Source: Trebonia kvetii (lineage in GTDB: Bacteria; Actinomycetota; Actinomycetes; Streptosporangiales; Streptosporangiaceae). Taken from it: DNA of 64,000 bases. Within the stretch, counting starts at the first letter, position 1, and every line of letters begins with the position of its first letter. The notes under the pieces were generated by a model. The model was given only the letters and a program-made list of their open reading frames with translations. It was not told where the DNA came from and did no database searches. Position numbers and translations under genes: made by a program. Positions 1-64,000 of the stretch are shown here, one piece after another. Location: positions 62,001-126,000 of the forward strand of contig NZ_RPFW01000006.1 of the NCBI RefSeq assembly GCF_007827045.1, given 5' to 3'.

Positions 1-442
1 TCTGCGCCGGGCTCAAGCCGAGACGCAGCCCGCCGAAGACGCCCACCGCGATGATCAGCGCGGCCGCCACGGTGAGGCTAGCACTCCACCACCGGCGCCG
101 GCGCTGGCGCGCCGCCGTCAGGTCGAGCACGGTGGCGAGCAGCTCACGGGGCGGCTCGGCGTTCCTCGCCAGCCCGGCCCCGTTGGCGCCGCCATGGGGC
201 GACTCGTCGGCGGCGAGCGCGAAGGCCTCCGCCGGGGACACCCTGGCGAGCAGGGCAGGCAGGCCGGCCAGGCTGGCGAGCTCGTCCCTGCAGTCCCTGC
301 AGGTGGCCAGGTGCGCGTCGACGAGCGCGCGCTCCGCCGGATCAATGGCGCCGAGCACGTAGACACCGAGCGACAGCCTGGTCTCCGCACAGTCCATGGA
401 TCGGTGGAACTGGGGCGTCGCCCCTCCGGATGAATGTGTCAT
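1..442 (-). CDS. Zinc-finger anti-sigma factor, 3' end outside window
   Basis: The 147 visible codons encode an N-terminal zinc-binding anti-sigma domain with the HxxxCxxC pattern (H44, C48, C51, in HLATCRDCRDE), a linker, and a basic-flanked transmembrane helix near residues 121-140. The C-terminus is cut by the window edge. Family knowledge: such proteins hold a partner ECF sigma factor inactive at the membrane and release it on a redox or envelope signal. The ATG at 442-440 overlaps the TGA (441-439) of the sigma gene just upstream, so the two are translationally coupled and almost certainly form a cognate pair. The signal sensed cannot be deduced. Confidence 0.9.
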   Translation of the reverse strand, partial: MTHSSGGATPQFHRSMDCAETRLSLGVYVLGAIDPAERALVDAHLATCRDCRDELASLAGLPALLARVSPAEAFALAADESPHGGANGAGLARNAEPPRELLATVLDLTAARQRRRRWWSASLTVAAALIIAVGVFGGLRLGLSPAQ

Positions 443-1062
443 GGCGCAAGCCCCCTTTCCTGAAGAGCAAGCCTGAGCGCCTTCAGCGCGTAATACGTTC
501 GCGACTTAACGGTCCCCGCCGGAATTCCCAGGGCTGCCGCCGCCTCGGCGACAGAACAGCCCCGGTAGTAGGTCTCGACGATGACCGACCGGTGATCGGG
601 GCGCAGAGACGCCAGCGCCTCAGCGACCGCCCAGGACTCGAGCGTGCGATCGGCGTCGTCTTGCGCGGGCAGCGTGTCGAACGCTTCCTGCCCGGTCTCT
701 GGTGGCCGGGACTGGCGCGCCCGGTAGGCGTCCACCGCGAGGTTGCGAGCCACGGCAAACAGCCAGGGGCGCGCGGGCCGGTCGGCAAGCGCCTCCGGAT
801 GCCGCCAGGCGCGCACCATGGTCTCTTGCACGAGGTCCTCCGCCTTCTGCCTGTCACCTCCGGTCAGGTGCAGGGTGTACCGAAGCAGGGCGCCGCCATG
901 TTCGGCGTACAGCGCCCTGACAAAGGCATCGTCGGCCATGCGTTGGCCGCTGGCGGGTGCGGTGCTCGGCACATTAGGAAGAACGTCCGGATCGGGCGGC
1001 CGGTTCAACGGCGGCGAAACATCTCGCTGCCAGGGCTGACCGGGGTCGTTGCTCACGCTCAA
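439..1062 (-). CDS. ECF RNA polymerase sigma factor (SigK/SigL-like)
   Basis: A 207-residue sigma-70 family protein. Region 2 is recognisable around 'DLVQETMVRAWRHPEAL' and 'PWLFAVARNLAVDAYRAR'. Region 4 with its helix-turn-helix is 'SVAEAAAALGIPAGTVKSR' near the C-terminus. It directs RNA polymerase to a small regulon and is paired with the zinc-finger anti-sigma factor whose start overlaps its stop codon. The first 40 or so residues are a proline-rich extension not needed for the fold, so the true start could be the internal ATG at 939. No strong ribosome-binding site separates the options. Class assignment to the SigK/SigL group is by resemblance and is tentative. Confidence 0.9.
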   Translation of the reverse strand: MSVSNDPGQPWQRDVSPPLNRPPDPDVLPNVPSTAPASGQRMADDAFVRALYAEHGGALLRYTLHLTGGDRQKAEDLVQETMVRAWRHPEALADRPARPWLFAVARNLAVDAYRARQSRPPETGQEAFDTLPAQDDADRTLESWAVAEALASLRPDHRSVIVETYYRGCSVAEAAAALGIPAGTVKSRTYYALKALRLALQERGLAP

Positions 1063-1146
1063 CCCATATACCGGGCCGGAGCGCCAGGAAGCAACCGCAT
1101 CGAGTTGATCAGTTACCCCTTGTATTCCGAGTGTCGGGTGTGGCCG

Positions 1147-1407
1147 TCATCCGCCGGCGAACGGCGGCAGGACCTCGATGACCGCGCCCTCGCTGAGCAC
1201 GATCGATTCTTTGTCCGCCTTACCCACTGGATCCGCGTTGACTAGGAACGACGATCTCGCCAGCACGGCCGCCAGGCGGCTGTCCGATGCCCTGCTCGCG
1301 ACAACGGCGTTGAGGGCATCGCGAAGGGTTACCGCCTCCAGGGACTCCTCCGCCATCCCCGCGGCTTCCTTCGCAGCGGCCCAGTACCTGATGGTGATCT
1401 TGACCAT
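1147..1407 (-). CDS. MoaD/ThiS-family sulfur-carrier protein
   Basis: The 86-residue product has the ubiquitin-like beta-grasp pattern and ends in the obligatory Gly-Gly (PPFAGG). In this family the C-terminal glycine is adenylated and converted to a thiocarboxylate, which donates sulfur for molybdopterin or related cofactors. The start MVKITIRYWAAAKEAAG fits the beginning of the family fold; upstream in-frame sequence is not family-like. The gene is divergent from glnR, an arrangement common in actinobacteria. No molybdopterin enzymes lie nearby, so the acceptor pathway is unknown. Confidence 0.87.
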   Translation of the reverse strand: MVKITIRYWAAAKEAAGMAEESLEAVTLRDALNAVVASRASDSRLAAVLARSSFLVNADPVGKADKESIVLSEGAVIEVLPPFAGG

Positions 1408-1425
1408 GTGCGATATCCTCACTTC

Positions 1426-1462
1426 AACGGGACCTAGGGCGCTGTTGCCCCCGGGTCCCGTT
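1426..1462 (+). promoter_or_regulatory. Terminator-like hairpin in the glnR leader region
   Basis: AACGGGACC (1426-1434) pairs with GGTCCCGTT (1454-1462), with further AGGGC/GCCCC pairing inside, and is followed on the + strand by TTTGTTTAT. This has the form of an intrinsic terminator, but no + strand gene ends here. It lies 60 nt before glnR, so a leader/attenuator role is possible. Confidence 0.5.
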
Positions 1463-1521
1463 TTGTTTATACAGGGTACTGATGGCGTTAATCGCGCCAG
1501 CAAGACTGGAGGTGGCATCGG

Positions 1522-2262
1522 TTGAGCGAGTTGCTGTTGGTGACCAGCGTCCTTGAGCCCTCGTCGGAGGTCCTGCCCGCGCTTGGCCTGCTGCTGCACT
1601 CCGTTCGCGTCCTCCCGGCCGACGCCTCCGCCCTTGTCGAGGCCCCGCCGACGGACGTCGTCCTTGTCGATGCACGCCGCGACCTCGCGCACGCGAAGAG
1701 CATCTGCCGCCTGCTGCACACCACGGGGCTTGACTGCCCCATGCTCGCCATCGTCACCGAGGGCGGCCTTGCCGCGATCAGCGCGGAGTGGAACGCTGAC
1801 GACGTGATCTTGAACACGGCCGGCCCGGCCGAGGTGGAGGCCAGGCTCAGGCTTGCCATCGGCCGCCGCGCCCTGCGCACCGCCGCGGACACGCCGGACG
1901 AGATCAGGTCCGGGGACCTGGCCATTGACGAGGCGACCTACTCGGCGCGGCTGCGCGGCCGCGTGCTCGACCTCACGTTCAAGGAGTTCGAGCTGCTCAA
2001 GTTCCTTGCGCAGCACCCTGGCCGTGTGTTCACCAGGGCGCACCTCCTGCAGGAGGTATGGGGATACGACTACTTCGGTGGCACCAGGACAGTAGACGTA
2101 CACGTACGGCGGCTGCGCGCCAAGCTCGGTCCCGAGCACGAGGCGCTGATCGGCACGGTCAGGAACGTTGGGTACCGCTTCGTGCCGGTGAAGGGCGCTC
2201 CCGAGGACAGGGAAAGCGCCGACCTGCTCGCGTCCGATGCCGCGATCGCGGCGGAGCGGTGA
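1522..2262 (+). CDS. glnR: Nitrogen regulator GlnR (OmpR-type orphan response regulator)
   Basis: A 246-residue protein with an N-terminal receiver-like domain (about 1-115) and a C-terminal OmpR winged helix (about 130-225, including '[18 protein letters not shown]'). The whole sequence has the typical GlnR layout: LLLxT start, '[12 protein letters not shown]', '[12 protein letters not shown]'. D50 is present but the usual acidic phosphorylation pocket is absent, as in known GlnR proteins, which act as unphosphorylated dimers. GlnR controls ammonium assimilation, nitrate and amino-sugar genes. The start is TTG at 1522, preceded by a GGAGGTGG ribosome-binding site. Its stop overlaps the GTG start of mshD, so the two are probably co-translated. 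Confidence 0.95.
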
Positions 2263-3209
2263 TCGACTCCCCGGTCACCATTACGGAGGGCAGCCTCGCG
2301 CCCTCTTCGGTCACCGAGGTGCTGTCCCTGGTCAGCGCCGCGCACGCGGCCGACGGCTTCGCGCCGCTGTCAGAGGATGCCCTGCTCCATGTCAGGCACC
2401 CCAGCGCCGACGGCACCAGGGACTTCCAGCTCAGGCTGGCCGGCGGCACGCTCGGCGGTTACTCGCAGCTGGCCCTGGCCGAGGCCGAGGGCGAGGCCGG
2501 CGGAGACTCGCCCGGTGAAGAGTGGAGCGGTGAACTCGTCATCCACCCCGGCCACCGCAACCAGGGCCTGGGGACCGCCCTGGCCGGCGCGCTGACTGGC
2601 GGCGATGACGGACGCGACATCCGGATCTGGGCGCACGGCGACCTGCCTGCCGCCGCCGCGCTCGCGAAATCAGCGGGTTTCGCGCGCATTCGCTCGCTTT
2701 ATCAGATGCGGATGAGCCTGGCGGGCGCGGCGCTTCCCGAGCCGGTCTTCCCAGCCGGGGTGACGGTGCGCACCTTCCGCCCCGGCCAGGACGAGGAGGC
2801 ATGGCTTGGGGTCAACGGGCGCGCATTCGCCCACCATCCCGAGCAGGGCTCGTGGACCAGGCAGGACATCGACCTGCGCGAGGCAGAGCCGTGGTTCGAT
2901 CCAGACGGCTTCTTTCTCGCCGAGCGGGACGGCGAACTGGCCGGATTCCACTGGACGAAGGTGCACGCGAATGGCGGCGAAGGCGGCACGCCGATCGGCG
3001 AGGTCTACGTAGTAGGTGTCGATCCCGGCCGGCAGGGCGGCGGTCTTGGCAGGGCGCTGACCCTCGTCGGACTAACGCACCTGCGACGGCTCGGACTTGA
3101 TGCGGTGCTTCTTTACGTGGACGAATCCAACACCGCCGCCGTCCGCATGTACGCGGGACTCGGATTCACCCGCTGGTCAACCGACGTGATGTACCAGCAC
3201 CCGGGCTAA
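2259..3209 (+). CDS. mshD: Mycothiol synthase (tandem GNAT)
   Basis: MshD acetylates Cys-GlcN-Ins with acetyl-CoA, the last step of mycothiol synthesis. The 316-residue protein contains two GNAT domains. The degenerate N-terminal one carries '[14 protein letters not shown]'. The C-terminal catalytic one carries the acetyl-CoA loop '[16 protein letters not shown]' and the closing '[19 protein letters not shown]'. The length matches the family. The GTG start at 2259 overlaps the glnR TGA (GTGA), which explains the absence of a separate ribosome-binding site. Its TAA overlaps the stop of the small convergent gene that follows. Confidence 0.94.
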
Positions 3210-3358
3210 GAGGCCCTGCGGTGCCTGATACCTAGCGCCTCGTCGAGCTCCCGCTCGGAGAGCGGACCGTCGCTCGCGGCGACCGCGGTGAGCACCTCGG
3301 CGTAGAGTTCGATCTCGCCAAGCGCTACGTCATCGTGAACACGAAGATCGACTTGCAT
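3206..3358 (-). CDS. Small conserved acidic protein next to mshD
   Basis: A 50-residue protein beginning MQVDLRVHDDVALGEIELYA and ending with a helical '[18 protein letters not shown]'. Similar short acidic proteins beside mshD are, as far as I recall, frequent in actinobacteria; no function is known to me. A GGAGGTG motif lies 14 nt before the ATG. An in-frame GTG (VSTIP...) is nearer but overlaps that motif. The gene is convergent with mshD and the two stop codons share bases (CTAA). Confidence 0.65.
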   Translation of the reverse strand: MQVDLRVHDDVALGEIELYAEVLTAVAASDGPLSERELDEALGIRHRRAS

Positions 3359-4102
3359 GGGAATCGTGCTCACCTCCTTGGCCGCGGCACCGCCGCGCGC
3401 TGACCGGGAACTCGCTGCCCCGCCCTTCAGGCTACGTCGCGACACCATTCCTCCGCATGACCCATCGGGGCCATTCGCAGACCACCCTTGAGTACGTTTT
3501 ACCCGGATTGACGGTAACGATTCCGCCTTGTAGCAGCGGAAATGTTCAGGTTCTGATAACGGACATCAGTCACATCTAAGAACTGGTGCCGCCATGACGA
3601 CAACAGCCCTCGTGGCACCATATGTACCTTTATAGTGCGGAAGATCACTTAATGTCCGCATATCGTAGTGTAACCACTTGACTACAGCTTACGTGACGAC
3701 TTGCCCGGGCGCCACGGCCCTTGAGCAGCGGATCTGCCTCCCGGCCCGGGAATGCCGAGCCGGGCCGGGAATGGCACGCGATTGGGTGGTACGGAACTGG
3801 GTATGGCCTACCACGGCTTAGTCACAAGAATTCCATCAGCCGCATAACTCACTTTTCTCTACTTCCGTACCAAGTCAAGTCGGGATATAACGGGATACTC
3901 GACCGTTCCGGTTGCGGGGCCTCCCGGGAGAAGAGTCAGATGGTAACTTGCACGACGCTTCACGCTGGTGCCGCACCCGATGCGCCCGGCCGCCTGCTGG
4001 CGCTCCCGATAATCCGGGCGAGCCCACCACCAGGCCCGGCCACCGTTAGACTCCGGACAACGTCCCCGCAGACCTCACAGGACCCAAGATTCTCGTGATG
4101 CC
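3359..4102. other. Intergenic region without a convincing gene
   Basis: About 740 bp that is noticeably AT-richer than its surroundings between 3480 and 3720. It separates the glnR/mshD locus from the DivIVA-like gene. Open frames here have no protein-like composition. A GC-rich hairpin is described separately. The AT-rich stretch may hold promoters, but I see no confident -35/-10 pair. Confidence 0.6.
3740..3769. terminator. Perfect 10-bp GC-rich hairpin
   Basis: CCCGGCCCGG (3740-3749) and CCGGGCCGGG (3760-3769) are perfectly complementary around a 10-nt loop. No T-run follows on either strand. It may be a factor-dependent terminator or RNA structure in the leader of the downstream gene. 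Confidence 0.4.
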
Positions 4103-5296
4103 ATGAATGAAAACAGTGACCTCCTGCCCAACCTGCTGCACGAAGAGTTCGAGATGCAGATGCGCGGCTACAGCCGCCGCCAGGTTGACGACTTCGTAGC
4201 GCGCCGCAACAACGAGATCCGCGAACTCGAGCAGCGGCTTGCCAGGACCCTTGACGAGTCCGAGCACCTGCGCCGCGAGCTCTCCACCGTGCGCCAGCAG
4301 GCGCTCTCCGGCAGGCCAGCGCACGAGGAGGTCAGCGAGCGGATCGCGCAGATCCTCAAGCTGGCGGACGACGAGGCGAAGGCCCAGAAGAACAAGGCCG
4401 ACGACGACATCGCCAAGCAGCGCTCCGATGCGCAGCAGGAGTCGGAAAGGGTCCGCGCCGAGGCGCGGGAGCAGGCCGAACGGATGCTGACGGCGGCACA
4501 GGAACAGGCCGAGCGGACCATCTCGGCCGCGCGCAACGACGCGGACAAGACCCGAACCGCCGCGCGGACCGAGGCCGACCGGCTGACCAGCGACACGCAG
4601 CGGAAGTCGGACGCCGCCGTCGCCCAGGCCAAGGCTCAGGCCAAGAGGCTCCTCGACGAGGCCACGGCCCGTGCGACCGCGATCCACGACGGCGCCGAGC
4701 GCAGGCTCAACCTGCTCAGCACCAGGCACGCGGAAACGGTGCGGCGGCTGACCGACATCCTGGACGGCGTGCAGGGCCTGGTGGCCGCTGAGGCCGCGCG
4801 GATGTCGCTCGAGGAAGAGGTCAACCAGTCGGTCAGCAAGGCGGTCGGCCTCGCGGAGGCCGCCGAGGCTGCCGCCGCGCCAGAGGAGGACGGCCCGCAG
4901 GACGACTCCGACCTCGCCCATATGGCACCGCCCCCACCGGAGACGGTCGCGAACGGCTCGGTCGCACCGCCGCGCGGCGAGGACGTCCGGCCGCCAGTTC
5001 CCGGCCGGCCCGGGCTGACGAGCCGGCTCGGCCCGCCCGTCCCCGACACCGACCCGATCGACGGGGCCCCGATGGGCCGCCCAGGCCCGACCCCGCCGCC
5101 GCCCATGGGCAGCGGACACGGTCCGGCCCGGATGGGCGCGGGGCCGCAGGACATGGCGCCCCGTCAGCCGATGCCGATGCCCTCGGGCAACCCGGTGAGC
5201 GGACTCGGCGACCCGTTCGGTAGCGAGATGGGCCGCGGCAACGGCTTCGTCGACCCGGACGAGCCCCCAACCGAGGGCCTCCGCCTCTTGCAGTGA
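4103..5296 (+). CDS. DivIVA-domain coiled-coil protein (Scy/FilP/Wag31-like)
   Basis: A 397-residue cytoskeletal-type protein. The N-terminus has the DivIVA signature 'MQMRGYSRRQVDDFVARR'. Residues about 35-260 form a long heptad-rich, alanine/glutamate/arginine coiled coil. From about 280 to the end the chain is proline/glycine-rich and disordered. Family members mark cell poles or hyphal tips and recruit cell-wall synthesis; this exact paralogue's role is not deducible. It stands alone, with the ATG at 4103 following a short leader, and is closed by a strong hairpin terminator. Confidence 0.82.
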   Translation: MNENSDLLPNLLHEEFEMQMRGYSRRQVDDFVARRNNEIRELEQRLARTLDESEHLRRELSTVRQQALSGRPAHEEVSERIAQILKLADDEAKAQKNKADDDIAKQRSDAQQESERVRAEAREQAERMLTAAQEQAERTISAARNDADKTRTAARTEADRLTSDTQRKSDAAVAQAKAQAKRLLDEATARATAIHDGAERRLNLLSTRHAETVRRLTDILDGVQGLVAAEAARMSLEEEVNQSVSKAVGLAEAAEAAAAPEEDGPQDDSDLAHMAPPPPETVANGSVAPPRGEDVRPPVPGRPGLTSRLGPPVPDTDPIDGAPMGRPGPTPPPPMGSGHGPARMGAGPQDMAPRQPMPMPSGNPVSGLGDPFGSEMGRGNGFVDPDEPPTEGLRLLQ

Positions 5297-5300
5297 TCAT

Positions 5301-5356
5301 CGTTTGCTGGGCGCCCGATGGCAGAAAACGCCATCGTATCGGGTGCCCAGCAAACG
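5301..5356. terminator. Strong long-stem terminator between convergent genes
   Basis: CGTTTGCTGGGCGCCCG (5301-5317) pairs over 17 bp, with one G-U wobble, with CGGGTGCCCAGCAAACG (5340-5356); ATGGC/GCCAT extends the stem. It lies 5 nt after the DivIVA-like stop codon and can also serve the converging exopolyphosphatase gene. Confidence 0.85.
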
Positions 5357-5392
5357 AATATCTTCCGGGGGACGACCCCCCGTACCCCCCGA

Positions 5393-5414
5393 TGTCCGCG
5401 CTAACGCGCGGACA
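5393..5414. terminator. Second hairpin in the same convergent spacer
   Basis: TGTCCGCGC (5393-5401) and GCGCGGACA (5406-5414) form a perfect 9-bp stem with a TAAC loop, facing the 3' end of the exopolyphosphatase gene. Together with the C/G-run hairpin at about 5364-5381 it makes a terminator cluster. Confidence 0.65.
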
Positions 5415-5485
5415 AGAGCTTGCGTCAGTAGCCGTTCCCGTCGCGGGTGATCGGCGGAGTCACGAACCCGTTCGGGATGATGGTC

Positions 5486-6430
5486 TTAGGGACGCGTGGC
5501 GGGGTCGGCGAGGGTGTCCAGGCGCTTGAGTATGACGCCCTCGCGCAGCGCCCATGGGCAGATCTCCAGCTGGGTGATCCCCATCAGGTCCATGACGGCG
5601 TCCGCCACGATCGCGCCGGCGGGCATCTGGGCGGCTCGTCCCTCGGATACGCCAGGAATCCTGGCGCGTTCCGAGCTGTCCAGCTCGGACAGCCGCTTCG
5701 CCCACAGCTTCACGTCGCTGTGCAGGAGGTACCGCTTCGCGAAGAAGCCCTCGCTCGACGGCGCGGCCCCGGCGATCCTGGCCAGCTGCCTGAAGGTCTT
5801 CGACGTGCCTACGGCGTGATCGGCGGCCCCGCCGCGGCGCAGCCCGCCCGCGGCACGCGCGATCTCCGCCCGCACGTGCTTGCGCAGCGCGCGCACCTCG
5901 TCCGGAGTCGGTCGGTCGGCGGCGAACCATTCCCTGGTCAGCCGTCCGGCGCCGAGCGGCAGCGACATCACGCCCTCGGCCTCCTCGTCAGGTCCCGTGG
6001 CGATCTCGAGCGAGCCACCGCCGATGTCGACGACGAGCAGCCGCCCCGACGACCAGCCGTACCAGCGTCGCGCGGCGAGGAAGGTGAGCCGCGCCTCGTT
6101 CTCTCCCGACAGGACCCGGATGCGGGCTCCGGTGCTGCCCTCGATGCGCGCGAGCACCTCGTCGCTGTTGCCCGCGTCCCTGACCGCGGAGGTCGCGAAG
6201 GCGATGAAATCCTCCACGCCCTTGTCCTCCGCGATCCGCAGCGCCTCCTCGACCACATCGGTCAGCTGCGCCTCGCCGACCCGCGACAGGTTGCCGCTCC
6301 GGTCCAGATGGGCGGCGAGAGACAGGTCGAACCGGCGGGAGAAGGCCGGGAGCGGACGCGCACCCGGATGGGCATCGACGACCAGCATGTGCACGGTATT
6401 CGAGCCGACGTCGAGAACCCCAAGTCGCAT
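5486..6430 (-). CDS. ppx: Ppx/GppA-family exopolyphosphatase
   Basis: A 314-residue protein of the actin-like ATPase fold. It has the phosphate-binding motifs '[16 protein letters not shown]' at the N-terminus, '[12 protein letters not shown]' near 125, and '[14 protein letters not shown]' near 150. Family members release phosphate from polyphosphate or hydrolyse pppGpp. The short form without extra C-terminal domains is typical of actinobacteria. The start [12 protein letters not shown] places motif 1 at the very N-terminus, as expected. Confidence 0.92.
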
Positions 6431-6581
6431 AACTCGTAAAGTACCCGCTCATGAGGCCGCCTCGCTGGCGCTCGGAGTCCGCATTCGCGGACGCACTGTG
6501 CTTACCGATTCGCTCGCAAGCTCGCTCATGAGTGCCACCTGATTCCCGGTGATCACCAAGTCATCGGGTACCGTCGCCCTC

Positions 6582-8024
6582 ATGCGCAACGGCGAAGTGT
6601 CTTACTGGTGGCAGGCCCGCGGCGGTTTCCCGGCCCGGCGCCCCTCGCTCCCCGGCCCGCTCGACGCGGACGTGTGCATCGTCGGCGGCGGTTACACCGG
6701 CCTTTGGACCGCGTACTACCTGGCCGGGCTGCGGCCTGACTGGACGATCGTGGTCCTCGAGGCCGTGTTCGCGGGCTATGGGGCATCGGGACGGAACGGC
6801 GGCTGGGTGACGTCGGAAATGCCCGGCTCGCGGGAGCGGTTCGCGAAGGCCGCGAGCGGTGCCGCCGGGGTGCGGGCATTCGAAGCCGCACTGCGATCGA
6901 CCGTGGACGAGGTCGGCCGGGTGTGCGAGACCGAGTCCATCGACTGCGACTTCTTCAAGGGCGGCACGCTTTCCGTCGCGACCACCCCGTCCCAGCTCGC
7001 CCGGCTGCGCGCCGGCCTAGCCGGGATCAGGGAGTGGGGCGACGGCGAGGACGTGTACCAGTTCCTGTCCGGCGAGGAGACTAGGGAACGTATCAACGTC
7101 GCAGGCGCACTCGGCGGTCTCTACGCTCCAGCGAGCGCGCGGGTCCAGCCGGCCAAGCTCGTGGCGGGCATCGCCGCGGCGGCGGAGCGCCGCGGCGTGC
7201 AGATCTACGAGGCGACGCCGGTGACGCGAATCGATCCCGCCGACGCGTCCTCGGGTGTCGCGGCCGGGGCGGTCGCGAGGACCAGGTTCGGCGACGTCCG
7301 CGCCCGCTCGGTGCTGCGCTGCACCGAGGGGTACACGGCCGCGCTGCCCGGGCTGCGGCGGGCACTGCTGCCGATGAACAGCCACATGGTGGTTACCGAG
7401 CCGCTCGGTGACGCGGCCTGGCAGGAGATCGGCTGGCGCGGCTACGAGACGCTTGGCGACCAGGCGCACGCGTACATGTACGCGCAGCGGACCGCGGACG
7501 GCAGGATCGCGCTCGGCGGGCGCGGCGTCCCGTACCGGTTTGCCTCCGCGACCGATCATCTCGGTGAGACCGACCCGTCGACCGTGGCCGCGCTGACCAA
7601 GGTGCTGCGGCGGATGTTCCCCGCGGCGGCGAGCGCACGGATCGACCACGCGTGGTGCGGCGTGCTCGGCGTGCCGCGCGACTGGTGCGCGTCGGTGACC
7701 TACAACCCGGCGTCGGGACTCGGCTGGGCGGGCGGTTACACCGGGGTTGGGGTCGCAGCTTCCAACCTCGCGGGCCGCACTCTCGCCGACCTGGTGACCG
7801 GGGAGAAGTCGCCGCTGACCGAGCTGCCCTGGGTTGGGCACCGGAGCAGGGCATGGGAGCCGGAGCCCGCGCGCTGGACGGGCGTGCACGGGCTCTACAC
7901 CCTGTACCGGCTGGCCGACCGGCTCGAGTCGGCCGCACCCGGCGATCAGGCGAGCGACACGCGGGTCAGGCTCGGCGAGGCACTCGGCCGTGTCGGCGAC
8001 GCGATCTCCGGCATTCCGCATTAA
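6582..8024 (+). CDS. FAD-dependent DAO-type oxidoreductase
   Basis: The 480-residue protein has an N-terminal Rossmann dinucleotide motif 'DADVCIVGGGYTGLWTAYYL', the following 'GYGASGRNGGWV' typical of D-amino-acid-oxidase/PuuB-type flavoenzymes, and the C-terminal 'GLGWAGGYTGVGVAASNLAG' FAD-contacting segment. Such enzymes oxidise amines or amino acids with release of hydrogen peroxide. The substrate is not predictable. The ATG at 6582 (MRNGEVSYWW) is preferred over an upstream in-frame GTG at 6549 because homologous proteins usually begin shortly before a Trp-rich segment. Its TAA abuts an inverted-repeat element. Confidence 0.87.
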   Translation: MRNGEVSYWWQARGGFPARRPSLPGPLDADVCIVGGGYTGLWTAYYLAGLRPDWTIVVLEAVFAGYGASGRNGGWVTSEMPGSRERFAKAASGAAGVRAFEAALRSTVDEVGRVCETESIDCDFFKGGTLSVATTPSQLARLRAGLAGIREWGDGEDVYQFLSGEETRERINVAGALGGLYAPASARVQPAKLVAGIAAAAERRGVQIYEATPVTRIDPADASSGVAAGAVARTRFGDVRARSVLRCTEGYTAALPGLRRALLPMNSHMVVTEPLGDAAWQEIGWRGYETLGDQAHAYMYAQRTADGRIALGGRGVPYRFASATDHLGETDPSTVAALTKVLRRMFPAAASARIDHAWCGVLGVPRDWCASVTYNPASGLGWAGGYTGVGVAASNLAGRTLADLVTGEKSPLTELPWVGHRSRAWEPEPARWTGVHGLYTLYRLADRLESAAPGDQASDTRVRLGEALGRVGDAISGIPH

Positions 8025-8128
8025 AGGCATGTCTAAAAAGTCCCATGCATGCTTGGTCATCCCGCCTGCGAGGCATAACTCCACAGGCCTTTGAACTGGA
8101 CCGGCCCGTACTTTTTAGGACATGCCTT
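8024..8128. repeat. MITE-like 105-bp element with terminal inverted repeats
   Basis: AAGGCATGTCTAAAAAGT (8024-8041) is repeated inverted as ACTTTTTAGGACATGCCTT (8110-8128), with one extra base. The 68-bp interior has no coding potential. The ends resemble termini of small DDE-type insertion sequences, so this looks like a nonautonomous miniature element or an internal-deletion relic. It overlaps the last base of the upstream stop codon and may now act as a terminator. Confidence 0.7.
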
Positions 8129-8176
8129 CCGAACGGCCGGCTTGACTGGTCGGCGAAACTGAGTGATGTGCCTGGC

Positions 8177-9049
8177 ATGAGCGAAAACGACCCACCGCAG
8201 GCGCCTCACGTGCCACCGGGCGATCCGGCGGCACCCGAGGTCATCGACAGCATCCGGACGCTGCACACGAGGATCGACGAGCTGCACCAGATGGTGGCGC
8301 AGCGTCTCGAGGCACAGGGCGTGCACGCGGGCGGGTGGCTGCACGAGCACCCCGGCGCGCTCCACCCGCGCTCCATCGCGCCCGCGTGGCGACGGGTGAC
8401 CCAGGGCGAGATTCGCTGGCCCGTCACGATCACTGTGGCGGCGGCCATCGCGCTCCAGGTGGCGGTGCCGGGCCGGCTGGTGCTTCTCAGGCCAACGTGG
8501 ATCCTGCCCGCGGTGCAGGGCGCGCTGCTCATCGCGCTCGTTGCCGCCAACCCGCACCGGATCGACAGGCAGTCGACGATGCTGCGGACGCTGAGCCTGT
8601 TCCTGGCGGCGCTGCTAACCTTCGCCAACATCTGGTCGGTGGCCAAGCTGGCCGTCGACATCACCAGGGGCGACATGGGCGGCAGCCCAGGCCAGCTGCT
8701 CATCACCGGCGGCTCCATCTGGCTGACCAATGTCGTCGTGTTCGGCCTGTGGTACTGGGAGTTCGACCGCGGCGGCCCGGTCGCCCGTGCGCTCAACCTG
8801 AAGGGCAGGTACCCGGACTTCCAGTTCCCGCAGATGACCAGCCCGCCGGAGATGGTGCCGCCGGACTGGGAACCGGCCTTCCTCGACTACTTCTACCTGG
8901 CGTTCACCAACGCCTCGGCGTTCAGCCCGACCGACGTGATGCCCATGTCGCGATGGGCGAAGGTGGCGATGACAGTGCAGTCGGTCATCTCGATCGTGAC
9001 TGTCGCCCTCGTCGTATCGCGCGCGGTCAACATCCTGCCGGGCACCTGA
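8177..9049 (+). CDS. Integral membrane protein, DUF1345/channel-like C-terminus
   Basis: A 290-residue protein. Residues about 20-45 form a short amphipathic or coiled segment ('IDELHQMVAQRLEAQ'). Four to five membrane helices follow: two around 85-120, then about 135-160, 170-195 and a last one at 265-285. Between the last two, 'DYFYLAFTNASAFSPTDVMP' followed by 'RWAKVAMTVQS' has the layout of a K+ channel pore loop, but the TVGYG filter is absent. DUF1345 proteins show the same layout. Transported substrate is unknown. ATG at 8177 or GTG at 8168 are both possible starts. Confidence 0.75.
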   Translation: MSENDPPQAPHVPPGDPAAPEVIDSIRTLHTRIDELHQMVAQRLEAQGVHAGGWLHEHPGALHPRSIAPAWRRVTQGEIRWPVTITVAAAIALQVAVPGRLVLLRPTWILPAVQGALLIALVAANPHRIDRQSTMLRTLSLFLAALLTFANIWSVAKLAVDITRGDMGGSPGQLLITGGSIWLTNVVVFGLWYWEFDRGGPVARALNLKGRYPDFQFPQMTSPPEMVPPDWEPAFLDYFYLAFTNASAFSPTDVMPMSRWAKVAMTVQSVISIVTVALVVSRAVNILPGT

Positions 9050-9092
9050 CGGCTGCTTCCGCTCGGTGATCTTCCGGCGTAACCTGCATGTC

Positions 9093-10121
9093 ATGCTGCT
9101 CCCCACGTCACTGGTTGGAAGCTATCCACAGCCTGACTGGCTCATCGACAGGGGCCGTCTCGCCGGTCGCTTCCCACCGCGGGTCAGGGCTCGCGAGCTC
9201 TGGCGCATCGAGCCCGAGTTCCTCGCCGAGGCGCAGGACGATGCCACCCTGCTAGCCATCCGCGCCCAGGAGGACGCCGGACTCGACATCATCACCGACG
9301 GCGAGATCCGCAGGGAGAGCTACTCCAACCGGTTCGCGACCGCCCTCGACGGGGTGGACATCGACAATCCGGGCACCGCCCTCGACCGCAGCGGGCACCC
9401 GAACCCGGTGCCACGCGTGACCGGACCGATCCGCCGCAGGCATCCGGTTGAGGTCGCCGACGTGAAGTTCCTGCGGGAGCACACGTCGCGGACCATCAAG
9501 ATCACCGTGCCCGGCCCGTTCACCATGTCGCAGCAGGCGCAGGACGACTACTACGGGTCGCGGGAAGCACTCGCGTTCGGCTACGCGGAGGCGGTGAACG
9601 AGGAGATCAGGGACCTGTTCGCGGCGGGCGCCGACATCGTGCAGCTGGACGAGCCGTACCTGCAGGCCCGGGCCGGCGAGGCCGCGCAGTACGGGGTAAA
9701 GGTGATCAACCGCGCGCTCGACGGGGTGACCGGGCTCGGCACCACCGCGCTGCACCTCTGCTTCGGCTACGCGGCGATCATTCACGAGCGCCCGGCCGGG
9801 TACTCCTTCCTGCCCGAGCTCGCGGCGTGCGACGTCGAGCAGATCTCCATTGAGACGGCGCAGTCCGGCCTCGACTGCTCCGTGCTCAGCTCGCTCGAGG
9901 GCAAGACGATCATTCTCGGCGTGATCGACCTGTCCGACCCCGCCGTGGAAACGCCAGAGATCGTCGCGGAGCGCGTGCGGCGAGCGCTGCCCTACGTGCC
10001 GGCGTCGAAGATCGTGATCGCGACGGACTGCGGGATGAAGTACATACCGCGGGCGACCGCGGACGGCAAGATGGCCGCCATGACCGCCGCGGCCGCACAG
10101 CTGCGCGCCGAGCTCGGCTGA
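9093..10121 (+). CDS. Cobalamin-independent methionine synthase (MetE C-terminal) family protein
   Basis: The 343-residue protein corresponds to the C-terminal catalytic barrel of MetE and lacks the N-terminal half. It opens with 'LPTSLVGSYPQPDW'. It carries the likely zinc ligands of the family: HxC in 'TALHLCFGYA', the acidic residue in 'QISIETAQSG', and the Cys of 'ATDCGMKYIPR'. Single-barrel members transfer methyl groups from donors other than folate or have uncharacterised roles, so annotation as a true methionine synthase is not justified. The ATG at 9093 is chosen because it gives the standard short N-terminus. Confidence 0.85.
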   Translation: MLLPTSLVGSYPQPDWLIDRGRLAGRFPPRVRARELWRIEPEFLAEAQDDATLLAIRAQEDAGLDIITDGEIRRESYSNRFATALDGVDIDNPGTALDRSGHPNPVPRVTGPIRRRHPVEVADVKFLREHTSRTIKITVPGPFTMSQQAQDDYYGSREALAFGYAEAVNEEIRDLFAAGADIVQLDEPYLQARAGEAAQYGVKVINRALDGVTGLGTTALHLCFGYAAIIHERPAGYSFLPELAACDVEQISIETAQSGLDCSVLSSLEGKTIILGVIDLSDPAVETPEIVAERVRRALPYVPASKIVIATDCGMKYIPRATADGKMAAMTAAAAQLRAELG

Positions 10122-10134
10122 GTTCCTTCCCGCC

Positions 10135-10887
10135 TTACCGGCCGCCGGGCCCCATCGGGTCCGGCGGCCGGTTCGGTGCGTACGGGTTGGGCACGGCACG
10201 GAACGACCCGGTGTTGCGCAGCACCCGCGACGCGCCGGTGATCCGGGTGGTATCCACCGGGCTGGTCGCGCCGGTCGGGACGAAGGCATCCTCGGCCGGG
10301 AGCGGGATGCCGGTGGTGTTGCGGGGCAGGACCGTGCCGACGAGCTCCGGCTCGCTGCGCCGCCGCCGCAACGGCGGTGCGTCCGTCTTGACGGCAGCAA
10401 GGTAATCGTCGGCGGACGACTCCGGCTCGGTGCCGTCGCCGTGCCGGGGCGCGCGCCAGCGGGACGGGATGCACATCGGCAGCACCATGACGACTCCGGC
10501 GGCAGTCAGCAGGCCGTTGCAGAGCAGTGCCTGCCAGCCCGCGCCGAACGCCTGGGTGCGCAGCGGTATCAGGTCAACCGCGCGCTGGACGCTGACCAGG
10601 TAGAGGCCGGTCCAGGCGAGAAGCAGCAGGCCGGGAAGTCCCACGGCGAGTGGCGAGAGCCGGCGGATGATGACGAGCAGGCCGGCCAGCAGGCCGGTGG
10701 CCACCACCGCCGCCAGGGCGAGCAGTGCGGAGCTGTTCGACAGCAAGGACCCGCCACCGGCCGGCAGCGCACTCGACTGACCCGGTAGCGCCGTCGGGTT
10801 GAGCAGCTCGTGGTAACCCCATGCGCCCGCGAAGAACATAACCGCGGTCAAGACGATAGCCAGGGCGGTCCCGTAGAGATGTCTCAC
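10135..10887 (-). CDS. Actinobacterial membrane protein with proline-rich tail
   Basis: A 250-residue protein with four predicted membrane helices: about 5-28, 50-75, 80-100 and 118-138. A cytoplasmic-looking tail follows, rich in Arg, Pro and Thr and ending PNPYAPNRPPDPMGPGGR. I recognise it only as a type of conserved membrane protein found in actinobacteria. It is convergent with the MetE-like gene, with a 13-bp gap. No enzymatic motif is visible. Confidence 0.75.
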   Translation of the reverse strand: MRHLYGTALAIVLTAVMFFAGAWGYHELLNPTALPGQSSALPAGGGSLLSNSSALLALAAVVATGLLAGLLVIIRRLSPLAVGLPGLLLLAWTGLYLVSVQRAVDLIPLRTQAFGAGWQALLCNGLLTAAGVVMVLPMCIPSRWRAPRHGDGTEPESSADDYLAAVKTDAPPLRRRRSEPELVGTVLPRNTTGIPLPAEDAFVPTGATSPVDTTRITGASRVLRNTGSFRAVPNPYAPNRPPDPMGPGGR

Positions 10888-10968
10888 GTCCTCCCCTTCC
10901 TCCCCTGTAGCTCAAGTCCCCCGCGCACTTTGATCACAGATCCATAAACGTCACATCGCTTGACTACG

Positions 10969-11157
10969 TTACAGCCGACAAAAGCCCGGCGAGCGGCATT
11001 GCGGGAGGAAAGGGCGTGCACGCGGTTGCGCGGACCGCCGCAACTCCGTTATGTCGCGCAGGGCGGCGGCGATCTCCCACTCGTGCCACCGCAGCGTGCT
11101 CTCGGCCACGATCTCGGACAGGTCCGCCTCGTCAGGTCCATACCTGCGGGTTGTCAC
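10969..11157 (-). CDS. Possible small hypothetical protein
   Basis: A 62-residue frame starting MTTRRYGPDEADLSEIVAES. Its first 40 residues have a balanced, helix-forming composition unlike the Arg/Pro-rich shadow frames around it, and it would be divergent from the DUF1254 gene. The last 20 residues look non-coding. It could be a genuine small gene or the fragment of one. Confidence 0.35.
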   Translation of the reverse strand: MTTRRYGPDEADLSEIVAESTLRWHEWEIAAALRDITELRRSAQPRARPFLPQCRSPGFCRL

Positions 11158-11249
11158 CCGGGGAGGATGATCCCGAGACGGGGCCGAGTACTTAGCCTCC
11201 GTCTAGTGGTGTCCCTGGCATCAGGCAGATGGGAGGAACGCGGAGCAGC

Positions 11250-12659
11250 ATGTCGCGAATACCGGGCAGCGTGCGTGAATCCATCGCCGTTCCAGACGTG
11301 ATCACCTCCCCGTTCGGAGATCTGACTTTCTTCGACGGAGTGCCGAGCCTGGAGTCGGTGGACACCATCTACGACCTGCTTGACCTGATCCGCGGCATCG
11401 AGGTCTACCTCAACACCATCCCAGGCGCGTCCCTTGTCGCCATGCGCGCCGGGTTTCGCAGCGTCGGCATGGACGGATCGAGGGTGCTCGGCTACACCGC
11501 GCCCCGGGCGAACTCCGGCAGCTTCTTCCTGACCGCGAACACCGAGACCACCTACGGTTCGATGTTCCTCGACCTGAAGGCGGACGGGCCCACGGTCATC
11601 GAGAACCCGCCGAACTCGCTGTGCGTCCTCGATGACTTCTGGTTCCGCTACGTCGCCGACCTCGGGCTGGCCGGCCCGGACAACGGCGCCGGCGGCAAGT
11701 ACCTGCTGCTGCCGCCCGGCTACGACGGTGGCGTGCCTGCCGGGTACTTCGCCTGCCGCACCAGCACCTACACCAACTGGCTGGTGGTGCGGGCGCTCGG
11801 CGGCGTGGACGACATCGTCAAGACCCGGGTCTACCCGCTGGCCCAGGCGGGCGCGCCGCCGAAGATGAGCTACCTCAATATCGCGGGCAAGAAGCAGAAC
11901 ACGGTGCACGCCAACGACTTCTCCTTCTACGAGGAGATCAACACGCTGATCCAGGAGGAGCCGGCCGACGCGCTCGACGCGGAACGCGCCGGTCAGTGCG
12001 CCGCCATCGGCATCGTCAAGGGCCAGCCGTTCGCGCCGGACAAGCGGATGCGCCGCATCCTGTCGCAGGCGGCGCCGCTTGGCGCGGCGGCCGCCAGAGC
12101 CATCACCTACAAGCCACGGGACCCGGCCGCCTACCGGTATCCCGGCAGCAACTGGCTCAACGCCTTCGTCGGCGGCAGCTACGAGTTCCTGCGCAACCAC
12201 GCCCGGCTGCTCGACGCCCGGGCCCAGTTCCACTACTTCGCCACGGTCATCACGCCGGCCATGGCCGCCGCCACCCCGGGCACCGGGTCCGCGTACGCCT
12301 ACACCGCGATGGACGCCAACGGCAACTGGCTCGACGGCGGCTTGTCCTATCAGCTCACGTTTCCGCCGGACATACCGGCGCAGAACTTCTGGTCCGTCGA
12401 CGTGTACGACACGCAGACCCGCTCGCTGCTCGAGACCGACAACCCCTACCCCTCCGTGATGAGCATCGGCGGCACGGTGCGGGCCAACGACGACGGCAGC
12501 ACCACGCTGTACTTCGGGCCCGACGCTCCTGAGGGCAGGCAGTCGAACTGGGTGCAGACCGTGCCAGGCAAGTCCTGGTTCGCCATCTTGCGGCTCTACG
12601 GACCGCTCCAGGCCTGGTTCGACAAGACCTGGCGTCCCGGCGAGATAGAACCGCGCTAA
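11250..12659 (+). CDS. DUF1254/DUF1214 protein
   Basis: A 469-residue protein with an N-terminal DUF1254 region (about 25-180, including 'SFFLTANTETTYGSMFLDL') and a C-terminal DUF1214 region (about 330-450, including 'PAQNFWSVDVYDTQTRSLL'). The two domains commonly occur together in one protein of unknown function, often exported. Here no signal peptide is visible. GGGAGG at 11231-11236 serves the ATG at 11250 rather than the earlier ATG at 11229. Its TAA overlaps the stop codon of the convergent DinB gene by two bases. Confidence 0.85.
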   Translation: MSRIPGSVRESIAVPDVITSPFGDLTFFDGVPSLESVDTIYDLLDLIRGIEVYLNTIPGASLVAMRAGFRSVGMDGSRVLGYTAPRANSGSFFLTANTETTYGSMFLDLKADGPTVIENPPNSLCVLDDFWFRYVADLGLAGPDNGAGGKYLLLPPGYDGGVPAGYFACRTSTYTNWLVVRALGGVDDIVKTRVYPLAQAGAPPKMSYLNIAGKKQNTVHANDFSFYEEINTLIQEEPADALDAERAGQCAAIGIVKGQPFAPDKRMRRILSQAAPLGAAAARAITYKPRDPAAYRYPGSNWLNAFVGGSYEFLRNHARLLDARAQFHYFATVITPAMAAATPGTGSAYAYTAMDANGNWLDGGLSYQLTFPPDIPAQNFWSVDVYDTQTRSLLETDNPYPSVMSIGGTVRANDDGSTTLYFGPDAPEGRQSNWVQTVPGKSWFAILRLYGPLQAWFDKTWRPGEIEPR

Positions 12660-13261
12660 GTGTCGAGCGGTGCCTTGCTTGGGCCGGCCGCTGCGCGCGC
12701 TGCTTCCTCGACGCGCTGGCGGTAGGCGCTCCACCAGGCGGCTTCGTCCGAGGGCAGGTTGGGCCGGTCAGCGGTGAGCCCGGCCGTCCCGTCGATGAGC
12801 TCGCGGATGATGTCCGCGTGCCCGGCGTGCTGGCCGGTCTCGGCGATCACCCGGACAAGGACATGGTGGAGCGTGACCTCGTTGCGGTCGGCCGGCCACC
12901 ACGGCACGCGACCGATGGCGTCGAGATCGAGTGCCTCGATGGTGGCATCGGAATGCGCCCATGCCCGCCGGTACAGGCCCGTGATGAACTCGCGCGATTC
13001 ACCCGGCGTCGCGAACATGTCGGAGTTCGGGTCCGACTCATCCCAGGGAAGCTCGCCCGCGAAGGGCCGGCCGAAGGTATCGCCGAAGTACCCGATCTCC
13101 ACGCCGGCCAGGTGCTTGACCAGGCCAAGGAGATTGGTCCCCGTCGGCACCATCGGGCGGCGCACGTCATATTCGGACAGACCCTCGAGTTTCCACAGCA
13201 CCGACCCGCGTGTTTCCCGCAGGTAGCGGCGGAGGTCGGCTTTGCGATCAGACTCGGCCAT
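12656..13261 (-). CDS. DinB-family (DUF664) protein
   Basis: A 201-residue four-helix-bundle protein. It shows the DinB/DUF664 layout: 'NLLGLVKHLAGVEIGYFG' near 45-62 and 'VIAETGQHAGHADIIREL' near 150-167, which contribute the putative metal-binding histidines. Many actinobacterial members are thought to be mycothiol-dependent transferases, and mshD in the same window makes that plausible. The substrate is unknown. It is divergent from the GNAT gene, 52 bp apart. Confidence 0.85.
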   Translation of the reverse strand: MAESDRKADLRRYLRETRGSVLWKLEGLSEYDVRRPMVPTGTNLLGLVKHLAGVEIGYFGDTFGRPFAGELPWDESDPNSDMFATPGESREFITGLYRRAWAHSDATIEALDLDAIGRVPWWPADRNEVTLHHVLVRVIAETGQHAGHADIIRELIDGTAGLTADRPNLPSDEAAWWSAYRQRVEEAARAAAGPSKAPLDT

Positions 13262-13313
13262 GAGACTAGGCTGCCATATTCGGCGACCCGGAGAGTCCTG
13301 CCATGATGGCCGG

Positions 13314-13733
13314 ATGTCTTTCGTATTGCGCGCAGCGACCATCGACGACGTTGACGGACTCCTTTCGATGTGGCAGGAGGCGGCTGGGAACGCTGGCCGC
13401 CCGGCCGACACCCGCCAGGCCGTGACGACCCTGCTTGGCCGCGACCCGGAGGCGCTGATCCTCGCCGAGCAGGACGGCGAGCTGATCGGTTCGATCATCG
13501 CTGGATGGGATGGCTGGCGCTGCCACCTGTACCGGCTCGCGGTCCGGCCCGACTGGCGACGCAAGGGTGTCGCGTCCGCGCTGCTGCGGGCCGCCGAAGA
13601 TAGATTCAAGTGTCTCGGAGCAAGCCGGGCCGATGCGATGGTGCTCGATGACAATGATCTCGGCCAGAACCTGTGGCGGGCCAGCGGGTACAGCAGGCAG
13701 GACGACTGGCGCCGCTGGATGAAGACGATCTGA
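13314..13733 (+). CDS. GNAT N-acetyltransferase
   Basis: The 139-residue protein is a single GNAT domain. The acetyl-CoA pyrophosphate loop is 'LAVRPDWRRKGVASALL' near 78-94, preceded by beta-strand 'GSIIAGWDGW' and followed by 'NLWRASGYSRQDDW'. Start ATG 13314 gives MSFVLRAATIDD, the normal beginning of the fold. The upstream in-frame extension overlaps the divergent DinB gene and is not family-like. The acceptor substrate is unknown. Confidence 0.86.
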   Translation: MSFVLRAATIDDVDGLLSMWQEAAGNAGRPADTRQAVTTLLGRDPEALILAEQDGELIGSIIAGWDGWRCHLYRLAVRPDWRRKGVASALLRAAEDRFKCLGASRADAMVLDDNDLGQNLWRASGYSRQDDWRRWMKTI

Positions 13734-13741
13734 AGCCGCGG

Positions 13742-15277
13742 TTAGCTCTTGCTGCTCGCCGGGCAGGAGACCGGGGCTTGGAACTCCGGATGGGCACCGG
13801 GGGTCTGGTCGGTGAACCGGCAGCCGAACAGCGGCGATGAGACCGCCCGCGGGTCGAGGATGTTGTCGCCGGCGGGCCGCTTCCCGGTGTGGATCCACGA
13901 GACGAGGGCGGAGAACGCCGACGACAGCTCGCTGGTCGTGTAACCGCAGTGCGTGACTTCGCGGATGGCCCGGCCCACGAACAGGCGCCCCTGGCCGTGC
14001 ACCACCATCATGGCGTCGTACTGCTGATCCATGGAGAACGGAACGAACAGGTCGCCGATACCGTGAACCGACAGCACAGGGATTCCCGGGTTGCCGTGGA
14101 TCGCCGGCAGTTCCGCGGGCGACAGGGCGTCGGCCGAGGAGGTCGCCGTGACCGGTACCCGCAGCACGGCGCGGTTGAGCGCGATCTCCTGTGGAAGGTC
14201 AAACAGCGGCTGGTCGCTGAACGTGTAGAACGTGTGCTCGTTGCCCACCACGCTCCCGTTCGCGAAGCCGAGGGTGCCGCCGCTGGTCCCGGGGTAGAGG
14301 CCGAACAGGAACGGGACCTGGGTCAGCGGCGGGAACCCGAAACTGTTCCAGTAGTCGAGAGCGCTGGTGAAACCGGGACGGGTACCGCCGGACAGCTGCT
14401 CCACGGTGTCTGCCCACAGTGTCCCGGTACTGGTCAGGTTGGTGCTGAACGTCTGGCCGCCGGTGGCCGGGTTGGGCGTAATCCCCAGGGCGGGCAACTC
14501 GGACTCCGCTGCGGCCTGGTACGCGGGCGCGTACGCCTGGCCGGCTGCCAGCGTCGTCGGATAGCTGATCGTCGTCCCGGTGAGGGCCGCGGCAGTGACG
14601 TTGGCGCCGAGGAAATAGTTGAACAGGTTGTTGCCCGCTAGCACCCCGCAGTAGGGCATCGCGCCGACGAAGTCGCCCTTGTACGCCTCAATCTCGGCCG
14701 TTGTGATCTCGCCGCCCATCGACAGGCCGCTCATGATCACCTGCCGGGCGCGCAGTCTGGTGATCGACGGGAACGCCTTCAGCAGGTCGTGCGTGTCCAC
14801 GACGCCGTCGCCCGGGTCGTAGCCGTTCATCGCGTAGCTCGATGCCGCCCAGGCGAACCCGTTGTCGACGAAGTACTGGCGCAGCTGGGGTTCATCGACC
14901 CACACCTCGGTGCCGTTCCCCCGGTAACCGTGGGCGAACATCACGAGCGTCCCGTTCCAGTTAGGCGGAACCTCTACTCGGTAGGCGCCGCCATCGGCGG
15001 CGATGCCCGTCCAGACGTGGGACAGCTGGCCGCTGCCGTTGGCGATCGGGCCAAACGGCGCGACGTAGGCCGCACCGGTGAACTCACACGCCGGGTCGGC
15101 GATCTGAACGCCGGGGACCATGGCGCTTGGCGTGGTGACACAGCTACTGGGGCTGAACGCCATCCCGGCGGCCTGGGCCGCCCTGGACCAGCCGGCGAAC
15201 GACCCTAGGAGCATGAGGCTGCCCGTAGCGATCGCGAGGATGAGGCGGCGGGGGTGAGAGCGAGCCGGCATTGGCAT
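13742..15277 (-). CDS. Secreted alpha/beta hydrolase
   Basis: A 511-residue exported protein. It has a Sec-type signal peptide (basic 'RSHPRR', hydrophobic 12-30, cleavage near AAQAAG). The hydrolase fold follows, with oxyanion-hole 'AHGYRGNG' (115-122), nucleophile elbow G-L-S186-M-G, a likely acid in 'HGIGDLFVPF', and a histidine in 'EVTHCGYTT'. C46, C64 and late cysteines may form disulfides. The substrate could be an ester or a polymer. It is convergent with the GNAT gene (9-bp spacer) and stands alone. Confidence 0.86.
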   Translation of the reverse strand: MPMPARSHPRRLILAIATGSLMLLGSFAGWSRAAQAAGMAFSPSSCVTTPSAMVPGVQIADPACEFTGAAYVAPFGPIANGSGQLSHVWTGIAADGGAYRVEVPPNWNGTLVMFAHGYRGNGTEVWVDEPQLRQYFVDNGFAWAASSYAMNGYDPGDGVVDTHDLLKAFPSITRLRARQVIMSGLSMGGEITTAEIEAYKGDFVGAMPYCGVLAGNNLFNYFLGANVTAAALTGTTISYPTTLAAGQAYAPAYQAAAESELPALGITPNPATGGQTFSTNLTSTGTLWADTVEQLSGGTRPGFTSALDYWNSFGFPPLTQVPFLFGLYPGTSGGTLGFANGSVVGNEHTFYTFSDQPLFDLPQEIALNRAVLRVPVTATSSADALSPAELPAIHGNPGIPVLSVHGIGDLFVPFSMDQQYDAMMVVHGQGRLFVGRAIREVTHCGYTTSELSSAFSALVSWIHTGKRPAGDNILDPRAVSSPLFGCRFTDQTPGAHPEFQAPVSCPASSKS

Positions 15278-15438
15278 TCCTCCGAGATGGCAGTGCGCTA
15301 TGCGTAGCTTGCTCTCGTGTTACACAAGGTTCAAGACGGCCACAAGCAAAAGATTTCGGTTTTCAGACGTTTTCCAACGATAATTCCGACATTTTTGGCC
15401 TATCGCCTACAAATCGGCCATGGTGACCGCCTGCGCAA

Positions 15439-16035
15439 TCAGGGCGTGAACGGGTACCTTCCGGTAACGACGAGCAGGATGTCCTTGACGGTCATCGGCA
15501 CGACGTTAGTCCCGTCTCCCACCGACACGTCTGCGTCGGTGGCGGTCAGGCGGTGTCCGTGCAGGTCGACGCCGAAGAATCTGAGCTGCCGTGGACCGGT
15601 TGAGGCGAGCACCAGGGCGATGCGGTCGGCCGATGGCGCGGGAAGGCCAAGCGGCTCGGTGGCATCGAGGCCGTGGATGACGTCGTGGCTGAGCGCCCCG
15701 GCGCCTCCGCCGCCAGGCGGCTGCCAGGGGTTGCCGATATTGCGCTGGAGAAGATGCACGAGTTCCGCCCCGCTCATCTCTCCTGCTGTTGAACGGGCGT
15801 CGCGGTCGGCGTACTTGGTGAAGGAGAATCCGGCTCGGATCATGCCGGCAATCGTCCCTAGCGGTTTGGTCCGGAACGGCATCGTGATGTGGGCAACGAC
15901 CTCACGGACGCGCCAGCCTTCGCAGAGCGACAGCGTGTCCCACTGCTCCGGTGACAGGTCACAGAAGAGGGCGGCAAGCCGTTCTCGCTCTGCCTGGGTC
16001 TCGGCGGTGAGGTCGTGAGCTGGGGATGTGCGCAT
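15439..16035 (-). CDS. Mycothiol-dependent maleylpyruvate isomerase-like (MDMPI/TIGR03083) protein
   Basis: A 198-residue protein. The N-terminal DinB-like domain carries the MDMPI signature 'LCEGWRVREVVAHITMPF' near 37-54 and a second histidine region 'GALSHDVIHGLD' near 113-124. The C-terminal segment ends 'LLVVTGRYPFTP'. Related proteins use mycothiol as a cofactor; most are of unknown substrate. It lies 67 bp downstream of, and on the same strand as, the frameshifted sigma factor, a pairing often seen in actinobacteria. Confidence 0.85.
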   Translation of the reverse strand: MRTSPAHDLTAETQAERERLAALFCDLSPEQWDTLSLCEGWRVREVVAHITMPFRTKPLGTIAGMIRAGFSFTKYADRDARSTAGEMSGAELVHLLQRNIGNPWQPPGGGGAGALSHDVIHGLDATEPLGLPAPSADRIALVLASTGPRQLRFFGVDLHGHRLTATDADVSVGDGTNVVPMTVKDILLVVTGRYPFTP

Positions 16036-16102
16036 CGGGGTTCCTTCCGCGTCGAAGATGGCTTCGTTGACTGGTACGACGCGGAGCCGCAGGACTCATC
16101 GG

Positions 16103-17109
16103 TCAGCGTGCGGCGATTCCCCGTTCTTGGAGACTGTCCGGCAGGCCGAACTCGCGGAACCGATGCTGCGTGCCGAGGAAGGTCACGATCTGGGCGATCT
16201 GCCCGTCCCGGATCTGGACTGCCATGAGGGCGAACGGGCGGAGAACGTCGTCGTCTCCCGGGCGGTACTGTCCGAACCCTTGGGCGCCGTTCATGAGGCA
16301 AGGAACGAGCCGCGCTCCCGCGCACGAGTCGCTTGCACCCATCGCCTGGGCGATCGACTCGGCACCCGTCAGCCGCCACAGGAACGGCGGCATGGAGCTC
16401 ACGGCGTCCGCACGCAGGATCGCCGTCAACCCTGCGATGTCGTGAGCCTCGAAAGCGGTCACGTACCGGTGCAGTAGGTCCCGCTGTGCGGCGTCCTGGG
16501 AATCGGCGATGTCGAACGGGTCTGGCCGCCGCGCGGCGAGCGACGCCCGCGCACGCTGCAGCGCGCTGTTCGCCGCGGCCACCGTGATGCCGAGGATCTG
16601 CGCAGTCTCCTGGGCGGTGAACGCGAGGACATCACGCAGCACCAGGACGGCTCGCTGACGTGGGGCCAGGCACTGGAGCGCGACCAGGAACCCAGGCGAA
16701 CTGACTCTCGTTCCAGCACCATCGCGGCGGGGTCGCGCGCCGCGATCACGCGCCCGTCGGGCATCGGGTCCAACCACCGGTCCGGAGGAAGCGGCGTCCC
16801 CAGGTCCCCTCCCGGGACAACGCCCTCATCCAGGTCGATCACGAGCACGCGCCGCTTCGCCGAGCGCAGCATGTCGATGCAGACATTCGTCGCGATCCCG
16901 TGGACCCAGGTGCTCAACCGTCCGCGGCTTGGGTCGTACTGATCCAGTTTGGACGATGCCCGGATCAGGGTCTCCTGGACCGCGTCGTCGGTGTCCGCCG
17001 AGGATCCAAGCAGCCGGTAACAGTAGCCGGTCAGGGGGACGCGCAGCGCCTCAAGGCGCTCGATCGCCAACTCGTCAGCCCGCACCGGCCCCCCAGCCAC
17101 AGACGGCAA
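16103..17109 (-). pseudogene. SigG/TIGR02960-type ECF sigma factor with SnoaL domain, frameshifted
   Basis: Two frames together give one protein. The first (from 17109) has sigma region 2: 'PLTGYCYRLLGSSADTDDAV' and 'RGRLSTWVHGIATNVCIDML'. The second (to 16103) has region 4 'LAPRQRAVLVLRDVLAF' and the helix-turn-helix, then a SnoaL/NTF2-like C-terminal domain ('RYVTAFEAHDIAGLTAILR'). The frame changes at the CCC run 16691-16693, where one base appears to be missing from a G-run on the coding strand. Either the gene is inactivated or the base is a sequencing error. The pairing with the MDMPI-like gene downstream is typical for this class. Confidence 0.85.
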
Positions 17110-17117
17110 TGCCCCAA

Positions 17118-17459
17118 TCAGATCATGGACCGAACTGAGCTGATCCGCAGCTCATCATTGAGCGATCCGCCTGGGCACAACTCCATCACCATGTACGGGC
17201 GTCCGTCGCGCAACGCTCCCGCGTCGTACACGTCGATGACGTGCGGGTGCCCGGACAGCCGCCCCGCCGCGGTCACCTCGCGGAAGAACCGCCGCTGGTC
17301 CCGTTCGGAGTGCAGCGCCCGACTGTCCACCTTGACAGCCGTCTCGCGGCCCACCGCCTCCTGCCACGTCCGGTACACGGTGGCGAACCCGCCCGAGCCG
17401 AGGACGCCGATGACTTTATGTCCGGGAATATCCGGTGCCGGAATCACAGCACGGGACAC
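17118..17459 (-). pseudogene. Truncated serine/threonine protein kinase (N-lobe only)
   Basis: The 113-residue frame contains the glycine loop 'LGSGGFATVYRTW' (20-32), the ATP lysine K43 in 'AVKVD', the alphaC glutamate E61 in 'FFREV', and hinge 'YMVMELCPGGSLNDELR'. It stops there, before the catalytic HRD and DFG motifs. It therefore cannot phosphorylate. The break lies 8 bp before the sigma-factor start, so a deletion probably joined the kinase stump to the sigma locus. The remaining fold could at most bind nucleotide. Confidence 0.88.
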
Positions 17460-17518
17460 TAGTCTTTCTCGGCACAGCGCACAGGCAAACTGGCGCGCCG
17501 TGCGGGAGTCTCTTATGT

Positions 17519-18088
17519 GTGGACAGCATCGACGCGCTCGGTCTTCCTGGCACCGGCGCGCGCCCAGCCCCGGACGGCGGGACGGCCGATGAGCTGACCG
17601 CCCTCTACCGGCGGCACGCCCTCGGTCTCGTCCGGCTTGCCGTGGTCATGCTCGGGGACCGGGGCGCCGCGGAAGACGTGGTGCAGGAAGCCTTCCTTGG
17701 CCTGCACCTTCGGTGGGGCAGCCTCGCTGACCCCTCGCGCGTCATGGCCTACCTGCGGACCAGTGTGCTGAACGGCTGCCGCACGACGCTGCACCGGCAG
17801 CGCAGGCGCGACAACGCCGCCGTCCGCGCGATGGCCGCCGACGCGCCCATCCCGCTCGATGGGGCCGATGCCTGGGCGCCGCTCGGCGAGGAGCACCGGG
17901 AGGTGCTGAACGCCATCAAGCGGCTACCCGACCGGCAGCGGGAAGCGGTCGTACTCCGCTTCTACCTCGACATGTCAGAAGAAGAGATCGCCCGCGCCAT
18001 GCAGATCAGCCGAGGCACGGTCAAGTCGGCCACCTTTCGCGGCATGGCCGCACTCGGCCGGATGCTCGGGGAGGAAGGATCCCAGTGA
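17519..18088 (+). CDS. SigE-family (TIGR02983) ECF sigma factor
   Basis: A 189-residue sigma factor. Region 2 is 'ELTALYRRHALGLVRLAVVM' to 'AAEDVVQEAFLGLHLRW'; region 4 is 'LPDRQREAVVLRFYLDMSEEE' with 'AMQISRGTVKSATFRGMAAL'. The GTG start at 17519 follows a GGGAG motif by about 10 nt and avoids a non-family N-terminal extension. It overlaps the next gene by GTGA, so the membrane/extracytoplasmic protein downstream is probably its regulator or sensor partner. Confidence 0.9.
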   Translation: MDSIDALGLPGTGARPAPDGGTADELTALYRRHALGLVRLAVVMLGDRGAAEDVVQEAFLGLHLRWGSLADPSRVMAYLRTSVLNGCRTTLHRQRRRDNAAVRAMAADAPIPLDGADAWAPLGEEHREVLNAIKRLPDRQREAVVLRFYLDMSEEEIARAMQISRGTVKSATFRGMAALGRMLGEEGSQ

Positions 18089-19455
18089 GCCTGGAGGAAC
18101 GCGTCCGCGCCGCCACCCGAGCCGCGGCCGGCACAATCGAACAGATTCCGGACCTGACGCCGACACAAACGGCGCCGGCCGCACGGCGGCTGCTGGCCCT
18201 GCCGCGCCGCTGGCGGCCGTGGCTGACCCCGGTCGCCGCCGCCGCTGCCGTCGTAACGCTCGCCACCGCACTGGTGGCGGTCAGGATCATCCCGAACGGT
18301 GGCGGGGTCCCACAATCCCCGGCCGCGGTCGCCCCCATCCCGGGAGTGCCCGAATACTACGTCGCGATCAACTGGCTACCGAAGTACGGCTCCGCGCAGG
18401 GCCTGCTGGTCGGGGACACGTTCACCGGAAAGACCATCGCCGTCCCCCCGCCCGCCCACACCCAGCTGGACATGGTGGTGGGCGCCGGCGATGACCGAAC
18501 GTTCGTCGCCTTCGGCACGTCCACCGTCCATCGGTCGGCGCCAGGCAGGTGGTGGAAGCTGACGCTCGCCCCGGGCACCGCCCGGCCCGTCCGGCTGACC
18601 CGGCTGCCCATCACGCAGCCCGAGTTCCTGGTCGCGATGGCACTGTCCGCGTCCGGTCGTGAGCTCGCGATTGTCACGATCAACACCGCGCTGACCAAGC
18701 GCTACCTCGGTGTCTACTCGACGGCTACCGGCCGTCTGCTGCGCTCCTGGTCCACGACGAGCCGGCTCGCCTTCTCCAACGCGTTTTCTTCGACATCGGC
18801 GTTCACCTGGATAGACGGGGATCACGCCATCACCTTCCCGGCGCTGCGGGCGGTCAGCCAGCCGCGTTCGTCCAAGACGACTTACGTCCAGCAAGTACGC
18901 ACCCTTGACCTCACGGCTCCGGGCAGCGACCTGATGGCGAACAGCCACGTCATCTGGTCCACCTCGTCGCAGCCGTCCCCGCCGAGCAAGAACGTCGTCA
19001 CGCCCGTGTCGACCGCGTTTCCGGGAGGCGAGCCCGGCCCATTGCCTTGTGGCGAGTTCTACCCGATGGTCAGCGCGAACGGGAAGACGGCCACGTGCAC
19101 CGCTCCCAGCTACGGCAGCGGGGGGCCGCGGCAGGCGATCTGGCAGACCTACCCGCTGCCGGATCTGCTGGCGGACGCCGGCGGCGGCACTCGCGTGTAC
19201 CAGTCCACCGTCGATCTTCCTGCCGGGTACAGCCTTGACGTGGAAACCCTGTGGGTCAGCGCGTCCGGGTCCGCACTGCTAGGCGAGTGGACCGCCAGCC
19301 CGCCTCCGGTCGGGACCATGGGTGGCGAGCAGAACTCGCCGGACTACTCGCCGCAGCCGCAGGTCCACTTCGGCGTGATTAGCCACGGCACTTTCACTCC
19401 TCTCCCGACACCGACGGATGCATTCCCGCTCTCTCTGGGAGACGTCGCCTGGTAG
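18085..19455 (+). CDS. Membrane-anchored extracytoplasmic protein coupled to a SigE-family sigma factor
   Basis: A 456-residue protein. A short cytoplasmic N-terminus (1-45) comes first, one membrane helix at about 47-68 ('WLTPVAAAAAVVTLATALVA'), then a long extracellular part rich in beta-strands, Ser/Thr and Pro that resembles a beta-propeller. It carries no anti-sigma zinc motif, but its position and coupling to the sigma gene (GTGA overlap) suggest it regulates that sigma factor or senses for it. Proteins of this layout often follow SigE-family genes in actinomycetes. Confidence 0.8.
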   Translation: MSLEERVRAATRAAAGTIEQIPDLTPTQTAPAARRLLALPRRWRPWLTPVAAAAAVVTLATALVAVRIIPNGGGVPQSPAAVAPIPGVPEYYVAINWLPKYGSAQGLLVGDTFTGKTIAVPPPAHTQLDMVVGAGDDRTFVAFGTSTVHRSAPGRWWKLTLAPGTARPVRLTRLPITQPEFLVAMALSASGRELAIVTINTALTKRYLGVYSTATGRLLRSWSTTSRLAFSNAFSSTSAFTWIDGDHAITFPALRAVSQPRSSKTTYVQQVRTLDLTAPGSDLMANSHVIWSTSSQPSPPSKNVVTPVSTAFPGGEPGPLPCGEFYPMVSANGKTATCTAPSYGSGGPRQAIWQTYPLPDLLADAGGGTRVYQSTVDLPAGYSLDVETLWVSASGSALLGEWTASPPPVGTMGGEQNSPDYSPQPQVHFGVISHGTFTPLPTPTDAFPLSLGDVAW

Positions 19456-19464
19456 CGGCTGCTG

Positions 19465-20493
19465 TCACGGGGCCGCTCGCATCAGATACGGCACCCGGCC
19501 CGCGAGGAATGCCCGGGGGAACGGATCACGCAGTCGCCACAGTCCGGCGTCGACCACGAAGTGCGCCATCACCGTGCCCAGGTAGGCGCCGAATATCAAC
19601 CGTTCCGCTGGACCTCCGTCGTGCAGGTGCGAGCCCATCGCGAGGACCGCCCCGCCGAGCAGCGCGACATTGCACAGGACCGCCAGGCGCAGCGCCCGGC
19701 CGGCCTCTCCCGAGCCCCCGGCCCCGACCAGGCTCACTAGCAGCAGGTACTGCATGCCGTGCGCGATCGTCATCCCGCCGACGGCCGCGTACGGAGAGGC
19801 GAAGACGAAGACCGGGACCGAGAAGAACAGCCCCATCAGGTACATCACGCAGAAGCCGCGCGGCCGGTCCGCGGGCGCGCGGCGGGCAAGCAGGATTATG
19901 CCGACGGTAGCGGCTCCCGCCATCGACGCCGCCGATAGCGGGAACAGCGCGCAAAGCCCAGGATCGACGCGCAGCTGCAGCAGCGCCGGGCGCGCCATCA
20001 GCCCGCCGATGCCGGCCACGCCCGATGCGATCAGCGCGCGGCGTTCGGCAGCTCGCAGCGGCGGCGCGCCGGCCGTCATGGCCGCTAGCGCCGCCATGCC
20101 GAGGTTCTGCTTGGCGAAGTGGAAGAACTGCCAGGCGAAGAACGGGAGGAGCAGCCACGCCATCGCCGCGGGGGTGAGCGTGGCGGCGACCGCCGCGCCC
20201 GCGGTCATCAGCAGCACCGGGACCCGGATGAAGCGCCACGGACGGCTCGCCGCGTATGAGCGGACGTCGCGCAGCGTGTAGAGCCAGCCCGTGGACGCCA
20301 CGTGCGCCGCGGATCCGGCGAACAGCACCCAGGCCAGCCCGCGGCCAGGCGGTGCCGATCCAGCGGGCGCGAATGCCGCCGCGATGACGAACGCCCCAGC
20401 GGTGAGGGCGACCGTCGCCCAAAGCCAACGGCGGGCCGACGACCGGTGCCCGTCTGCCGAACCGCCACGGGTCAGCGTCAGTTCCGGCTGCAT
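19465..20493 (-). CDS. Polytopic membrane protein with intramembrane histidines
   Basis: A 342-residue protein with about nine predicted membrane helices and little else. Conserved-looking histidine motifs lie at helix ends: 'FFAWQFFHFAKQNLGM' near 120-135, 'MTIAHGMQYLLL' near 240, and 'VMAHFVVDAGLWRLRDPFPR' near 305-325. Such spaced histidines recall membrane di-metal oxygenases of the Brp/Blh type, but I cannot assign the family. The ATG overlaps the stop of the 53-residue protein before it (TGATG), so the two are made together. Confidence 0.7.
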   Translation of the reverse strand: MQPELTLTRGGSADGHRSSARRWLWATVALTAGAFVIAAAFAPAGSAPPGRGLAWVLFAGSAAHVASTGWLYTLRDVRSYAASRPWRFIRVPVLLMTAGAAVAATLTPAAMAWLLLPFFAWQFFHFAKQNLGMAALAAMTAGAPPLRAAERRALIASGVAGIGGLMARPALLQLRVDPGLCALFPLSAASMAGAATVGIILLARRAPADRPRGFCVMYLMGLFFSVPVFVFASPYAAVGGMTIAHGMQYLLLVSLVGAGGSGEAGRALRLAVLCNVALLGGAVLAMGSHLHDGGPAERLIFGAYLGTVMAHFVVDAGLWRLRDPFPRAFLAGRVPYLMRAAP

Positions 20494-20654
20494 CAGCCTC
20501 CCCCGCAGCCGCCGGCCGCACCGATGCCCGGAGCGATGACCAGGACGAGCAGCACCACGCCGCCGAGGAATGCGGCGAAAAGCGCGATCGTCAGCATCAT
20601 GCGGCGGCCGCCTCGGCGCCGGCTCGGGGCAGGATCCTCCACGAAGATCGACAT
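20493..20654 (-). CDS. 53-residue single-pass membrane protein, C-terminal GGCGGG
   Basis: The start codon is ATG at 20654. The product begins MSIFVEDPAPSRRR, has one hydrophobic helix (about 21-42, 'LTIALFAAFLGGVVLLVLVI') and ends APGIGAAGGCGGG. The basic patch before the helix predicts an N-in orientation, placing the glycine/cysteine tail outside. Its TGA overlaps the ATG of the polytopic membrane protein, strongly supporting that it is translated. No known family comes to mind; a subunit or assembly partner of the next protein is the simplest reading. Confidence 0.7.
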   Translation of the reverse strand: MSIFVEDPAPSRRRGGRRMMLTIALFAAFLGGVVLLVLVIAPGIGAAGGCGGG

Positions 20655-20707
20655 GCCCGTCAGGCTATTTCGTTTCCCGGTATATCGTCAACCGAAGTAG
20701 CGTCGCA

Positions 20708-21067
20708 TCAGCGCGCGGGCCAGCCGAGCGCGTCGAAGACCGCCACGGGGTCCAGGTAGTCCCGCCAGTGCACCACCTCGCGGTCGCGCAGGGTGAGGAC
20801 GGAGATGTAGCGGTTGCCGTAAGGGGCGCCGGTGGCCACAACCTTGCCCTCGGAGGCGTACTCAAGCACGACGGTGCCCTGCGCCGGATCGTGGTGGACG
20901 GCCAGGTCGTAGCAACGGTCGAGGACAAGCACCTGGCCATAGGGCCGGTACAGCTCAGCGACCGCGGCGCGCCCCTCCACCCGGCGCGGGTAGCCGGGGA
21001 CCGTGATCACGTACTCGAAGACGACGTTTTCCGCCAGCAGGTTGAAGAAGTGGCCGGGTCCGGCCAC
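20708..21067 (-). CDS. SnoaL/NTF2-like protein, N-terminus uncertain
   Basis: The frame encodes a SnoaL-like fold: 'HFFNLLAENVVFEYVITVPG', 'RRVEGRAAVAELYRPYG' and the closing 'REVVHWRDYLDPVAVFDALG'. Members are polyketide cyclases, ketosteroid-isomerase-like enzymes or binding proteins. The frame stays open further upstream, but that part reads as non-coding and would run into the divergent gene. The GTG at 21067 is a reasonable start, though the usual first helix is missing, so the gene may be 5'-truncated. The function is unassigned. Confidence 0.65.
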   Translation of the reverse strand: MAGPGHFFNLLAENVVFEYVITVPGYPRRVEGRAAVAELYRPYGQVLVLDRCYDLAVHHDPAQGTVVLEYASEGKVVATGAPYGNRYISVLTLRDREVVHWRDYLDPVAVFDALGWPAR

Positions 21068-21196
21068 GGTAGCGGTGAGGGATCGCGGAACCCGCGCGGA
21101 CAGCCCGCTGGCTACCCGAGAGCAGGCCGAGGCCAAGCCCTCTTGTCTCAATTGGTTGACACAAAGGGGCCGCTGCACCAGGGCTACCGTTGGCCT

Positions 21197-21568
21197 ATGG
21201 CGCAAGTTGACCCCGACGATGACAGCATCAAGCGGTTCATCGTTCACCACTATCGCTATGACCCGCAACGGCGCCAGCGGCGGAATGTGGTCGTGGCGGC
21301 GTTCGACAGCGAGGTGGAATCTCACGCCTGCATGCGGGAAGTGGGGGCGGAGATCGAGCGACGCCGGGAGGCCGGTGAGGAAGTCGATCCGCGCGAGCAC
21401 GTGTCGGGATCGATTTACGAGCCTGGGAGCCGACGTAGGGCGGCGAACGGGCACCTAATTGCCCGAGCGCTAAGCCACGGGGTTTCCCCGCGATCACTCC
21501 AAGGGCTGGAGTGGCCGTCCAACATGACCGTGCTAGGGACGGAGTCTCCTCCGCAGGATGGCCGTTGA
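21197..21568 (+). CDS. Conserved actinobacterial hypothetical protein
   Basis: A 123-residue hydrophilic protein starting MAQVDPDDDSIKRFIVHHYR. It contains 'RRNVVVAAFDSEVESHACM', a charged helix 'EVGAEIERRREAGEEVDPRE' and 'HGVSPRSLQGLEWPSNM'. It resembles conserved hypothetical proteins of actinomycetes with the same DDDSI start, but no function is known to me. The ATG at 21197 is taken because the sequence before it is not protein-like. It is divergent from the SnoaL-like gene. Confidence 0.65.
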   Translation: MAQVDPDDDSIKRFIVHHYRYDPQRRQRRNVVVAAFDSEVESHACMREVGAEIERRREAGEEVDPREHVSGSIYEPGSRRRAANGHLIARALSHGVSPRSLQGLEWPSNMTVLGTESPPQDGR

Positions 21569-21613
21569 AGCCCGGTGCGGGGTCACTTGGTTGCGGCACT
21601 GGCGGCCGCGCCG

Positions 21614-22477
21614 CTAGTCGATTGTGACGGCGCCGCTGTCGGCGCTGATGGTGATCCGGTAGTGGGACGAGGAACTGGTGGCGACCGTGATCGCGGACGG
21701 CTGCGCGGGCCCGTTTTGGTCGATCTGGGCCGCCGTCTCAGGGATGTTGTCGACGCGGTAGCTGTAGCCGCCGGGCAACTGCAGCGTCACGTTGCCGCCC
21801 TCTGTGGTGACGTTCAGGTTCGACGGCGGCGTGGTGAGCTGGAGATCGACGCTGCCGCCGCCGCTGTCCACGGTGACGTTCTGCGCCGCAAGCGTGCCGG
21901 TGACGTTGCCGCCCCCGAAAGGACCATACCGACCGTCGGTGTTAAGGCTGACGTCGCCGGTCAGCCCGTCAACGGTCAGGTTTCCGCCTGCGGTCTGGAG
22001 GGTCGCGTCCGATATGCCGATCGCCGTCACGTTGCCGCCGTTGCTCGTCACCGTCACCGGGACCTGCGGCGGAACGTCGACGGATGAGCTGAGCGCGCAG
22101 TTGTAGTCGGGGCAGGCGAAGTTAATCCTGGTCCCGGCCGCCGTCTGCGCCGTCGCGAGAATGGGGCGCTGGCCCGAGTAGGTCAGGCCGTACCAGACGG
22201 TGCCTGCGCCGGTGAACTGCGCTGCGCTTGGCGCGACGCCGCCCTGCAGGGTCACGTCACCGCCGTACACGTTCATGGCGAGCCCGCCGCTGACGCGCAC
22301 CGGGGAGTAGCTCACCGTGTAACTGCCCTGTGAGGCCTTGCTGATGATTCCGTAGCAGGTCCAGGCGAGCAGGGTGAGCGAGAGCGGGACGCCCACCAGC
22401 AGGATGACCCGGCGCGCGGGCGTCATGAGCAGCTCGCGAGCAGCGGGCTGGGCGGCGGCCGGCAGGAAGCTGATCAT
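21614..22477 (-). CDS. Membrane-anchored DUF4097-type beta-repeat protein
   Basis: A 287-residue protein with one membrane helix near 24-46 ('VILLVGVPLSLTLLAWTCYG'), then an extracellular part made of short repeated beta-strands with alternating 'GGNVT/GGNLTVDG/GGSVDL' motifs, typical of DUF4097 adhesin-like solenoids. Cysteines C131 and C136 may form a disulfide. Its ATG overlaps the stop of the NarL-type regulator upstream (ATGA), so it belongs to that two-component operon. Its role may be in the envelope signal sensed or in the response. Confidence 0.82.
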   Translation of the reverse strand: MISFLPAAAQPAARELLMTPARRVILLVGVPLSLTLLAWTCYGIISKASQGSYTVSYSPVRVSGGLAMNVYGGDVTLQGGVAPSAAQFTGAGTVWYGLTYSGQRPILATAQTAAGTRINFACPDYNCALSSSVDVPPQVPVTVTSNGGNVTAIGISDATLQTAGGNLTVDGLTGDVSLNTDGRYGPFGGGNVTGTLAAQNVTVDSGGGSVDLQLTTPPSNLNVTTEGGNVTLQLPGGYSYRVDNIPETAAQIDQNGPAQPSAITVATSSSSHYRITISADSGAVTID

Positions 22478-23124
22478 GAGGTGACCCCATTCAGGTAATG
22501 AAGGACCGCGAGCACCCGACGGTGCCCGTGCTCGCCCGACGCGAGTCCGAGCTTGCTGAAGATGCTGTTGATGTGCTTTCCAACGGCACCGCCGCTGACG
22601 ATCAGCGTCTCGGCGATATCAGAGTTGGACCGGCCCTCTGCCATCAGCGCGAGCACCTCGCGCTCGCGGCCGGTCAGCACGCCGAGGGGGTGGCGGCTGC
22701 GGGCGAGCAGCTGGGCCACGACCTCGGGGTCCAGCGCGCTGCCGCCGTCGGCCACCCGGCGGAGCGCGTCGAGGAACTCCGACACGTCGGCCACCCTGTC
22801 CTTGAGCAGGTACCCGATGCCGTGCGGACTCTCGGAGATCAACTCGGTCACGTACCGTTCTTCCACCCACTGCGACAAGACGAGCACGCCGGTTTCCGGC
22901 CACCGGTTACGGATCACGAGCGCGGCGCGCAGCCCTTCGTCGGTGAACGTCGGCGGCATCCTGACGTCGATGACGCACACGTCGGGGCCGCACGTCTCTA
23001 CGGCGCGCATCAGCTCCTCGGCATCGGTCGCGGCGGCGACAACCTGATGGCCGGCCTCCGCCAGCAGGCGGGTCAGCCCCTCGCGCAGCAGGACAGAGTC
23101 CTCCGCGATCGCTACCCGGAGCAT
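22474..23124 (-). CDS. NarL/LuxR-type response regulator
   Basis: A 216-residue regulator. The receiver domain has acidic pocket E8/D9, phospho-acceptor D53 in 'CVIDVRMPP' and K near 'YLLKDRVADV'. The C-terminal LuxR helix-turn-helix includes 'LTGREREVLALMAEGRSNSD' and 'VGKHINSIFSKLGL'. It overlaps the upstream kinase gene by 13 bp and the downstream DUF4097 gene by 4 bp, giving a three-gene operon. Its DNA target is probably its own promoter among others. Confidence 0.93.
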   Translation of the reverse strand: MLRVAIAEDSVLLREGLTRLLAEAGHQVVAAATDAEELMRAVETCGPDVCVIDVRMPPTFTDEGLRAALVIRNRWPETGVLVLSQWVEERYVTELISESPHGIGYLLKDRVADVSEFLDALRRVADGGSALDPEVVAQLLARSRHPLGVLTGREREVLALMAEGRSNSDIAETLIVSGGAVGKHINSIFSKLGLASGEHGHRRVLAVLHYLNGVTS

Positions 23125-24362
23125 GGGAGCTCCGCCGCGATGATCGTCGGCCCGCCGACAGGAGACTCCACGGTCAGCCGACCATCGATGCCGCTCACCC
23201 GGCTGACGAGGCCGGAGAGCCCCGCGCCATTCGGATCGGCGCCGCCGATTCCGTCGTCGCTTATCACGACGGCGAGCGTGCCGGGATAGCCGTGCCCCTC
23301 GACCACGACCTTCGCCTGACTGGCCCGCGAGTGCTTCGCGACGTTCGTGAGCGCCTCCGCGACGACGAAGTAGGCGACGGCCTCCACCAGCGGCTTCGGC
23401 CGGACTGGCATGTCGACGTTAACCTCGACGGGCACCGGGCTGCGCGCGGCCAGGCCGGATAGCGCGGCGTCGAGTCCGCGATCGGTCAGGACGGGCGGGT
23501 GCACGCCCCTGACCAGGTCCCGCAGCTCGATCAGCGCGGCCTTCGCCTGCGCGTGGGCCGAGTCGACCAGGTCCCTCGCCGCGTCAATGTCGTCGCTGAA
23601 CCTCGCCTTGGCCCGGCCCAGCTCCATCGCGAGCGCGACCAGCCGCTGCTGCGCGCCATCGTGCAGATCGCGCTCGATTCGTCGTCGTTCGGCTTCTGCC
23701 GCGTCCACCACGCGCTCCCGGCTGAGCTCAAGCTCGGCGACCCGGGCGGCCAGGCCGCCTGGTGGGCCGAGCAGCCGCCGGGCGAGCGCGGCGTCCGCGA
23801 GCGCCAGGCCCCTGGTCACCTGCGGCGCGGCCAGCAGCACGAGCAGGCCGGCCACTGCCACGAACACGGCCTTCGTTTCGTGCAGCGTCCTGCCGTCCAC
23901 GTGGAAGCCCCCGCCAGGCAGCGACCAGTCGAACAGGGGCAGCGTCGTCATGATCAGCCCGAAGGCCCATACGCCCAGCGTGACGAACGCGGCCGCTGCG
24001 CTGAGCGGCCCCCGCAGCACCGCATAGCTCACCTCGCGCCAGGTGGCATGCTCGCTGAGCTTGGCCAGGCGCGGCAGCAGCCGCAGCCGGTACCCGCTGC
24101 GCGTGCCCGCTGGCCAGGCGGGGATCCGCTCGCCCAGCGTGACCGCGAACCTCGCCCGCTCGGCGCGGGCGAACCAGTCGGTAAACCGCAGCGTGGTGCC
24201 GAGGATCGGCATGCCGATCAGCGCCACCGGGAGCCCAAGCGCGCCGGCCACTAGCCCGGGCACGACGATCCAAACGACAACGGCGCCGACGCACACGCCG
24301 ATGAAGTGGTGGATGAACGCCAGCCAGGTGCGCGGCGACACCAGGTCCCGAACGAAGTGCAT
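23112..24362 (-). CDS. Sensor histidine kinase (HisKA_3/NarX-type)
   Basis: A 416-residue kinase. Four membrane segments lie in an N-terminal sensor region (about 15-55, 120-145, 165-185). Dimerisation/phospho-acceptor helix 'EAERRRIERDLHDGAQQRL' contains H234. The HATPase domain has 'VVAEALTNVAKHS' (N box) and 'VVISDDGIGGADPNGAGLSG' (G1). It phosphorylates the regulator encoded immediately downstream. The ligand is unknown; the sensor part resembles the 'putative sensor' membrane domain common in streptomycete kinases. Confidence 0.92.
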   Translation of the reverse strand: MHFVRDLVSPRTWLAFIHHFIGVCVGAVVVWIVVPGLVAGALGLPVALIGMPILGTTLRFTDWFARAERARFAVTLGERIPAWPAGTRSGYRLRLLPRLAKLSEHATWREVSYAVLRGPLSAAAAFVTLGVWAFGLIMTTLPLFDWSLPGGGFHVDGRTLHETKAVFVAVAGLLVLLAAPQVTRGLALADAALARRLLGPPGGLAARVAELELSRERVVDAAEAERRRIERDLHDGAQQRLVALAMELGRAKARFSDDIDAARDLVDSAHAQAKAALIELRDLVRGVHPPVLTDRGLDAALSGLAARSPVPVEVNVDMPVRPKPLVEAVAYFVVAEALTNVAKHSRASQAKVVVEGHGYPGTLAVVISDDGIGGADPNGAGLSGLVSRVSGIDGRLTVESPVGGPTIIAAELPCSG

Positions 24363-24991
24363 GCAAGTGACGCTAGGCCATCGGCGTCGGCACCCGCCAT
24401 CATCCGGACTTCCGGATGCGGGGTAATGCTAGCCCTACCCCCGCGAGGACACCCGGTGGCCGGCGCAGGGGCGCTTGTCGGTCAGGCTCACGTATCGGCT
24501 GGATAGCGGCCGAGGTAGCCGACACGGTGGCGGGGACGATCGGAAGCTCGGACACGGCGGCTGGGCTTCCACCGGACCGGGTGGTTAGCAAGGGCGGCCC
24601 TGCCTGGGCAGGGCCGCCCCAGGTGGTAGAAACGCTCTACTGTGCTCTTACGGCACCAGGCTGAACGCCTGGGCCGGGGTGCCGTTACAGGTGTACTGCC
24701 GGAAACAATGGATTTCCGCGGGATGCTGTTGTCCAAGTACGACTGCCTGCAGGCGACTATCCCGCAGATCAGGGCACGGTGGGTACGCCGAGCCCGTCCG
24801 ATGCAAATGCCCCGTGACGCGCGCCGTCAGATCCTCCGCGATCCGTACCTGCGCCACTTGCTGATACCGCCCAAGTCGACGGCTCATTAGCCACAGGTTC
24901 CCCGGTGGAGCGTCGCGAAGGCACAATATTTCTCCGCGATGCAGCCGTTGCTGACATTACAATCGGCTAGGAATCGGAAAGAGGGGGCAAG
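24363..24991. other. Gene-poor spacer
   Basis: About 630 bp without a convincing gene. It holds the kinase promoter region and, at 24592-24619, a perfect hairpin (GGGCGGCCCTGCC/GGCAGGGCCGCCC, 13 bp, 2-nt loop) without a T-tail. Short frames on both strands have no family resemblance. Confidence 0.55.
24592..24619. terminator. Perfect 13-bp hairpin
   Basis: GGGCGGCCCTGCC (24592-24604) and GGCAGGGCCGCCC (24607-24619) are exactly complementary. No flanking gene ends here in an obvious way, so it may terminate read-through on either strand. Confidence 0.5.
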
Positions 24992-25114
24992 ATGCCCGTT
25001 CGAGCCGAGTACTGGGCTGGCTGACAGGCGACTTTCGTCCTCCTGTACGCGATCGCATGGGGACTAGTGATCATCGCTATCGCTCTTACGCATTCGAGCA
25101 TCGGTGGCTATTAG
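24992..25114 (+). pseudogene. Mini membrane protein interrupted by an in-frame TGA
   Basis: After a good ribosome-binding site (GAGGGGGC, 24981-24988) an ATG opens MPVRAEYWAG, then TGA (25022-25024), then in the same frame QATFVLLYAIAWGLVIIAIA and LTHSSIGGY before TAG. The part after the TGA is a clean single membrane helix, so the original probably had TGG or another sense codon there. It is either a nonsense-mutated small gene or a recoded one; no sign of a selenocysteine system is visible. Confidence 0.5.
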
Positions 25115-25125
25115 CCCGTGGCAGC

Positions 25126-25878
25126 TCACAGTGACTGCGTCAGTCTGCCCGGCGGTGGCCCCTGACTACTGCTCACCATCCGAACAAATCGTGGCGCGTT
25201 CCAGAGCCCGGCAATGACGGTCGTGCGATGACTGATTGCCGGCACCCTGCGCACGCTCACTTCGGCCCCCGCTTCGACCATTGGGCCGAGGTACTGGACG
25301 ATATCTCCCGGTGGGGCAATGTCGTCGCGGCGTGAGCTCACGAATACGAACCGGCAGCCGTCGAGTCGCCCGAAGTCCGGCCACTGAAGCTCAGCCCATG
25401 CTTCTTCAAGTCGCGGAAGCGACCATCCTTGCGCCACATGCAGCTGTCTAAGATCAAGCATTTTCCACATGCCCTGCGCGATGTTGCCGCCGGTGTTGAA
25501 TACGCCCCAGCGAAGTTTGGGGATGTTGCGGCCTACGCAGTTGTAGAGGATGAAGGATCCCAGGCTGCTGCCGAAGAATCCGAACTCGGTTACGCCCTCT
25601 GCTGCCAGCTTCGCTATCCGCGACCTGATGTCCTCTCTTACCTGAGAGATCAGCTCGGGAAGGATCAGCGGGTCGGCGGCTGTGAAGACGGCTGCGGTGG
25701 TCTCGTACGCCACAACGTGATAGCCCGCCCTAAGAAGCCTTCGTATAGCGAAACTCACTTTTTGAATCGGAGTGCCGTACGGGCAGATGAAAATTATGGC
25801 GGCCGCAGCCTGCCCGGAGTTTCCGATTTCCTCAGCCTGGAACAACCTGTCTTGCGTAAACACCCGCGAAAAGCCCAC
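25126..25878 (-). CDS. Alpha/beta-hydrolase-like protein
   Basis: A 250-residue protein with a hydrolase-type core: 'AAAIIFICPYGTPIQ' (strand and oxyanion region), 'GYHVVAYETTAA', nucleophile elbow G103-S-S105-L-G107, and a late aspartate/histidine region ('VSSRRDDIAPP', 'VPAISHRTTV'). No signal peptide is present. The substrate is unknown. Codon use is less GC-rich than its neighbours, which together with its isolated position in a gene-poor stretch suggests acquisition by transfer. I cannot name a closer family. Confidence 0.75.
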   Translation of the reverse strand: MGFSRVFTQDRLFQAEEIGNSGQAAAAIIFICPYGTPIQKVSFAIRRLLRAGYHVVAYETTAAVFTAADPLILPELISQVREDIRSRIAKLAAEGVTEFGFFGSSLGSFILYNCVGRNIPKLRWGVFNTGGNIAQGMWKMLDLRQLHVAQGWSLPRLEEAWAELQWPDFGRLDGCRFVFVSSRRDDIAPPGDIVQYLGPMVEAGAEVSVRRVPAISHRTTVIAGLWNAPRFVRMVSSSQGPPPGRLTQSL

Positions 25879-26089
25879 CTACGAAACCAACAGCATGTGT
25901 CCGGCCTGAGGGCCAGCCTGATATGCCAGATTCTACTCTGCGGGGGTGCCCCTGATTCGGCGCCGCCCGCGCTTTAGCCTCGGCCCCTGAATCACCAGAT
26001 GGGAGAGGCGCGGGGACTCCCTAGGGTAGCCGTTCGGATAGCCGGGCGTGCGGCCGTACTCGGTGCGGCCGCCGCGCGAAACACGCCGA

Positions 26090-26115
26090 GCCCACCCACC
26101 GCGTGGTGGATGGGC
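26090..26115. terminator. Hairpin downstream of the phytase-like pseudogene
   Basis: GCCCACCCACC (26090-26100) pairs with GGTGGATGGGC (26105-26115) around GCGT, with one weak position. It lies 20 nt beyond the stop codon at 26135 of the minus-strand pseudogene and is a plausible terminator for it. Confidence 0.6.
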
Positions 26116-26134
26116 CCGGTGCGGGTAAGCCGCG

Positions 26135-26768
26135 TCAGCTCACGTGGATCGTGACCGTGACGGTCTTGAGCACGGCAGGCAGCTTGGCGGTGTCGACCTC
26201 TAGGATCTCCCCGCTGTCGGGCTGACCCGTTGCCGGCAGCACCTTCTCGTGCACTGCCCAGCTCCCGTCGGCGTTAACAACGATCGTGTCGATGCCGAAG
26301 TCGTCGTCGTGGACAGGTACAGCTTCTGGCTGACGTCCGTGGTAGCCACCCCTTCAACCTTGTCGTGGCCGAAAAGCTTGCCGGTCGGGTCAAGCTGGCT
26401 CACCAGCGTGCCGACCTGGAGGTACGGCTGCTTCTGCGCCACCTGCACGCCGGCCTGGGTGAGCGTCGCGAGCGCCGCATTGGTGCCGTCCGCCCCGACA
26501 AGGCCTCGGGTGACTTGCCGTTGATCGTCAGGCCGCTGATGTCACTGGCGCCGTTGATGTCGACCTCGTAGACGGTCTTGTTCGCGAACGGCTCGAAGTT
26601 GCCGTCACGCTCGTCGACGAGGAACTTCGTGTCTGAAAGCGCGGTGATCTCGCTGTTGGCATCGCCCGTGGTCGCGCCTGCGCTCGTCGCAACAGCCGTG
26701 GCACCAGCCACGAGCCCAGACAAGGCGCGTTTACGGGATCTAAAGATTTCCAGGTACCTGACTGACAC
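26135..26768 (-). pseudogene. Secreted phytase/esterase-like protein, two frameshifts
   Basis: Three frames joined in order give one protein. A signal-like N-terminus comes first ('RALSGLVAGATAVATSAGA', GTG at 26768), then 'SEITALSDTKFLVDERDGNF' and 'KTVYEVDINGASDISGLTIN', then 'LVGADGTNAALATLTQAGV' to 'LFGHDKVEGVATTDVSQKLY', then 'DDDFGIDTIVVNADGSW' to a TGA at 26135. The order matches 'esterase-like activity of phytase' proteins, but the middle of the usual domain is missing. Both frame changes (about 26506 and 26310) look like single missing bases. It is decayed, or the indels are errors over an already shortened gene. Confidence 0.72.
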
Positions 26769-26861
26769 TGGTTCCGATCCCCGCTCGCGGCCCGGATGCC
26801 TCGTCCAGGCGCAGAAGGAGACCGACTCCCCGATCCGCCCCCGCAAAGGAATAGCGGAAGA

Positions 26862-27101
26862 CTACAACCGATGCGGATCACCATGATCTGTGCGTGGCGA
26901 ACAATCAGGTTCCCACCATGTGTGGCGGCGAACGCGATCGAACACGTTAAGGAGGGGCTGGCCATCCAGGTACCACCTAAGGTTGATTGTGTCTATATCA
27001 GTCCAGATGAAGTGCATGGACGGCTCCATAAAAGGAGTGTCCGCCAGCGTGGTCAGCGACGCCCGGAAGCGCCCTTCAGTCAGTGGTTCAGCGCCTGTCA
27101 C
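26862..27101 (-). CDS. Unassigned short frame, possible gene fragment
   Basis: A 79-residue frame whose centre ('FMEPSMHFIWTDIDTINLRW', then YLDGQPLL) has balanced amino-acid use, unlike typical shadow frames, but with no family I recognise. It overlaps the 3' end of the permease gene upstream by 4 bp (ATGA-type), which argues for real translation. It may be the remnant of a longer gene. Confidence 0.35.
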   Translation of the reverse strand: MTGAEPLTEGRFRASLTTLADTPFMEPSMHFIWTDIDTINLRWYLDGQPLLNVFDRVRRHTWWEPDCSPRTDHGDPHRL

Positions 27102-28150
27102 GGCGGGGCCTGTCGACCGCGCCAGGGTCCGGTCTTGCGCCAGATCGGCAGGGCGAGCAGCAAGACACCGACTCCCAGCCAGGCCAGCAGCTTGAGCACA
27201 TCGGTCCCGACTCCCAGCCCGGCGAAGTAGATAATGCTGCGGAAGGCGTCGAAGGCGCCAGCGTCGATCCAGAACCTATTTAGCACGTGCCAGAACGTCG
27301 GGAGCAGGACAGGCGAGACCGCGCCGCCGGCGCTGGGGAAGCCGAGCATGACGAAGATGGCCAGGAACGCGAGGATCGCGGGCTTGCCGAGGATGACCTG
27401 CAGGCCACGTGCGATCACCGCCACACTGAGCACGTACAGGGCGCCCGTCCCGAGCAGCGCCAAGATGGCTCCCGCCGACCCGTTGATGGCACCGAGCCCC
27501 AGGCCAGCCAGCAGGTACGCCAGGACAGGCATTGCAACCGCCGCAGCCAGGATCAGCTGCCAGCGGTACCGCTGCCGCAGCGCGGGCGCACCGGTAACTA
27601 CGATGGTGAGGAATCCGGCGACCGAGCATCTGATCAGGAAGAAGAACAACGATTGGCCGCTTCGGTCGCCGGCTGGCAGCGGGCGGACGTCGAGCACGGT
27701 CAGGCGGGCGCCCTGTTTCGCGGCCACAGCCCGGAACAGCGCTTCCACCGTGTTCGCCACCGCGACCCCCGACGCGCTGCTGACGATCACGGTCGCGGCT
27801 GGTTTCCCCGGTGTTGCCGGGACGTAGGCCCCGTACAGGTCCCGGTCTCGCACCTCGCGGACCGCCGCGGCGGCGGTCGGCACTGCGCTCACGTCGAAGG
27901 CCGGGCCGACGCCCCGGGCCAGGCCGGCCCGCAGCGGTGCGGTCCGCGCCGCCGGACCGGCGATGGCGACGTTCACCCCGTGCGGGGCCGGGGACTGGAA
28001 AGCGCTGGCGAAGCACAGCGTGTACCCCACGGCGAAGAACACCGGGAAGATCATGCTTATCAGGGCGCGGCGCACCAGGCTGTGCTGGTCTTGCTGCGCG
28101 GGCACGCCGGGTTCACGGCTGGGCGTCGGCGAGGTCGCCTTCGAAGTCAT
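27098..28150 (-). CDS. YhgE/DUF3533-like (ABC-2 type) membrane permease
   Basis: A 350-residue protein. A cytoplasmic Ser/Pro-rich N-terminus precedes a first membrane helix (28-50). An extracellular domain of about 110 residues follows, including 'VREVRDRDLYGAYVPATPGK'. Five further helices then run from about 165 to 340. This topology fits ABC-2/YhgE-Pip or DUF3533 proteins involved in export. A degenerate TetR-type regulator gene lies directly upstream in the same direction, as is usual for these transporters, so the transporter may now be unregulated. Confidence 0.78.
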   Translation of the reverse strand: MTSKATSPTPSREPGVPAQQDQHSLVRRALISMIFPVFFAVGYTLCFASAFQSPAPHGVNVAIAGPAARTAPLRAGLARGVGPAFDVSAVPTAAAAVREVRDRDLYGAYVPATPGKPAATVIVSSASGVAVANTVEALFRAVAAKQGARLTVLDVRPLPAGDRSGQSLFFFLIRCSVAGFLTIVVTGAPALRQRYRWQLILAAAVAMPVLAYLLAGLGLGAINGSAGAILALLGTGALYVLSVAVIARGLQVILGKPAILAFLAIFVMLGFPSAGGAVSPVLLPTFWHVLNRFWIDAGAFDAFRSIIYFAGLGVGTDVLKLLAWLGVGVLLLALPIWRKTGPWRGRQAPP

Positions 28151-28199
28151 CCCAGTCTCTTTCCGATCATTTCCCGCGCGGCCGACAGCCCGTGGTCGA

Positions 28200-28660
28200 A
28201 TTCTGGGTCTCTCTGAACAAGGTCACCCGGCGCCTCTGCCTTCGGCACGGCCAGCGGCCATCATCGGGTGATGGTGGCTGCACTTCCCGGGTTCCTGTAG
28301 CCGTAACCCCGCGTCTCGCTGAACGCCTGGGGTTGCCACCCGGCCGTGTGATCCGCTCATCGAGCCAAGTCCGGCGTCGCCGCTGGTGTCGGCCATGCGC
28401 CTGGCGCCTGGGCCCAGCGGCGACGGACAGCACCCGCTTCTGGAAGGCCCGTTCGTCGTCGTCCAGCAGCGCCTGGAAGATCCCGCCGGGTGCCGAAGCC
28501 GCGGAACAGGGTGCCCTGCCCACTCCCGCCCGTTCCGCCAGCCCGTCCATGGTCAGCCGGGCCGGGCTCATTTCGGCGAACGTCTTGCGGGCCGTGGTCA
28601 GGAGGTGAAGCCGGTTGCGTGCGGCATCGGCGCGCTCGGCATGCGGCGCTCCCCAGATGA
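28200..28660 (-). pseudogene. Degenerate TetR-family regulator
   Basis: The N-terminal helix-turn-helix region can be assembled from alternating frames: 'RNRLHLLTTARKTFAEMS', 'ARLTMDGLAERAGVG', then 'QGTLFRGFGTR' in the next frame, then 'GIFQALLDDDERAFQKRVLS' back in the first. At least two indels interrupt it and the ligand-binding part is not readable. Boundaries are approximate. It precedes the permease gene and was probably its repressor. Confidence 0.75.
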
Positions 28661-28750
28661 CTGGCTAATCTTCGGTCCGCTCTGCCGGCGGAATACGAAG
28701 CGGGGTATGGTCCGTTTAGCCAGGCAACCGACGAACTGGAAGGTGGAGAC

Positions 28751-29209
28751 ATGCCTCTCACTGGAGATTACGCGCCGAGCGCGTTCGACTTCGCCCGCGA
28801 TCAGGTGGACCTCTACGAGAGCTCCGGCGGCGCCGAGGGCGCGCAGAATCCTGGGGGCAAGCCGGTGATCGTGCTGACGTCGGTGGGCGCCAAGACCGGG
28901 AAGCTGCGCAAGACGCCGCTGATGCGCGTCGAGCACGACGGCGAGTACGCCGTGGTCGCATCGCTGGGCGGCGCGCCCAAGCACCCCGTCTGGTACTACA
29001 ACCTGACCGCGAACCCGCGCGTGGAACTTCAGGACGGCCCGGTCAAGAAGGACTACCAGGCCACCGAGGTCCACGGCGAGGAATACGCAGTCTGGTTCGA
29101 GCGCGCTGTCGCGGCCTGGCCGGACTACGCCGAATACCAGAAGAAGACCACTAGGACGATGCCGATTTTCGTTCTTACGCCCCTGGGCGCGCAGCAATCG
29201 GCGCCGTGA
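28751..29209 (+). CDS. F420/deazaflavin-dependent nitroreductase (Ddn) family
   Basis: A 152-residue split-beta-barrel protein of the Ddn/F420H2-dependent reductase family. Diagnostic segments are '[20 protein letters not shown]' (phosphate/F420 contact), '[20 protein letters not shown]', '[13 protein letters not shown]' and the closing '[10 protein letters not shown]'. Members reduce nitroimidazoles, quinones or other acceptors with F420H2, which indicates an F420-producing organism. GGAAGGTGGAGAC precedes the ATG. No operon partner is visible. Confidence 0.92.
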
Positions 29210-29453
29210 GCCCGCGGAGGCGTCGCACCGCCGGTGAGCCGCGCGGCGGCCCGGCCTCCCGGGTATCGGCTGACGATCAGGCGCAGCTCGCGGAGCTGGC
29301 TGCCGGGCAGCAGCCGGGCCAGCGCGGCCAGCACCGCGCCGTAGCTGCCAGGGCCTACCGCGGGTCGCTTGCCGGGCAGCAACCGATTGAAGTGCCTGGC
29401 CTCGGGTACTGATACGTACACGGGTCGTGGTGTGGCAGTGGCGGGAGGGCTGG

Positions 29454-29888
29454 ATGCGTATCAGCGATGTACTTCGCATCAAGGGCGCGGAGGTCGTCAC
29501 GGTCACCCCGGACACGACGGTGCGGCGTCTTCTGACGGTCTTGGCCGAGCACCGGATCGGTGCGGTCGTCGTGTCTCAGGACGGCACCTCAGTCGACGGG
29601 ATCGTCAGCGAGCGTGACATCGTCCGGGCTTTGGCCCTGCGAGACACAGCCGTGATGTCTGAGCAGGTCACGGCTATCTACACCGCCGAAGTACACACGG
29701 TCACCCCGCAAACCGAGTTGGAGGAAGTCGAGCGCATGATGACCGAGCGCCGGGTACGCCACGCGCCGGTCACGGTGGACGGTGGCTTGCGCGGCATCGT
29801 GAGCATTGGCGATGTGGTGAAGAGCCGCATCGGCGAGCTGGAAACTGAGCGGGCCGCGTTGACGGACTACATCACAGGTACCCGCTAG
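29454..29888 (+). CDS. Tandem CBS-domain protein
   Basis: A 144-residue protein made of two CBS motifs: residues about 5-60 ('AEVVTVTPDTTVRRLLTVL', 'IGAVVVSQDGTSVDGIVSER') and about 75-130 ('EVHTVTPQTELEEVERMM', 'RHAPVTVDGGLRGIVSIGD'). Stand-alone pairs bind adenine nucleotides and often act as energy or stress sensors (Hrp1-like). The ATG at 29454 follows GGGAGG by 6 nt; an upstream in-frame ATG at 29427 lacks such a site. Confidence 0.92.
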   Translation: MRISDVLRIKGAEVVTVTPDTTVRRLLTVLAEHRIGAVVVSQDGTSVDGIVSERDIVRALALRDTAVMSEQVTAIYTAEVHTVTPQTELEEVERMMTERRVRHAPVTVDGGLRGIVSIGDVVKSRIGELETERAALTDYITGTR

Positions 29889-30743
29889 CGCGAGCCACGC
29901 CGCGGTCCGGCCTTGTCAGCGTCGCAGCGACGCGGAGCCGCGTCCGCGTCCCTGCGTGAGCCTGTCGGTGCACGTAAGGAAAATCAGCCATCAGGCGATC
30001 CGTCCTCTCCAGTGCGATGGTCGGCACATGGCAGGACCGACCCGCCGGATCGCCTGCCGGCTCGACCGCACAGCCATGCCAACATCTTCTTCTGAGATTT
30101 CCGGTCTAGTTGTAATCGTCACCGTTGGTTACGTTGATGTGCTACCGTGTCGACGGTCGAGCTGTCACTCCCGCATCGCAGGAGTCACATTCAGCTGCGA
30201 CTGCTGCTCAGGACCCCGGCAGCGGACCTTGTGGACCGCCAAGTCGGAGGAGCTGTGCGCCATACCCGCAGGGATGTCTCCCGGACCGTCGTGCGCGGGC
30301 TGCCACCCAGGTCTACAGGTCTCCGTCAGTGGAGGCGCGGCCCTCCCGGGCCCGAAGTGAGTGATCTGGTGGCGTCGCGCTTACCGCGAGGATGCTCTGG
30401 ACAGGGGGAGCGTCGTCTCGGGGGCGATTTTGCCGGATGAGCGACATCCTCGGCGACAAGGCCGAGGGAGTGTCAATAAGGTTTTTGCGCGCTCAGGCAT
30501 GCAAAGTCCCCGGCAGTACCATCCACGTCGCCTGGCAGGCGACGAGGACCGCAAAGGTCCGGCGATGGTGTTGTGCGGGTTGAGGCGACGGCGGCGAGCA
30601 GGCTGAGGGGCCGAGCTGGTCGCCGTCGCCGTTCCGCGTCAGGACATCGCGCAAGCAGCCGCAGTCCCGACGCGCGGGAGCTTGCCGACCGTGCCCCTAA
30701 GGTGCCGAGTAGAGCCGGGCATGGGTGTATGAGGAGATACCGC
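29889..30743. other. 855-bp stretch with no recognisable gene
   Basis: Both strands were read in all frames. The open frames are Arg/Pro/Ser-rich and unlike proteins. There is no tRNA T-loop pattern and no strong terminator. It lies between the CBS gene and the frameshifted AraC gene and may be eroded DNA. Confidence 0.55.
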
Positions 30744-31692
30744 ATGATCAAGCCTCGCTCGGACGGCAGTAACCTGCCGGTTACGCATACTGAGTTGGTC
30801 ACCCAGGATATGGATCAGCTCTCTGAGCTGAGCCGACAGGTCTATGTCGAACACACGGCGCGGTTCCGCTGCGCTGACCCGCACCTGGTCGACGGCCGCG
30901 TGAACTGGGCTGTGCCAGGCTGAGATGGAGCCTGCCGACATGCCGAACGCGGCGGTCCTCAAGCAAGGTGTTGGCGAGATCAGCAATGCTGACGAAGACC
31001 TGCGCTATGGACCTGGCTGCGCCTTCTTGCTGCCGGCTGACCGGCCGTCAGCAACCCTGATCGGCGCCGTCACGATGGCGACTCTGCAGGTGCCATTGAC
31101 GGTGGTGGGCGCCCTGGCCGAGGAGTGGACGGGAATGCCCGCGGCGGACCTGCGGTTCGCCGCTATGGCCCCGGTCTCGGCGGCCAGGCAGGGAACATTT
31201 GGCAGGACTGTGGACTTCATCTGCGATCAGCTGGTCACGTCCGCGATCACTGAAATCGAGCCACTGCTTGCGCAGGAACTGACCAGGCTAGCGGCCGCGG
31301 CGATACTGGAAACCTTCCCCAACACCACCATGACGGCCGGCTACCTGGCCGGCCCCGGCTGGGTGGCGTGGGCCACGGTGGACCGTGCGACAGAGTACAT
31401 CGACGCCCGCGCCGGCCGACCGATAACGGTAGAGGAAGTCGCTGCGTGGGCGGACGTGACCGTCTTTGCTCTGCGGTACTCGTTCCAGCAGCGCTTCGGG
31501 ACCACGCCGGAGGGGTACTTGCGTCGGATCCGGCTTGAGCGCGCCCATCAAGATCTTTCGAACGCCGACCCGACCAGCGGCATTACCGCGGCCGGCGTGG
31601 CCCGCCGGTGGGGCTGGGCCAGCCTGAGCCAGTTCAACCTCGCCTACCTGCGGCGGTTCGGCAAGCTACCCGGCCGCGCCTCCCAGAACTGA
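30744..31692 (+). pseudogene. AraC-family regulator split by a frameshift
   Basis: The first frame (30744-30923, MIKPRSDGSNLPVTHTELV...) gives the start of an AraC ligand-binding domain. The second (from about 30919) continues 'DLRYGPGCAFLLPADRPSAT' and ends in a complete AraC DNA-binding domain: 'RPITVEEVAAWADVTVFALR', 'FQQRFGTTPEGYLRRIRLER', 'GVARRWGWASLSQFNLAYLR'. The frames meet near 30915-30923, needing a single-base indel. The C-terminal part also has its own ATG (30925), so a shortened DNA-binding protein could still be made. The target genes are unknown. Confidence 0.78.
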
Positions 31693-32048
31693 AATTATCC
31701 GGCCACCGCCCTCCCGGGCCCATGTCCTAAGCTATGCGGCACATTCGTAGGCGGAGCGGAGAACAGCAGCGCTGGACGCGTTTCTACGGCGGGTTTTCGG
31801 GGTGCCCTCGTCTTCTCAGCTCGCGGGTCGCCGCGCGATCCTGATCTGGAGTATCAACAGACCGGCGGAGGGACCGGAACCTCACCCGGGCAACATGATG
31901 CAACGTCCGGTGGCCGGGTTTGGCTTGAGCGGGAAGCCCGGCACCTTCCCACGACCCCGGAAGCTGAGGATGAACGGGCCCTGGCGGCAGCCCGCAGGTG
32001 ACGCCGCCTCGGGAAGGGTCCAGCGGAGGCATCGCGAAGGAGGCAGGC
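31693..32048. other. Spacer without a recognisable gene
   Basis: About 355 bp between the AraC-like locus and the hypothetical gene at 32049. Nothing coding-like is seen. AAGGAGG at about 32037-32043 is the ribosome-binding site of the next gene. Confidence 0.5.
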
Positions 32049-32349
32049 ATGGCGACCCGTGATCGGCCCGGGGACGGCTGGACGGTGGTTCTGCGGCGCC
32101 AGCCGGCCCGCATGGTTGAGGGCCAGCCGGAAGGTGGCTACTCGGACCTGTATGAGATCGTCTGCTGCGACTGCGGCGATCATCCCTATCTGGACTACCG
32201 CGAGGTCTCGCCCGAGCTTCAGCGGGTCCGCGGACCATACCCGGGTAGCGGACGGCATTACCGCGCATGTGGAGCATGTCAAGACGTACCACCCACCGGA
32301 ACGTGCCGCGAGCAGGCGACGAGGACGCATGCTGGCTGACCGGCGATGA
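32049..32349 (+). pseudogene. Conserved hypothetical protein with a frameshift near its end
   Basis: The ATG follows a strong AAGGAGG site. The first 65 codons (MATRDRPGDGWTVVLRRQPA, 'YEIVCCDCGDHPYLDYREV', 'SPELQRVRGPYP') read well and include a CCDCGD cysteine cluster that could bind metal. After GPYP the natural continuation 'VADGITAHVEHVKTYHPPER' is in another frame, so a 1-base insertion (or 2-base loss) lies near 32243. I recall similar small proteins in actinomycetes but know of no function. Confidence 0.55.
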
Positions 32350-32470
32350 GTGCCGAGTTCTTCGCACTCGCGTTCATCTCGGCGCTGAACCCGAAGCTGC
32401 TGGCCCTGGATCTGCTGCTGATCGAGAACCAGCGGCCGCGGGCGATGTTCTTGTGCGTGCTTCGCGCTGG
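32346..32470 (+). pseudogene. N-terminal stump of a LysE/GAP-like membrane protein
   Basis: The first 40 codons (MSAEFFALAFISALNPKLLA, then LDLLLIENQRPRAMF) are the typical first helix of LysE/Sap-GAP-type transporters. After about 32465 the frame turns into non-protein sequence. The stump runs tail-to-tail into a truncated TetR gene, suggesting one deletion removed the C-terminal parts of both. Confidence 0.55.
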
Positions 32471-32507
32471 ACCCCATTCTCATTTCCCGGGAGCGGGCGC
32501 GCGGCCA

Positions 32508-32708
32508 TCAGCAACTTATTCGGCGCATCCGGTACAAGATCATTGGGTCCCGGCCCAGGACGCGTGCGAGCCTGCGCATGGACGGGCCGTCCGCCCCGTC
32601 CCGGTCGATCAGCTCCAGCGCGGTGGCCAGCACGACATCGCGGGTGATTCTGCCATCCGGATTCGCGCTAGCGTCGCCATCAGGGCGGCCGGCTGACGGT
32701 GACGTCAT
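32508..32708 (-). pseudogene. Truncated TetR-family regulator (DNA-binding domain only)
   Basis: The 66-residue frame has the complete TetR helix-turn-helix ('ITRDVVLATALELIDRDGAD', 'PSMRRLARVLGRDPMILYRM') and then ends where the ligand-binding domain should begin. An AGAAGGTGG site precedes its ATG. Two copies of a candidate operator lie in the divergent spacer toward the aldehyde dehydrogenase. Without its dimerisation domain the protein is unlikely to repress normally. Confidence 0.8.
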
Positions 32709-32755
32709 CGCGGTACCACCTTCTCCCTGCGGGCCGGGGCCGGTAGCTCGGCATT

Positions 32756-32772
32756 GTAGCTCTACGGCGTAG
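32756..32772. promoter_or_regulatory. Candidate TetR operator, copy 1
   Basis: GTAGCTCTACGGCGTAG matches copy 2 at 32973 in 15 of 17 positions and has the same CTACG-N-CGTAG inverted symmetry. It lies 48 bp upstream of the truncated tetR start. Confidence 0.6.
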
Positions 32773-32946
32773 TTCGGGTGGCGTCACGCTGCCGCCTTGA
32801 TCCCTGGCGCGCACGGGAATCAGGGAGCAGCTGCCCGCTGCTGCCAGGCGCCGGGCCGCCAGCGGATCTGCCGTTTCCCGGGCCAGGCCGGCGGGGCTCC
32901 TGCGCAGCCCGCCTGCCGGAAATGCAGCTCCGCCAACTTGGCATCG

Positions 32947-32960
32947 CGCCGTTAACGGCG
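32947..32960. promoter_or_regulatory. Perfect 14-bp palindrome upstream of aldehyde dehydrogenase
   Basis: CGCCGTTAACGGCG is fully self-complementary and is closely followed by TGTTAACA (32963-32970). Both lie in the presumed promoter region of the aldehyde dehydrogenase gene and could be further repressor or activator sites. Confidence 0.5.
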
Positions 32961-32972
32961 TATGTTAACAAC

Positions 32973-32991
32973 GTAGGTCTACGACGTAGAC
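32973..32991. promoter_or_regulatory. Candidate TetR operator, copy 2
   Basis: GTAGGTCTACGACGTAGAC repeats copy 1 and contains a perfect GTCTAC-GAC-GTAGAC palindrome at 32977-32991. The site is about 80 bp before the aldehyde dehydrogenase start, where a bound repressor would block transcription. Confidence 0.65.
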
Positions 32992-33070
32992 ACATCTGCA
33001 ACGTAACCACACCTGCGAGGTGCCGGCTGGCCGCACCCCCTTGCCCGCCGCGCAACCGAGGGAGAAGAAC

Positions 33071-34558
33071 ATGACCGTGACCCTGGACCGGAATGTCGAG
33101 AACTTCATCGGCATCCCCCGGCAGCTTTTCATCAACGGGCAGTGGACCGACGCCGCATCCGGCAAGACGTTCGAGACCCCCAACCCGGCGACCGGTGAGA
33201 CCCTCGCCCGGATCGCCGAAGGTGACGCCGAAGACATCGACCGCGCGGTGCGGGCGGCGCGCGCCGCCTTCGACGGCCCCTGGAGCAGGATGACCCCGTC
33301 GGAGCGCGGGCGGATCATCTGGCGGATCGGCGACCTGATCCTCGAGCACGCCGACGAGCTTGCCCAGCTCGAGTCGCTGGACAACGGCAAGCCGTACGGG
33401 GTGGCGCAGGCGGCGGACGTGCCGCTGGCGGCGGACCTGTTCCACTACATGGCCGGCTGGGCCACCAAGATCGAGGGCAGCACGATCAGCATCTCGGTGC
33501 CCTACATGCCCGGCGTGAACTTTCACTCCTACACGCTGCGCGAGCCGCTCGGCGTGGTCGGGCAGATCATCCCGTGGAACTTCCCGCTGCTGATGGCCGC
33601 GTGGAAGCTCGGCCCGGCGCTGGCCACCGGGAACTGCGTGGTCCTCAAGCCGGCCGAGCAGACCCCGCTGACCGCGTTGCGGCTGGCGGAACTGATCGCC
33701 GCGGCGGGCATGCCCGACGGCGTGGTGAACGTGGTGCCCGGCTTCGGCGAGACCGCCGGGGCCGCGCTGGCCGCGCACAACGATGTCGACAAGGTGGCGT
33801 TCACCGGCTCGACCGAGGTGGGCAAGCTGATCGTCGCCGCCTCAGGGGCCAGCAACTTGAAGAAGCTGACCCTGGAACTGGGCGGGAAGAGCCCCAATAT
33901 CGTCTTCGACGACGCCGACGACAGTGCCATCGAGGGCGCGGCCAACGCGATCTTCTTCAACCACGGGCAGTGCTGCGTCGCCGGGTCCCGCCTGTTCGTC
34001 CAGCAGGGCCGCTACGACGAGGTCGTCGACGGCGTCGCGGAAATCGCCAAGTCCATCAAGATGGGACCGGGGATGGAGCCGGGGACGCAGATGGGCCCGC
34101 TGGTCTCCGAGGAGCAGTTCCGCCGGGTGACCGGCTACCTGGAGTCCGGGAAGTCCGACGGCGCAACCGCGCTGGCAGGCGGCGGCCGGCACGGCGACCG
34201 CGGCTACTTCGTCGAGCCCACCGTGCTGACCGGCACCCGCCCGGACATGAAGGTCGTCCGCGAGGAAATCTTCGGCCCCGTCCTGGTCGCCTCACCGTTC
34301 ACCGACCTGGACGAGATCGCCGGCATCGCCAACGACAGCCAGTACGGACTCGGCGCGGGCATCTGGACCCGCGACATCTCCAAGGCGCACGCCCTGGCGA
34401 AGAAGCTCCGGGCCGGCACCGTCTGGATCAACTGCTACAACGTCTTCGACGCGGCACTGCCATTCGGCGGATACAAGCAGTCCGGCTGGGGCCGCGAGAT
34501 GGGCCACCAGGCCCTCGAGGCCTACACCGAAGTCAAGGCCGTCACCACCCAGCTGTAA
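33071..34558 (+). CDS. NAD(P)-dependent aldehyde dehydrogenase
   Basis: A 495-residue enzyme oxidising an aldehyde to the acid. All family landmarks are present: 'GQIIPWNFPLLMAAWKLGPA' (cofactor pocket), 'FTGSTEVGKLI', general base E269 in 'TLELGGKSPNIVF', nucleophile C302 in 'NHGQCCVAGSR', and 'EEIFGPVLVASPF' near the C-terminus. Numbering coincides with classical class 1/2 aldehyde dehydrogenases. GAGGGAGAA before the ATG at 33071 supports the start. Operator-like palindromes upstream and the neighbouring TetR stump suggest it was inducible by its substrate. Confidence 0.95.
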   Translation: MTVTLDRNVENFIGIPRQLFINGQWTDAASGKTFETPNPATGETLARIAEGDAEDIDRAVRAARAAFDGPWSRMTPSERGRIIWRIGDLILEHADELAQLESLDNGKPYGVAQAADVPLAADLFHYMAGWATKIEGSTISISVPYMPGVNFHSYTLREPLGVVGQIIPWNFPLLMAAWKLGPALATGNCVVLKPAEQTPLTALRLAELIAAAGMPDGVVNVVPGFGETAGAALAAHNDVDKVAFTGSTEVGKLIVAASGASNLKKLTLELGGKSPNIVFDDADDSAIEGAANAIFFNHGQCCVAGSRLFVQQGRYDEVVDGVAEIAKSIKMGPGMEPGTQMGPLVSEEQFRRVTGYLESGKSDGATALAGGGRHGDRGYFVEPTVLTGTRPDMKVVREEIFGPVLVASPFTDLDEIAGIANDSQYGLGAGIWTRDISKAHALAKKLRAGTVWINCYNVFDAALPFGGYKQSGWGREMGHQALEAYTEVKAVTTQL

Positions 34559-34561
34559 ACC

Positions 34562-34785
34562 AGCAGCCGCAGCCCGGGCGCCGCACCGGCAGGTCCAGCG
34601 CCCGGGCTACCAGCTCGGGAACAGCCGCGGCATGCACGCGCCGACGGCGGCTCGATCCGCTCCGCTCGGCAGCGCGCGAGCAGATCGTCCCGCACCCGGT
34701 CGGCATCCGCCGGCTGGCACGGCGGCAGCAAGCACCAAGCCTGGGCACGGAGAGTCGTGCGCGCGTCATAGCGCGGCCCAGGCAC
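34562..34785 (-). pseudogene. Possible Tn3-type transposase (DUF4158) remnant
   Basis: A short frame contains 'ADADRVRDDLLARCRAERIE', which resembles the N-terminal DUF4158 region of Tn3-family transposases. The following sequence is readable only after a frame change. No other part of a transposase is nearby, so this would be a small relic. The resemblance is from memory and weak. Confidence 0.3.
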
Positions 34786-34824
34786 GAGGCAGCCGGTCAG
34801 GCTGCCCTAGGGAAGAAGGAAAGA

Positions 34825-35355
34825 ATGAACACTCGCATCAAATTTGCCATCGCAGGCGCTGGCACTCTCACGGCACTGGGGCTCGGGATCGCCCCGGCAA
34901 TGGCATCCAGCGGGCCCGGCACGGTCACGGCGGTGACTCACACTCAGAACCACCCGGACACGACCAGCGTGGCAAATTCCTGCGCCCCGATCTCGGCCAA
35001 CGGCCCGGTCTGGGCGTACGACAACCTGTCGCTACGGTTCACTGCGGTGCCCGACGGCCCCCACACCTACTCGGTGACCATCACCGCGCACGGCAGCTTC
35101 TCCCAGGTGGCCAGTCCGACCACGGGGGAATGCGAGACCGGCGCCGGCTCAGTGGACGGCTCGCTGAACTACCAGGTGTCGTCCAGCACGCCGCCTGACC
35201 CGGCCAACCTGCCCGCGCAGCAGGCCAGCGGGGACACCAGCCAGGGGACCATGCTCAACCAGCTGTTCGACGGCCACGCCACGATCACCGGGGGCGGCCA
35301 CTACAACTACACCTACAACCCGGTGGACGGCGCCAGGTACACCCAGTCCGGCTGA
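34825..35355 (+). CDS. Secreted protein of unknown function
   Basis: A 176-residue exported protein. The signal peptide starts MNTRIKFAIAGAGTLTALGL with likely cleavage after AMA. The mature part is Ser/Thr/Asn/Gly-rich and predicted mostly beta, with C54 and C104-region cysteines that could pair, 'PVWAYDNLSLRFTAVPDGPH' and a Tyr/Asn-rich end 'GGHYNYTYNPVDGARYTQSG'. GGAAGAAGGA precedes the ATG. No domain is recognised. Confidence 0.75.
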   Translation: MNTRIKFAIAGAGTLTALGLGIAPAMASSGPGTVTAVTHTQNHPDTTSVANSCAPISANGPVWAYDNLSLRFTAVPDGPHTYSVTITAHGSFSQVASPTTGECETGAGSVDGSLNYQVSSSTPPDPANLPAQQASGDTSQGTMLNQLFDGHATITGGGHYNYTYNPVDGARYTQSG

Positions 35356-35828
35356 CCACATGGCGGTGGATCCAGGCTCAGATCCGCGAAACGTTCACCG
35401 CTTCCCGCGCTAGCGGGCATGCCCTCGCGCGCTCCCGGAACCGGGAGATCATCCATGACCTCGCGCGACCGGCCGACCTGCACGACACGCAGGGATGGTA
35501 AGGCCGTATAGAAACAGGAGTGGTGGCGGCCAACTCGGAGCTAGCGTCAAAGCGTGGTGGGGCCCGGGGACAAGTCGTGCCTGGGCCCCACCAGGATTTC
35601 CCCCATCCGCCCGCGCTCACTGCCTGCAGCCACCACGTCATCATCCCAGCCAGCACGGCCATCGGCATCGGCAAGCACGTAAAGCCACCGACCAGGATCA
35701 CGCTCGGTGACCGACGCTACTTAACGCGAAGTGAAAAATATCCGCCGATCGGTGCGCTGACCTGGGCGCCGCACAGCCGGGCACAGCGGTCACAGATCAG
35801 GTCGATCGGTGCTGCCGACAGCGCCCGC
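35356..35828. other. Spacer without a recognisable gene
   Basis: About 470 bp between the secreted-protein gene and the amidohydrolase relic. Frames on both strands are short and low in coding character. No tRNA or clear terminator is seen. Confidence 0.5.
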
Positions 35829-36200
35829 TCAAGGAGCAGATGAGCGGACGCGTCGATGCCGTAGGGCCCGCCCGACGATGTTGAACGGCAGGGTCTCGCC
35901 CAGATGGCCGAGGATGACGGTGAGCCGGGGGAATCGGTCGAACAGGCCGCTGGTCATCAGGCGCAGCGCGTGGGTGGCGGTCTCGGCGGTGAAGGTCGAC
36001 ACGGCGCCGAACAGTTCCGGGTGCCCCTCGTAGATTCCCTGGTTTCCGGGCAGGGGGTCGCGCGGATGCAGGTAGCCAGGCACGCCGAGTGCCCCGGCGC
36101 GTTCCCAGAACGGCAGGAAGCGCTCGGCCGGGCCTTGCTTCAAGCTCATCGGATCGGCTACGTGCTCGCAGTCGCCAAGTCCGCGATGTTCCCCACCGCA
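35829..36200 (-). pseudogene. Remnant of an amidohydrolase (ACMSD-type) gene
   Basis: One frame reads 'RFLPFWERAGALGVPGYLHP', 'IYEGHPELFGAVSTFTAETA', 'HALRLMTSGLFDRFPRLTVI' and 'LGHLGETLPFNIVGRALRHR', the middle-to-late part of metal-dependent amidohydrolase-2 enzymes, including the metal histidines of 'YLHP' and 'GHLGE'. Both the N-terminal TIM-barrel strands and the C-terminus are missing, so it is inactive. Confidence 0.75.
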
Positions 36201-36408
36201 CCGGGCGTACGTGCTTGTCAGGATGCCGGTCACCACAGCGGACGCTTCTGGGAACTTGTCATGCAGGCGCCGCCAGACGCCATAGGCGATCGACGCTTGC
36301 GCGCGCCGCGATGGTCCGGTGGGCGAGACCGCTTCTAACGCTCTGTAATTGCCCCTGCCTCAGGCGAGGTTCGTCGGTGTTTTGGCCTGGTGGTGCGGTC
36401 CCGGTGAT

Positions 36409-37125
36409 TCACTGTCCGCCAACGGCTGGACTGCCGGGTAGGCTCACCAGTCCGGTCTGGTAGGCCAGAACGACGGCCTGGACCCGGTCCCGTAGCTGCA
36501 GCTTGGCGAGGATGTTGGCCACATGGGTCTTGACGGTCGCCTCGCTCAGCGTCAGTTCCGCGGCGAGTTCGGCGTTGCTCAGGCCGCGGGCTAGAAGCCG
36601 CAGTACCTCAAGTTCCCTGGGTGTCAGGCCCGCCAGGTCGCCGTGCACCAGCGGCGGCACGGACGCGTGGGACGCGAACCGCTCCACCAGCCTGCGCGTG
36701 ATGGACGGGGCGAGCAGGGCATCGCCGCAGCGGACCAGTCGCACCGTGGCGATGAGGTACTCGGGCGAGACGTGCTTGAGCATGAACCCGCTGGCGCCCG
36801 CGGCCAGCGCCTCGTAGACGTAGCGGTCGAGGTCGAAGGTGGTCAGCATGATGATCCGGCTGCCGTTCCCTGGCTGTGCCGCGAGGATACGCCTGGTGGC
36901 TTCCAGCCCGTCCATCCCGGGCATCCGGATGTCCATCAAGACCACGTCGGGCCGGTACCGCAGCGCCGCCGCGACGGCCTCGCCGCCGTCGGCCGCCTCG
37001 GCGACGACCGGGATGCCGGCCTCGCGCAGAATCATGCGGAAGCCGGTCCGGACCAGGTTCTGATCGTCGGCGATCAGAACGCGGGGTTCGGAGTGCTCTG
37101 CGACGTTGTCGGCCGCGGTGTTCAT
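36409..37125 (-). CDS. NarL/LuxR-type response regulator
   Basis: A 238-residue regulator. The receiver has D20/D21, phospho-acceptor D65 in 'VVLMDIRMPGMDGLEATRR' and K near 'FMLKHVSPEYL'. The LuxR domain is 'LTPRELEVLRLLARGLSNAE' with 'EATVKTHVANILAKLQLRDR'. The start overlaps the stop of the upstream sensor kinase gene. The pair is transcribed away from an ABC exporter that begins 160 bp beyond the kinase start, the usual arrangement for a drug-responsive exporter locus. Confidence 0.93.
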   Translation of the reverse strand: MNTAADNVAEHSEPRVLIADDQNLVRTGFRMILREAGIPVVAEAADGGEAVAAALRYRPDVVLMDIRMPGMDGLEATRRILAAQPGNGSRIIMLTTFDLDRYVYEALAAGASGFMLKHVSPEYLIATVRLVRCGDALLAPSITRRLVERFASHASVPPLVHGDLAGLTPRELEVLRLLARGLSNAELAAELTLSEATVKTHVANILAKLQLRDRVQAVVLAYQTGLVSLPGSPAVGGQ

Positions 37126-38471
37126 GACTGACCCGGATGGGGCAAGCCGGCCGCCCCGCTCACAGCCGCGGCTCGTGCCGTTTCGGGCATTCCGCTGGCC
37201 GCGGTGAGTGCCAGCGGCGGATCCTCCGCGGGGAACCGGCCTATGACGCGCCAGCCGCCGCCTGGCCGTGGACCGGCATCGAACTCCCCGCCATGCAGGA
37301 TGACGCGTTCCCGCAGGCCGAGCAGGCCGCGCCCGGTGCCGGGTATGTTCGCCGGGCGGCCCGCTGGCTGCGAAGAGGCCGACGGCCCGGTCGGCCGGCA
37401 CGGCGGTCCGTCGTCGGTTACCTGGACTGTCAGCCCGCTGGGCCGGTAGTCCAGCGTGATCACCGTCCGCGCCGTACCTGCGTGCTTGAGCACATTGGTG
37501 AGCGCCTCCTGAATCACCCGGTAGGCGGCCAGGTCCGCGCCGGGCGACAGGCTCCATGGCACGCCAAGGACGCGCAGCTCAACATCGAGCCCGGCGGCCG
37601 CCATCCGGTCGGTCAGCGTCGTGAGCTGGTCAAGCCCCGGCAGGGGCCGCAGCCGCCCGCGGGCCTGGCCGTCAGCCAGGGATCCGGGTTCCTGCTCGCC
37701 CGGCACGGAAAGCAGGCCCAGCATGTGCTGCAGTTCGGCCATGGCCGTCCGGCCGCTCGCCTCGACGGCGAGCAGGGCCGACCTGGCCTCGTGCTGTTCG
37801 GCGCCGAGCACCTGCCGGGCGGCGCCGGCCTGCACGACCATCACGCTGACGTTGTGGGTCACCACATCGTGCAGCTCGCTGGCGATCCGCGCCCGCTCTA
37901 GCTCCAGCGCACGCCGGGTCGCGGCCTCATGCTCGGCCTGTGCCCGCAGCAGCCGCGCGCCGGAGGCCCCCGCCCGGGCACGCCAGACCCGGACCGCGTT
38001 GCCGAAGCCCATGATCGCCAGGAGAATCGCGAGGGCGGACAGCCGGCCCAGCGGCGGCGTCGTGTCCTGGAACGCCGCCGTGATGATCAGCCCGACCAGG
38101 GGCAGGCTGACCAGCGCCAGGCCGCGGTACCGGCTGTAGACGACCGCGCAGTAGCCGGCGACCAATATCGCGGCGAAACTGACGATCGTATTGTCGTTGC
38201 CGAGCGTCATGACGCCAATCAGGATCGCCCAGAAGGCGGCGAGCGGCGCGAGCCTGCGCGCAGCTAGCGGCGCCGTGGTCAGCACCGCGGCGACCTCGGC
38301 GAGCGCGGCGGGCCGGTGCGTCGCCTCCGCCTCGAGCGCGGCCAGCGCCGCAAGGACGGCTACGAGCGCCAGGCAGGCGTCGGTGATGATCGCCTGCCCG
38401 GGCAGCGCGGTTCGCGGCTCCGTGCTGCCCAAGAACGCCATTGCCCGGCGCGGCCAGCTGCCTACGCTCAC
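37122..38471 (-). CDS. DesK-type sensor histidine kinase
   Basis: A 449-residue kinase. Five to six membrane helices lie within residues 25-160. The HisKA_3 helix is 'ERARIASELHDVVTHNVSV' with H201, and the HATPase part has 'VIQEALTNVLKHAG' and 'GTGRGLLGLRERV'. A disordered insert (Pro/Ser-rich, about 365-385) lies inside the HATPase domain and the C-terminus carries an Ala-rich tail. It pairs with the regulator downstream and probably controls the divergent ABC transporter. Confidence 0.92.
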   Translation of the reverse strand: MSVGSWPRRAMAFLGSTEPRTALPGQAIITDACLALVAVLAALAALEAEATHRPAALAEVAAVLTTAPLAARRLAPLAAFWAILIGVMTLGNDNTIVSFAAILVAGYCAVVYSRYRGLALVSLPLVGLIITAAFQDTTPPLGRLSALAILLAIMGFGNAVRVWRARAGASGARLLRAQAEHEAATRRALELERARIASELHDVVTHNVSVMVVQAGAARQVLGAEQHEARSALLAVEASGRTAMAELQHMLGLLSVPGEQEPGSLADGQARGRLRPLPGLDQLTTLTDRMAAAGLDVELRVLGVPWSLSPGADLAAYRVIQEALTNVLKHAGTARTVITLDYRPSGLTVQVTDDGPPCRPTGPSASSQPAGRPANIPGTGRGLLGLRERVILHGGEFDAGPRPGGGWRVIGRFPAEDPPLALTAASGMPETARAAAVSGAAGLPHPGQS

Positions 38472-38631
38472 CTATCCATTGTCGCCGGGAAACGGGCCCT
38501 ATCGCATCAGCCGCAAGGGCTAGCTGACTCCGTCGCAATGATGAGGGCCGCCGCGAGTCAGCCAGCTACGGTATCGGAATTCGCGCTCGCGGCCGAGGCG
38601 CACGGCGGCAGGCCACGCCTACCGTGCCCGC

Positions 38632-39324
38632 ATGGACTCTCTCATCAGCCTCAGCGGGGTAACTAAGCGCTATCAGAGCGGCGGCCAGCCCGCGGTTGAC
38701 CGCATCCATCTGGAGGTGGCCCCGGGCGAGGCGGTGGCCGTCATGGGCCCGTCGGGCAGCGGCAAGTCAACGCTGCTGAACCTGATCGCCGGCCTGGACC
38801 GGCCGACCAGCGGCACGGTCACCGTCGCCGGGCAGCGGATCGACACGCTCAGCGAGACTGCGGTGGCGCGGTTCCGCCGGCAGCGCATCGGCATGATCTT
38901 CCAGTTCTTCAACCTGCTTGACGACCTCACCGTCGCCGACAACGTGCTGCTGCCGGCGCAGCTCACCGGAATCCGCCGGGCCCGCGCCCTGGCCAGGCTT
39001 GACGAGCTGCTGGCGGCGCTGCGGATCGAACGCCACCGCGACGCCTACCCGGCCAGGCTGTCCGGCGGGGAGCGGCAACGTGTGGCGATCGCGCGGGCGC
39101 TGGTAAACCGGCCCGCCCTGCTGCTGGCCGACGAGCCGACCGGGGCGCTGGACACCGCGACCGGCGAGCAGATCGGCGAGCTGCTGCTCGATCTCAACCG
39201 GAGCGGACAGACCATGATCCTGGTCACGCACAACCCGGGCCTGGCCGCCCGCTACGCCAGCCGGACGGTCCAGCTCATCGACGGCCGGGTCGCCAGTGAC
39301 ACGCTCACCGGGGCGCAGCTGTGA
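38632..39324 (+). CDS. ABC transporter ATPase (MacB/LolD type)
   Basis: A 230-residue ATPase with Walker A 'GPSGSGKSTLLN', Q-loop 'GMIFQFFNLLDDLT', signature 'LSGGERQRVAIARAL' and Walker B 'LLLADEPTGALD'. This subfamily energises FtsX-like permeases in antibiotic or lipoprotein export rather than transporting through a classical channel. The gene overlaps the start of the permease and is divergent from the two-component pair. Confidence 0.95.
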   Translation: MDSLISLSGVTKRYQSGGQPAVDRIHLEVAPGEAVAVMGPSGSGKSTLLNLIAGLDRPTSGTVTVAGQRIDTLSETAVARFRRQRIGMIFQFFNLLDDLTVADNVLLPAQLTGIRRARALARLDELLAALRIERHRDAYPARLSGGERQRVAIARALVNRPALLLADEPTGALDTATGEQIGELLLDLNRSGQTMILVTHNPGLAARYASRTVQLIDGRVASDTLTGAQL

Positions 39325-41705
39325 TGCCCGGCACCGGGCCCGTTGCCCGGGCGGTCGGCGGCGGGCTGGCCCGCCGCAAGGTCCAGACGCTGGTGATCGG
39401 CCTGGTGCTGCTGGTGTCCACCGGCGCCTGCGTGCTGGCCCTCGGCCTTGTTGTCGACTCCAACACCCCGTTCGACAAGGCCTTCGCCGCTCAGCACGGC
39501 GCGGATGTGGTGGCCACCGTCGACCGGGCGGTGGCTACGCCAGGGCAGCTCGCCGCGACAGCGCGGCTGCCGGAGGTCACGGCCGCGGCCGGGCCCTACC
39601 CCGAGGCGACGATCAGCTCGCAGATTGGCGGGCCAGGCCAGCCCGCGGCCACCCTCCAGCCGATGACGGTGGCGGGTCGCGGCGGGCCGGGCGGGCCCCT
39701 CGATGACCTCGTCATCCAGCAGGGCCGCTGGGCGCGGCGACCGGGTGAGCTCGTCCTGTCCTCCGATTCCGGCCCCGCCGTGCCGCTGGGCACGCAGCTC
39801 ACCGTCGGCGGGGTGCCGGGCACGCCGCGGCTGACCGTGGTGGGCTACGCCAACTCGATCAATCAGTCGGCCGACGGCTGGGTCGTGCCCAGCCAGATCG
39901 CGGCGCTGCGCGCACCGGGGGCGCCCGCGACCGCGCAGATGCTGTACCGGTTCGCCAGCGCGGGCAGCGCGGCGGCGCTGCGCACCGAGGTTGGCCGGCT
40001 CCGCGCCGCGCTGCCCTCAGGCGCGCTGACCGGCACGCAGTCCTACCTGGCGGTCAAGGCGCAGGAGACGTCGGGGATCGCCCCGTTCGCGCCGTTCGTG
40101 GTCGCGTTCGCGATCATCGGGCTGGTCATGTCGGTGCTGATCGTCATCAACGTCGTCTGCGGCGCCGTCGTGGCCGGCTATCGCCGGATAGGCATCCTCA
40201 AGAGCATCGGCTTCACCCCCGCCCAGGTGGTGGGCTCCTACGCCGGGCTGGTCACCGTGCCCGCCGTAGCGGGCTGTCTCGGTGGAGTTGTGCTCGGGAA
40301 CGCGCTGTCGGTGCCGCTGCTCGGTAGCACCGCCATCGTGTACGGGGTCGGGGCGCTGGGGGTCCCGGTGTGGGTGGATCTGCTCGTCCCGTGCGCGATG
40401 TGCTGCCTGGCCGGGATCGCGGCCCTGCTGCCCTCCCTGCGGGCCGGGCGGCTGAGCGCGGTCCAGGCGATCGCTATCGGCCGGGCGCCCGCCGCCGGAC
40501 GCGGTTACGCCGCGCACCGGCTGCTGAGCAGGCTGTCGCTGCCCCGCCCGGTGACCATCGGCCTCGCGGCGCCTTTCGCCCGCCCGGCCCGCGCCGCTGG
40601 CACGCTCGCCGCCGTGGGACTGGGCGCGCTCGCAGTGACCTTCGCCGTCGGCCTGAGCTCCTCGCTGACCATGGTGGCCGACGGCCTGTCGCACGCCAAT
40701 ACCGAGCCCGTTCAGGTGACCCTGGCGGGATCGGGCGGGAATAACCCGGCCAATCCGCCGAGCGGATCGCAGCCGTCACCGTCGGCGCAGCGGGCGGCCA
40801 TCGAGGCGGCGTTGCGGGCGCAGCCGGGAACGCTGCACTACGCCGCGCAGGCCGACCAGGAGGTCAGCGTCGCCGGGCTGTCCGGGCAAGTCCGAATGGC
40901 CGTGTTCCGCGGCAACGCGGACTGGACCGGCTACGACATGATCAGCGGGCACTGGTACACCGGTCCCGGGCAGGTGGACGTGCCGACCAACTTCCTCACC
41001 GTCACGGGTAAGGCGGTCGGCGACACCGTCACGTTCAGTGACGGGGGTGCGCAGGTCACGGCCCGGATCGTGGGTGAGGTCTTCGACACCGACAACGGCG
41101 GGCTGGTCATGCTCACCGACTGGCGTACGCTCGCCGCCGCGGACCGGCGCCTCACCTTCGACACGTATAACGTCGCGCTGCGGCCCGGCACCTCCCCAGA
41201 TGCGTACGTCCAGGCGCTGGGCCGCACGCTCGGTCCTCATGCCTCTTATATCAACACCAGCATCAACAGCAGGGATCCGTTCGTCCTCGTCCTGATCGGC
41301 CTGATCGGCACCCTGACCCTGCTGCTGGCCATCATGGCCGGGCTGGGCGTCCTGAACACGGTGGTGCTGCACACCCGCGAACGCGTACACGACCTGGGCA
41401 TCTTCAAGGCGCTCGGGATGACCCCGCGGCAGACCATTGCCACGGTGGTGTGCTCGGTCGCGGGGACCGGCCTGGTCGCGGGCCTCCTGGCAGTCCCAGC
41501 CGGAATGGCGGTGCACCGGTACGTGCTGCCAGTCATGGCGCACGCGGCGGGAACCGGGATTCCAGCCAGCTATCTGGCTGTCTACCGGGCATGGGAAATC
41601 GCCGTGCTGGCCCTGGCCGGCCTGGTCATAGCCGCGGCCGGGGGGATACTGCCGGCCGCCTGGGCCGCCCGAGCCCGCACCGCGGCTGCGCTGCACGCTG
41701 AGTAA
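39324..41705 (+). CDS. FtsX/MacB-type ABC permease
   Basis: A 794-residue permease. The layout is one N-terminal helix ('TLVIGLVLLVSTGACVLALG'), an extracellular domain, three helices at about 260-375, a central helix near 425-450, a second extracellular domain with a Pro/Asn/Ser linker, and three C-terminal helices ('TLTLLLAIMAGLGVLNTVVL' onward). Two FtsX domains are therefore present, and 'ERVHDLGIFKALGMTPRQTI' is the coupling segment. ATG at 39324 directly follows an in-frame GTG at 39321 that overlaps the ATPase stop. Substrate is likely an antimicrobial peptide or lipid. Confidence 0.9.
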   Translation: MPGTGPVARAVGGGLARRKVQTLVIGLVLLVSTGACVLALGLVVDSNTPFDKAFAAQHGADVVATVDRAVATPGQLAATARLPEVTAAAGPYPEATISSQIGGPGQPAATLQPMTVAGRGGPGGPLDDLVIQQGRWARRPGELVLSSDSGPAVPLGTQLTVGGVPGTPRLTVVGYANSINQSADGWVVPSQIAALRAPGAPATAQMLYRFASAGSAAALRTEVGRLRAALPSGALTGTQSYLAVKAQETSGIAPFAPFVVAFAIIGLVMSVLIVINVVCGAVVAGYRRIGILKSIGFTPAQVVGSYAGLVTVPAVAGCLGGVVLGNALSVPLLGSTAIVYGVGALGVPVWVDLLVPCAMCCLAGIAALLPSLRAGRLSAVQAIAIGRAPAAGRGYAAHRLLSRLSLPRPVTIGLAAPFARPARAAGTLAAVGLGALAVTFAVGLSSSLTMVADGLSHANTEPVQVTLAGSGGNNPANPPSGSQPSPSAQRAAIEAALRAQPGTLHYAAQADQEVSVAGLSGQVRMAVFRGNADWTGYDMISGHWYTGPGQVDVPTNFLTVTGKAVGDTVTFSDGGAQVTARIVGEVFDTDNGGLVMLTDWRTLAAADRRLTFDTYNVALRPGTSPDAYVQALGRTLGPHASYINTSINSRDPFVLVLIGLIGTLTLLLAIMAGLGVLNTVVLHTRERVHDLGIFKALGMTPRQTIATVVCSVAGTGLVAGLLAVPAGMAVHRYVLPVMAHAAGTGIPASYLAVYRAWEIAVLALAGLVIAAAGGILPAAWAARARTAAALHAE

Positions 41706-41890
41706 GGCCGAGGCAGCGACCATCGACCGCAGACGGACGCCGACCTGAACCACCCCGAGGTCCCGCCTGTCCCCTACTGCGGCGCTCTGGAGCATCTGAC
41801 AGCACAGGAACCGCGAACAGCGTCATCCGCCGGATGCCGCTGCGAGCAGCGACTGCTCATCTCACTGGCAACTGCCGGCAGGAAAGGACA

Positions 41891-42788
41891 ATGACACAAA
41901 AGCCAACCGCAGCGGGGAACACCACGCCGGCCGTTCCGATGACGGCTGAGCAGCGGGCCGCCTTCGACCGCGACGGCTACCTGATCATCCGGGGCGCGCT
42001 TGGCCCGGATGAGGCCGCCGCCGCCCGCGAGGCGATCGACCGGGTGTACGCCGCCATGGCCAAGGCGGGCTCACTCGGCCCGGACGGCTCGATGCACCTG
42101 CTCAGCGCGGTCAGCCACTGCCCGGAAGTCACCTGCCTGACCGACCACCCGGCCACGTTCGGCCATGTGTGGTCGGTCCTCGGCTGGAACATCCACATCT
42201 ACCACTCCCACCTCGATGTCCATCCGCCGATCCAGGTACCCATGCCGTTCCGGTTCGACTGGCACCAAGACGGCGGCCGGCAGAACCGCGAACTCGAGAC
42301 GACCCCGCGGCCGCGGCTGTCGGTGAAGCTGGCGTACTGGCTGTCGGATGTCTCCGCGCCCGGCCGCGGCAACCTGAAGGTCGGTGCCGGGCAGCCACCT
42401 GACCAACTGGATCGGCGGCCCGCCGCGCCGCGACATCCGATGGCCCGACCCCGACGGCGCCGTCGAGGTGACCGCCGGGCCCGGCGACGCGGTGTTCTTC
42501 GACCGCCGGATCTGGCACACCCGGTCACGCAACCACTCCGGGCACACCCCCAAGGCGGTGTTCTTCGGCTACACCTACCGGTGGACCGCCATCCGGGATG
42601 ACATCGCCCCGATCCGGGCCAGCGACTGGCTCGGCCGCCTGACCCCCGTTCAGCAGCAGCTGCTAGGCGGCGCCGAGGACCTTGGCGGGGATCACGCATG
42701 GGGCCACTACCCGGAGGACACCCCGCTGTACGGCTGGCTGAAGGAGCGGGGGCTCCTTGATCCGGCGAATCCACCGCTGAAGCCCTGA
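41891..42788 (+). pseudogene. Phytanoyl-CoA dioxygenase (PhyH) family, frameshifted
   Basis: Frame 1 (MTQKPTAAGN...) carries 'RAAFDRDGYLIIRGALGPDE' and the Fe(II)-binding HxD (H125, D127 in 'FDWHQDGGR'), up to 'PGRGNLKV'. The rest is in another frame: 'PGSHLTNWIGGPPRRDIRW', 'DAVFFDRRIWHTRSRNHSGH' with the distal histidine, to a TGA at 42788. One extra G near 42383-42384 explains the shift; GTCGTGCCGGGC would restore the family 'VVPGSH'. Corrected length is close to 300 residues, so apart from that base the gene looks complete. Confidence 0.85.
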
Positions 42789-43483
42789 GGTTAACCTCGC
42801 CCGGCCTCCGGGCCATGCGTCTTCAAGACCAGTTACCCATCCAGCATGGCCCCATCGGCGGGATGTGTGATTGCCGGCGGGCGGTTCGCCCATGACGGCA
42901 GGCGGGCCCCCGGCTAGTCCAGCGACGATGCCCACCGAAGGCCCGCTCATGCCCGATGAGAACGGCCCGCGATCGATAACCGCCGTTATCTCCAGCCCGG
43001 ATTCGGGTGTCTTCGCTGTAACCGCCGGGGGTGTTTTGTGTGCTTTTGCCTGGGCGGAGAACGCATTATCTGAACAGTGTCTTCGCCGCAGAGCCCGCGC
43101 AAACCTCCTCTTCGGTGCCGCTTTTAGAACTAGGCGGCTACTACGGGAACGCTGTGCGGTTACATGTCACCACCGCAGACGCCCTGGTCAGGCACGGCGT
43201 AGACAGGGCGACTTCAGATAACCGCCGTTCGGTACGTCGGCGGCAAGATGCAGCATGGCTTTGCAGGCGTTCCTGATCGGGATGTTCTGTGCGGGGCAGC
43301 CGGACGGGTGCAGTCGCGACCGAGCTGCTGTTTATCGCGGGGCACTGGCCTCCCGGCGGCAATGTTCCCGGAGGGTTTTCGTTATGTGACACGGAGGGGA
43401 GCCACCGGGTGGAGCCGGAGCTCCGCTGACAACGCAAGATGCGGGACAACGCACGGTCAGGGCGCGCACTGCTCACGGCGCTG
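42789..43483. other. Gene-poor spacer, about 695 bp
   Basis: No convincing gene. A frame around 43060-43210 (+) contains 'LLELGGYYGNAVRLHVTTAD', which has balanced composition, but no family is recognised and no start signal is seen. The region around 43000-43170 is AT-richer than its neighbours. Confidence 0.45.
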
Positions 43484-44047
43484 CTACGCCAAGAGCCACC
43501 TCACGGCGAGTTCGAGCACGTCTGCGTGGCTGCGTGCGCCGTGATCGGCGGCCATGAAGTGGTGGCCGACCACTAGTGAGAAGGCGAGCATGCTGCGGGC
43601 CTCGACCTGGTCCTCGTCGGGGCAGAGGGCGCCGAACAGCAGGCGCAGGTAGTCCATGCGGCGGTTGTCGACGCGCCGGAGGCGCTCGGCGACCGCCTGG
43701 TCGCGCCGGGCCCAGTCGCGGATTGCGAGGTCGATCGGCAGCAGCTCGCCGGCAAAGGTGAGCGCGCCCGCCAGCCGCAGCTTGGCCCTGACGTCGCCGC
43801 CATGGCGCTCGACCCGCTCGAGCACCTCGTCGGTGCTCATTCTCTCCCACGCGTCGAGCATCTCGCCGAGCAGCGCGTTCCGGTCGGCGAAATGCCCGTA
43901 GAAGCCGCCTTTGGTCACGCCGAGCTCCTGCGCCAGGGCCTCGACCCGGACGGCGTCCGGGCCGCCGGCCGCAAGGGCCCGCAAGCCTTCCTCGATCCAC
44001 CTGCTGCGGGGCGTCCGGGTGACGGCGGCCATGAGCTGTGAATTCAC
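43484..44047 (-). CDS. TetR-family transcriptional repressor
   Basis: A 187-residue regulator. The helix-turn-helix is 'VRVEALAQELGVTKGGFYGH' with 'FADRNALLGEMLDAW'; the C-terminal helices form a ligand pocket containing 'LAFSLVVGHHFMAADHG'. Start is ATG at 44047 or 44032 (MAAVTRTPRSRW). It is divergent from the DUF2867 gene, and a perfect palindrome over the presumed start of transcription of that gene is the probable binding site. Confidence 0.9.
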   Translation of the reverse strand: MNSQLMAAVTRTPRSRWIEEGLRALAAGGPDAVRVEALAQELGVTKGGFYGHFADRNALLGEMLDAWERMSTDEVLERVERHGGDVRAKLRLAGALTFAGELLPIDLAIRDWARRDQAVAERLRRVDNRRMDYLRLLFGALCPDEDQVEARSMLAFSLVVGHHFMAADHGARSHADVLELAVRWLLA

Positions 44048-44056
44048 CCCCGGGAG

Positions 44057-44084
44057 TTGACAGCGCCGTTGATGGTGCTACCTT
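44057..44084 (+). promoter_or_regulatory. Probable promoter of the DUF2867 gene
   Basis: TTGACA (44057-44062) is a perfect -35 element; TACCTT (44079-44084) after 16 bp is an acceptable -10. Transcription would begin within the palindromic operator just downstream. Confidence 0.5.
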
Positions 44085-44089
44085 TCATG

Positions 44090-44105
44090 TATACGGTATC
44101 GTATA
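44090..44105. promoter_or_regulatory. TetR operator palindrome
   Basis: TATACG-GTAT-CGTATA is a perfect inverted repeat between the divergent TetR and DUF2867 genes. It lies in the region where the DUF2867 transcript should start and 42 bp from the TetR start codon, so one bound dimer could repress both genes. Confidence 0.75.
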
Positions 44106-44120
44106 AATGGAGGTTCCCGC

Positions 44121-44729
44121 ATGCGGCTTCCGGACACCGCGCACACCTCCCGGCCCTGGCGCATCCACGAGCTCACGGGTGACTTCCGGCTCGAGGACGT
44201 GTGGGCCCTGCCAACGCCGGGCGGCCCGGACGACTTCCCCCGGCTGGTGCAGTGGTGGGCTTCGCGCGGCGACCCGGCGCACGCCTCCGCCTCCTGCGCC
44301 GTCCGCACGCTCTGGGCGATCCGGTGGAAGGCCGGGGAGGTGCTCGGCTGGGACGGCCCGGACGCCGGCCCCGGCCCGGGGCGGCCGGCGCTCCGCGACC
44401 GGTTGCCGGCGGACCTGCGCGAGGCCCCGCCAGGCCCGGACTTCGCTGCCCTCCCCTTCACCTCGCTGTACCTGACCGGCGACGAGTGGGCCGCGGAGAT
44501 CGTCAACCGGACCGTTCACGGGGTCATGCACCTCGGCTGGGTTCCGGATGGGACCGGCGGCTACCGCGGCCAGATGGCCGTCCTCGTCAAGCCCAACGGG
44601 CTGCTCGGGACCGGCTACATGGCCGCGATCAGGCCGTTCCGGCACTTGATCGTGTACCCGCCGATGCTGCGGGAGATCGGGCGGGGCTGGCAGGCGCTCC
44701 CCGGCGATCCGGCACCGGCGCGCGCGTAG
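44121..44729 (+). CDS. DUF2867 protein
   Basis: A 202-residue SRPBCC-like protein of the DUF2867 type. It has the N-terminal 'SRPWRIHELTGDFRLEDVWA', 'FTSLYLTGDEWAAEIVNRTV' and 'GVMHLGWVPDGTGGYRGQMA', and ends 'HLIVYPPMLREIGRGW', whose position fits the last helix of the fold. The function is unknown; such proteins presumably bind a small hydrophobic ligand. GGAGG lies 8 nt before the ATG. It is regulated by the divergent TetR. Confidence 0.82.
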   Translation: MRLPDTAHTSRPWRIHELTGDFRLEDVWALPTPGGPDDFPRLVQWWASRGDPAHASASCAVRTLWAIRWKAGEVLGWDGPDAGPGPGRPALRDRLPADLREAPPGPDFAALPFTSLYLTGDEWAAEIVNRTVHGVMHLGWVPDGTGGYRGQMAVLVKPNGLLGTGYMAAIRPFRHLIVYPPMLREIGRGWQALPGDPAPARA

Positions 44730-44800
44730 CTCAGATGGTCTATTCGAAATCCCGGATCGGGGATCCGGTGCCACGGGACCGAACAGGGGCGCCGGCGCCG

Positions 44801-44821
44801 GCCATGAACCGGGACACCGCC
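44801..44821 (+). repeat. 21-bp direct repeat, copy 1
   Basis: GCCATGAACCGGGACACCGCC here is identical to 45415-45435, where it forms the start of the SnoaL-like gene. Sequence after it remains loosely similar. It looks like the duplicated 5' end of that gene. Confidence 0.75.
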
Positions 44822-44890
44822 GTCGCCTTCTGCGACGCACTCGATTTACCGATCACCGCGCCAGGTACTTCAGTCAAGGAGGAGATCGAC

Positions 44891-45421
44891 GTGACCGCGG
44901 GTACAGACAGCCATCCGGACGACCCGCACGTGACGGCGCCGGGCAGGGTGCGCCAGGTCACACTGCCGCCGGCCGCGCGAGCGCTCAGCACGCTCTCCCA
45001 AGTCGACTGCGAGGACGCCTTCGTCGTCGAAACCGGCCCGGCTCTGGACCGCACGGGCGAGCAATGGGCCCGGGCGATCCTTGAAGGCGCTCCGCTGCGC
45101 ACGCGAAACGCGCTCGCGAGGGGGTGGTCTGCGCTCGGCCTGCGGCTCGGTTCAACTCAGCCTGACCGGTCTGTGCTCGGCTGGGAGGCCCGGCGCAGCA
45201 CCCCGGACGCCGCGCTCCTTGGCGCCAGCGGCCGCCTCGGGCTGTCGGGCGAACTGCTCTTCGAACGCCAGCAGCACACGCTGCTCTTCGCCACCTTCGT
45301 GCAACTGGACAACCCCATCGCACGCGCACTGTGGGCCGGAATCGCACCCCGGCATCAACAGGTCGTGCGGGACCTCCTCGCGCAGGCCAGCAGCCCGGAA
45401 CGGCCCCCGCGCCAGCCATGA
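44891..45421 (+). CDS. SRPBCC-like hypothetical protein
   Basis: A 176-residue protein. A likely START/SRPBCC fold is suggested by 'LSTLSQVDCEDAFVVETG', 'GRLGLSGELLFERQQHTLLF' and the final helix 'IAPRHQQVVRDLLAQA'. GTG at 44891 is chosen because AAGGAGG (44877-44883) stands 7 nt upstream; earlier in-frame codons include the duplicated MNRDTA segment. The TGA overlaps the ATG of the next gene (ATGA), so both are co-translated. The ligand is unknown. Confidence 0.68.
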   Translation: MTAGTDSHPDDPHVTAPGRVRQVTLPPAARALSTLSQVDCEDAFVVETGPALDRTGEQWARAILEGAPLRTRNALARGWSALGLRLGSTQPDRSVLGWEARRSTPDAALLGASGRLGLSGELLFERQQHTLLFATFVQLDNPIARALWAGIAPRHQQVVRDLLAQASSPERPPRQP

Positions 45422-45828
45422 ACCGGGACACCGCCACCGGCCTTCTCGACCGACTGCACAAGGCGCAGAACGAGTTCTACGCGGGCGGCCCCGGCGCCGC
45501 CCTCCAACAGCTCCTCGCTCCCGACATCACCTGGACTGTCCCTGGCGATAATCGCATTGCCGGGACCTACCGCGGACTCGAGGACGTGCTCGGCTACTTC
45601 CGAAAACGACGAGACCTCGCCGATCGCACATTCCAGATGAAACGGCGAGACGTTCTCGTTGGCGACGGAGACCGGATCGCCGCGCTCACCGACGGCTTCG
45701 CCACGATCCGCAACGTCGACCATCGCTGGTCGACTGTGGGCTTGTATGACGTCATCGATCAGCACATCACAGCGTGCTGGCTGCTCCCGCTCGACCAGCG
45801 CGCGTTTGACGCCATCTGGGCCGTCTGA
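45418..45828 (+). CDS. SnoaL/NTF2-like protein
   Basis: A 136-residue protein of the SnoaL-like fold: 'GPGAALQQLLAPDITWTVPG', 'IAGTYRGLEDVLGYFRKR', 'RIAALTDGFATIRNVDHRW' and a closing 'ACWLLPLDQRAFDAIW'. It could be an isomerase, cyclase or binding protein. It is translationally coupled to the SRPBCC-like gene. Its first 21 nt, including the start codon, recur as an exact direct repeat 614 bp upstream. Confidence 0.8.
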   Translation: MNRDTATGLLDRLHKAQNEFYAGGPGAALQQLLAPDITWTVPGDNRIAGTYRGLEDVLGYFRKRRDLADRTFQMKRRDVLVGDGDRIAALTDGFATIRNVDHRWSTVGLYDVIDQHITACWLLPLDQRAFDAIWAV

Positions 45829-46136
45829 GCCAGGTCCGGAAGCTGACTGACGCCGAGAAGTGCCGCAAGCACGCCGAGCGCCGGCTCGCCGGCCGCTACC
45901 GGGTCGAACCAGCCGTCTGAGCCCTACGCTGCCAGGTGGCGACCTGATCAGCATCCCCCACGACGCATGAAAACCCAGAAACAGAACTGGTCGCTCTGGC
46001 GGCCGCGCATCTAAGCCTCGATCCACCGGTCAAATAGGGGTGCATTCCGGCGTGCTAACGTGAAAGGTGCCCTATGAGCTGGGAGAATGGGAGTATCTGA
46101 CGCTTCCATCACCCGGTTCGAGAGGACACCTCGTAG
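45829..46136. other. Spacer with a short unidentified coding remnant
   Basis: Directly after the SnoaL-like stop the frame gives 'VRKLTDAEKCRKHAERRLAG', a helical, charged segment that may be the tail of a lost gene. The rest, up to the IS1380 fragment, probably includes that element's left end ('CAAATAGGGGTGCATTCCGG'). Confidence 0.4.
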
Positions 46137-46780
46137 GTGAGATTGCTGCATGCCCTGGCGACGACCGTCGCGTCGTTCGATGACCCGCATCTCGTGTCGC
46201 ACGCAGGCCTGGTTCCGGTGATGGCCCTGGCGGAGCGCGCCGGCCTGGGCGAGTTGGCCGCGGAGCACGTCCGCCCGGCCGGGGATTGCGGGGTGAACGC
46301 CCGCCTGAAGGTGCCGGCCCTGGTCGCGGGCATGGCGGCGGGCGCGGACAGCATCGATGACATGGACGTGCTGCGGCACGGCGCGATGGGCATCTTGTTC
46401 GGCGGGGTCCGCGCCCCGTCCACTCTCGGCTCGCACCTGCGCTCCTATACCTGGGGAAACGTGAGCCAGTTGGAGCAACCCGGCCGGGGGTTCCTCGCGG
46501 GACTGGCACGCCGGGCGCCGCTGCTGCCCGGCGCCCGGACCCTCGCGTTCGTGGACATCGACTCGATGCAGAAGCGGGTCTACGGGCACGCCAAGCAGGG
46601 CGCGAAGTTCGGGCACACGAAGATCGCTGGGAAGTCGCTGCTGGTGCGGGGCCTGAACGCGCTGGCCGCGGTCATCAGCACGCCGATCGCGGCGCCGGTG
46701 ATCGCCGCCACGAGGCTGCGCGGGGGGAACGCGGCCTCCGCCCGCGGCGCGGCCAGCCTCGCGGTGCAGGCCATCGGCAC
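46137..46780 (+). pseudogene. IS1380-family transposase, 3'-truncated
   Basis: The frame has the IS1380 N-terminal sequence: 'HLVSHAGLVPVMALAERAGL', 'AGMAAGADSIDDMDVLRHG', 'TLAFVDIDSMQKRVYGHAKQ' (first catalytic aspartate region) and 'GAKFGHTKIAGKSLLVRGLN'. It is readable to 'GAASLAVQAIGTG' and then runs into unrelated sequence at about 46775, before the remaining DDE residues. It is an inactive relic. Start GTG 46137 is the best candidate. Confidence 0.88.
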
Positions 46781-47059
46781 GGGGCCGTCTCGCCCAGGGG
46801 CCGAGAGGCCATTTCACGGGCTTCAACCCGGCTATCAGCGGCAAGTGCGCTCGGCGTCACGGGCAGCCCGCACCCATGCTCCCAGCCCGGCCATCCCGGC
46901 AGGACCAGAACAGCCCAGACCGCCCCGCCACGGAGCGGCAGCGACCCGCGCCAGCCGGCAACCCGCAGCCCCACGCCAATTCTCCGGGAAGCGCGACCGC
47001 CCCGGCGAGAAGGCTAAATTGAGCCAACTCAGGTTCATCATCGCGCCGCACCCGGACCG

Positions 47060-47444
47060 CAGTGGCGGCCAGCCGACTGGACGGCCATCGCGGACTTCGA
47101 CGTCCTGAACACGTTGCGCCGGGTCGGTGACCAGCACGGCAGCAAGCCCAGCGAGAGGGCCCGGGCCTCCCTGATCACCACGGGGGCCATGACCGCACGG
47201 CTGGACCGGCTCGAACGAGCCGGGCTCATCCGCCGCGCGCCCGATCCGGCCGACCGGCGCGGGGTGCTCGTCCGTCTCCCCCCGCGAGGCAGCAAGGTCG
47301 CCCGGGCAGGCGCTTCAGGAACTGACAGCCGCCAACCAGGCATTCCTCGAACCGCTCAGCGGACAGCAGCAGGACTCGATCGCCTCCGCGCTCAAGCAGC
47401 TGCTCCTTCACCACGAACCCGATAAACGCCGTCAGCCAGCTTGA
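47060..47444 (+). pseudogene. MarR-family regulator remnant, frameshifted
   Basis: The winged-helix core is clear in one frame: 'DFDVLNTLRRVGDQHGSKPS', 'LITTGAMTARLDRLERAGLI', 'RRAPDPADRRGVLVRLPPRG'. The C-terminal dimerisation helix is in another frame: 'QALQELTAANQAFLEPLSGQ' and 'DSIASALKQLLLHHEPD', ending TGA 47442-47444. The shift lies near 47300. The N-terminal helix is missing, apparently replaced by the sequence behind the IS1380 fragment. Confidence 0.78.
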
Positions 47445-47902
47445 CCCTCCCGTCTTGGCCGACAAGAAGATTGCGCCTTGGCGTCTGCCAGAGCTGGATC
47501 CAGTAGCGCCGGGATCGGGGCGGACGCTCCGTTCCGGACGAACACATAGGTGGATCGCCCATCGGCGAGCTTGATTTGATCCCGGCGTACACGGAACGCC
47601 ACGCAGAACGAGCTCCTGCTGGCCCACACAGGGTCAACCTCAATGGTTACCGTGTCATTCTGGCGAGCCGGATGCCGGTACGTGCAGCCATTCTCGACGA
47701 TGACAAGGTCGCCGCCGGTTGCCTGCAGCGCGAGGTAACCGCCGCACGCATGCTCCAGCCACGCCAGGAAGGCATCCTCAAACAACTCGTAGTACCGGCT
47801 TGCATGCACCATGCCCTGGGCGTCGCAGTAGCGGGGCGCGATGCGCACCGAAAAGCCCTGCCGATCACCGTCGCGGCCGCGCTCAGCGGCGGCGTCACCC
47901 AC
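47432..47902 (-). CDS. 4HBT/YbgC-like hotdog thioesterase
   Basis: A 156-residue acyl-CoA thioesterase-type protein. The catalytic 'APRYCDAQGMVHASRYYEL' (Asp and the following Gly/His pattern of 4-hydroxybenzoyl-CoA thioesterases) lies near 20-38, followed by 'FEDAFLAWLEHACGGYLALQ' and beta-strands 'NDTVTIEVDPVWASRSSFCV'. GTG at 47902 is preferred because GGAGG stands 6 nt before it; the upstream TTG is too close. It converges on the MarR relic with a 13-bp overlap. Confidence 0.83.
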   Translation of the reverse strand: MGDAAAERGRDGDRQGFSVRIAPRYCDAQGMVHASRYYELFEDAFLAWLEHACGGYLALQATGGDLVIVENGCTYRHPARQNDTVTIEVDPVWASRSSFCVAFRVRRDQIKLADGRSTYVFVRNGASAPIPALLDPALADAKAQSSCRPRREGQAG

Positions 47903-48095
47903 CTGCAACCTCCTCGCACACAGTCCCGTCCGCGATGACGGCTATCTCACCAGGCGGCGGGATCTCTATCAACGGCAATGACATTCTCAAGCACACAGAC
48001 GCCGCCGAGCGCTGCACTTCCGTCAGCACAAACGCCAATTCCGGTTCCCGCGAACCGCACCACGTGTCACACTCTCCTGCCGCTCTCCCCGGCAC
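47895..48095 (-). CDS. Possible 3' end of a gene coupled to the thioesterase
   Basis: The frame ends 'LPLIEIPPPGEIAVIADGTV' plus CEEVAGG, with its TGA overlapping the start region of the thioesterase gene, an arrangement typical of an operon. The N-terminal half is not protein-like, so only a C-terminal fragment may survive. No family is recognised. Confidence 0.3.
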   Translation of the reverse strand: MPGRAAGECDTWCGSREPELAFVLTEVQRSAASVCLRMSLPLIEIPPPGEIAVIADGTVCEEVAGG

Positions 48096-48099
48096 AGAT

Positions 48100-48720
48100 G
48101 CTCATGATCAGATCATCCGGAATTGCTCACGGATCCGCGGATCCTGCAGTGCGTGTAGGATCCGAGCGATCATAAGCAATCGCGGCTCGCCGACCTGCGG
48201 CGTTGTGGCCAGTGAGCAATGATGCCTCGTCGGCGTTCCGGATGATCATGAGCAATCGAGCGCAGGTGCAGACCGGCTCGCGAGTACAGACGCTGCGACG
48301 GCCTCCGGAGCAGTTACCGAAAGCGACCCGTTGTCGTCCAGCTAGGAGATCGGCGACGAGGGGAATTACCACGCTACGTAACCGATGGCCTCAGGAACGA
48401 GCGCACGAGATCCGCCGATATGCTCGGTGCTGCGCCGTCCGATGACTGCTTCCATTGCGTCGCCGGAATGGTTGCTATGGCTCAGAATGGGCAGCCGCTC
48501 GACGATGCGTCATTCAAGCACCCTGCGAAGCGGGAGCTGTCGCGTTTGGTGCGGGCGTTTCCGGGTGCGCGAGTATGGCTGTGGTGTCCGCCGAATTGTC
48601 AGGGTCGGCGGGCAAGGTGCCCAGCAGAACGTGCCGCTCTCGGATGATCTTCAGGATCTCCGTGATCGCACTTGGCGACAGCTGCCGGCCCGCCATTACG
48701 CGCTTCGCTTGGCCGCCGGC
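48100..48720. other. Gene-poor spacer
   Basis: No gene is supported. Two similar short segments, GATCATAAGCAATCG (48168-48182) and GATCATGAGCAATCG (48243-48257), differ at one position and lie 75 bp apart; they could be binding sites or a small duplication. Confidence 0.45.
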
Positions 48721-49254
48721 TCATTCGGTTGCCGGGAACGTGAGCAGGGGCTGGCTGGCGTAGTCGTAGATGACTGAGGTGCGGAAGCCGATGACCTCTT
48801 TGCGCTGGCTGAAGTGATCCATCAGGAGGCCGTGGAGCGCTGGCAGGTCGGGCACGGCGACATGGATGAGGAAGTCGTCGTTGCCAGTCAGCACGTAGAC
48901 CGCGCGGACTGGGGGGAGGGAGAGCGCGAAGGCCCGGAAGCCCTGGATGACCTGCCGGCTGAGCGGGCGGACCTGGAACGCGATGAGTGCCTGTACGGTG
49001 AGGCCGACCTTGGCGAGGCTGACTTCGGCGTGGAATCCGGCGAGCACGCCGCGGTCGCGCAGCAGCCGTGTCCGCACATGGCAGCTGGACGCGGCGATGC
49101 CGATCCGGGCGGCCAGTTCCCGGTTGCTCAGCCGCGCGTTTGACTGCAGTTCCCGGACGATCGCCGAATCTACTTCGTCCACATCCACTCCATCAGCGGT
49201 CTTTTTGGATGATGTTCGCGTACTGAGCTCTCCCGGCAGCGAACTATCTAGCAT
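48721..49254 (-). CDS. Lrp/AsnC-family regulator
   Basis: The 177-residue protein has an N-terminal helix-turn-helix ('VDSAIVRELQSNARLSNREL', 'AARIGIAASSCHVRTRLLRD') and a C-terminal RAM ligand-binding domain ('ALIAFQVRPLSRQVIQGF', 'VYVLTGNDDFLIHVAVPDLP'). ATG at 49254 is taken; an upstream in-frame start at 49305 is possible. It is divergent from the amino-acid dehydrogenase gene, so it probably senses a branched-chain or related amino acid and controls that gene. Confidence 0.9.
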   Translation of the reverse strand: MLDSSLPGELSTRTSSKKTADGVDVDEVDSAIVRELQSNARLSNRELAARIGIAASSCHVRTRLLRDRGVLAGFHAEVSLAKVGLTVQALIAFQVRPLSRQVIQGFRAFALSLPPVRAVYVLTGNDDFLIHVAVPDLPALHGLLMDHFSQRKEVIGFRTSVIYDYASQPLLTFPATE

Positions 49255-49291
49255 CACCCGTATTGGCCGATCATATGCCTCAGGAGGAGAC

Positions 49292-49450
49292 GTGCGACTG
49301 GACACCAGGCTGGTGCTTGAGGACTATCTGGCCCAGGTCGCTGGCAGCCGCTCGGCCAATGCGTCATGTCTGAGGCTGGCCATCTACGGGGCGCGCATCC
49401 GGGTTAGCGCTGCGACCAAGCGCCTGGCCCCGCACGGGGCGGCGGCGTGA
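49292..49450 (+). CDS. 52-residue protein coupled to amino-acid dehydrogenase
   Basis: GTG at 49292 follows AGGAGGAGA closely. The product starts MRLDTRLVLEDYLAQVAGSR and ends 'TKRLAPHGAAA', and is basic and helical. Its TGA overlaps the GTG start of the dehydrogenase gene (GTGA), so ribosomes reading it would initiate the enzyme. No family is known. It may be a leader peptide or a small partner protein. Confidence 0.6.
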   Translation: MRLDTRLVLEDYLAQVAGSRSANASCLRLAIYGARIRVSAATKRLAPHGAAA

Positions 49451-50496
49451 GCGCGCCGGACGCACTGCGGGTCGAGCGCGGCACGCGAACCGGCCAGCCG
49501 GTCATCATCAGCCTCCACTCCACCGGGGCCGGGCCGGCACTCGGCGGCTGCCGCGTCAAGCCGTACGCCTCCTGGCGCGACGGGCTGGACGATGCCCTGC
49601 GCCTGTCGGCTGCCATGACCGACAAGGCCGCGCTCGCCGGCCTGCCCTACGGCGGCGGGAAGACCGTCGTCGCGCTCTCCCCAGGCACGGCGGCGCATTA
49701 CGCCGGCACCCGCCGCGGCGACCTCCTCGCGGACGTCGGCGAGGTCGTCGACTCGCTCGGCGGCAGGTACATCACCGGCCCGGACGTCGGCACCTGCCCG
49801 GATGACATGGCCGTCATCGCTCAGCGCACCAGACACGTCCTGTGCCGCCCGCACAACGCGGGCGGCAGCGGCGACTCATCGGCCCCCACCGCCGCCGGGA
49901 CCCTCGCCTGCATCGACGCCGTCCGAATGCGCTTCTTCGACGGCCGCCCGGCCAGCGGGCTCACCTTCGCCATCCAGGGACTCGGCCACGTCGGCATCCT
50001 CATCGCCGACTCCCTGGCGAGCCAGGGTGCCACCCTTGTAGTGGCCGACACCGACCCGGGCCGCCGGCGGCTCGCCGGCCGCTGGCACGCCCGCATCGCA
50101 GACCCGGCGCTACTGCTGGCCAGCGACGCCGACATCCTGGTGCCCGCGGGACTAGGCGGCATCCTCACCCCGCAGACGGTCCCGGCGCTCCGCTGCCGCG
50201 CCATCGTCGGACCGGCCAACAACCAGCTCGCAGACGAGTCTGTGGCGGACCTGCTGCATGCACGCGGCATCACCTGGGCGCCCGACCCGGTCGTGAGCGC
50301 CGGCGGCATCGTCGCGTCCGTCGCCCGCGAGGTCGACCATCTTCCCGAACTCGAAGTTCACCGCCTCATCGCCGCCATCGGTGACCGCCTCGGCGCCCTC
50401 CTCGACGAAGCCGCGAAGAACGGGCAGCCGCCCCTGACGGTGGCCAGGCAACGGGTCCGCGAGCGACTCGCGCAGACCCGGAGCGCGGCGATCTAG
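49447..50496 (+). CDS. Glu/Leu/Phe/Val dehydrogenase (leucine/valine type)
   Basis: A 349-residue NAD-dependent enzyme that reversibly deaminates an L-amino acid. The N-terminal catalytic domain has 'GPALGGCRVKPYASWRDGL', 'MTDKAALAGLPYGGGKTVVA' (two active-site lysines) and 'YITGPDVGTCPDDMAVI'. The C-terminal Rossmann domain has 'AIQGLGHVGILIADSLAS' and 'IVGPANNQLADE'. The length fits leucine/valine dehydrogenases. The divergent Lrp-type gene is the likely regulator. It probably feeds branched-chain keto acids to catabolism. Confidence 0.92.
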   Translation: MSAPDALRVERGTRTGQPVIISLHSTGAGPALGGCRVKPYASWRDGLDDALRLSAAMTDKAALAGLPYGGGKTVVALSPGTAAHYAGTRRGDLLADVGEVVDSLGGRYITGPDVGTCPDDMAVIAQRTRHVLCRPHNAGGSGDSSAPTAAGTLACIDAVRMRFFDGRPASGLTFAIQGLGHVGILIADSLASQGATLVVADTDPGRRRLAGRWHARIADPALLLASDADILVPAGLGGILTPQTVPALRCRAIVGPANNQLADESVADLLHARGITWAPDPVVSAGGIVASVAREVDHLPELEVHRLIAAIGDRLGALLDEAAKNGQPPLTVARQRVRERLAQTRSAAI

Positions 50497-50546
50497 GCAT
50501 TCTCATCGTTACGGCCAAGCCGACTTCCGTCATCAAGGGAGCGATC

Positions 50547-51182
50547 GTGCAGCACCACTCCGTCCGCCGCAGCTACGACGCCATCGCCGGGTCCTACGCA
50601 GACATCTTCCGCGATGAACTGGCCGGCAAACCGCTCGACCGGGCCCTGCTGAGCTGCCTGGCTGAGCAGGCCGGAGACGGCTCGCCGGTCGCGGACCTGG
50701 GCTGTGGCCCCGGGCACGTGACGGCCTGGCTAGTTGAGCACGGCGTGGCCGCGGTGGGTATCGACCTGTCCCCTGTCATGATCGCCGCCGGCCGCCGGGA
50801 CTATCCCCAGGTGGAGTTCCGTGAGGGCGACCTCCTCGAGCTACCAGCGGACGATGGCGAGTTCGCGGCGGCCGTCGCCTTTTACTCGATCATCCACCTG
50901 GAGCACGGTGAACTGCACCGGGCATTCGGCGAGATCCGCCGGGGGCTGCGGCCAGGCGGGCGTGCCCTCATTGCGTTTCACGTCGGATCGGAGGTCAGGC
51001 ACCTGGCCGAATGGCAGGGCCACGCCATCGACCTCGACTTCCGCTTCTTCCAGTCGGCGGAGATCGCCGATGCTCTGGGGAGCGCGGGCTTGCCCGTCGA
51101 GATGAGCCTAGAGCGCGTGAACTATCCACAGGAGATTGAGACACGCCGCGCCTACCTGCTCGTAAGGAACCAGCAGTTGTGA
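50547..51182 (+). CDS. Class I SAM-dependent methyltransferase
   Basis: A 211-residue enzyme with motif I '[19 protein letters not shown]', motif II '[18 protein letters not shown]', motif III/IV '[20 protein letters not shown]' and '[19 protein letters not shown]'. The C-terminal part is short, as in small-molecule methyltransferases; the substrate is unknown. GTG 50547 follows an AAGGGA site. Its stop overlaps an in-frame GTG of the next gene's longer frame. Confidence 0.9.
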
Positions 51183-51307
51183 ATTCTGCCAACCGATCAC
51201 AGGATCGTCGCGGAGCCGCCGCATTCACGGTCAGTCTGCCTGCCAGCTGGGGGCGTCTCAACGTGGATGAGAACACGGCCAATGCCAGGAACGATGAGAG
51301 GACTCGC

Positions 51308-51943
51308 ATGGCGTCACTGGATGTTCCCCTACTGCCCGGCTCGCTGGTGCGGCTTGAACCGCTGTCGGAGGGCCACGTGCCCGACCTGACGGCCGCCGTG
51401 GAGGAGGACCGCATCGCGTACGGGTACACCTGGGTCCCGCGTGCCGCAGAGGTGCGGGACTACGTGTCGGTTCAGTTGCGGCGGTCAGGGCTGACGCCCT
51501 TCGCGCAGGTCAGTCTGGCCGACAGGAAAGCGGTAGGCTGCACCGCCTATTGGGACTTGCGGACGTGGCCGGACCGGGACAGCCTGCGCGCGGTCGAGAT
51601 AGGCTTCACCTGGCTGGCCGCGTCCGCGCAGGGAACGGGCATCAACGCCGAGGCGAAGCTCCTGCTGCTCACCTACGCGTTCGAGACGCTCGGCGTGGTC
51701 CGCGTCGACCTCAAGACCGATGCCCGCAACGAGAGGTCACGGCGGGCGATCAGCGCGCTCGGCGCGCACTTTGAGGGCGTGCTGCGCAACTGGTCAGCCT
51801 CGTGGGCCCCGGGAGAAGAAGGAAGGCTGCGGGACTCGGCCATGTTCTCAGTGGTCGCCGACGAGTGGCCGACCGTAAAGTCCGCGCTAGCCGCCCGAGT
51901 TGCAGGGCTTCGCACGGGCATCGAGGCGGGCCCACGGCAGTGA
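51308..51943 (+). CDS. RimJ/RimL-type GNAT acetyltransferase
   Basis: A 211-residue protein of the GNAT_3/RimL type: '[19 protein letters not shown]' at the start, '[20 protein letters not shown]' (acetyl-CoA loop) and '[19 protein letters not shown]'. Such enzymes acetylate protein N-termini or small amines. ATG 51308 is chosen because family homology begins there; the 43 codons before it (GTG 51179) are not family-like. Confidence 0.88.
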
Positions 51944-52642
51944 GCGTGCGGCAGGCTTGACCAAATCCCGAGGTTCCGGCAGGAGAGCGGCATGGTGACG
52001 CGCGTGAATACCGACGCGGACGATATGCGCGCGCCGGCGTTGTCCGGGCAACCACCCCACAGCGTGTTCCGATTCGGCGTTCGGCGCTCTTGGCCCGGAC
52101 CGTGCATTGCAGCACAATTACTGACAGTATCGATGACTGGACAATCCCGGGACCGCGGCAAGGTTTCTTCAAGCCGCACGTTCACGACCATCTCTCTAGC
52201 GGGCGCCAATGGCATTCTCGCTTGCTAGCGTGAGGAATCGATGCAGCTTCTAGTGCCGCATCAGTCAACGTTCGCCCTGTAGTCGTCGGCGCGCCGGGCG
52301 GGATCGGTGCGCCGACGACGAGCGCCTACGCCGGATCGCCGCCCGCACCAACGCTGCCTGAGGCAAGCCAGGACGCTACGGCTGCAGAAGCCCCAGCCTG
52401 CCAGAGTCTCGAGCCGTTCCCCGGCCTCGATCACGAGCGGCGGCCGGCCGCCGGGACAAGTGTCAACCTGGACACGATCCAGGCCGTGCTCATCGCCCAG
52501 GAAGGGCACGCGTCCCCACCGTGGCGGCCTGACCCGCCATCGCCGACGGCATCACCAGCCGCCACCTGTCACGGCAATGCCCGCCAGGCCACTAACCCCA
52601 GAACTCAGAACTAACGTCAAAGACCTGGCAGCAAAAGGTGGC
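51944..52642. other. Spacer of about 700 bp, no recognisable gene
   Basis: Open frames are Arg/Pro-rich shadows. A hairpin, CGTCGGCGC (about 52284) with GCGCCGACG (about 52309), is present. The sequence GCATTCTCGCTTGCTAGCGTG at 52211-52231 partly resembles 46049-46069 near the IS1380 fragment. Nothing else is evident. Confidence 0.45.
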
Positions 52643-53512
52643 CTAGGCAGCGGCCAGGATGTCGACCACGAAGACGAGGGTGTCGGTGCCCTTGATGCCC
52701 GCCGAGGAGGCGCCGGTCTTGCCGTAGCCGTCGGCCGGCGGGATCACGAGCAGCACGCGGCTGCCGACGGTCTGGCCGACGAGGCCGAGGTCCCAGCCCT
52801 TGATGACCTGGCCCTCCCCTATCACCGCGGTGAACGGCGCGTTGCGCGCCCACGAGGAGTCGAAGACCTTGCCGGTCCGCCAGTTCACCCCGGTGTACTG
52901 GACGGCGAGGTTCTCGCCCTTGGTCACCGCTGGCCCTGTGCCCTTGATCAGGGTCTTGACCTGGAAGGCCGTCGGTGCCGTGGCGCCGGCGGGGATCGTG
53001 ACGACCGGGCCCGAGCTGCTGCTTGCCGCCGGGGCGGTCACCGTGGGCAGCCAGCCGCCGCCGTCGGAGACCTGGGTGCCCGGCACGCCAGCAGTGCTGA
53101 ACACGGATTCCATGTCGACGACGAACACGAGGGTGTCCGCCGCGCCGACGCCCGCCTTGGAGTTGCCGGCGCTGCCGAAGCCGTCCGCGGGCGGCATGAC
53201 CACCAGGATCCGGCTGCCGGCTTTCTGCCCGATCAGTGCCTTCGCCAGGCCGGGCAGGAGCGTCCCGGTGAACAGCGACGGCTTGCCGGCGGTGTAGGAC
53301 CAGCCGATGAGCTTGTGCGTCTTGCCTGACCAGTCGTAGGCGACGTAGTTGCCGATCATGCCGTCGGCGGCGGTCATTGTCGCGCCGTCGCCCTGGATGA
53401 GCGTCTTGACGTACAGCGACGGGGCGGCCCACTGTGCCGGGATCGTCACGTCCGGCGCGGTACCGAACGACCCGGCCGCGGTCACCGCGCTATTAGACAG
53501 CACCGTATCCAT
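52643..53512 (-). CDS. Tandem FKBP-type prolyl isomerase lacking an export signal
   Basis: A 289-residue protein with two FKBP domains joined by a Pro/Ser/Ala linker. The second (about 175-287) is canonical: 'ENLAVQYTGVNWRTGKVFDS', 'GEGQVIKGWDLGLVGQTVGS', 'VLLVIPPADGYG'. The first (about 32-135) keeps the fold ('AGSRILVVMPPADGFG') but lacks FDS and the VIxGW tryptophan, so it is probably inactive. Homologues are exported lipoproteins with a signal and Ser/Ala-rich linker; here the frame starts inside that linker (SNSAVTAAGSFG). The 5' end has probably been lost at the tRNA-like scar next to it. Confidence 0.88.
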   Translation of the reverse strand: MDTVLSNSAVTAAGSFGTAPDVTIPAQWAAPSLYVKTLIQGDGATMTAADGMIGNYVAYDWSGKTHKLIGWSYTAGKPSLFTGTLLPGLAKALIGQKAGSRILVVMPPADGFGSAGNSKAGVGAADTLVFVVDMESVFSTAGVPGTQVSDGGGWLPTVTAPAASSSSGPVVTIPAGATAPTAFQVKTLIKGTGPAVTKGENLAVQYTGVNWRTGKVFDSSWARNAPFTAVIGEGQVIKGWDLGLVGQTVGSRVLLVIPPADGYGKTGASSAGIKGTDTLVFVVDILAAA

Positions 53513-53628
53513 AGCGGCATAGTAGGCCGCTTCGCAGCCCCGAACCCATTGGGCGCGGCCATCGTCATCAGGAACTCTCTCTTCCTGCCATATGCGCAGG
53601 TGAGAGAGCTGACAAGGCGAAAGTGAGA

Positions 53629-53672
53629 GGTGGTCAGGGGCGGGGTCGAACCGCCGACCTTCCGCTTTTCAG
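53629..53672 (-). other. 3' half of a tRNA-Phe gene (attachment-site scar)
   Basis: On the minus strand the sequence reads anticodon loop CTGAAAA (anticodon GAA), half-stem GCGG, variable loop AAGGTC, T-arm GGCGG-TTCGACC-CCGCC, then acceptor strand CCTGACC and ACC. The matching 5' half is absent; different sequence begins at 53673. Integrases commonly recombine at this part of tRNA genes, leaving such a half gene at one end of an inserted element. Confidence 0.7.
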
Positions 53673-53790
53673 GTCAACCGCGCCAAGCGCTATGCGGACC
53701 TGCGAAAACGGATGTCACTGACGAGCGGAACCGCGCTAGGCGGAAGGTGCAACATCAAACCCTAGCAGGACCCAATACACCCGTCCGCCA
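53656..53790. repeat. Repeat unit R, copy A
   Basis: Starts GACCTTCCGCTTTTCAGGTC (inside the tRNA-like half) and runs through AAGCGCTATGCGGACCTG and GAGCGGAACCGCGCTAGGCG to GGTGCAACATC and beyond. ACCTTCCGC at 53657 and GCGGAAGGT at 53740 are inverted copies of each other. It shares its left part with copy C, its right part with D, and its centre-to-right part with B. Confidence 0.75.
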
Positions 53791-53827
53791 GGCAGCACAG
53801 CGACCCTGCGGAGTCACGCCGCGGTGT

Positions 53828-54199
53828 TCAACTGAAGCTAGCCAGCAGGAGCAGGACGGCGGAACCGCCGAGCAGCACAGGGCAGACCTTGAACCAGATG
53901 ACTGGCGTGCGCGCCCCTGTCAGGCTCGTAAGGATCGCCAGGATGATCAGGGCCCCGGCAGTGATGCGGTCGGTCCAGTCGGCGGCCGCTGTGCCGCCCC
54001 CGACGGCCGTGACCACGATGACCAGCGCGGCAAGAGCCCACATGGCGATTGCCTCGGCCAGCCATTCCTGCAGTAGGACGCGACGGTTGTCGATCGAGGT
54101 GTCCCGGAAGTCAGCGACTACCTGCCGGGTCGGGACGGCGTGCGCGACTCCCCACAGGCCGGTGATTGCGGCCCCGATGTAGGAAAGGATTGCTGCCAT
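53828..54199 (-). CDS. Small four-helix membrane protein
   Basis: A 123-residue protein with four predicted membrane helices: 'ILSYIGAAITGLWGVAHAVP', 'WLAEAIAMWALAALVIVVTA', 'ITAGALIILAILTSLTGA' and 'VCPVLLGGSAVLLLLASFS'. Between helices 1 and 2 lies 'VVADFRDTSIDNRRVLLQEW'. It resembles small unclassified membrane proteins of actinomycetes. ATG 54199 is chosen since it starts at helix 1; the longer frame adds a Pro-rich stretch. Confidence 0.7.
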   Translation of the reverse strand: MAAILSYIGAAITGLWGVAHAVPTRQVVADFRDTSIDNRRVLLQEWLAEAIAMWALAALVIVVTAVGGGTAAADWTDRITAGALIILAILTSLTGARTPVIWFKVCPVLLGGSAVLLLLASFS

Positions 54200-54359
54200 G
54201 GTGTTATCTTCGGGCGTGCCCGCAGGGACGGGCAGGGGCGATGGTGCCGTCGGTAGGTGACCTTCGGGCACCTAAAAGCGCGCTTGGGCGCGCAAGGCGT
54301 GGACCTGCGGTCACTCTCGCTGACCATCCTCATGATGCCCCGGTGCAACGAAGCTCGAT

Positions 54360-54470
54360 AAGCGCTGTGCGGACCTGAAGAGACGGATGTCGTTGACGAG
54401 CGGAACCGCGCCAGGCGGAAGGTGCAAAATCTGGGCTAACAGGACCGATACATCCCGTCCATCAGGCGGG
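54360..54470. repeat. Repeat unit R, copy B
   Basis: AAGCGCTGTGCGGACCTG to GGTGCAAAATCTGGGCTAAC matches the centre and right part of copy A, including GACGAGCGGAACCGCGCNAGGCGGAAGGTGC. The resemblance continues for about 50 bp (CAGGACC, CCCGTCC). The left part with the tRNA-like sequence is absent. Confidence 0.75.
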
Positions 54471-54987
54471 ACAGCGGCCACACGCGCAATCACCGTGACC
54501 GTCGTTGGTCCCGGGAAAGCTGTTCGTCCCCGCAGTTGTGCCGGGTTGCTTCAGGCAGCTGCTACCCTCGAGCGCGCCTTTCCCGGCCGCCGTACGCGGC
54601 TAACGAGTACCACCGCACCGCGTAAACGGATCGCCAAGCGAAGGCGGCATCTCCGGCAACCACCCCGGCGATCCTCATCAAGCATCTCCTTCGTCATCAA
54701 GCGCCGGGCTCGGCCGTGCACGTGACTGCAGGGGCAGGACCCGATGGCAATCACGACACTAAAGACCGCGACCTTGCGCGTCGTCGGGCCGGAGATGGCA
54801 CTTCCGGTACTGCCTGGGAGGGAATCCTGAATGGTACGCCTCGTCCCCGCCACTCGTCTGGCCCGCGGCGGCGCCTCCTGACAGTCATCCGAACGGTGGA
54901 GTGGTTCCCGGCTCAGCCGTAAGACGACACCGAGGTTCGGTCCCGCGCCCGATGGCCGCCACACGGATCGTCACTAGCGTCTTGCCC
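54471..54987. other. Spacer before the ABC transporter operon
   Basis: About 515 bp without a supported gene. Frames are Arg-rich. The operon promoter presumably lies in its right part. Confidence 0.5.
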
Positions 54988-55923
54988 ATGGAAGAGACAC
55001 ACGGAAGTACGGTGCTTGAGACAGACGGGCTGACCAAGCGGTTCGGTGACCGGACGGCGGTCGCGAGACTGGATCTCCAGGTCCCGGCGCGGAGCGCGTT
55101 CGGGCTGCTCGGCCCGAACGGCGCCGGCAAGACGACGCTGATCCGGATGGTGCTCGGGCTGACACGGCCCACGTCAGGGACGGTCCGGCTGCTAGGCCTC
55201 ACGATGCCGGAGGGGCGTGCGAGCGCGCTGGCTGGTGTCGGGGCCATCGTGGAAGAGCCCCGGTTCCACCTACACCTGACCGGCCGGGAGAATCTCATGG
55301 TCGCGGCGGCTGTCCGGGACGCGTCAGCCCCCGGCCGGGTGGTGCCGCTGCTCGAGCGGGTGGGGCTCACCGCCCGGGCGGACGACCGAGTTAGCGACTA
55401 CTCCCTGGGGATGCGGCAGCGGCTCGGCATCGCCCGCTGCCTGCTGAGTGACCCGAGGCTGCTCATCCTTGACGAGCCGATGAACGGTCTCGACCCGGCA
55501 GGCATCCTCGAGATGCGCCATCTGATCAGGTCACTCGTCGACGAGGGCCGCACCGTCATGGTCAGTTCGCATCTGCTTGACGAGGTGGAGAAGACCTGCG
55601 ACACGGTCGCCATCCTGGACCGCGGACGGCTGATTGCCGAGGGCCCAGTGGCTCAGATCGCCCGCGACGGCGGGCGTCAAGTTCTCATTGTCTGCGATGA
55701 CCCCGGTCGCGCGGTGACCGTGCTCCGGCGGCACGTGGTGGATGCCCGGACAGTGCCCGGCGAAGAGTACCTGCTTAAGGTGACCCCGGCCCCCGGAGTC
55801 ACCGTGGCCGAGGTGAACAGGTCCATGGTCGAGGCAGGGATCGCCGTGGAGCGGCTGGAACCGGTGCGGGCCACGCTCGAGGATCGTTTCCTTGAGATCA
55901 CATCACGTCTGGAGGCGAAATGA
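54988..55923 (+). CDS. ABC transporter ATPase (DrrA/CcmA type)
   Basis: A 311-residue ATPase with Walker A 'GPNGAGKTTLIRMVLGL', signature 'YSLGMRQRLGIARCL', Walker B 'LLILDEPMNGLDPAG' and switch histidine in 'VMVSSHLLDEVE'. The C-terminal 80 residues form the extra domain seen in drug-export ATPases. ATG 54988 (MEETHGSTVLETDGLTKRF) gives the normal start. It overlaps the permease gene by ATGA and heads a four-gene operon with a two-component system. Confidence 0.94.
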   Translation: MEETHGSTVLETDGLTKRFGDRTAVARLDLQVPARSAFGLLGPNGAGKTTLIRMVLGLTRPTSGTVRLLGLTMPEGRASALAGVGAIVEEPRFHLHLTGRENLMVAAAVRDASAPGRVVPLLERVGLTARADDRVSDYSLGMRQRLGIARCLLSDPRLLILDEPMNGLDPAGILEMRHLIRSLVDEGRTVMVSSHLLDEVEKTCDTVAILDRGRLIAEGPVAQIARDGGRQVLIVCDDPGRAVTVLRRHVVDARTVPGEEYLLKVTPAPGVTVAEVNRSMVEAGIAVERLEPVRATLEDRFLEITSRLEAK

Positions 55924-56690
55924 TCACGGGCATCAGGATGATCCTGGCGGACCTGCTCAAGCTCCGTCGGCGCCGCGCGCTGATGGTGTGGTCCGCTCTT
56001 CTGTTCGTCGCGGCGCAACTACTATTCTACGGATTCGGGGCGGTTCGGCATGCCAGCGACCCCGCGCACTTCGGGCCGGCCGGCGGAACGCGCGGGCTCG
56101 CGAACGCCATCATGCTGGTGAGTTACCTGGGAGGGGTCGCGGCAGTGATGATCGGCACCGCGGCAGGAGGCGGTGACGCGGCCGCCGGGGTGCTGCGCGA
56201 CCTGGTCGCCTCGGGCCGGTCGAGGTGGGCGCTGTTCGCCGTCCGGCTGCCTGCGGCTCTCCTGGTGGTGCTGGCGTTCACGATTCCCGCGCTCGCCGTG
56301 GCAACGGCCGGCGCGGTAGTGCTTGCAGGTCAGGGAACGGCTCCCGCGACGGGCACGCTGGCCGCGAGCGCGCTCGCGGCCACGGTATCGATCGCCGTCA
56401 CGACGCTGCTTGCGGTCGGGCTCTCCTCGCTCCTGTCCTCACGGAGCATCGCGATCGGGCTGCTGCTGTGCTGGAACCTGGCCCTGTCCCGGGTGCTTGA
56501 GCACGCAACGAGCCTCGGGCAGGTGCGCGAACTGCTCCCCAACGCAGCCGGCGAGCGGTTCGTTCCCACCGTGGTGGGAGGCGCCTATACCGTTTCCATG
56601 CCAGTGGCGACAGCCGTTGCCGTCCTGGCCGGGTGGGTGGCCGTGGCCTGCGTGGCGGGCGCGTGGCGCACCGCCCGCCGGGATGCCTGA
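55920..56690 (+). CDS. ABC-2 type permease
   Basis: A 256-residue membrane protein with six helices: about 20-42, 65-90, 100-125, 130-155, 165-185 and 225-250. A cytoplasmic basic start (LLKLRRRRA) and 'VLRDLVASGRSRWALFAVRL' between helices 2 and 3 are typical of ABC-2 permeases. It forms the channel for the ATPase encoded just before and overlaps the kinase gene that follows by 8 bp. Confidence 0.9.
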   Translation: MITGIRMILADLLKLRRRRALMVWSALLFVAAQLLFYGFGAVRHASDPAHFGPAGGTRGLANAIMLVSYLGGVAAVMIGTAAGGGDAAAGVLRDLVASGRSRWALFAVRLPAALLVVLAFTIPALAVATAGAVVLAGQGTAPATGTLAASALAATVSIAVTTLLAVGLSSLLSSRSIAIGLLLCWNLALSRVLEHATSLGQVRELLPNAAGERFVPTVVGGAYTVSMPVATAVAVLAGWVAVACVAGAWRTARRDA

Positions 56691-57834
56691 CCCGGTGGCG
56701 GACATGCGGTGGCGGCGTGCCGGGGACCTCGCGGTCTCCGGCACGCTCGCCGCGCTCGCCGTCGTCGGAGCGCTCGTGGCCGCGCACGGCGGCGGCGACC
56801 CGGCGCGCGCCTGGGGTGCGTGCGCCGCCGAGTTCGCCAGCTTGGCGGCGCTCGCGTTCCGCAGGCGCCGCCCGCTGCCCGTCCTGGCCGTCACGGCGGC
56901 GTGCGCCCTTGCCGCGGCGGTCATCGCGGACAGGAGCACCATCGGGCCGCTGCTGCCCGCGATCGCCCTCTACACGCTGGGGACCGTCTCCACCTGGCGG
57001 GTCACCGCGGCGGCGGCCGCCGCGGTCGTCACCGCGTACGGTGCGGTCGCGGCGGCCGCGGGCAATCCCGCCGAATTCCTCGCGGCAGTCATGACGTGCG
57101 CGGTGGCAGCGGCGATCGGCCTGTACATCGGCGAGCACCGCAGGCTGCTCGAACGGGCCGCCGGCGAGCAGCGGCTAACGGCCGCGCAGGCGGTTCTCGC
57201 GGAACGGGTCTGGATCGCCAGGGAGCTGCACGACGCGCTCGGACATCACGTGAGCCTGCTCGTCGTCCAGGCAGGCGCGGTGCAAGCCAGCATCCCTGAG
57301 GAAAGCCCTGCCCGGCCTGTGCTCACCGCGATGATCGCCGGCGGGCGCGAGGCAATGGCGGAGATGCGGCGGCTGGTTGACGTCCTGCGGCCGGCCGGGG
57401 AGGAGAACGGACCTGAGACCGCCGGCTCGGCAGGCTTCGGTCCCGTGCCAGGCGTGGCCGACCTGCCGGCCCTGGGCGACCGGCTGCGGGCAAGCGGGCT
57501 TCCCGTCGATGTGCACATCGACGTGGGCGCGCCGCTCGGGCGCACGGCCTCGAGCACCGCGTACCGTATCGTCCAGGAGGCCCTCACCAACGTGATCAAG
57601 CATGCCGGGCACGTCGCCACGCGCGTCGACGTCACCCGCACCGGCACGGTCCTCGACCTGCGGGTTACCAACGCGGCAGCGAAGGCGGCACCCGCTGACC
57701 TCGGATCCGGCGGCCATGGCCTTGACGGCATCCGCCGCCGCGCCGCCCTCTTCGGCGGAGAGGTCTTCGCAGGGCCGGTGCCCGGCGGCGGCTACGCCCT
57801 GCGTGCCACCCTGCGACTCGGGGAGATCCCATGA
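56683..57834 (+). CDS. DesK-type sensor histidine kinase
   Basis: A 383-residue kinase. Residues about 15-145 hold four to five membrane helices. The phospho-acceptor helix is 'AERVWIARELHDALGHHVSL' with H183; the HATPase domain has 'YRIVQEALTNVIKHAGHVA' and 'GGHGLDGIRRRAALFGG'. ATG at 56683 overlaps the permease end, avoiding a non-family N-terminal extension. It is co-transcribed with the transporter and probably senses what is exported or the resulting envelope stress. Confidence 0.93.
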   Translation: MPDPVADMRWRRAGDLAVSGTLAALAVVGALVAAHGGGDPARAWGACAAEFASLAALAFRRRRPLPVLAVTAACALAAAVIADRSTIGPLLPAIALYTLGTVSTWRVTAAAAAAVVTAYGAVAAAAGNPAEFLAAVMTCAVAAAIGLYIGEHRRLLERAAGEQRLTAAQAVLAERVWIARELHDALGHHVSLLVVQAGAVQASIPEESPARPVLTAMIAGGREAMAEMRRLVDVLRPAGEENGPETAGSAGFGPVPGVADLPALGDRLRASGLPVDVHIDVGAPLGRTASSTAYRIVQEALTNVIKHAGHVATRVDVTRTGTVLDLRVTNAAAKAAPADLGSGGHGLDGIRRRAALFGGEVFAGPVPGGGYALRATLRLGEIP

Positions 57835-58466
57835 GCACGATCAGGATCCTCATCGCCGACGACCAGCCGCTGATGCGGCAGGGATTCGCCATGATCCTTT
57901 CCGCCCAGCCGGACATGGAGGTCATCGGTGAGGCCGGCACCGGCACCGCGGCTGTGGAGCAGGCACGCAAGCTGAGCCCCGACGTGATCATGATGGACAT
58001 CCAGATGCCAGGAATGGACGGCATCGCCGCCACCAGGCAGCTGCGCGATTGCAAGGTGCTCATCCTCACCACATTCGGCAGCCAGCAGCACGTAGCCCAC
58101 GCGCTGCGCGCCGGTGCCAGCGGCTTCCTGCTGAAAGACTCCACGCCGGAGCAGCTGGTTCATGCCGTGCGCGTCATTGCCTCGGGGGACGCCTTGCTCG
58201 ACCCGGCGATCACCCGCGATCTCATCAAGCGGGCGCTACCTTCCCTCACCGAGCCCACCGTTCCGCCCCGCTTCGATACGCTGAGTGGACGCGAGACGCA
58301 GGTACTGCGCCTGCTGGCCCAGGGCATGAGCAACGCGGAGATCGCCGGCACGCTGGTGGTGACCGAGGCCACGGTGAAGACCCACGTGTCCCGGCTGCTG
58401 ACCAAGCTCGGCCTGCGGGACCGCGTCCAGGCGGTCGCAGCCGCCTATCAGCACGGCCTGGTCTGA
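57831..58466 (+). CDS. NarL/LuxR-type response regulator
   Basis: A 211-residue regulator with D10/D11, phospho-acceptor D56 in 'VIMMDIQMPGMDGIAATRQ', K in 'GFLLKDSTPEQLVHAV' and the LuxR helix-turn-helix 'LSGRETQVLRLLAQGMSNAE', 'EATVKTHVSRLLTKLGLRDR'. It overlaps the kinase gene (ATGA) and ends the four-gene transporter/two-component operon, which it probably autoregulates. Confidence 0.94.
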   Translation: MSTIRILIADDQPLMRQGFAMILSAQPDMEVIGEAGTGTAAVEQARKLSPDVIMMDIQMPGMDGIAATRQLRDCKVLILTTFGSQQHVAHALRAGASGFLLKDSTPEQLVHAVRVIASGDALLDPAITRDLIKRALPSLTEPTVPPRFDTLSGRETQVLRLLAQGMSNAEIAGTLVVTEATVKTHVSRLLTKLGLRDRVQAVAAAYQHGLV

Positions 58467-58760
58467 TTGTGAGCCGCGGCGCCGAACGGAGCGAACGCGC
58501 CTGCCGCTGCCGACCGGGAGGCGCCGCGGTCGTGACACAGTCGCGACAAGCCGTTCGGAAGAGGATGACGTTACCGTCCCGGCCCGGGGGATCCCTGACC
58601 GTTAGTTAGGCCGGGAGCGGCTTGGTTGAGCGGGTACTTGCCGTCGGCAATGAACTTCGGTGGCGGGGGACGCGTGACGAACGGATCCCGGCCCTGCCAC
58701 CGGGTCCGGGCCTTTGGACCCTAGCCGGAATGGACTCGCGGCCCTTAAAAGAGGAACAAG

Positions 58761-58776
58761 GCACCACCGGTGGTGC
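58761..58776. promoter_or_regulatory. Perfect 16-bp palindrome upstream of maeB
   Basis: GCACCACCGGTGGTGC is fully self-complementary and lies 24 bp before the malic enzyme ATG, inside its expected leader. It may be an operator. The rest of the 58467-58800 spacer shows no gene. Confidence 0.55.
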
Positions 58777-58800
58777 GCATCATGATTGGACGATGTAGCC

Positions 58801-61071
58801 ATGCTGCAAGAGGAAGCCCGCGAGTACCATGCCTCCGGCCGACCCGGGAAGATCGCGATCGCGATCACCAAGCCCTGCGCCACCCAGCACGACCTCGCTT
58901 TGGCCTATACCCCAGGCGTGGCAGTCCCGGTGCTAGACATTCAGCAGGACCCGCTGGAGGCGTTCCGCTACACCGCTCGCGCGAACTTGGTGGCCGTCAT
59001 CACCAACGGCACCGCCGTCCTCGGGCTCGGCAACGTCGGGCCGCTCGCCGGCAAGCCGGTGATGGAAGGCAAAGCTCTGCTATTTAAGCGGTTCGCCGAT
59101 GTTGACGTGTTCGACATTGAGATCGACGCCACCGACCCGGATGACGTGGTGCGGATCGTCAAGGCACTGGAACCGACCTTCGGCGGCATCAACCTCGAAG
59201 ACATCAGCGCGCCGCAATGCTTCGAGATCGAACAGCGGCTGTCCGCAGCAATGGACATCCCGGTCTTCCACGACGACCAGCACGGGACGGCAATCATTAG
59301 CGGCGCCGCGTTGCTCAACGCACTGGAGCTTACGGGCAAGGACATCACCCAAGTCCGGATGGCTGTCAGCGGCGCCGGGGCCGCGGCGATCGCCTGTTGC
59401 GAGTTCTTCGTCAGCCTGGGCATGCGGCGGGAGAACATCGTGCTCGCCGACACCAAGGGGGTTATCTACCGCGACCGCACCGAAGGGATGAACGCCTACA
59501 AGGCCCGGTTCGCCACCGACCGCCCGGCCCGCACCCTGGCCGAGGCCATCGACGGAGCCGATATCTTTCTCGGGGTGTCGGTTGCCGGCCTGGTGACGAA
59601 AGAGATGGTTTTGTCGATGGCCGATGCGCCGATCGTCTTTGCGCTGGCCAACCCCGATCCTGAGATCAGCTACCCCGCTGCTCGGGCCGCTCGCGGCGAC
59701 GTGTTGATCGCGACTGGACGGTCGGACTATCCCAACCAGGTCAACAACGTGCTCGGCTTCCCGTTTATCTTCCGCGGTGCGCTCGATGTGCGAGCACGGA
59801 CGATCGACAACGGGATGATGGTCGCCGCAGCGCGGGCCCTCGCCGACCTGGCCAAGGAAGACGTTCCGAACTCGGTACTGCGTGCCTACGGCGTCGACCG
59901 CCTGGAATTCGGCCCGGAATACTTGATCCCCAAGCCGCTCGACCCGCGAGTGCCGCTTCGCGTCGCTCCAGCGGTGGCCGCGGCCGCCATGGCCTCGGGC
60001 GTCGCCCGCAACACACTCGATCTGGCCGCCTACACCGAGCAGCTGGCGAACCGGCTGACCCGGGGCCGCGAGGTGATGAGCCATGTGACTCGCAAAGCGC
60101 AGACGGCGCCCAAGCGGGTGGTCTTCTCCGAAGGAGAAGAACAGAAGATCATCCTGGCGGCAGCCAGGATCCAGCAGGAACACATCGGGCTGCCGATCCT
60201 GCTCGGGCGCGAAGAGGTAATCCGGTCGGCGATGAAGGAGCTGCGAGTCTCCGTCCCCATCGAGATCGTCGACCCCGCGACGACCAAGCGGGCCGCCAGC
60301 TACGCCGCCGCACTGCACGAAAGGCGGCAGCGGAAAGGAATCACCCTGCGCGAGGCAGCTGCGCTGCTCCGCCAGCCGAACTACTTCGGGGCCATGATGG
60401 TCCAGGCGGGCGACGCCGACGCCTTCGTCGCCGGCCTGACCTACCACTACCCCGACGTCATCCGGCCCGCCCTGCAAGTGATCGGGTCCGCGCCCGGGGT
60501 CTCACGAGTGGCCGGGCTGTACGTGATGATCACCGGTGACGGGCGTGCCGTCGTCCTCACCGACCCGACAGTGAACTTCGATCCCACCGCCGAGGAACTG
60601 GCCGACATCGCCATCATGGCGGCGGAGCGGGCACGGAACTTCGGCCTCGAGCCACGGGTTGCGCTGCTGTCCTTCTCCAACTTCGGCTCCACCAACCACC
60701 CTCGTTCAGTGAAGATGGCCGCCGCCACGCAACTGGTCAAGACGCGGCGACCCGACCTGATGGTCGACGGTGAAATGATGGCCGACGTCGCGCTGTCGCC
60801 CACGCTGCGCGACGAGGACTACTCGTTCTGCGACCTCGTGGGCGAGGCCAACGTGCTGGTCTTCCCGAGCCTCGAAGCAGCGAACGTAGCGTACAAGCTG
60901 CTGCAGCACCTTGGCGAAGCCGTGGCAATCGGGCCGGTCCTGATCGGCATGTCCAAGCCGGTACACGTGCTGAGCCGCGGCGCCGACGTCACCGACATCG
61001 CGAACATGGCCGCGATCGCCGTCATCGATGCCCAAGACGCCACCCGCATGGCCAGCAGGCAAGGCGGGTAA
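58801..61071 (+). CDS. maeB: NADP-type malic enzyme with phosphotransacetylase domain (MaeB)
   Basis: The 756-residue hybrid enzyme decarboxylates malate to pyruvate with NAD(P). The malic domain (1-430) has Y36 in '[13 protein letters not shown]', K91 in '[13 protein letters not shown]', metal site '[17 protein letters not shown]' and 'FHDDQHGTA', and the nucleotide loop '[17 protein letters not shown]'. From about 435 a PTA_PTB domain follows ('[20 protein letters not shown]', '[14 protein letters not shown]'), known in MaeB to bind acetyl-CoA as a regulator without catalysing transfer. ATG 58801 is preferred; a TTG at 58786 is in frame. No ribosome-binding site is obvious. Confidence 0.93.
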
Positions 61072-61136
61072 CGAGCAGAGCCCGTTGGTGCCACAGCGAT
61101 GCGGCGAGCGCCCGCGACCTAGCCGAACCCATGCCC

Positions 61137-61182
61137 GACCTTCCGCTTTCAGGTCAACCGCGCTAAGCGCTGTGCAGACCTG
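61137..61182. repeat. Repeat unit R, copy C (left part, split by IS110)
   Basis: GACCTTCCGCTTTCAGGTCA to GCTGTGCAGACCTG matches the left half of copy A, with one T fewer in the CTTTT run. It stops at the insertion point; its right half resumes at 62762 beyond the element. Confidence 0.8.
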
Positions 61183-61289
61183 ACCCTATGGGGGCCGGGC
61201 CGTTCGGGGGCCGGACCCCCGTTTCCCTGCTCAAGCCCGGTGAACGTAGTTTCCGGGTGTCAAACGAGTTCGGGGAAGGAGGCCCGGCT

Positions 61290-62288
61290 ATGTCTGTCTA
61301 CGTCGGAATCGACGTGCACCGCAAGCGCTGCCAGGTGGCGGTGATCAACGAGGGTGGCGAGGTGCTCGCCAACCGCAACGTGCCCAACGGCGTCAAGCCG
61401 ATCCTGTCGGTGATCGGCGGGCTGCCGGCGGGCACGCCGGCAGCGTACGAGGCCGCGTTCGGCTGGGGGTGGCTGCTGGAGCTGCTCGAAGGCTACGGCT
61501 TCGAGCCGCACATGGTGCACCCGCTGCAGTGCAAGGCGATCGCCTCGGCGCGGCTGAAGAACGACAAGGCCGGTGCCGCGATCCTCGCGCAGCTGCTGCG
61601 CGCCGGCCTGCTGCCGGAGGCATGGATCGCCCCGCCGGAGATCCGCCAGCTGCGGGCCATGCTGCGGCACCGGGCGCAGCTGGTGCGGCTGCGGACGCTG
61701 CTGCGCAACCGGATCCACGCGGTCCTGGCCGGTCACGGCCATGGCCGCCCGGCGGGCTGCTGGAGCGGCCCGGGCCGCCAGTGGCTTGCCTCACTGGAAC
61801 TGCCCGCCGTCTCCCGCGAGGTCATCGACGACGCCCTGGCGCTCATCGACGCCCTGCAGCAGCCCGTTGACCGGCTGGACCAGGAGGTACAGCAGCGGGC
61901 GAAGGCCGACCCGCGGGTCAAGATCCTGACGCAGCTGCCCGGCGTGGGCCCGTTCACCGCGCTGGTCCTGCTCGCCGAGATCGGCGACATCAGCCGGTTC
62001 GGGTCCGCCCGCAAGCTCGCGTCCTGGGCCGGGCTCACCCCCACGGTCCGCGGCAGCGACCGCACGATCCGCCACGGGCACATCTCCAAGCAGGGGCCGG
62101 CCTGGGTCCGGTGGGTGGCGTGCGAGGCCGCGCAGACCGCCAAGCGGCACCCGGACTTCGCCCCCGCCTACCAGGCGCTCGCCCGCCGCCGCGGCAAGAA
62201 GATCGCCACCACCGCGATCGCCCGCAAGCTCCTCACCCGCGTCTATCGCCTGCTCACCGACGCCAGCGGCGGCGGTGCGCCCAGCTAG
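61290..62288 (+). CDS. IS110-family transposase (DEDD RuvC-like plus Tnp_20)
   Basis: A 332-residue recombinase. The N-terminal RuvC-like domain has D8 in 'VYVGIDVHRKRCQVAV', E54 in 'AAYEAAFGWGW' and D92 in 'RLKNDKAGAAILAQLL'. The fourth expected acid, three residues later in the usual D-x-x-D, is G95. The C-terminal Tnp_20 domain has 'LTQLPGVGPFTALVLLAEIG', 'SWAGLTPTVRGSDRTIRHGH' with the candidate catalytic serine S256, and 'EAAQTAKRHPDFAPAYQAL'. AAGGAGG precedes the ATG at 61290. The D-to-G change may make it inactive. Confidence 0.93.
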   Translation: MSVYVGIDVHRKRCQVAVINEGGEVLANRNVPNGVKPILSVIGGLPAGTPAAYEAAFGWGWLLELLEGYGFEPHMVHPLQCKAIASARLKNDKAGAAILAQLLRAGLLPEAWIAPPEIRQLRAMLRHRAQLVRLRTLLRNRIHAVLAGHGHGRPAGCWSGPGRQWLASLELPAVSREVIDDALALIDALQQPVDRLDQEVQQRAKADPRVKILTQLPGVGPFTALVLLAEIGDISRFGSARKLASWAGLTPTVRGSDRTIRHGHISKQGPAWVRWVACEAAQTAKRHPDFAPAYQALARRRGKKIATTAIARKLLTRVYRLLTDASGGGAPS

Positions 62289-62761
62289 CGGGGAGGGCCG
62301 CCAGCCCCGGGCGAGCTCGCGTTTTCGCATGAGCCGGCCACGCCGCGCTCGATGACCTGACTGAGCAGCCCGGTCCCCGGATAACACGGTCATGGCGACC
62401 GCCCGGCCCTTAGGGCAGGAGCCGAATGGGTGCATGTGAGACCACTCCGACGACCAGCGCATCACCCCGGGGAACGCCCGGTAACCGGCCCCGCACACGA
62501 CAACCCAGCAGGAAACTCCACCCGTTCCTCGCTCCCGATCATCGGCCGCCGCACGGCAGCGTCAAGCTCGCTCGTCCTCGCCTGCGCCCTCGCAGCGGGC
62601 GCAGCCCTGCGGGCGCTCCAGCTTGACCCCCGCCCGGGCGACGGCACAAACCGGCAGCGACGAGGAAACGCGGCAACAGCAGTCCCATCCCAACCCGGCA
62701 ACCGCGACCAGGTCACCGGGTCAATTCACCACGGCCACTTGACAACTGCGACCCCTATGGG
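62289..62761 (+). other. Noncoding right end of the IS110 element, candidate bridge-RNA region
   Basis: About 470 nt between the transposase stop and the element's right boundary, with no protein-like frame but several GC-rich inverted segments (for example GCGCCCTCGCAGCGGGCGC near 62586-62604). In IS110 relatives a structured bridge RNA is encoded in a noncoding end, and in the IS1111 subgroup in the right end. That this region encodes one is inference from size and position only. Confidence 0.45.
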
Positions 62762-62830
62762 TGCGGAAACGGACGTCACTGACACGCGAAACCGCGCTAG
62801 GCGGAAGGTGCAAATTGCACGCTAGCAGGC
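62762..62830. repeat. Repeat unit R, copy D (right part)
   Basis: TGCGGAAACGGACGTCACTG to GCGCTAGGCGGAAGGTGCAA continues the repeat interrupted at 61182 and matches the right half of copy A. The last part GCTAGCAGG also corresponds. Confidence 0.8.
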
Positions 62831-62965
62831 CGAAGGACCTTCGTTCCACTCCGGAATCCAATAGTCAACAAAATCAGGACTATACGGCCATTACGTCACA
62901 GGATGCGGTGGGCTATGACGGTAGTGCAACAGTGGGATCGGATCTCAGAAAGGTGGGGAGCCGCC

Positions 62966-63400
62966 ATGATCGAGCAGACGCACATGGCTACGCACCCGGA
63001 TCTCATCGAGCTGAGGAGGCGTTACGACGCCGCATCGGCATCACCCATCGCGGAAGGCGCGGCGGGGCTTGCCTTCCTCGGCGCCGTCTTCCTGGCCGCA
63101 TCGCCCTGGATCGTGGGCTTCAGTGCGCTTACCGCCATCACGGTCAGCAACCTGATCGCCGGAGGCGCCCTCGCGGCCCTTGTCATCGCGCTGACGGCGG
63201 CCTATGGCCGGATGCACGGGCTCACCTTCGTCGTCCCGGCCATCGGTATCTGGACGATCGTCGCACCTTGGGTGATTGTCGGGGCGATGGACACGACCCG
63301 GACGATCTGGAGCAATGCCTGCGCCGGGGGCGCGATCGTGTTCTTCGGACTGGTCATGCTGGCGGTGGGCTTCCTCCGGGCCAGGAGGCCAGCGCTCTAG
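62966..63400 (+). CDS. SPW-repeat membrane protein
   Basis: A 144-residue protein with four membrane helices and the two SPW-type motifs at helix ends: 'FLAASPWIVGFS' near 35-46 and 'TIVAPWVIVGA' near 97-107. SPW proteins are small membrane proteins of unknown function. ATG 62966 is chosen because GGTGGGGAG stands 8 nt before it. The next gene follows after 40 bp in the same direction. Confidence 0.87.
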   Translation: MIEQTHMATHPDLIELRRRYDAASASPIAEGAAGLAFLGAVFLAASPWIVGFSALTAITVSNLIAGGALAALVIALTAAYGRMHGLTFVVPAIGIWTIVAPWVIVGAMDTTRTIWSNACAGGAIVFFGLVMLAVGFLRARRPAL

Positions 63401-63440
63401 TTGCCAGAACCTCCATCGAGACAGCGAAGGAGAGGTTCAG

Positions 63441-64000
63441 ATGTTCAAACTTCGTTCTGCTCTCGCGTCGCTCGCCCTCATCGGGCTCGGCCTGGGCACC
63501 ATGACTGCGGCGACAGCCGAGGCGGCGACCGCGGCGCCGGCACCTGTCGCACCCGTCCTCACCAAGATCACAGCAGCGCACCACACCGGCTACGACAGAC
63601 TGGTGTTCACGTTCAAGGGCGGCGTGCCCAGCCAGCACACGGTCCGGTACGTGTCCCAGGTGATCGGGGATCCTTCCGGCCGGCCAGTCAGTGTGGTGGG
63701 CAGCGCCAAGCTGCTGGTCCGGTTTGTGCCCGCCGCAGGGCACAATGACCAGGGCCGGGTGACCTACGGGCCGACCTCGCGGACCTTCGCGCTGCCTGGA
63801 ATCATCCAGGTGGTCCAGGCGGGCGACTTCGAGTCCGTGCTCTCCTTCGGCGTGGGCGTGGCACGTACGGAGCCCTTCCACGTGTTCACCCTGACCGGGC
63901 CGAGCCGGGTGGTCATCGACCTGCGGACACCGTACGCGACGGTCTTCGTTCGGGACTACTTCCTGAACGTGCACCGGTTCGCGAGCGGCAGGCAGCCCTA
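63441..64000 (+). CDS. Secreted AMIN-like-domain protein, runs off the window
   Basis: The visible 186 codons give a signal peptide (MFKLRSALASLALIGLGLGT, cleavage near AEAA) and an AMIN-like beta domain: 'VLTKITAAHHTGYDRLVFTF', 'FALPGIIQVVQAGDFESVLS', 'FHVFTLTGPSRVVIDLRTP'. The type is common in exported actinobacterial proteins and is thought to target the cell wall. GAAGGAGAGG precedes the ATG. The C-terminus lies outside the window. Confidence 0.82.
   Translation, partial: MFKLRSALASLALIGLGLGTMTAATAEAATAAPAPVAPVLTKITAAHHTGYDRLVFTFKGGVPSQHTVRYVSQVIGDPSGRPVSVVGSAKLLVRFVPAAGHNDQGRVTYGPTSRTFALPGIIQVVQAGDFESVLSFGVGVARTEPFHVFTLTGPSRVVIDLRTPYATVFVRDYFLNVHRFASGRQP

Follow-up and report, generated by a model that had tools for sequence, protein, structure and literature searches.

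RNA-guided recombinases of the IS110 family are a recently discovered kind, and the element analysed here adds a well-resolved case to them. In elements of the IS1111 type, the noncoding region lies downstream of the transposase gene (PMC11187229, PMC11208160), and the guide for the top strand stands ahead of the guide for the bottom strand in the RNA (PMC11187229). In IS621, the "handshake" bases sit on the right target guide (RTG) and the right donor guide (RDG) (PMC11208158).

We have analysed an insertion sequence in a 64,000-nt stretch of a Trebonia kvetii contig, which is called the window below. Judging from the comparisons of sequences reported here, this is very probably an IS1111-type element with a bridge (seek) RNA encoded in its right end, used by its DEDD recombinase to choose both recombination partners. 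The longer noncoding region is found downstream of the transposase gene, and the RTG sits 5' of the left target guide (LTG), which is the IS1111 order. Subterminal inverted repeats (sTIRs), whose range in IS1111 is 7–17 bp, are exact over 12–14 bp in two relatives, L015 (14 bp) and L082, and have been eroded to 4 exact bp in the window copy. The assignment to the IS1111 type is made by such features and is not a formal group assignment.

The element and its target repeat

The core dinucleotide TG flanks the element on both sides (61181–61182 and 62762–62763), the left flank GCAGACCTG ending at 61182 and the right flank TGCGGAAACGG starting at 62762. Because the rejoined flanks, GCAGACCTGCGGAAACGG, closely match the unsplit repeat at 53694–53711, GCGGACCTGCGAAAACGG, the boundaries could be fixed to the common TG. 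The unsplit copy at 53.7 kb thus bears out the original prediction of an IS110 element at these positions with TG at both junctions, and the noncoding ends that it had put at about 107 bp before the transposase and about 470 bp after it measure 107 and 473 bp. The features are collected in Table 1.

Table 1. Coordinates of the element, its candidate RNA parts and its target sites, as positions of the window
Feature	Position	Strand	Basis or remark
Insertion sequence, IS1111-type (IS110 family)	61183..62761	+	comparison with unsplit repeat
Left end (LE), TG-ACCCTATGGGGGCCGGG...	61183..61289	+	kept in the left ends of relatives
DEDD recombinase, 332 aa	61290..62288	+	domain matches (Pfam, NCBIfam); alignment to IS621 and relatives
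Conserved RNA region of ~145 nt with two internal loops (candidate bridge RNA)	62305..62449	+	conserved alignment, structure count
Right target guide (RTG) CGTTTTCGCA	62320..62329	+	complementary to top strand of TG and right target
Inner hairpin of target-binding loop (GAGCCGGC...GCCGCGCTC)	62331..62350	+	alignment, structure count
Left target guide (LTG) GATGACCTGAC	62351..62361	+	left-target sense; reads across core into LE
Right donor guide (RDG) GGTCAT	62388..62393	+	complementary to LE TGACC; sequence match only
Left donor guide (LDG) GAATGGGTGC	62424..62433	+	in the sense of the right end ATGGG-TG, extended by the first right-target base
Optional hairpin outside the bridge RNA; its repeat is widespread in actinobacteria	62555..62633	+	
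TTGACA, also kept close to the right end in relatives	62739..62744	+	
Left half of occupied target, GACCTG	61177..61182	+	
Right half of occupied target, TGCGGAAACG	62762..62771	+	
Unoccupied target GACCTGCGAAAACG in unsplit repeat	53697..53710	+	

The 14-nt target GACCTGCGRAAACG has one perfect copy in the 9.25-Mb assembly, and this copy lies inside the unsplit repeat. The halves of the repeat split by the element are 86–92% identical to the copy at 53.6–53.8 kb, and a third copy (83%) is present at about 54360–54460. In the copy at 53.6 kb, 45 nt belong to the 3' end of tRNA-Phe. The att-like repeat occurs three times in the window (53620–53790, 54360–54460 and 61135–62829), and 8.6 kb past the window there is a tRNA-Phe gene that is intact (G000:C61:134626); this suggests tandem integrative elements at the tRNA-Phe gene, with the insertion sequence inserted in one att flank. 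A folded target resembling attC was considered and rejected, the repeat folding barely better than shuffled sequences (z -1.7); the target repeat is instead accounted for as flanking sequence of tRNA-Phe att sites. No Rfam family was matched by the element or the target repeat at E values up to 1.

The recombinase and the state of this copy

The recombinase matches Pfam DEDD_Tnp_IS110 (PF01548) and Transposase_20 (PF02371), both above the curated cut-offs, and the NCBIfam equivalog transpos_IS110 (NF033542, "RNA-guided transposase") with 246.8 bits (cut-off 140). The protein keeps D8, E54, D92 and S256, and the fourth acid of the DEDD tetrad has been replaced by Gly95. This incomplete tetrad is a trait of the window copy and not of its lineage: Gly stands at residue 95 in the window copy and in its sister copy L012, and Asp in the remaining relatives that align in this motif, except for rearranged pseudogenes. 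Gly95 aligns with D105 of IS621, an essential residue whose mutation abolishes recombination (PMC11208158), and the window recombinase, as read from its sequence, is probably catalytically dead. With the fourth DEDD acid lost, the element is probably immobile now, or else a related recombinase moved it in trans. The rest of the assembly yielded no intact clade-1 recombinase, and therefore the element is probably stranded, or depended on a relative in trans.

The window copy might, on another reading, be active as it is, the change from Asp to Gly being tolerated in its lineage. The reading frame is open apart from this change, and the window copy and L012 share Gly95 yet occupy different sites and carry different left guides, an observation that could also mean movement in trans. 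L012, however, is a pseudogene with a stop, and this, the Asp of the other relatives and the loss of recombination in the equivalent IS621 mutant make an active window copy rather unlikely.

The IS1111 motif GL-P----S(T)G is present with S-D in place of S/T-G, which is reported to be conserved among transposases of both IS110 and IS1111. This finger motif, GLTPTVRGSD, ends in S-D throughout clade 1 and mostly so in clade 2.

The candidate right-end RNA, its guides and their targets

The right end was compared among relatives at ~70% protein identity from Streptomyces, Kitasatospora and related genomes, together with close copies in the genome and genus of the window. Directly after the reading frame, all follow one scaffold, in which CCGGGYG-RGCTCG, 8–9 variable nt, CATGAG, a hairpin and GCTCGATGACCTGACTGAGCAGCCCGG are succeeded by CAC-GGTCATG, a stem and then CGAATGGGTGCATGTG. 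When the two-loop structure was counted on 16 sequences, 95.7% of cells were paired, and two-sided changes were found in five pairs; the structure slid by 1–3 columns gave 28–38% paired.

Downstream of this region stands a hairpin with the outer stem GTCAAGC...GCTTGAC and the conserved interior CGTTCGTCCTCG...CTCCGGGCGCTCCA, and its outer pairs covary in a compensated manner. Most clade-1 elements and several of clade 2 carry it, which might be taken to mean that a single large regulatory RNA fills the long right end, with the hairpin as a third functional guide loop. The hairpin is, however, absent from L013, L025, L082, L084, L086 and L089, and a covariance model found it in 29 of 296 genomes sampled from the class, with up to 14 copies in one; these copies, among them L113, L129 and L130–L159, adjoin IS110, IstB and unrelated genes. 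Because it is missing in several elements and found beside unrelated genes, we have dropped the hairpin from the guide RNA, and a single large RNA is very unlikely. The hairpin is a separate repeat that explains part of the unusual length of the right end; its window copy matched no Rfam family. As for the TTGACA near the right end, it is possibly the -35 element of a circle-junction promoter; by eye, no -10 element was recognised at the normal distance from it.

The candidate guides were examined within the smaller two-loop RNA. Reverse-complemented, the RTG CGTTTTCGCA gives TGCGAAAACG. The empty repeat has exactly this right half, and that of the occupied site is one wobble pair away. The LTG contains GACCTG, the same as the left flank, and hardly varies among clade-1 elements; in the sister copy L012 the left guide reads TCACCTGA and the flank CTCACCTGA. 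When both guides of the element were scored on the window's 7,360 TG sites, the empty repeat came out top with 12/13, followed by the rejoined occupied site with 11 and the next site with 10.

Right guides and right flanks differ among the relatives, for example in L015 (guide TGCGTAGTTG, right flank TGCGGAGTTG), L017 (guide TGGGCTTTTG, right flank TGGGCCTTTG) and L082 (guide TGCAGCGATG, right flank TGCAGCGATG). The guide registers had been spotted by eye before the tests, and all were then tested under a single rule. Over 16 guide types from related actinobacterial genomes, the RTG matched its own right flank to 66% and permuted flanks to 44%, and 0 of 100,000 permutations scored as high (P<1e-5), the related elements in this and the following permutation tests not being fully independent. 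The nine-nt guides of L020 and L086 fit their flanks better with one bulged base, and the right match of L025, L080 and L086 is poor unless a guide base is bulged. One Streptomyces genome (G417) carries five elements (L081, L088, L090, L091 and L092) at five sites with an identical right guide, which matches the right flanks at between 4 and 7 of 8 positions; these sites are a natural record of mismatch tolerance.

The second clade (L026–L030, L052, L067, L072 and L076–L078), at ~38–43% protein identity, has the layout of clade 1 with different guides. Its left guides match their own left flanks at a mean of 5.0 of 8 positions and the flanks of other elements at 2.5 (P 4.5e-5), and its right guides match their own right flanks at 5.2 versus 3.1 for others (permutation P 6e-4). 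The right guide of L028 matches at 8/8, and no right guide–flank match was found for L052 and L078 in this test. A search of 394 genomes of the class with a distant-clade protein, at the strict threshold of E 1e-100, gave one match. At the level of sequence and covariation, a correspondence of guide and target has been demonstrated in these elements.

The donor loop can be read in the same manner. Its 5' strand (RDG) and its 3' strand (LDG GAATGGGTGC) hardly vary within clade 1; the second clade combines the right end TTCAGGGATG with the guide GAAGGGATG, and in L067 the right end is TTCATGGATG and the guide GAATGGATG, the donor guide following the right end. The original prediction, a candidate bridge-RNA-guided recombinase with its RNA in the right end as in the IS1111 subgroup, is supported, and guide order, the position of the noncoding region and the sTIRs of relatives are of the IS1111 type. 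A conserved structure among relatives and loops matching both the target and the donor ends, which it had looked for, have both been found, with the addition that guides co-vary with flanks; as to extent, the candidate bridge RNA occupies only ~145 of the ~470 nt of the right end.

Two bases beyond the core appear to be linked to the guides as well. The LDG base after TG tracks the first right-target base, with G on both sides in L017, L022 and L111 and G nowhere else (Fisher P 0.0015), and the second LTG base after TG tracks the left end, with T on both sides in two elements (P 0.011), both being small-sample observations. The bottom-strand guides would therefore continue past the core into the partner that will be joined. 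If the cross-core bases do lie on these guides, the LTG reading into the left end and the LDG into the right target in a mirror image of IS621, IS1111-type elements may pair and exchange the other strand first; we put this forward tentatively, as a doubtful possibility for the lineage with the S-D finger.

That protein recognition alone finds the site, the conserved region being recombinase-binding DNA and the likeness to the flanks a leftover of captured target, fits the nearly constant left target TGACCTG of clade 1, as a fixed protein specificity would predict, but is most improbable when right guide and right flank co-vary over 16 guide types within one conserved scaffold, both sides co-vary in the distant clade, the stems are base-paired with two-sided changes and related elements have been proved RNA-guided by experiment (PMC11187229, PMC11208160).

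According to the RNA-guided reading, the right-end RNA would direct the DEDD recombinase to both recombination partners, with the RTG and LTG of the first loop reading the target, the RDG and LDG of the second loop reading the joined element ends and the core TG being common to all guides. By analogy with the described systems, we infer that the RNA is transcribed and bound by the recombinase in an RNP, and that strand exchange follows. The window copy would most likely have arrived at its site by this RNA-guided route.

Comparison with described systems

An actinobacterial IS1111-type system now has all its target and donor guides read, and with it comes a natural series of guide–target pairs, ~16 in Streptomyces, Kitasatospora and relatives and ~10 in the distant clade, which suffices to write targeting rules. 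Intact relatives (e.g., L015, L081 and L082) can be selected as high-GC bridge recombinases. A testable question is also raised, namely whether the handshake pairing of IS1111-type elements lies on the guides opposite to those of IS621.

With the IS1111-type elements for which a seekRNA has been described (ISEc11, ISKpn4, ISPa11 and ISPst6; PMC11187229), the element and its relatives share the downstream noncoding region, the guide order, the transposase size (330–350 aa), the subterminal inverted repeats, seen in the relatives, and a specific short target. They differ in the S-D finger that clade 1 and the majority of clade 2 have in place of S/T-G, and the window copy differs further in its eroded sTIR, the loss of the fourth DEDD acid and the unrelated hairpin in its right end. 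With IS621 of the IS110 group (PMC11208160, PMC11208158), the element shares a two-loop RNA with left and right guides for target and donor, a core dinucleotide within the pairing and a homologous RuvC-plus-Tnp recombinase (E 3e-16). In IS621, the RNA lies in the left end, the core is CT and the LTG precedes the RTG, whereas in the window element the RNA region lies in the right end, the core is TG and the RTG precedes the LTG; the cross-core bases, which sit on the RTG and RDG in IS621, would be carried by the bottom-strand guides in the window lineage.
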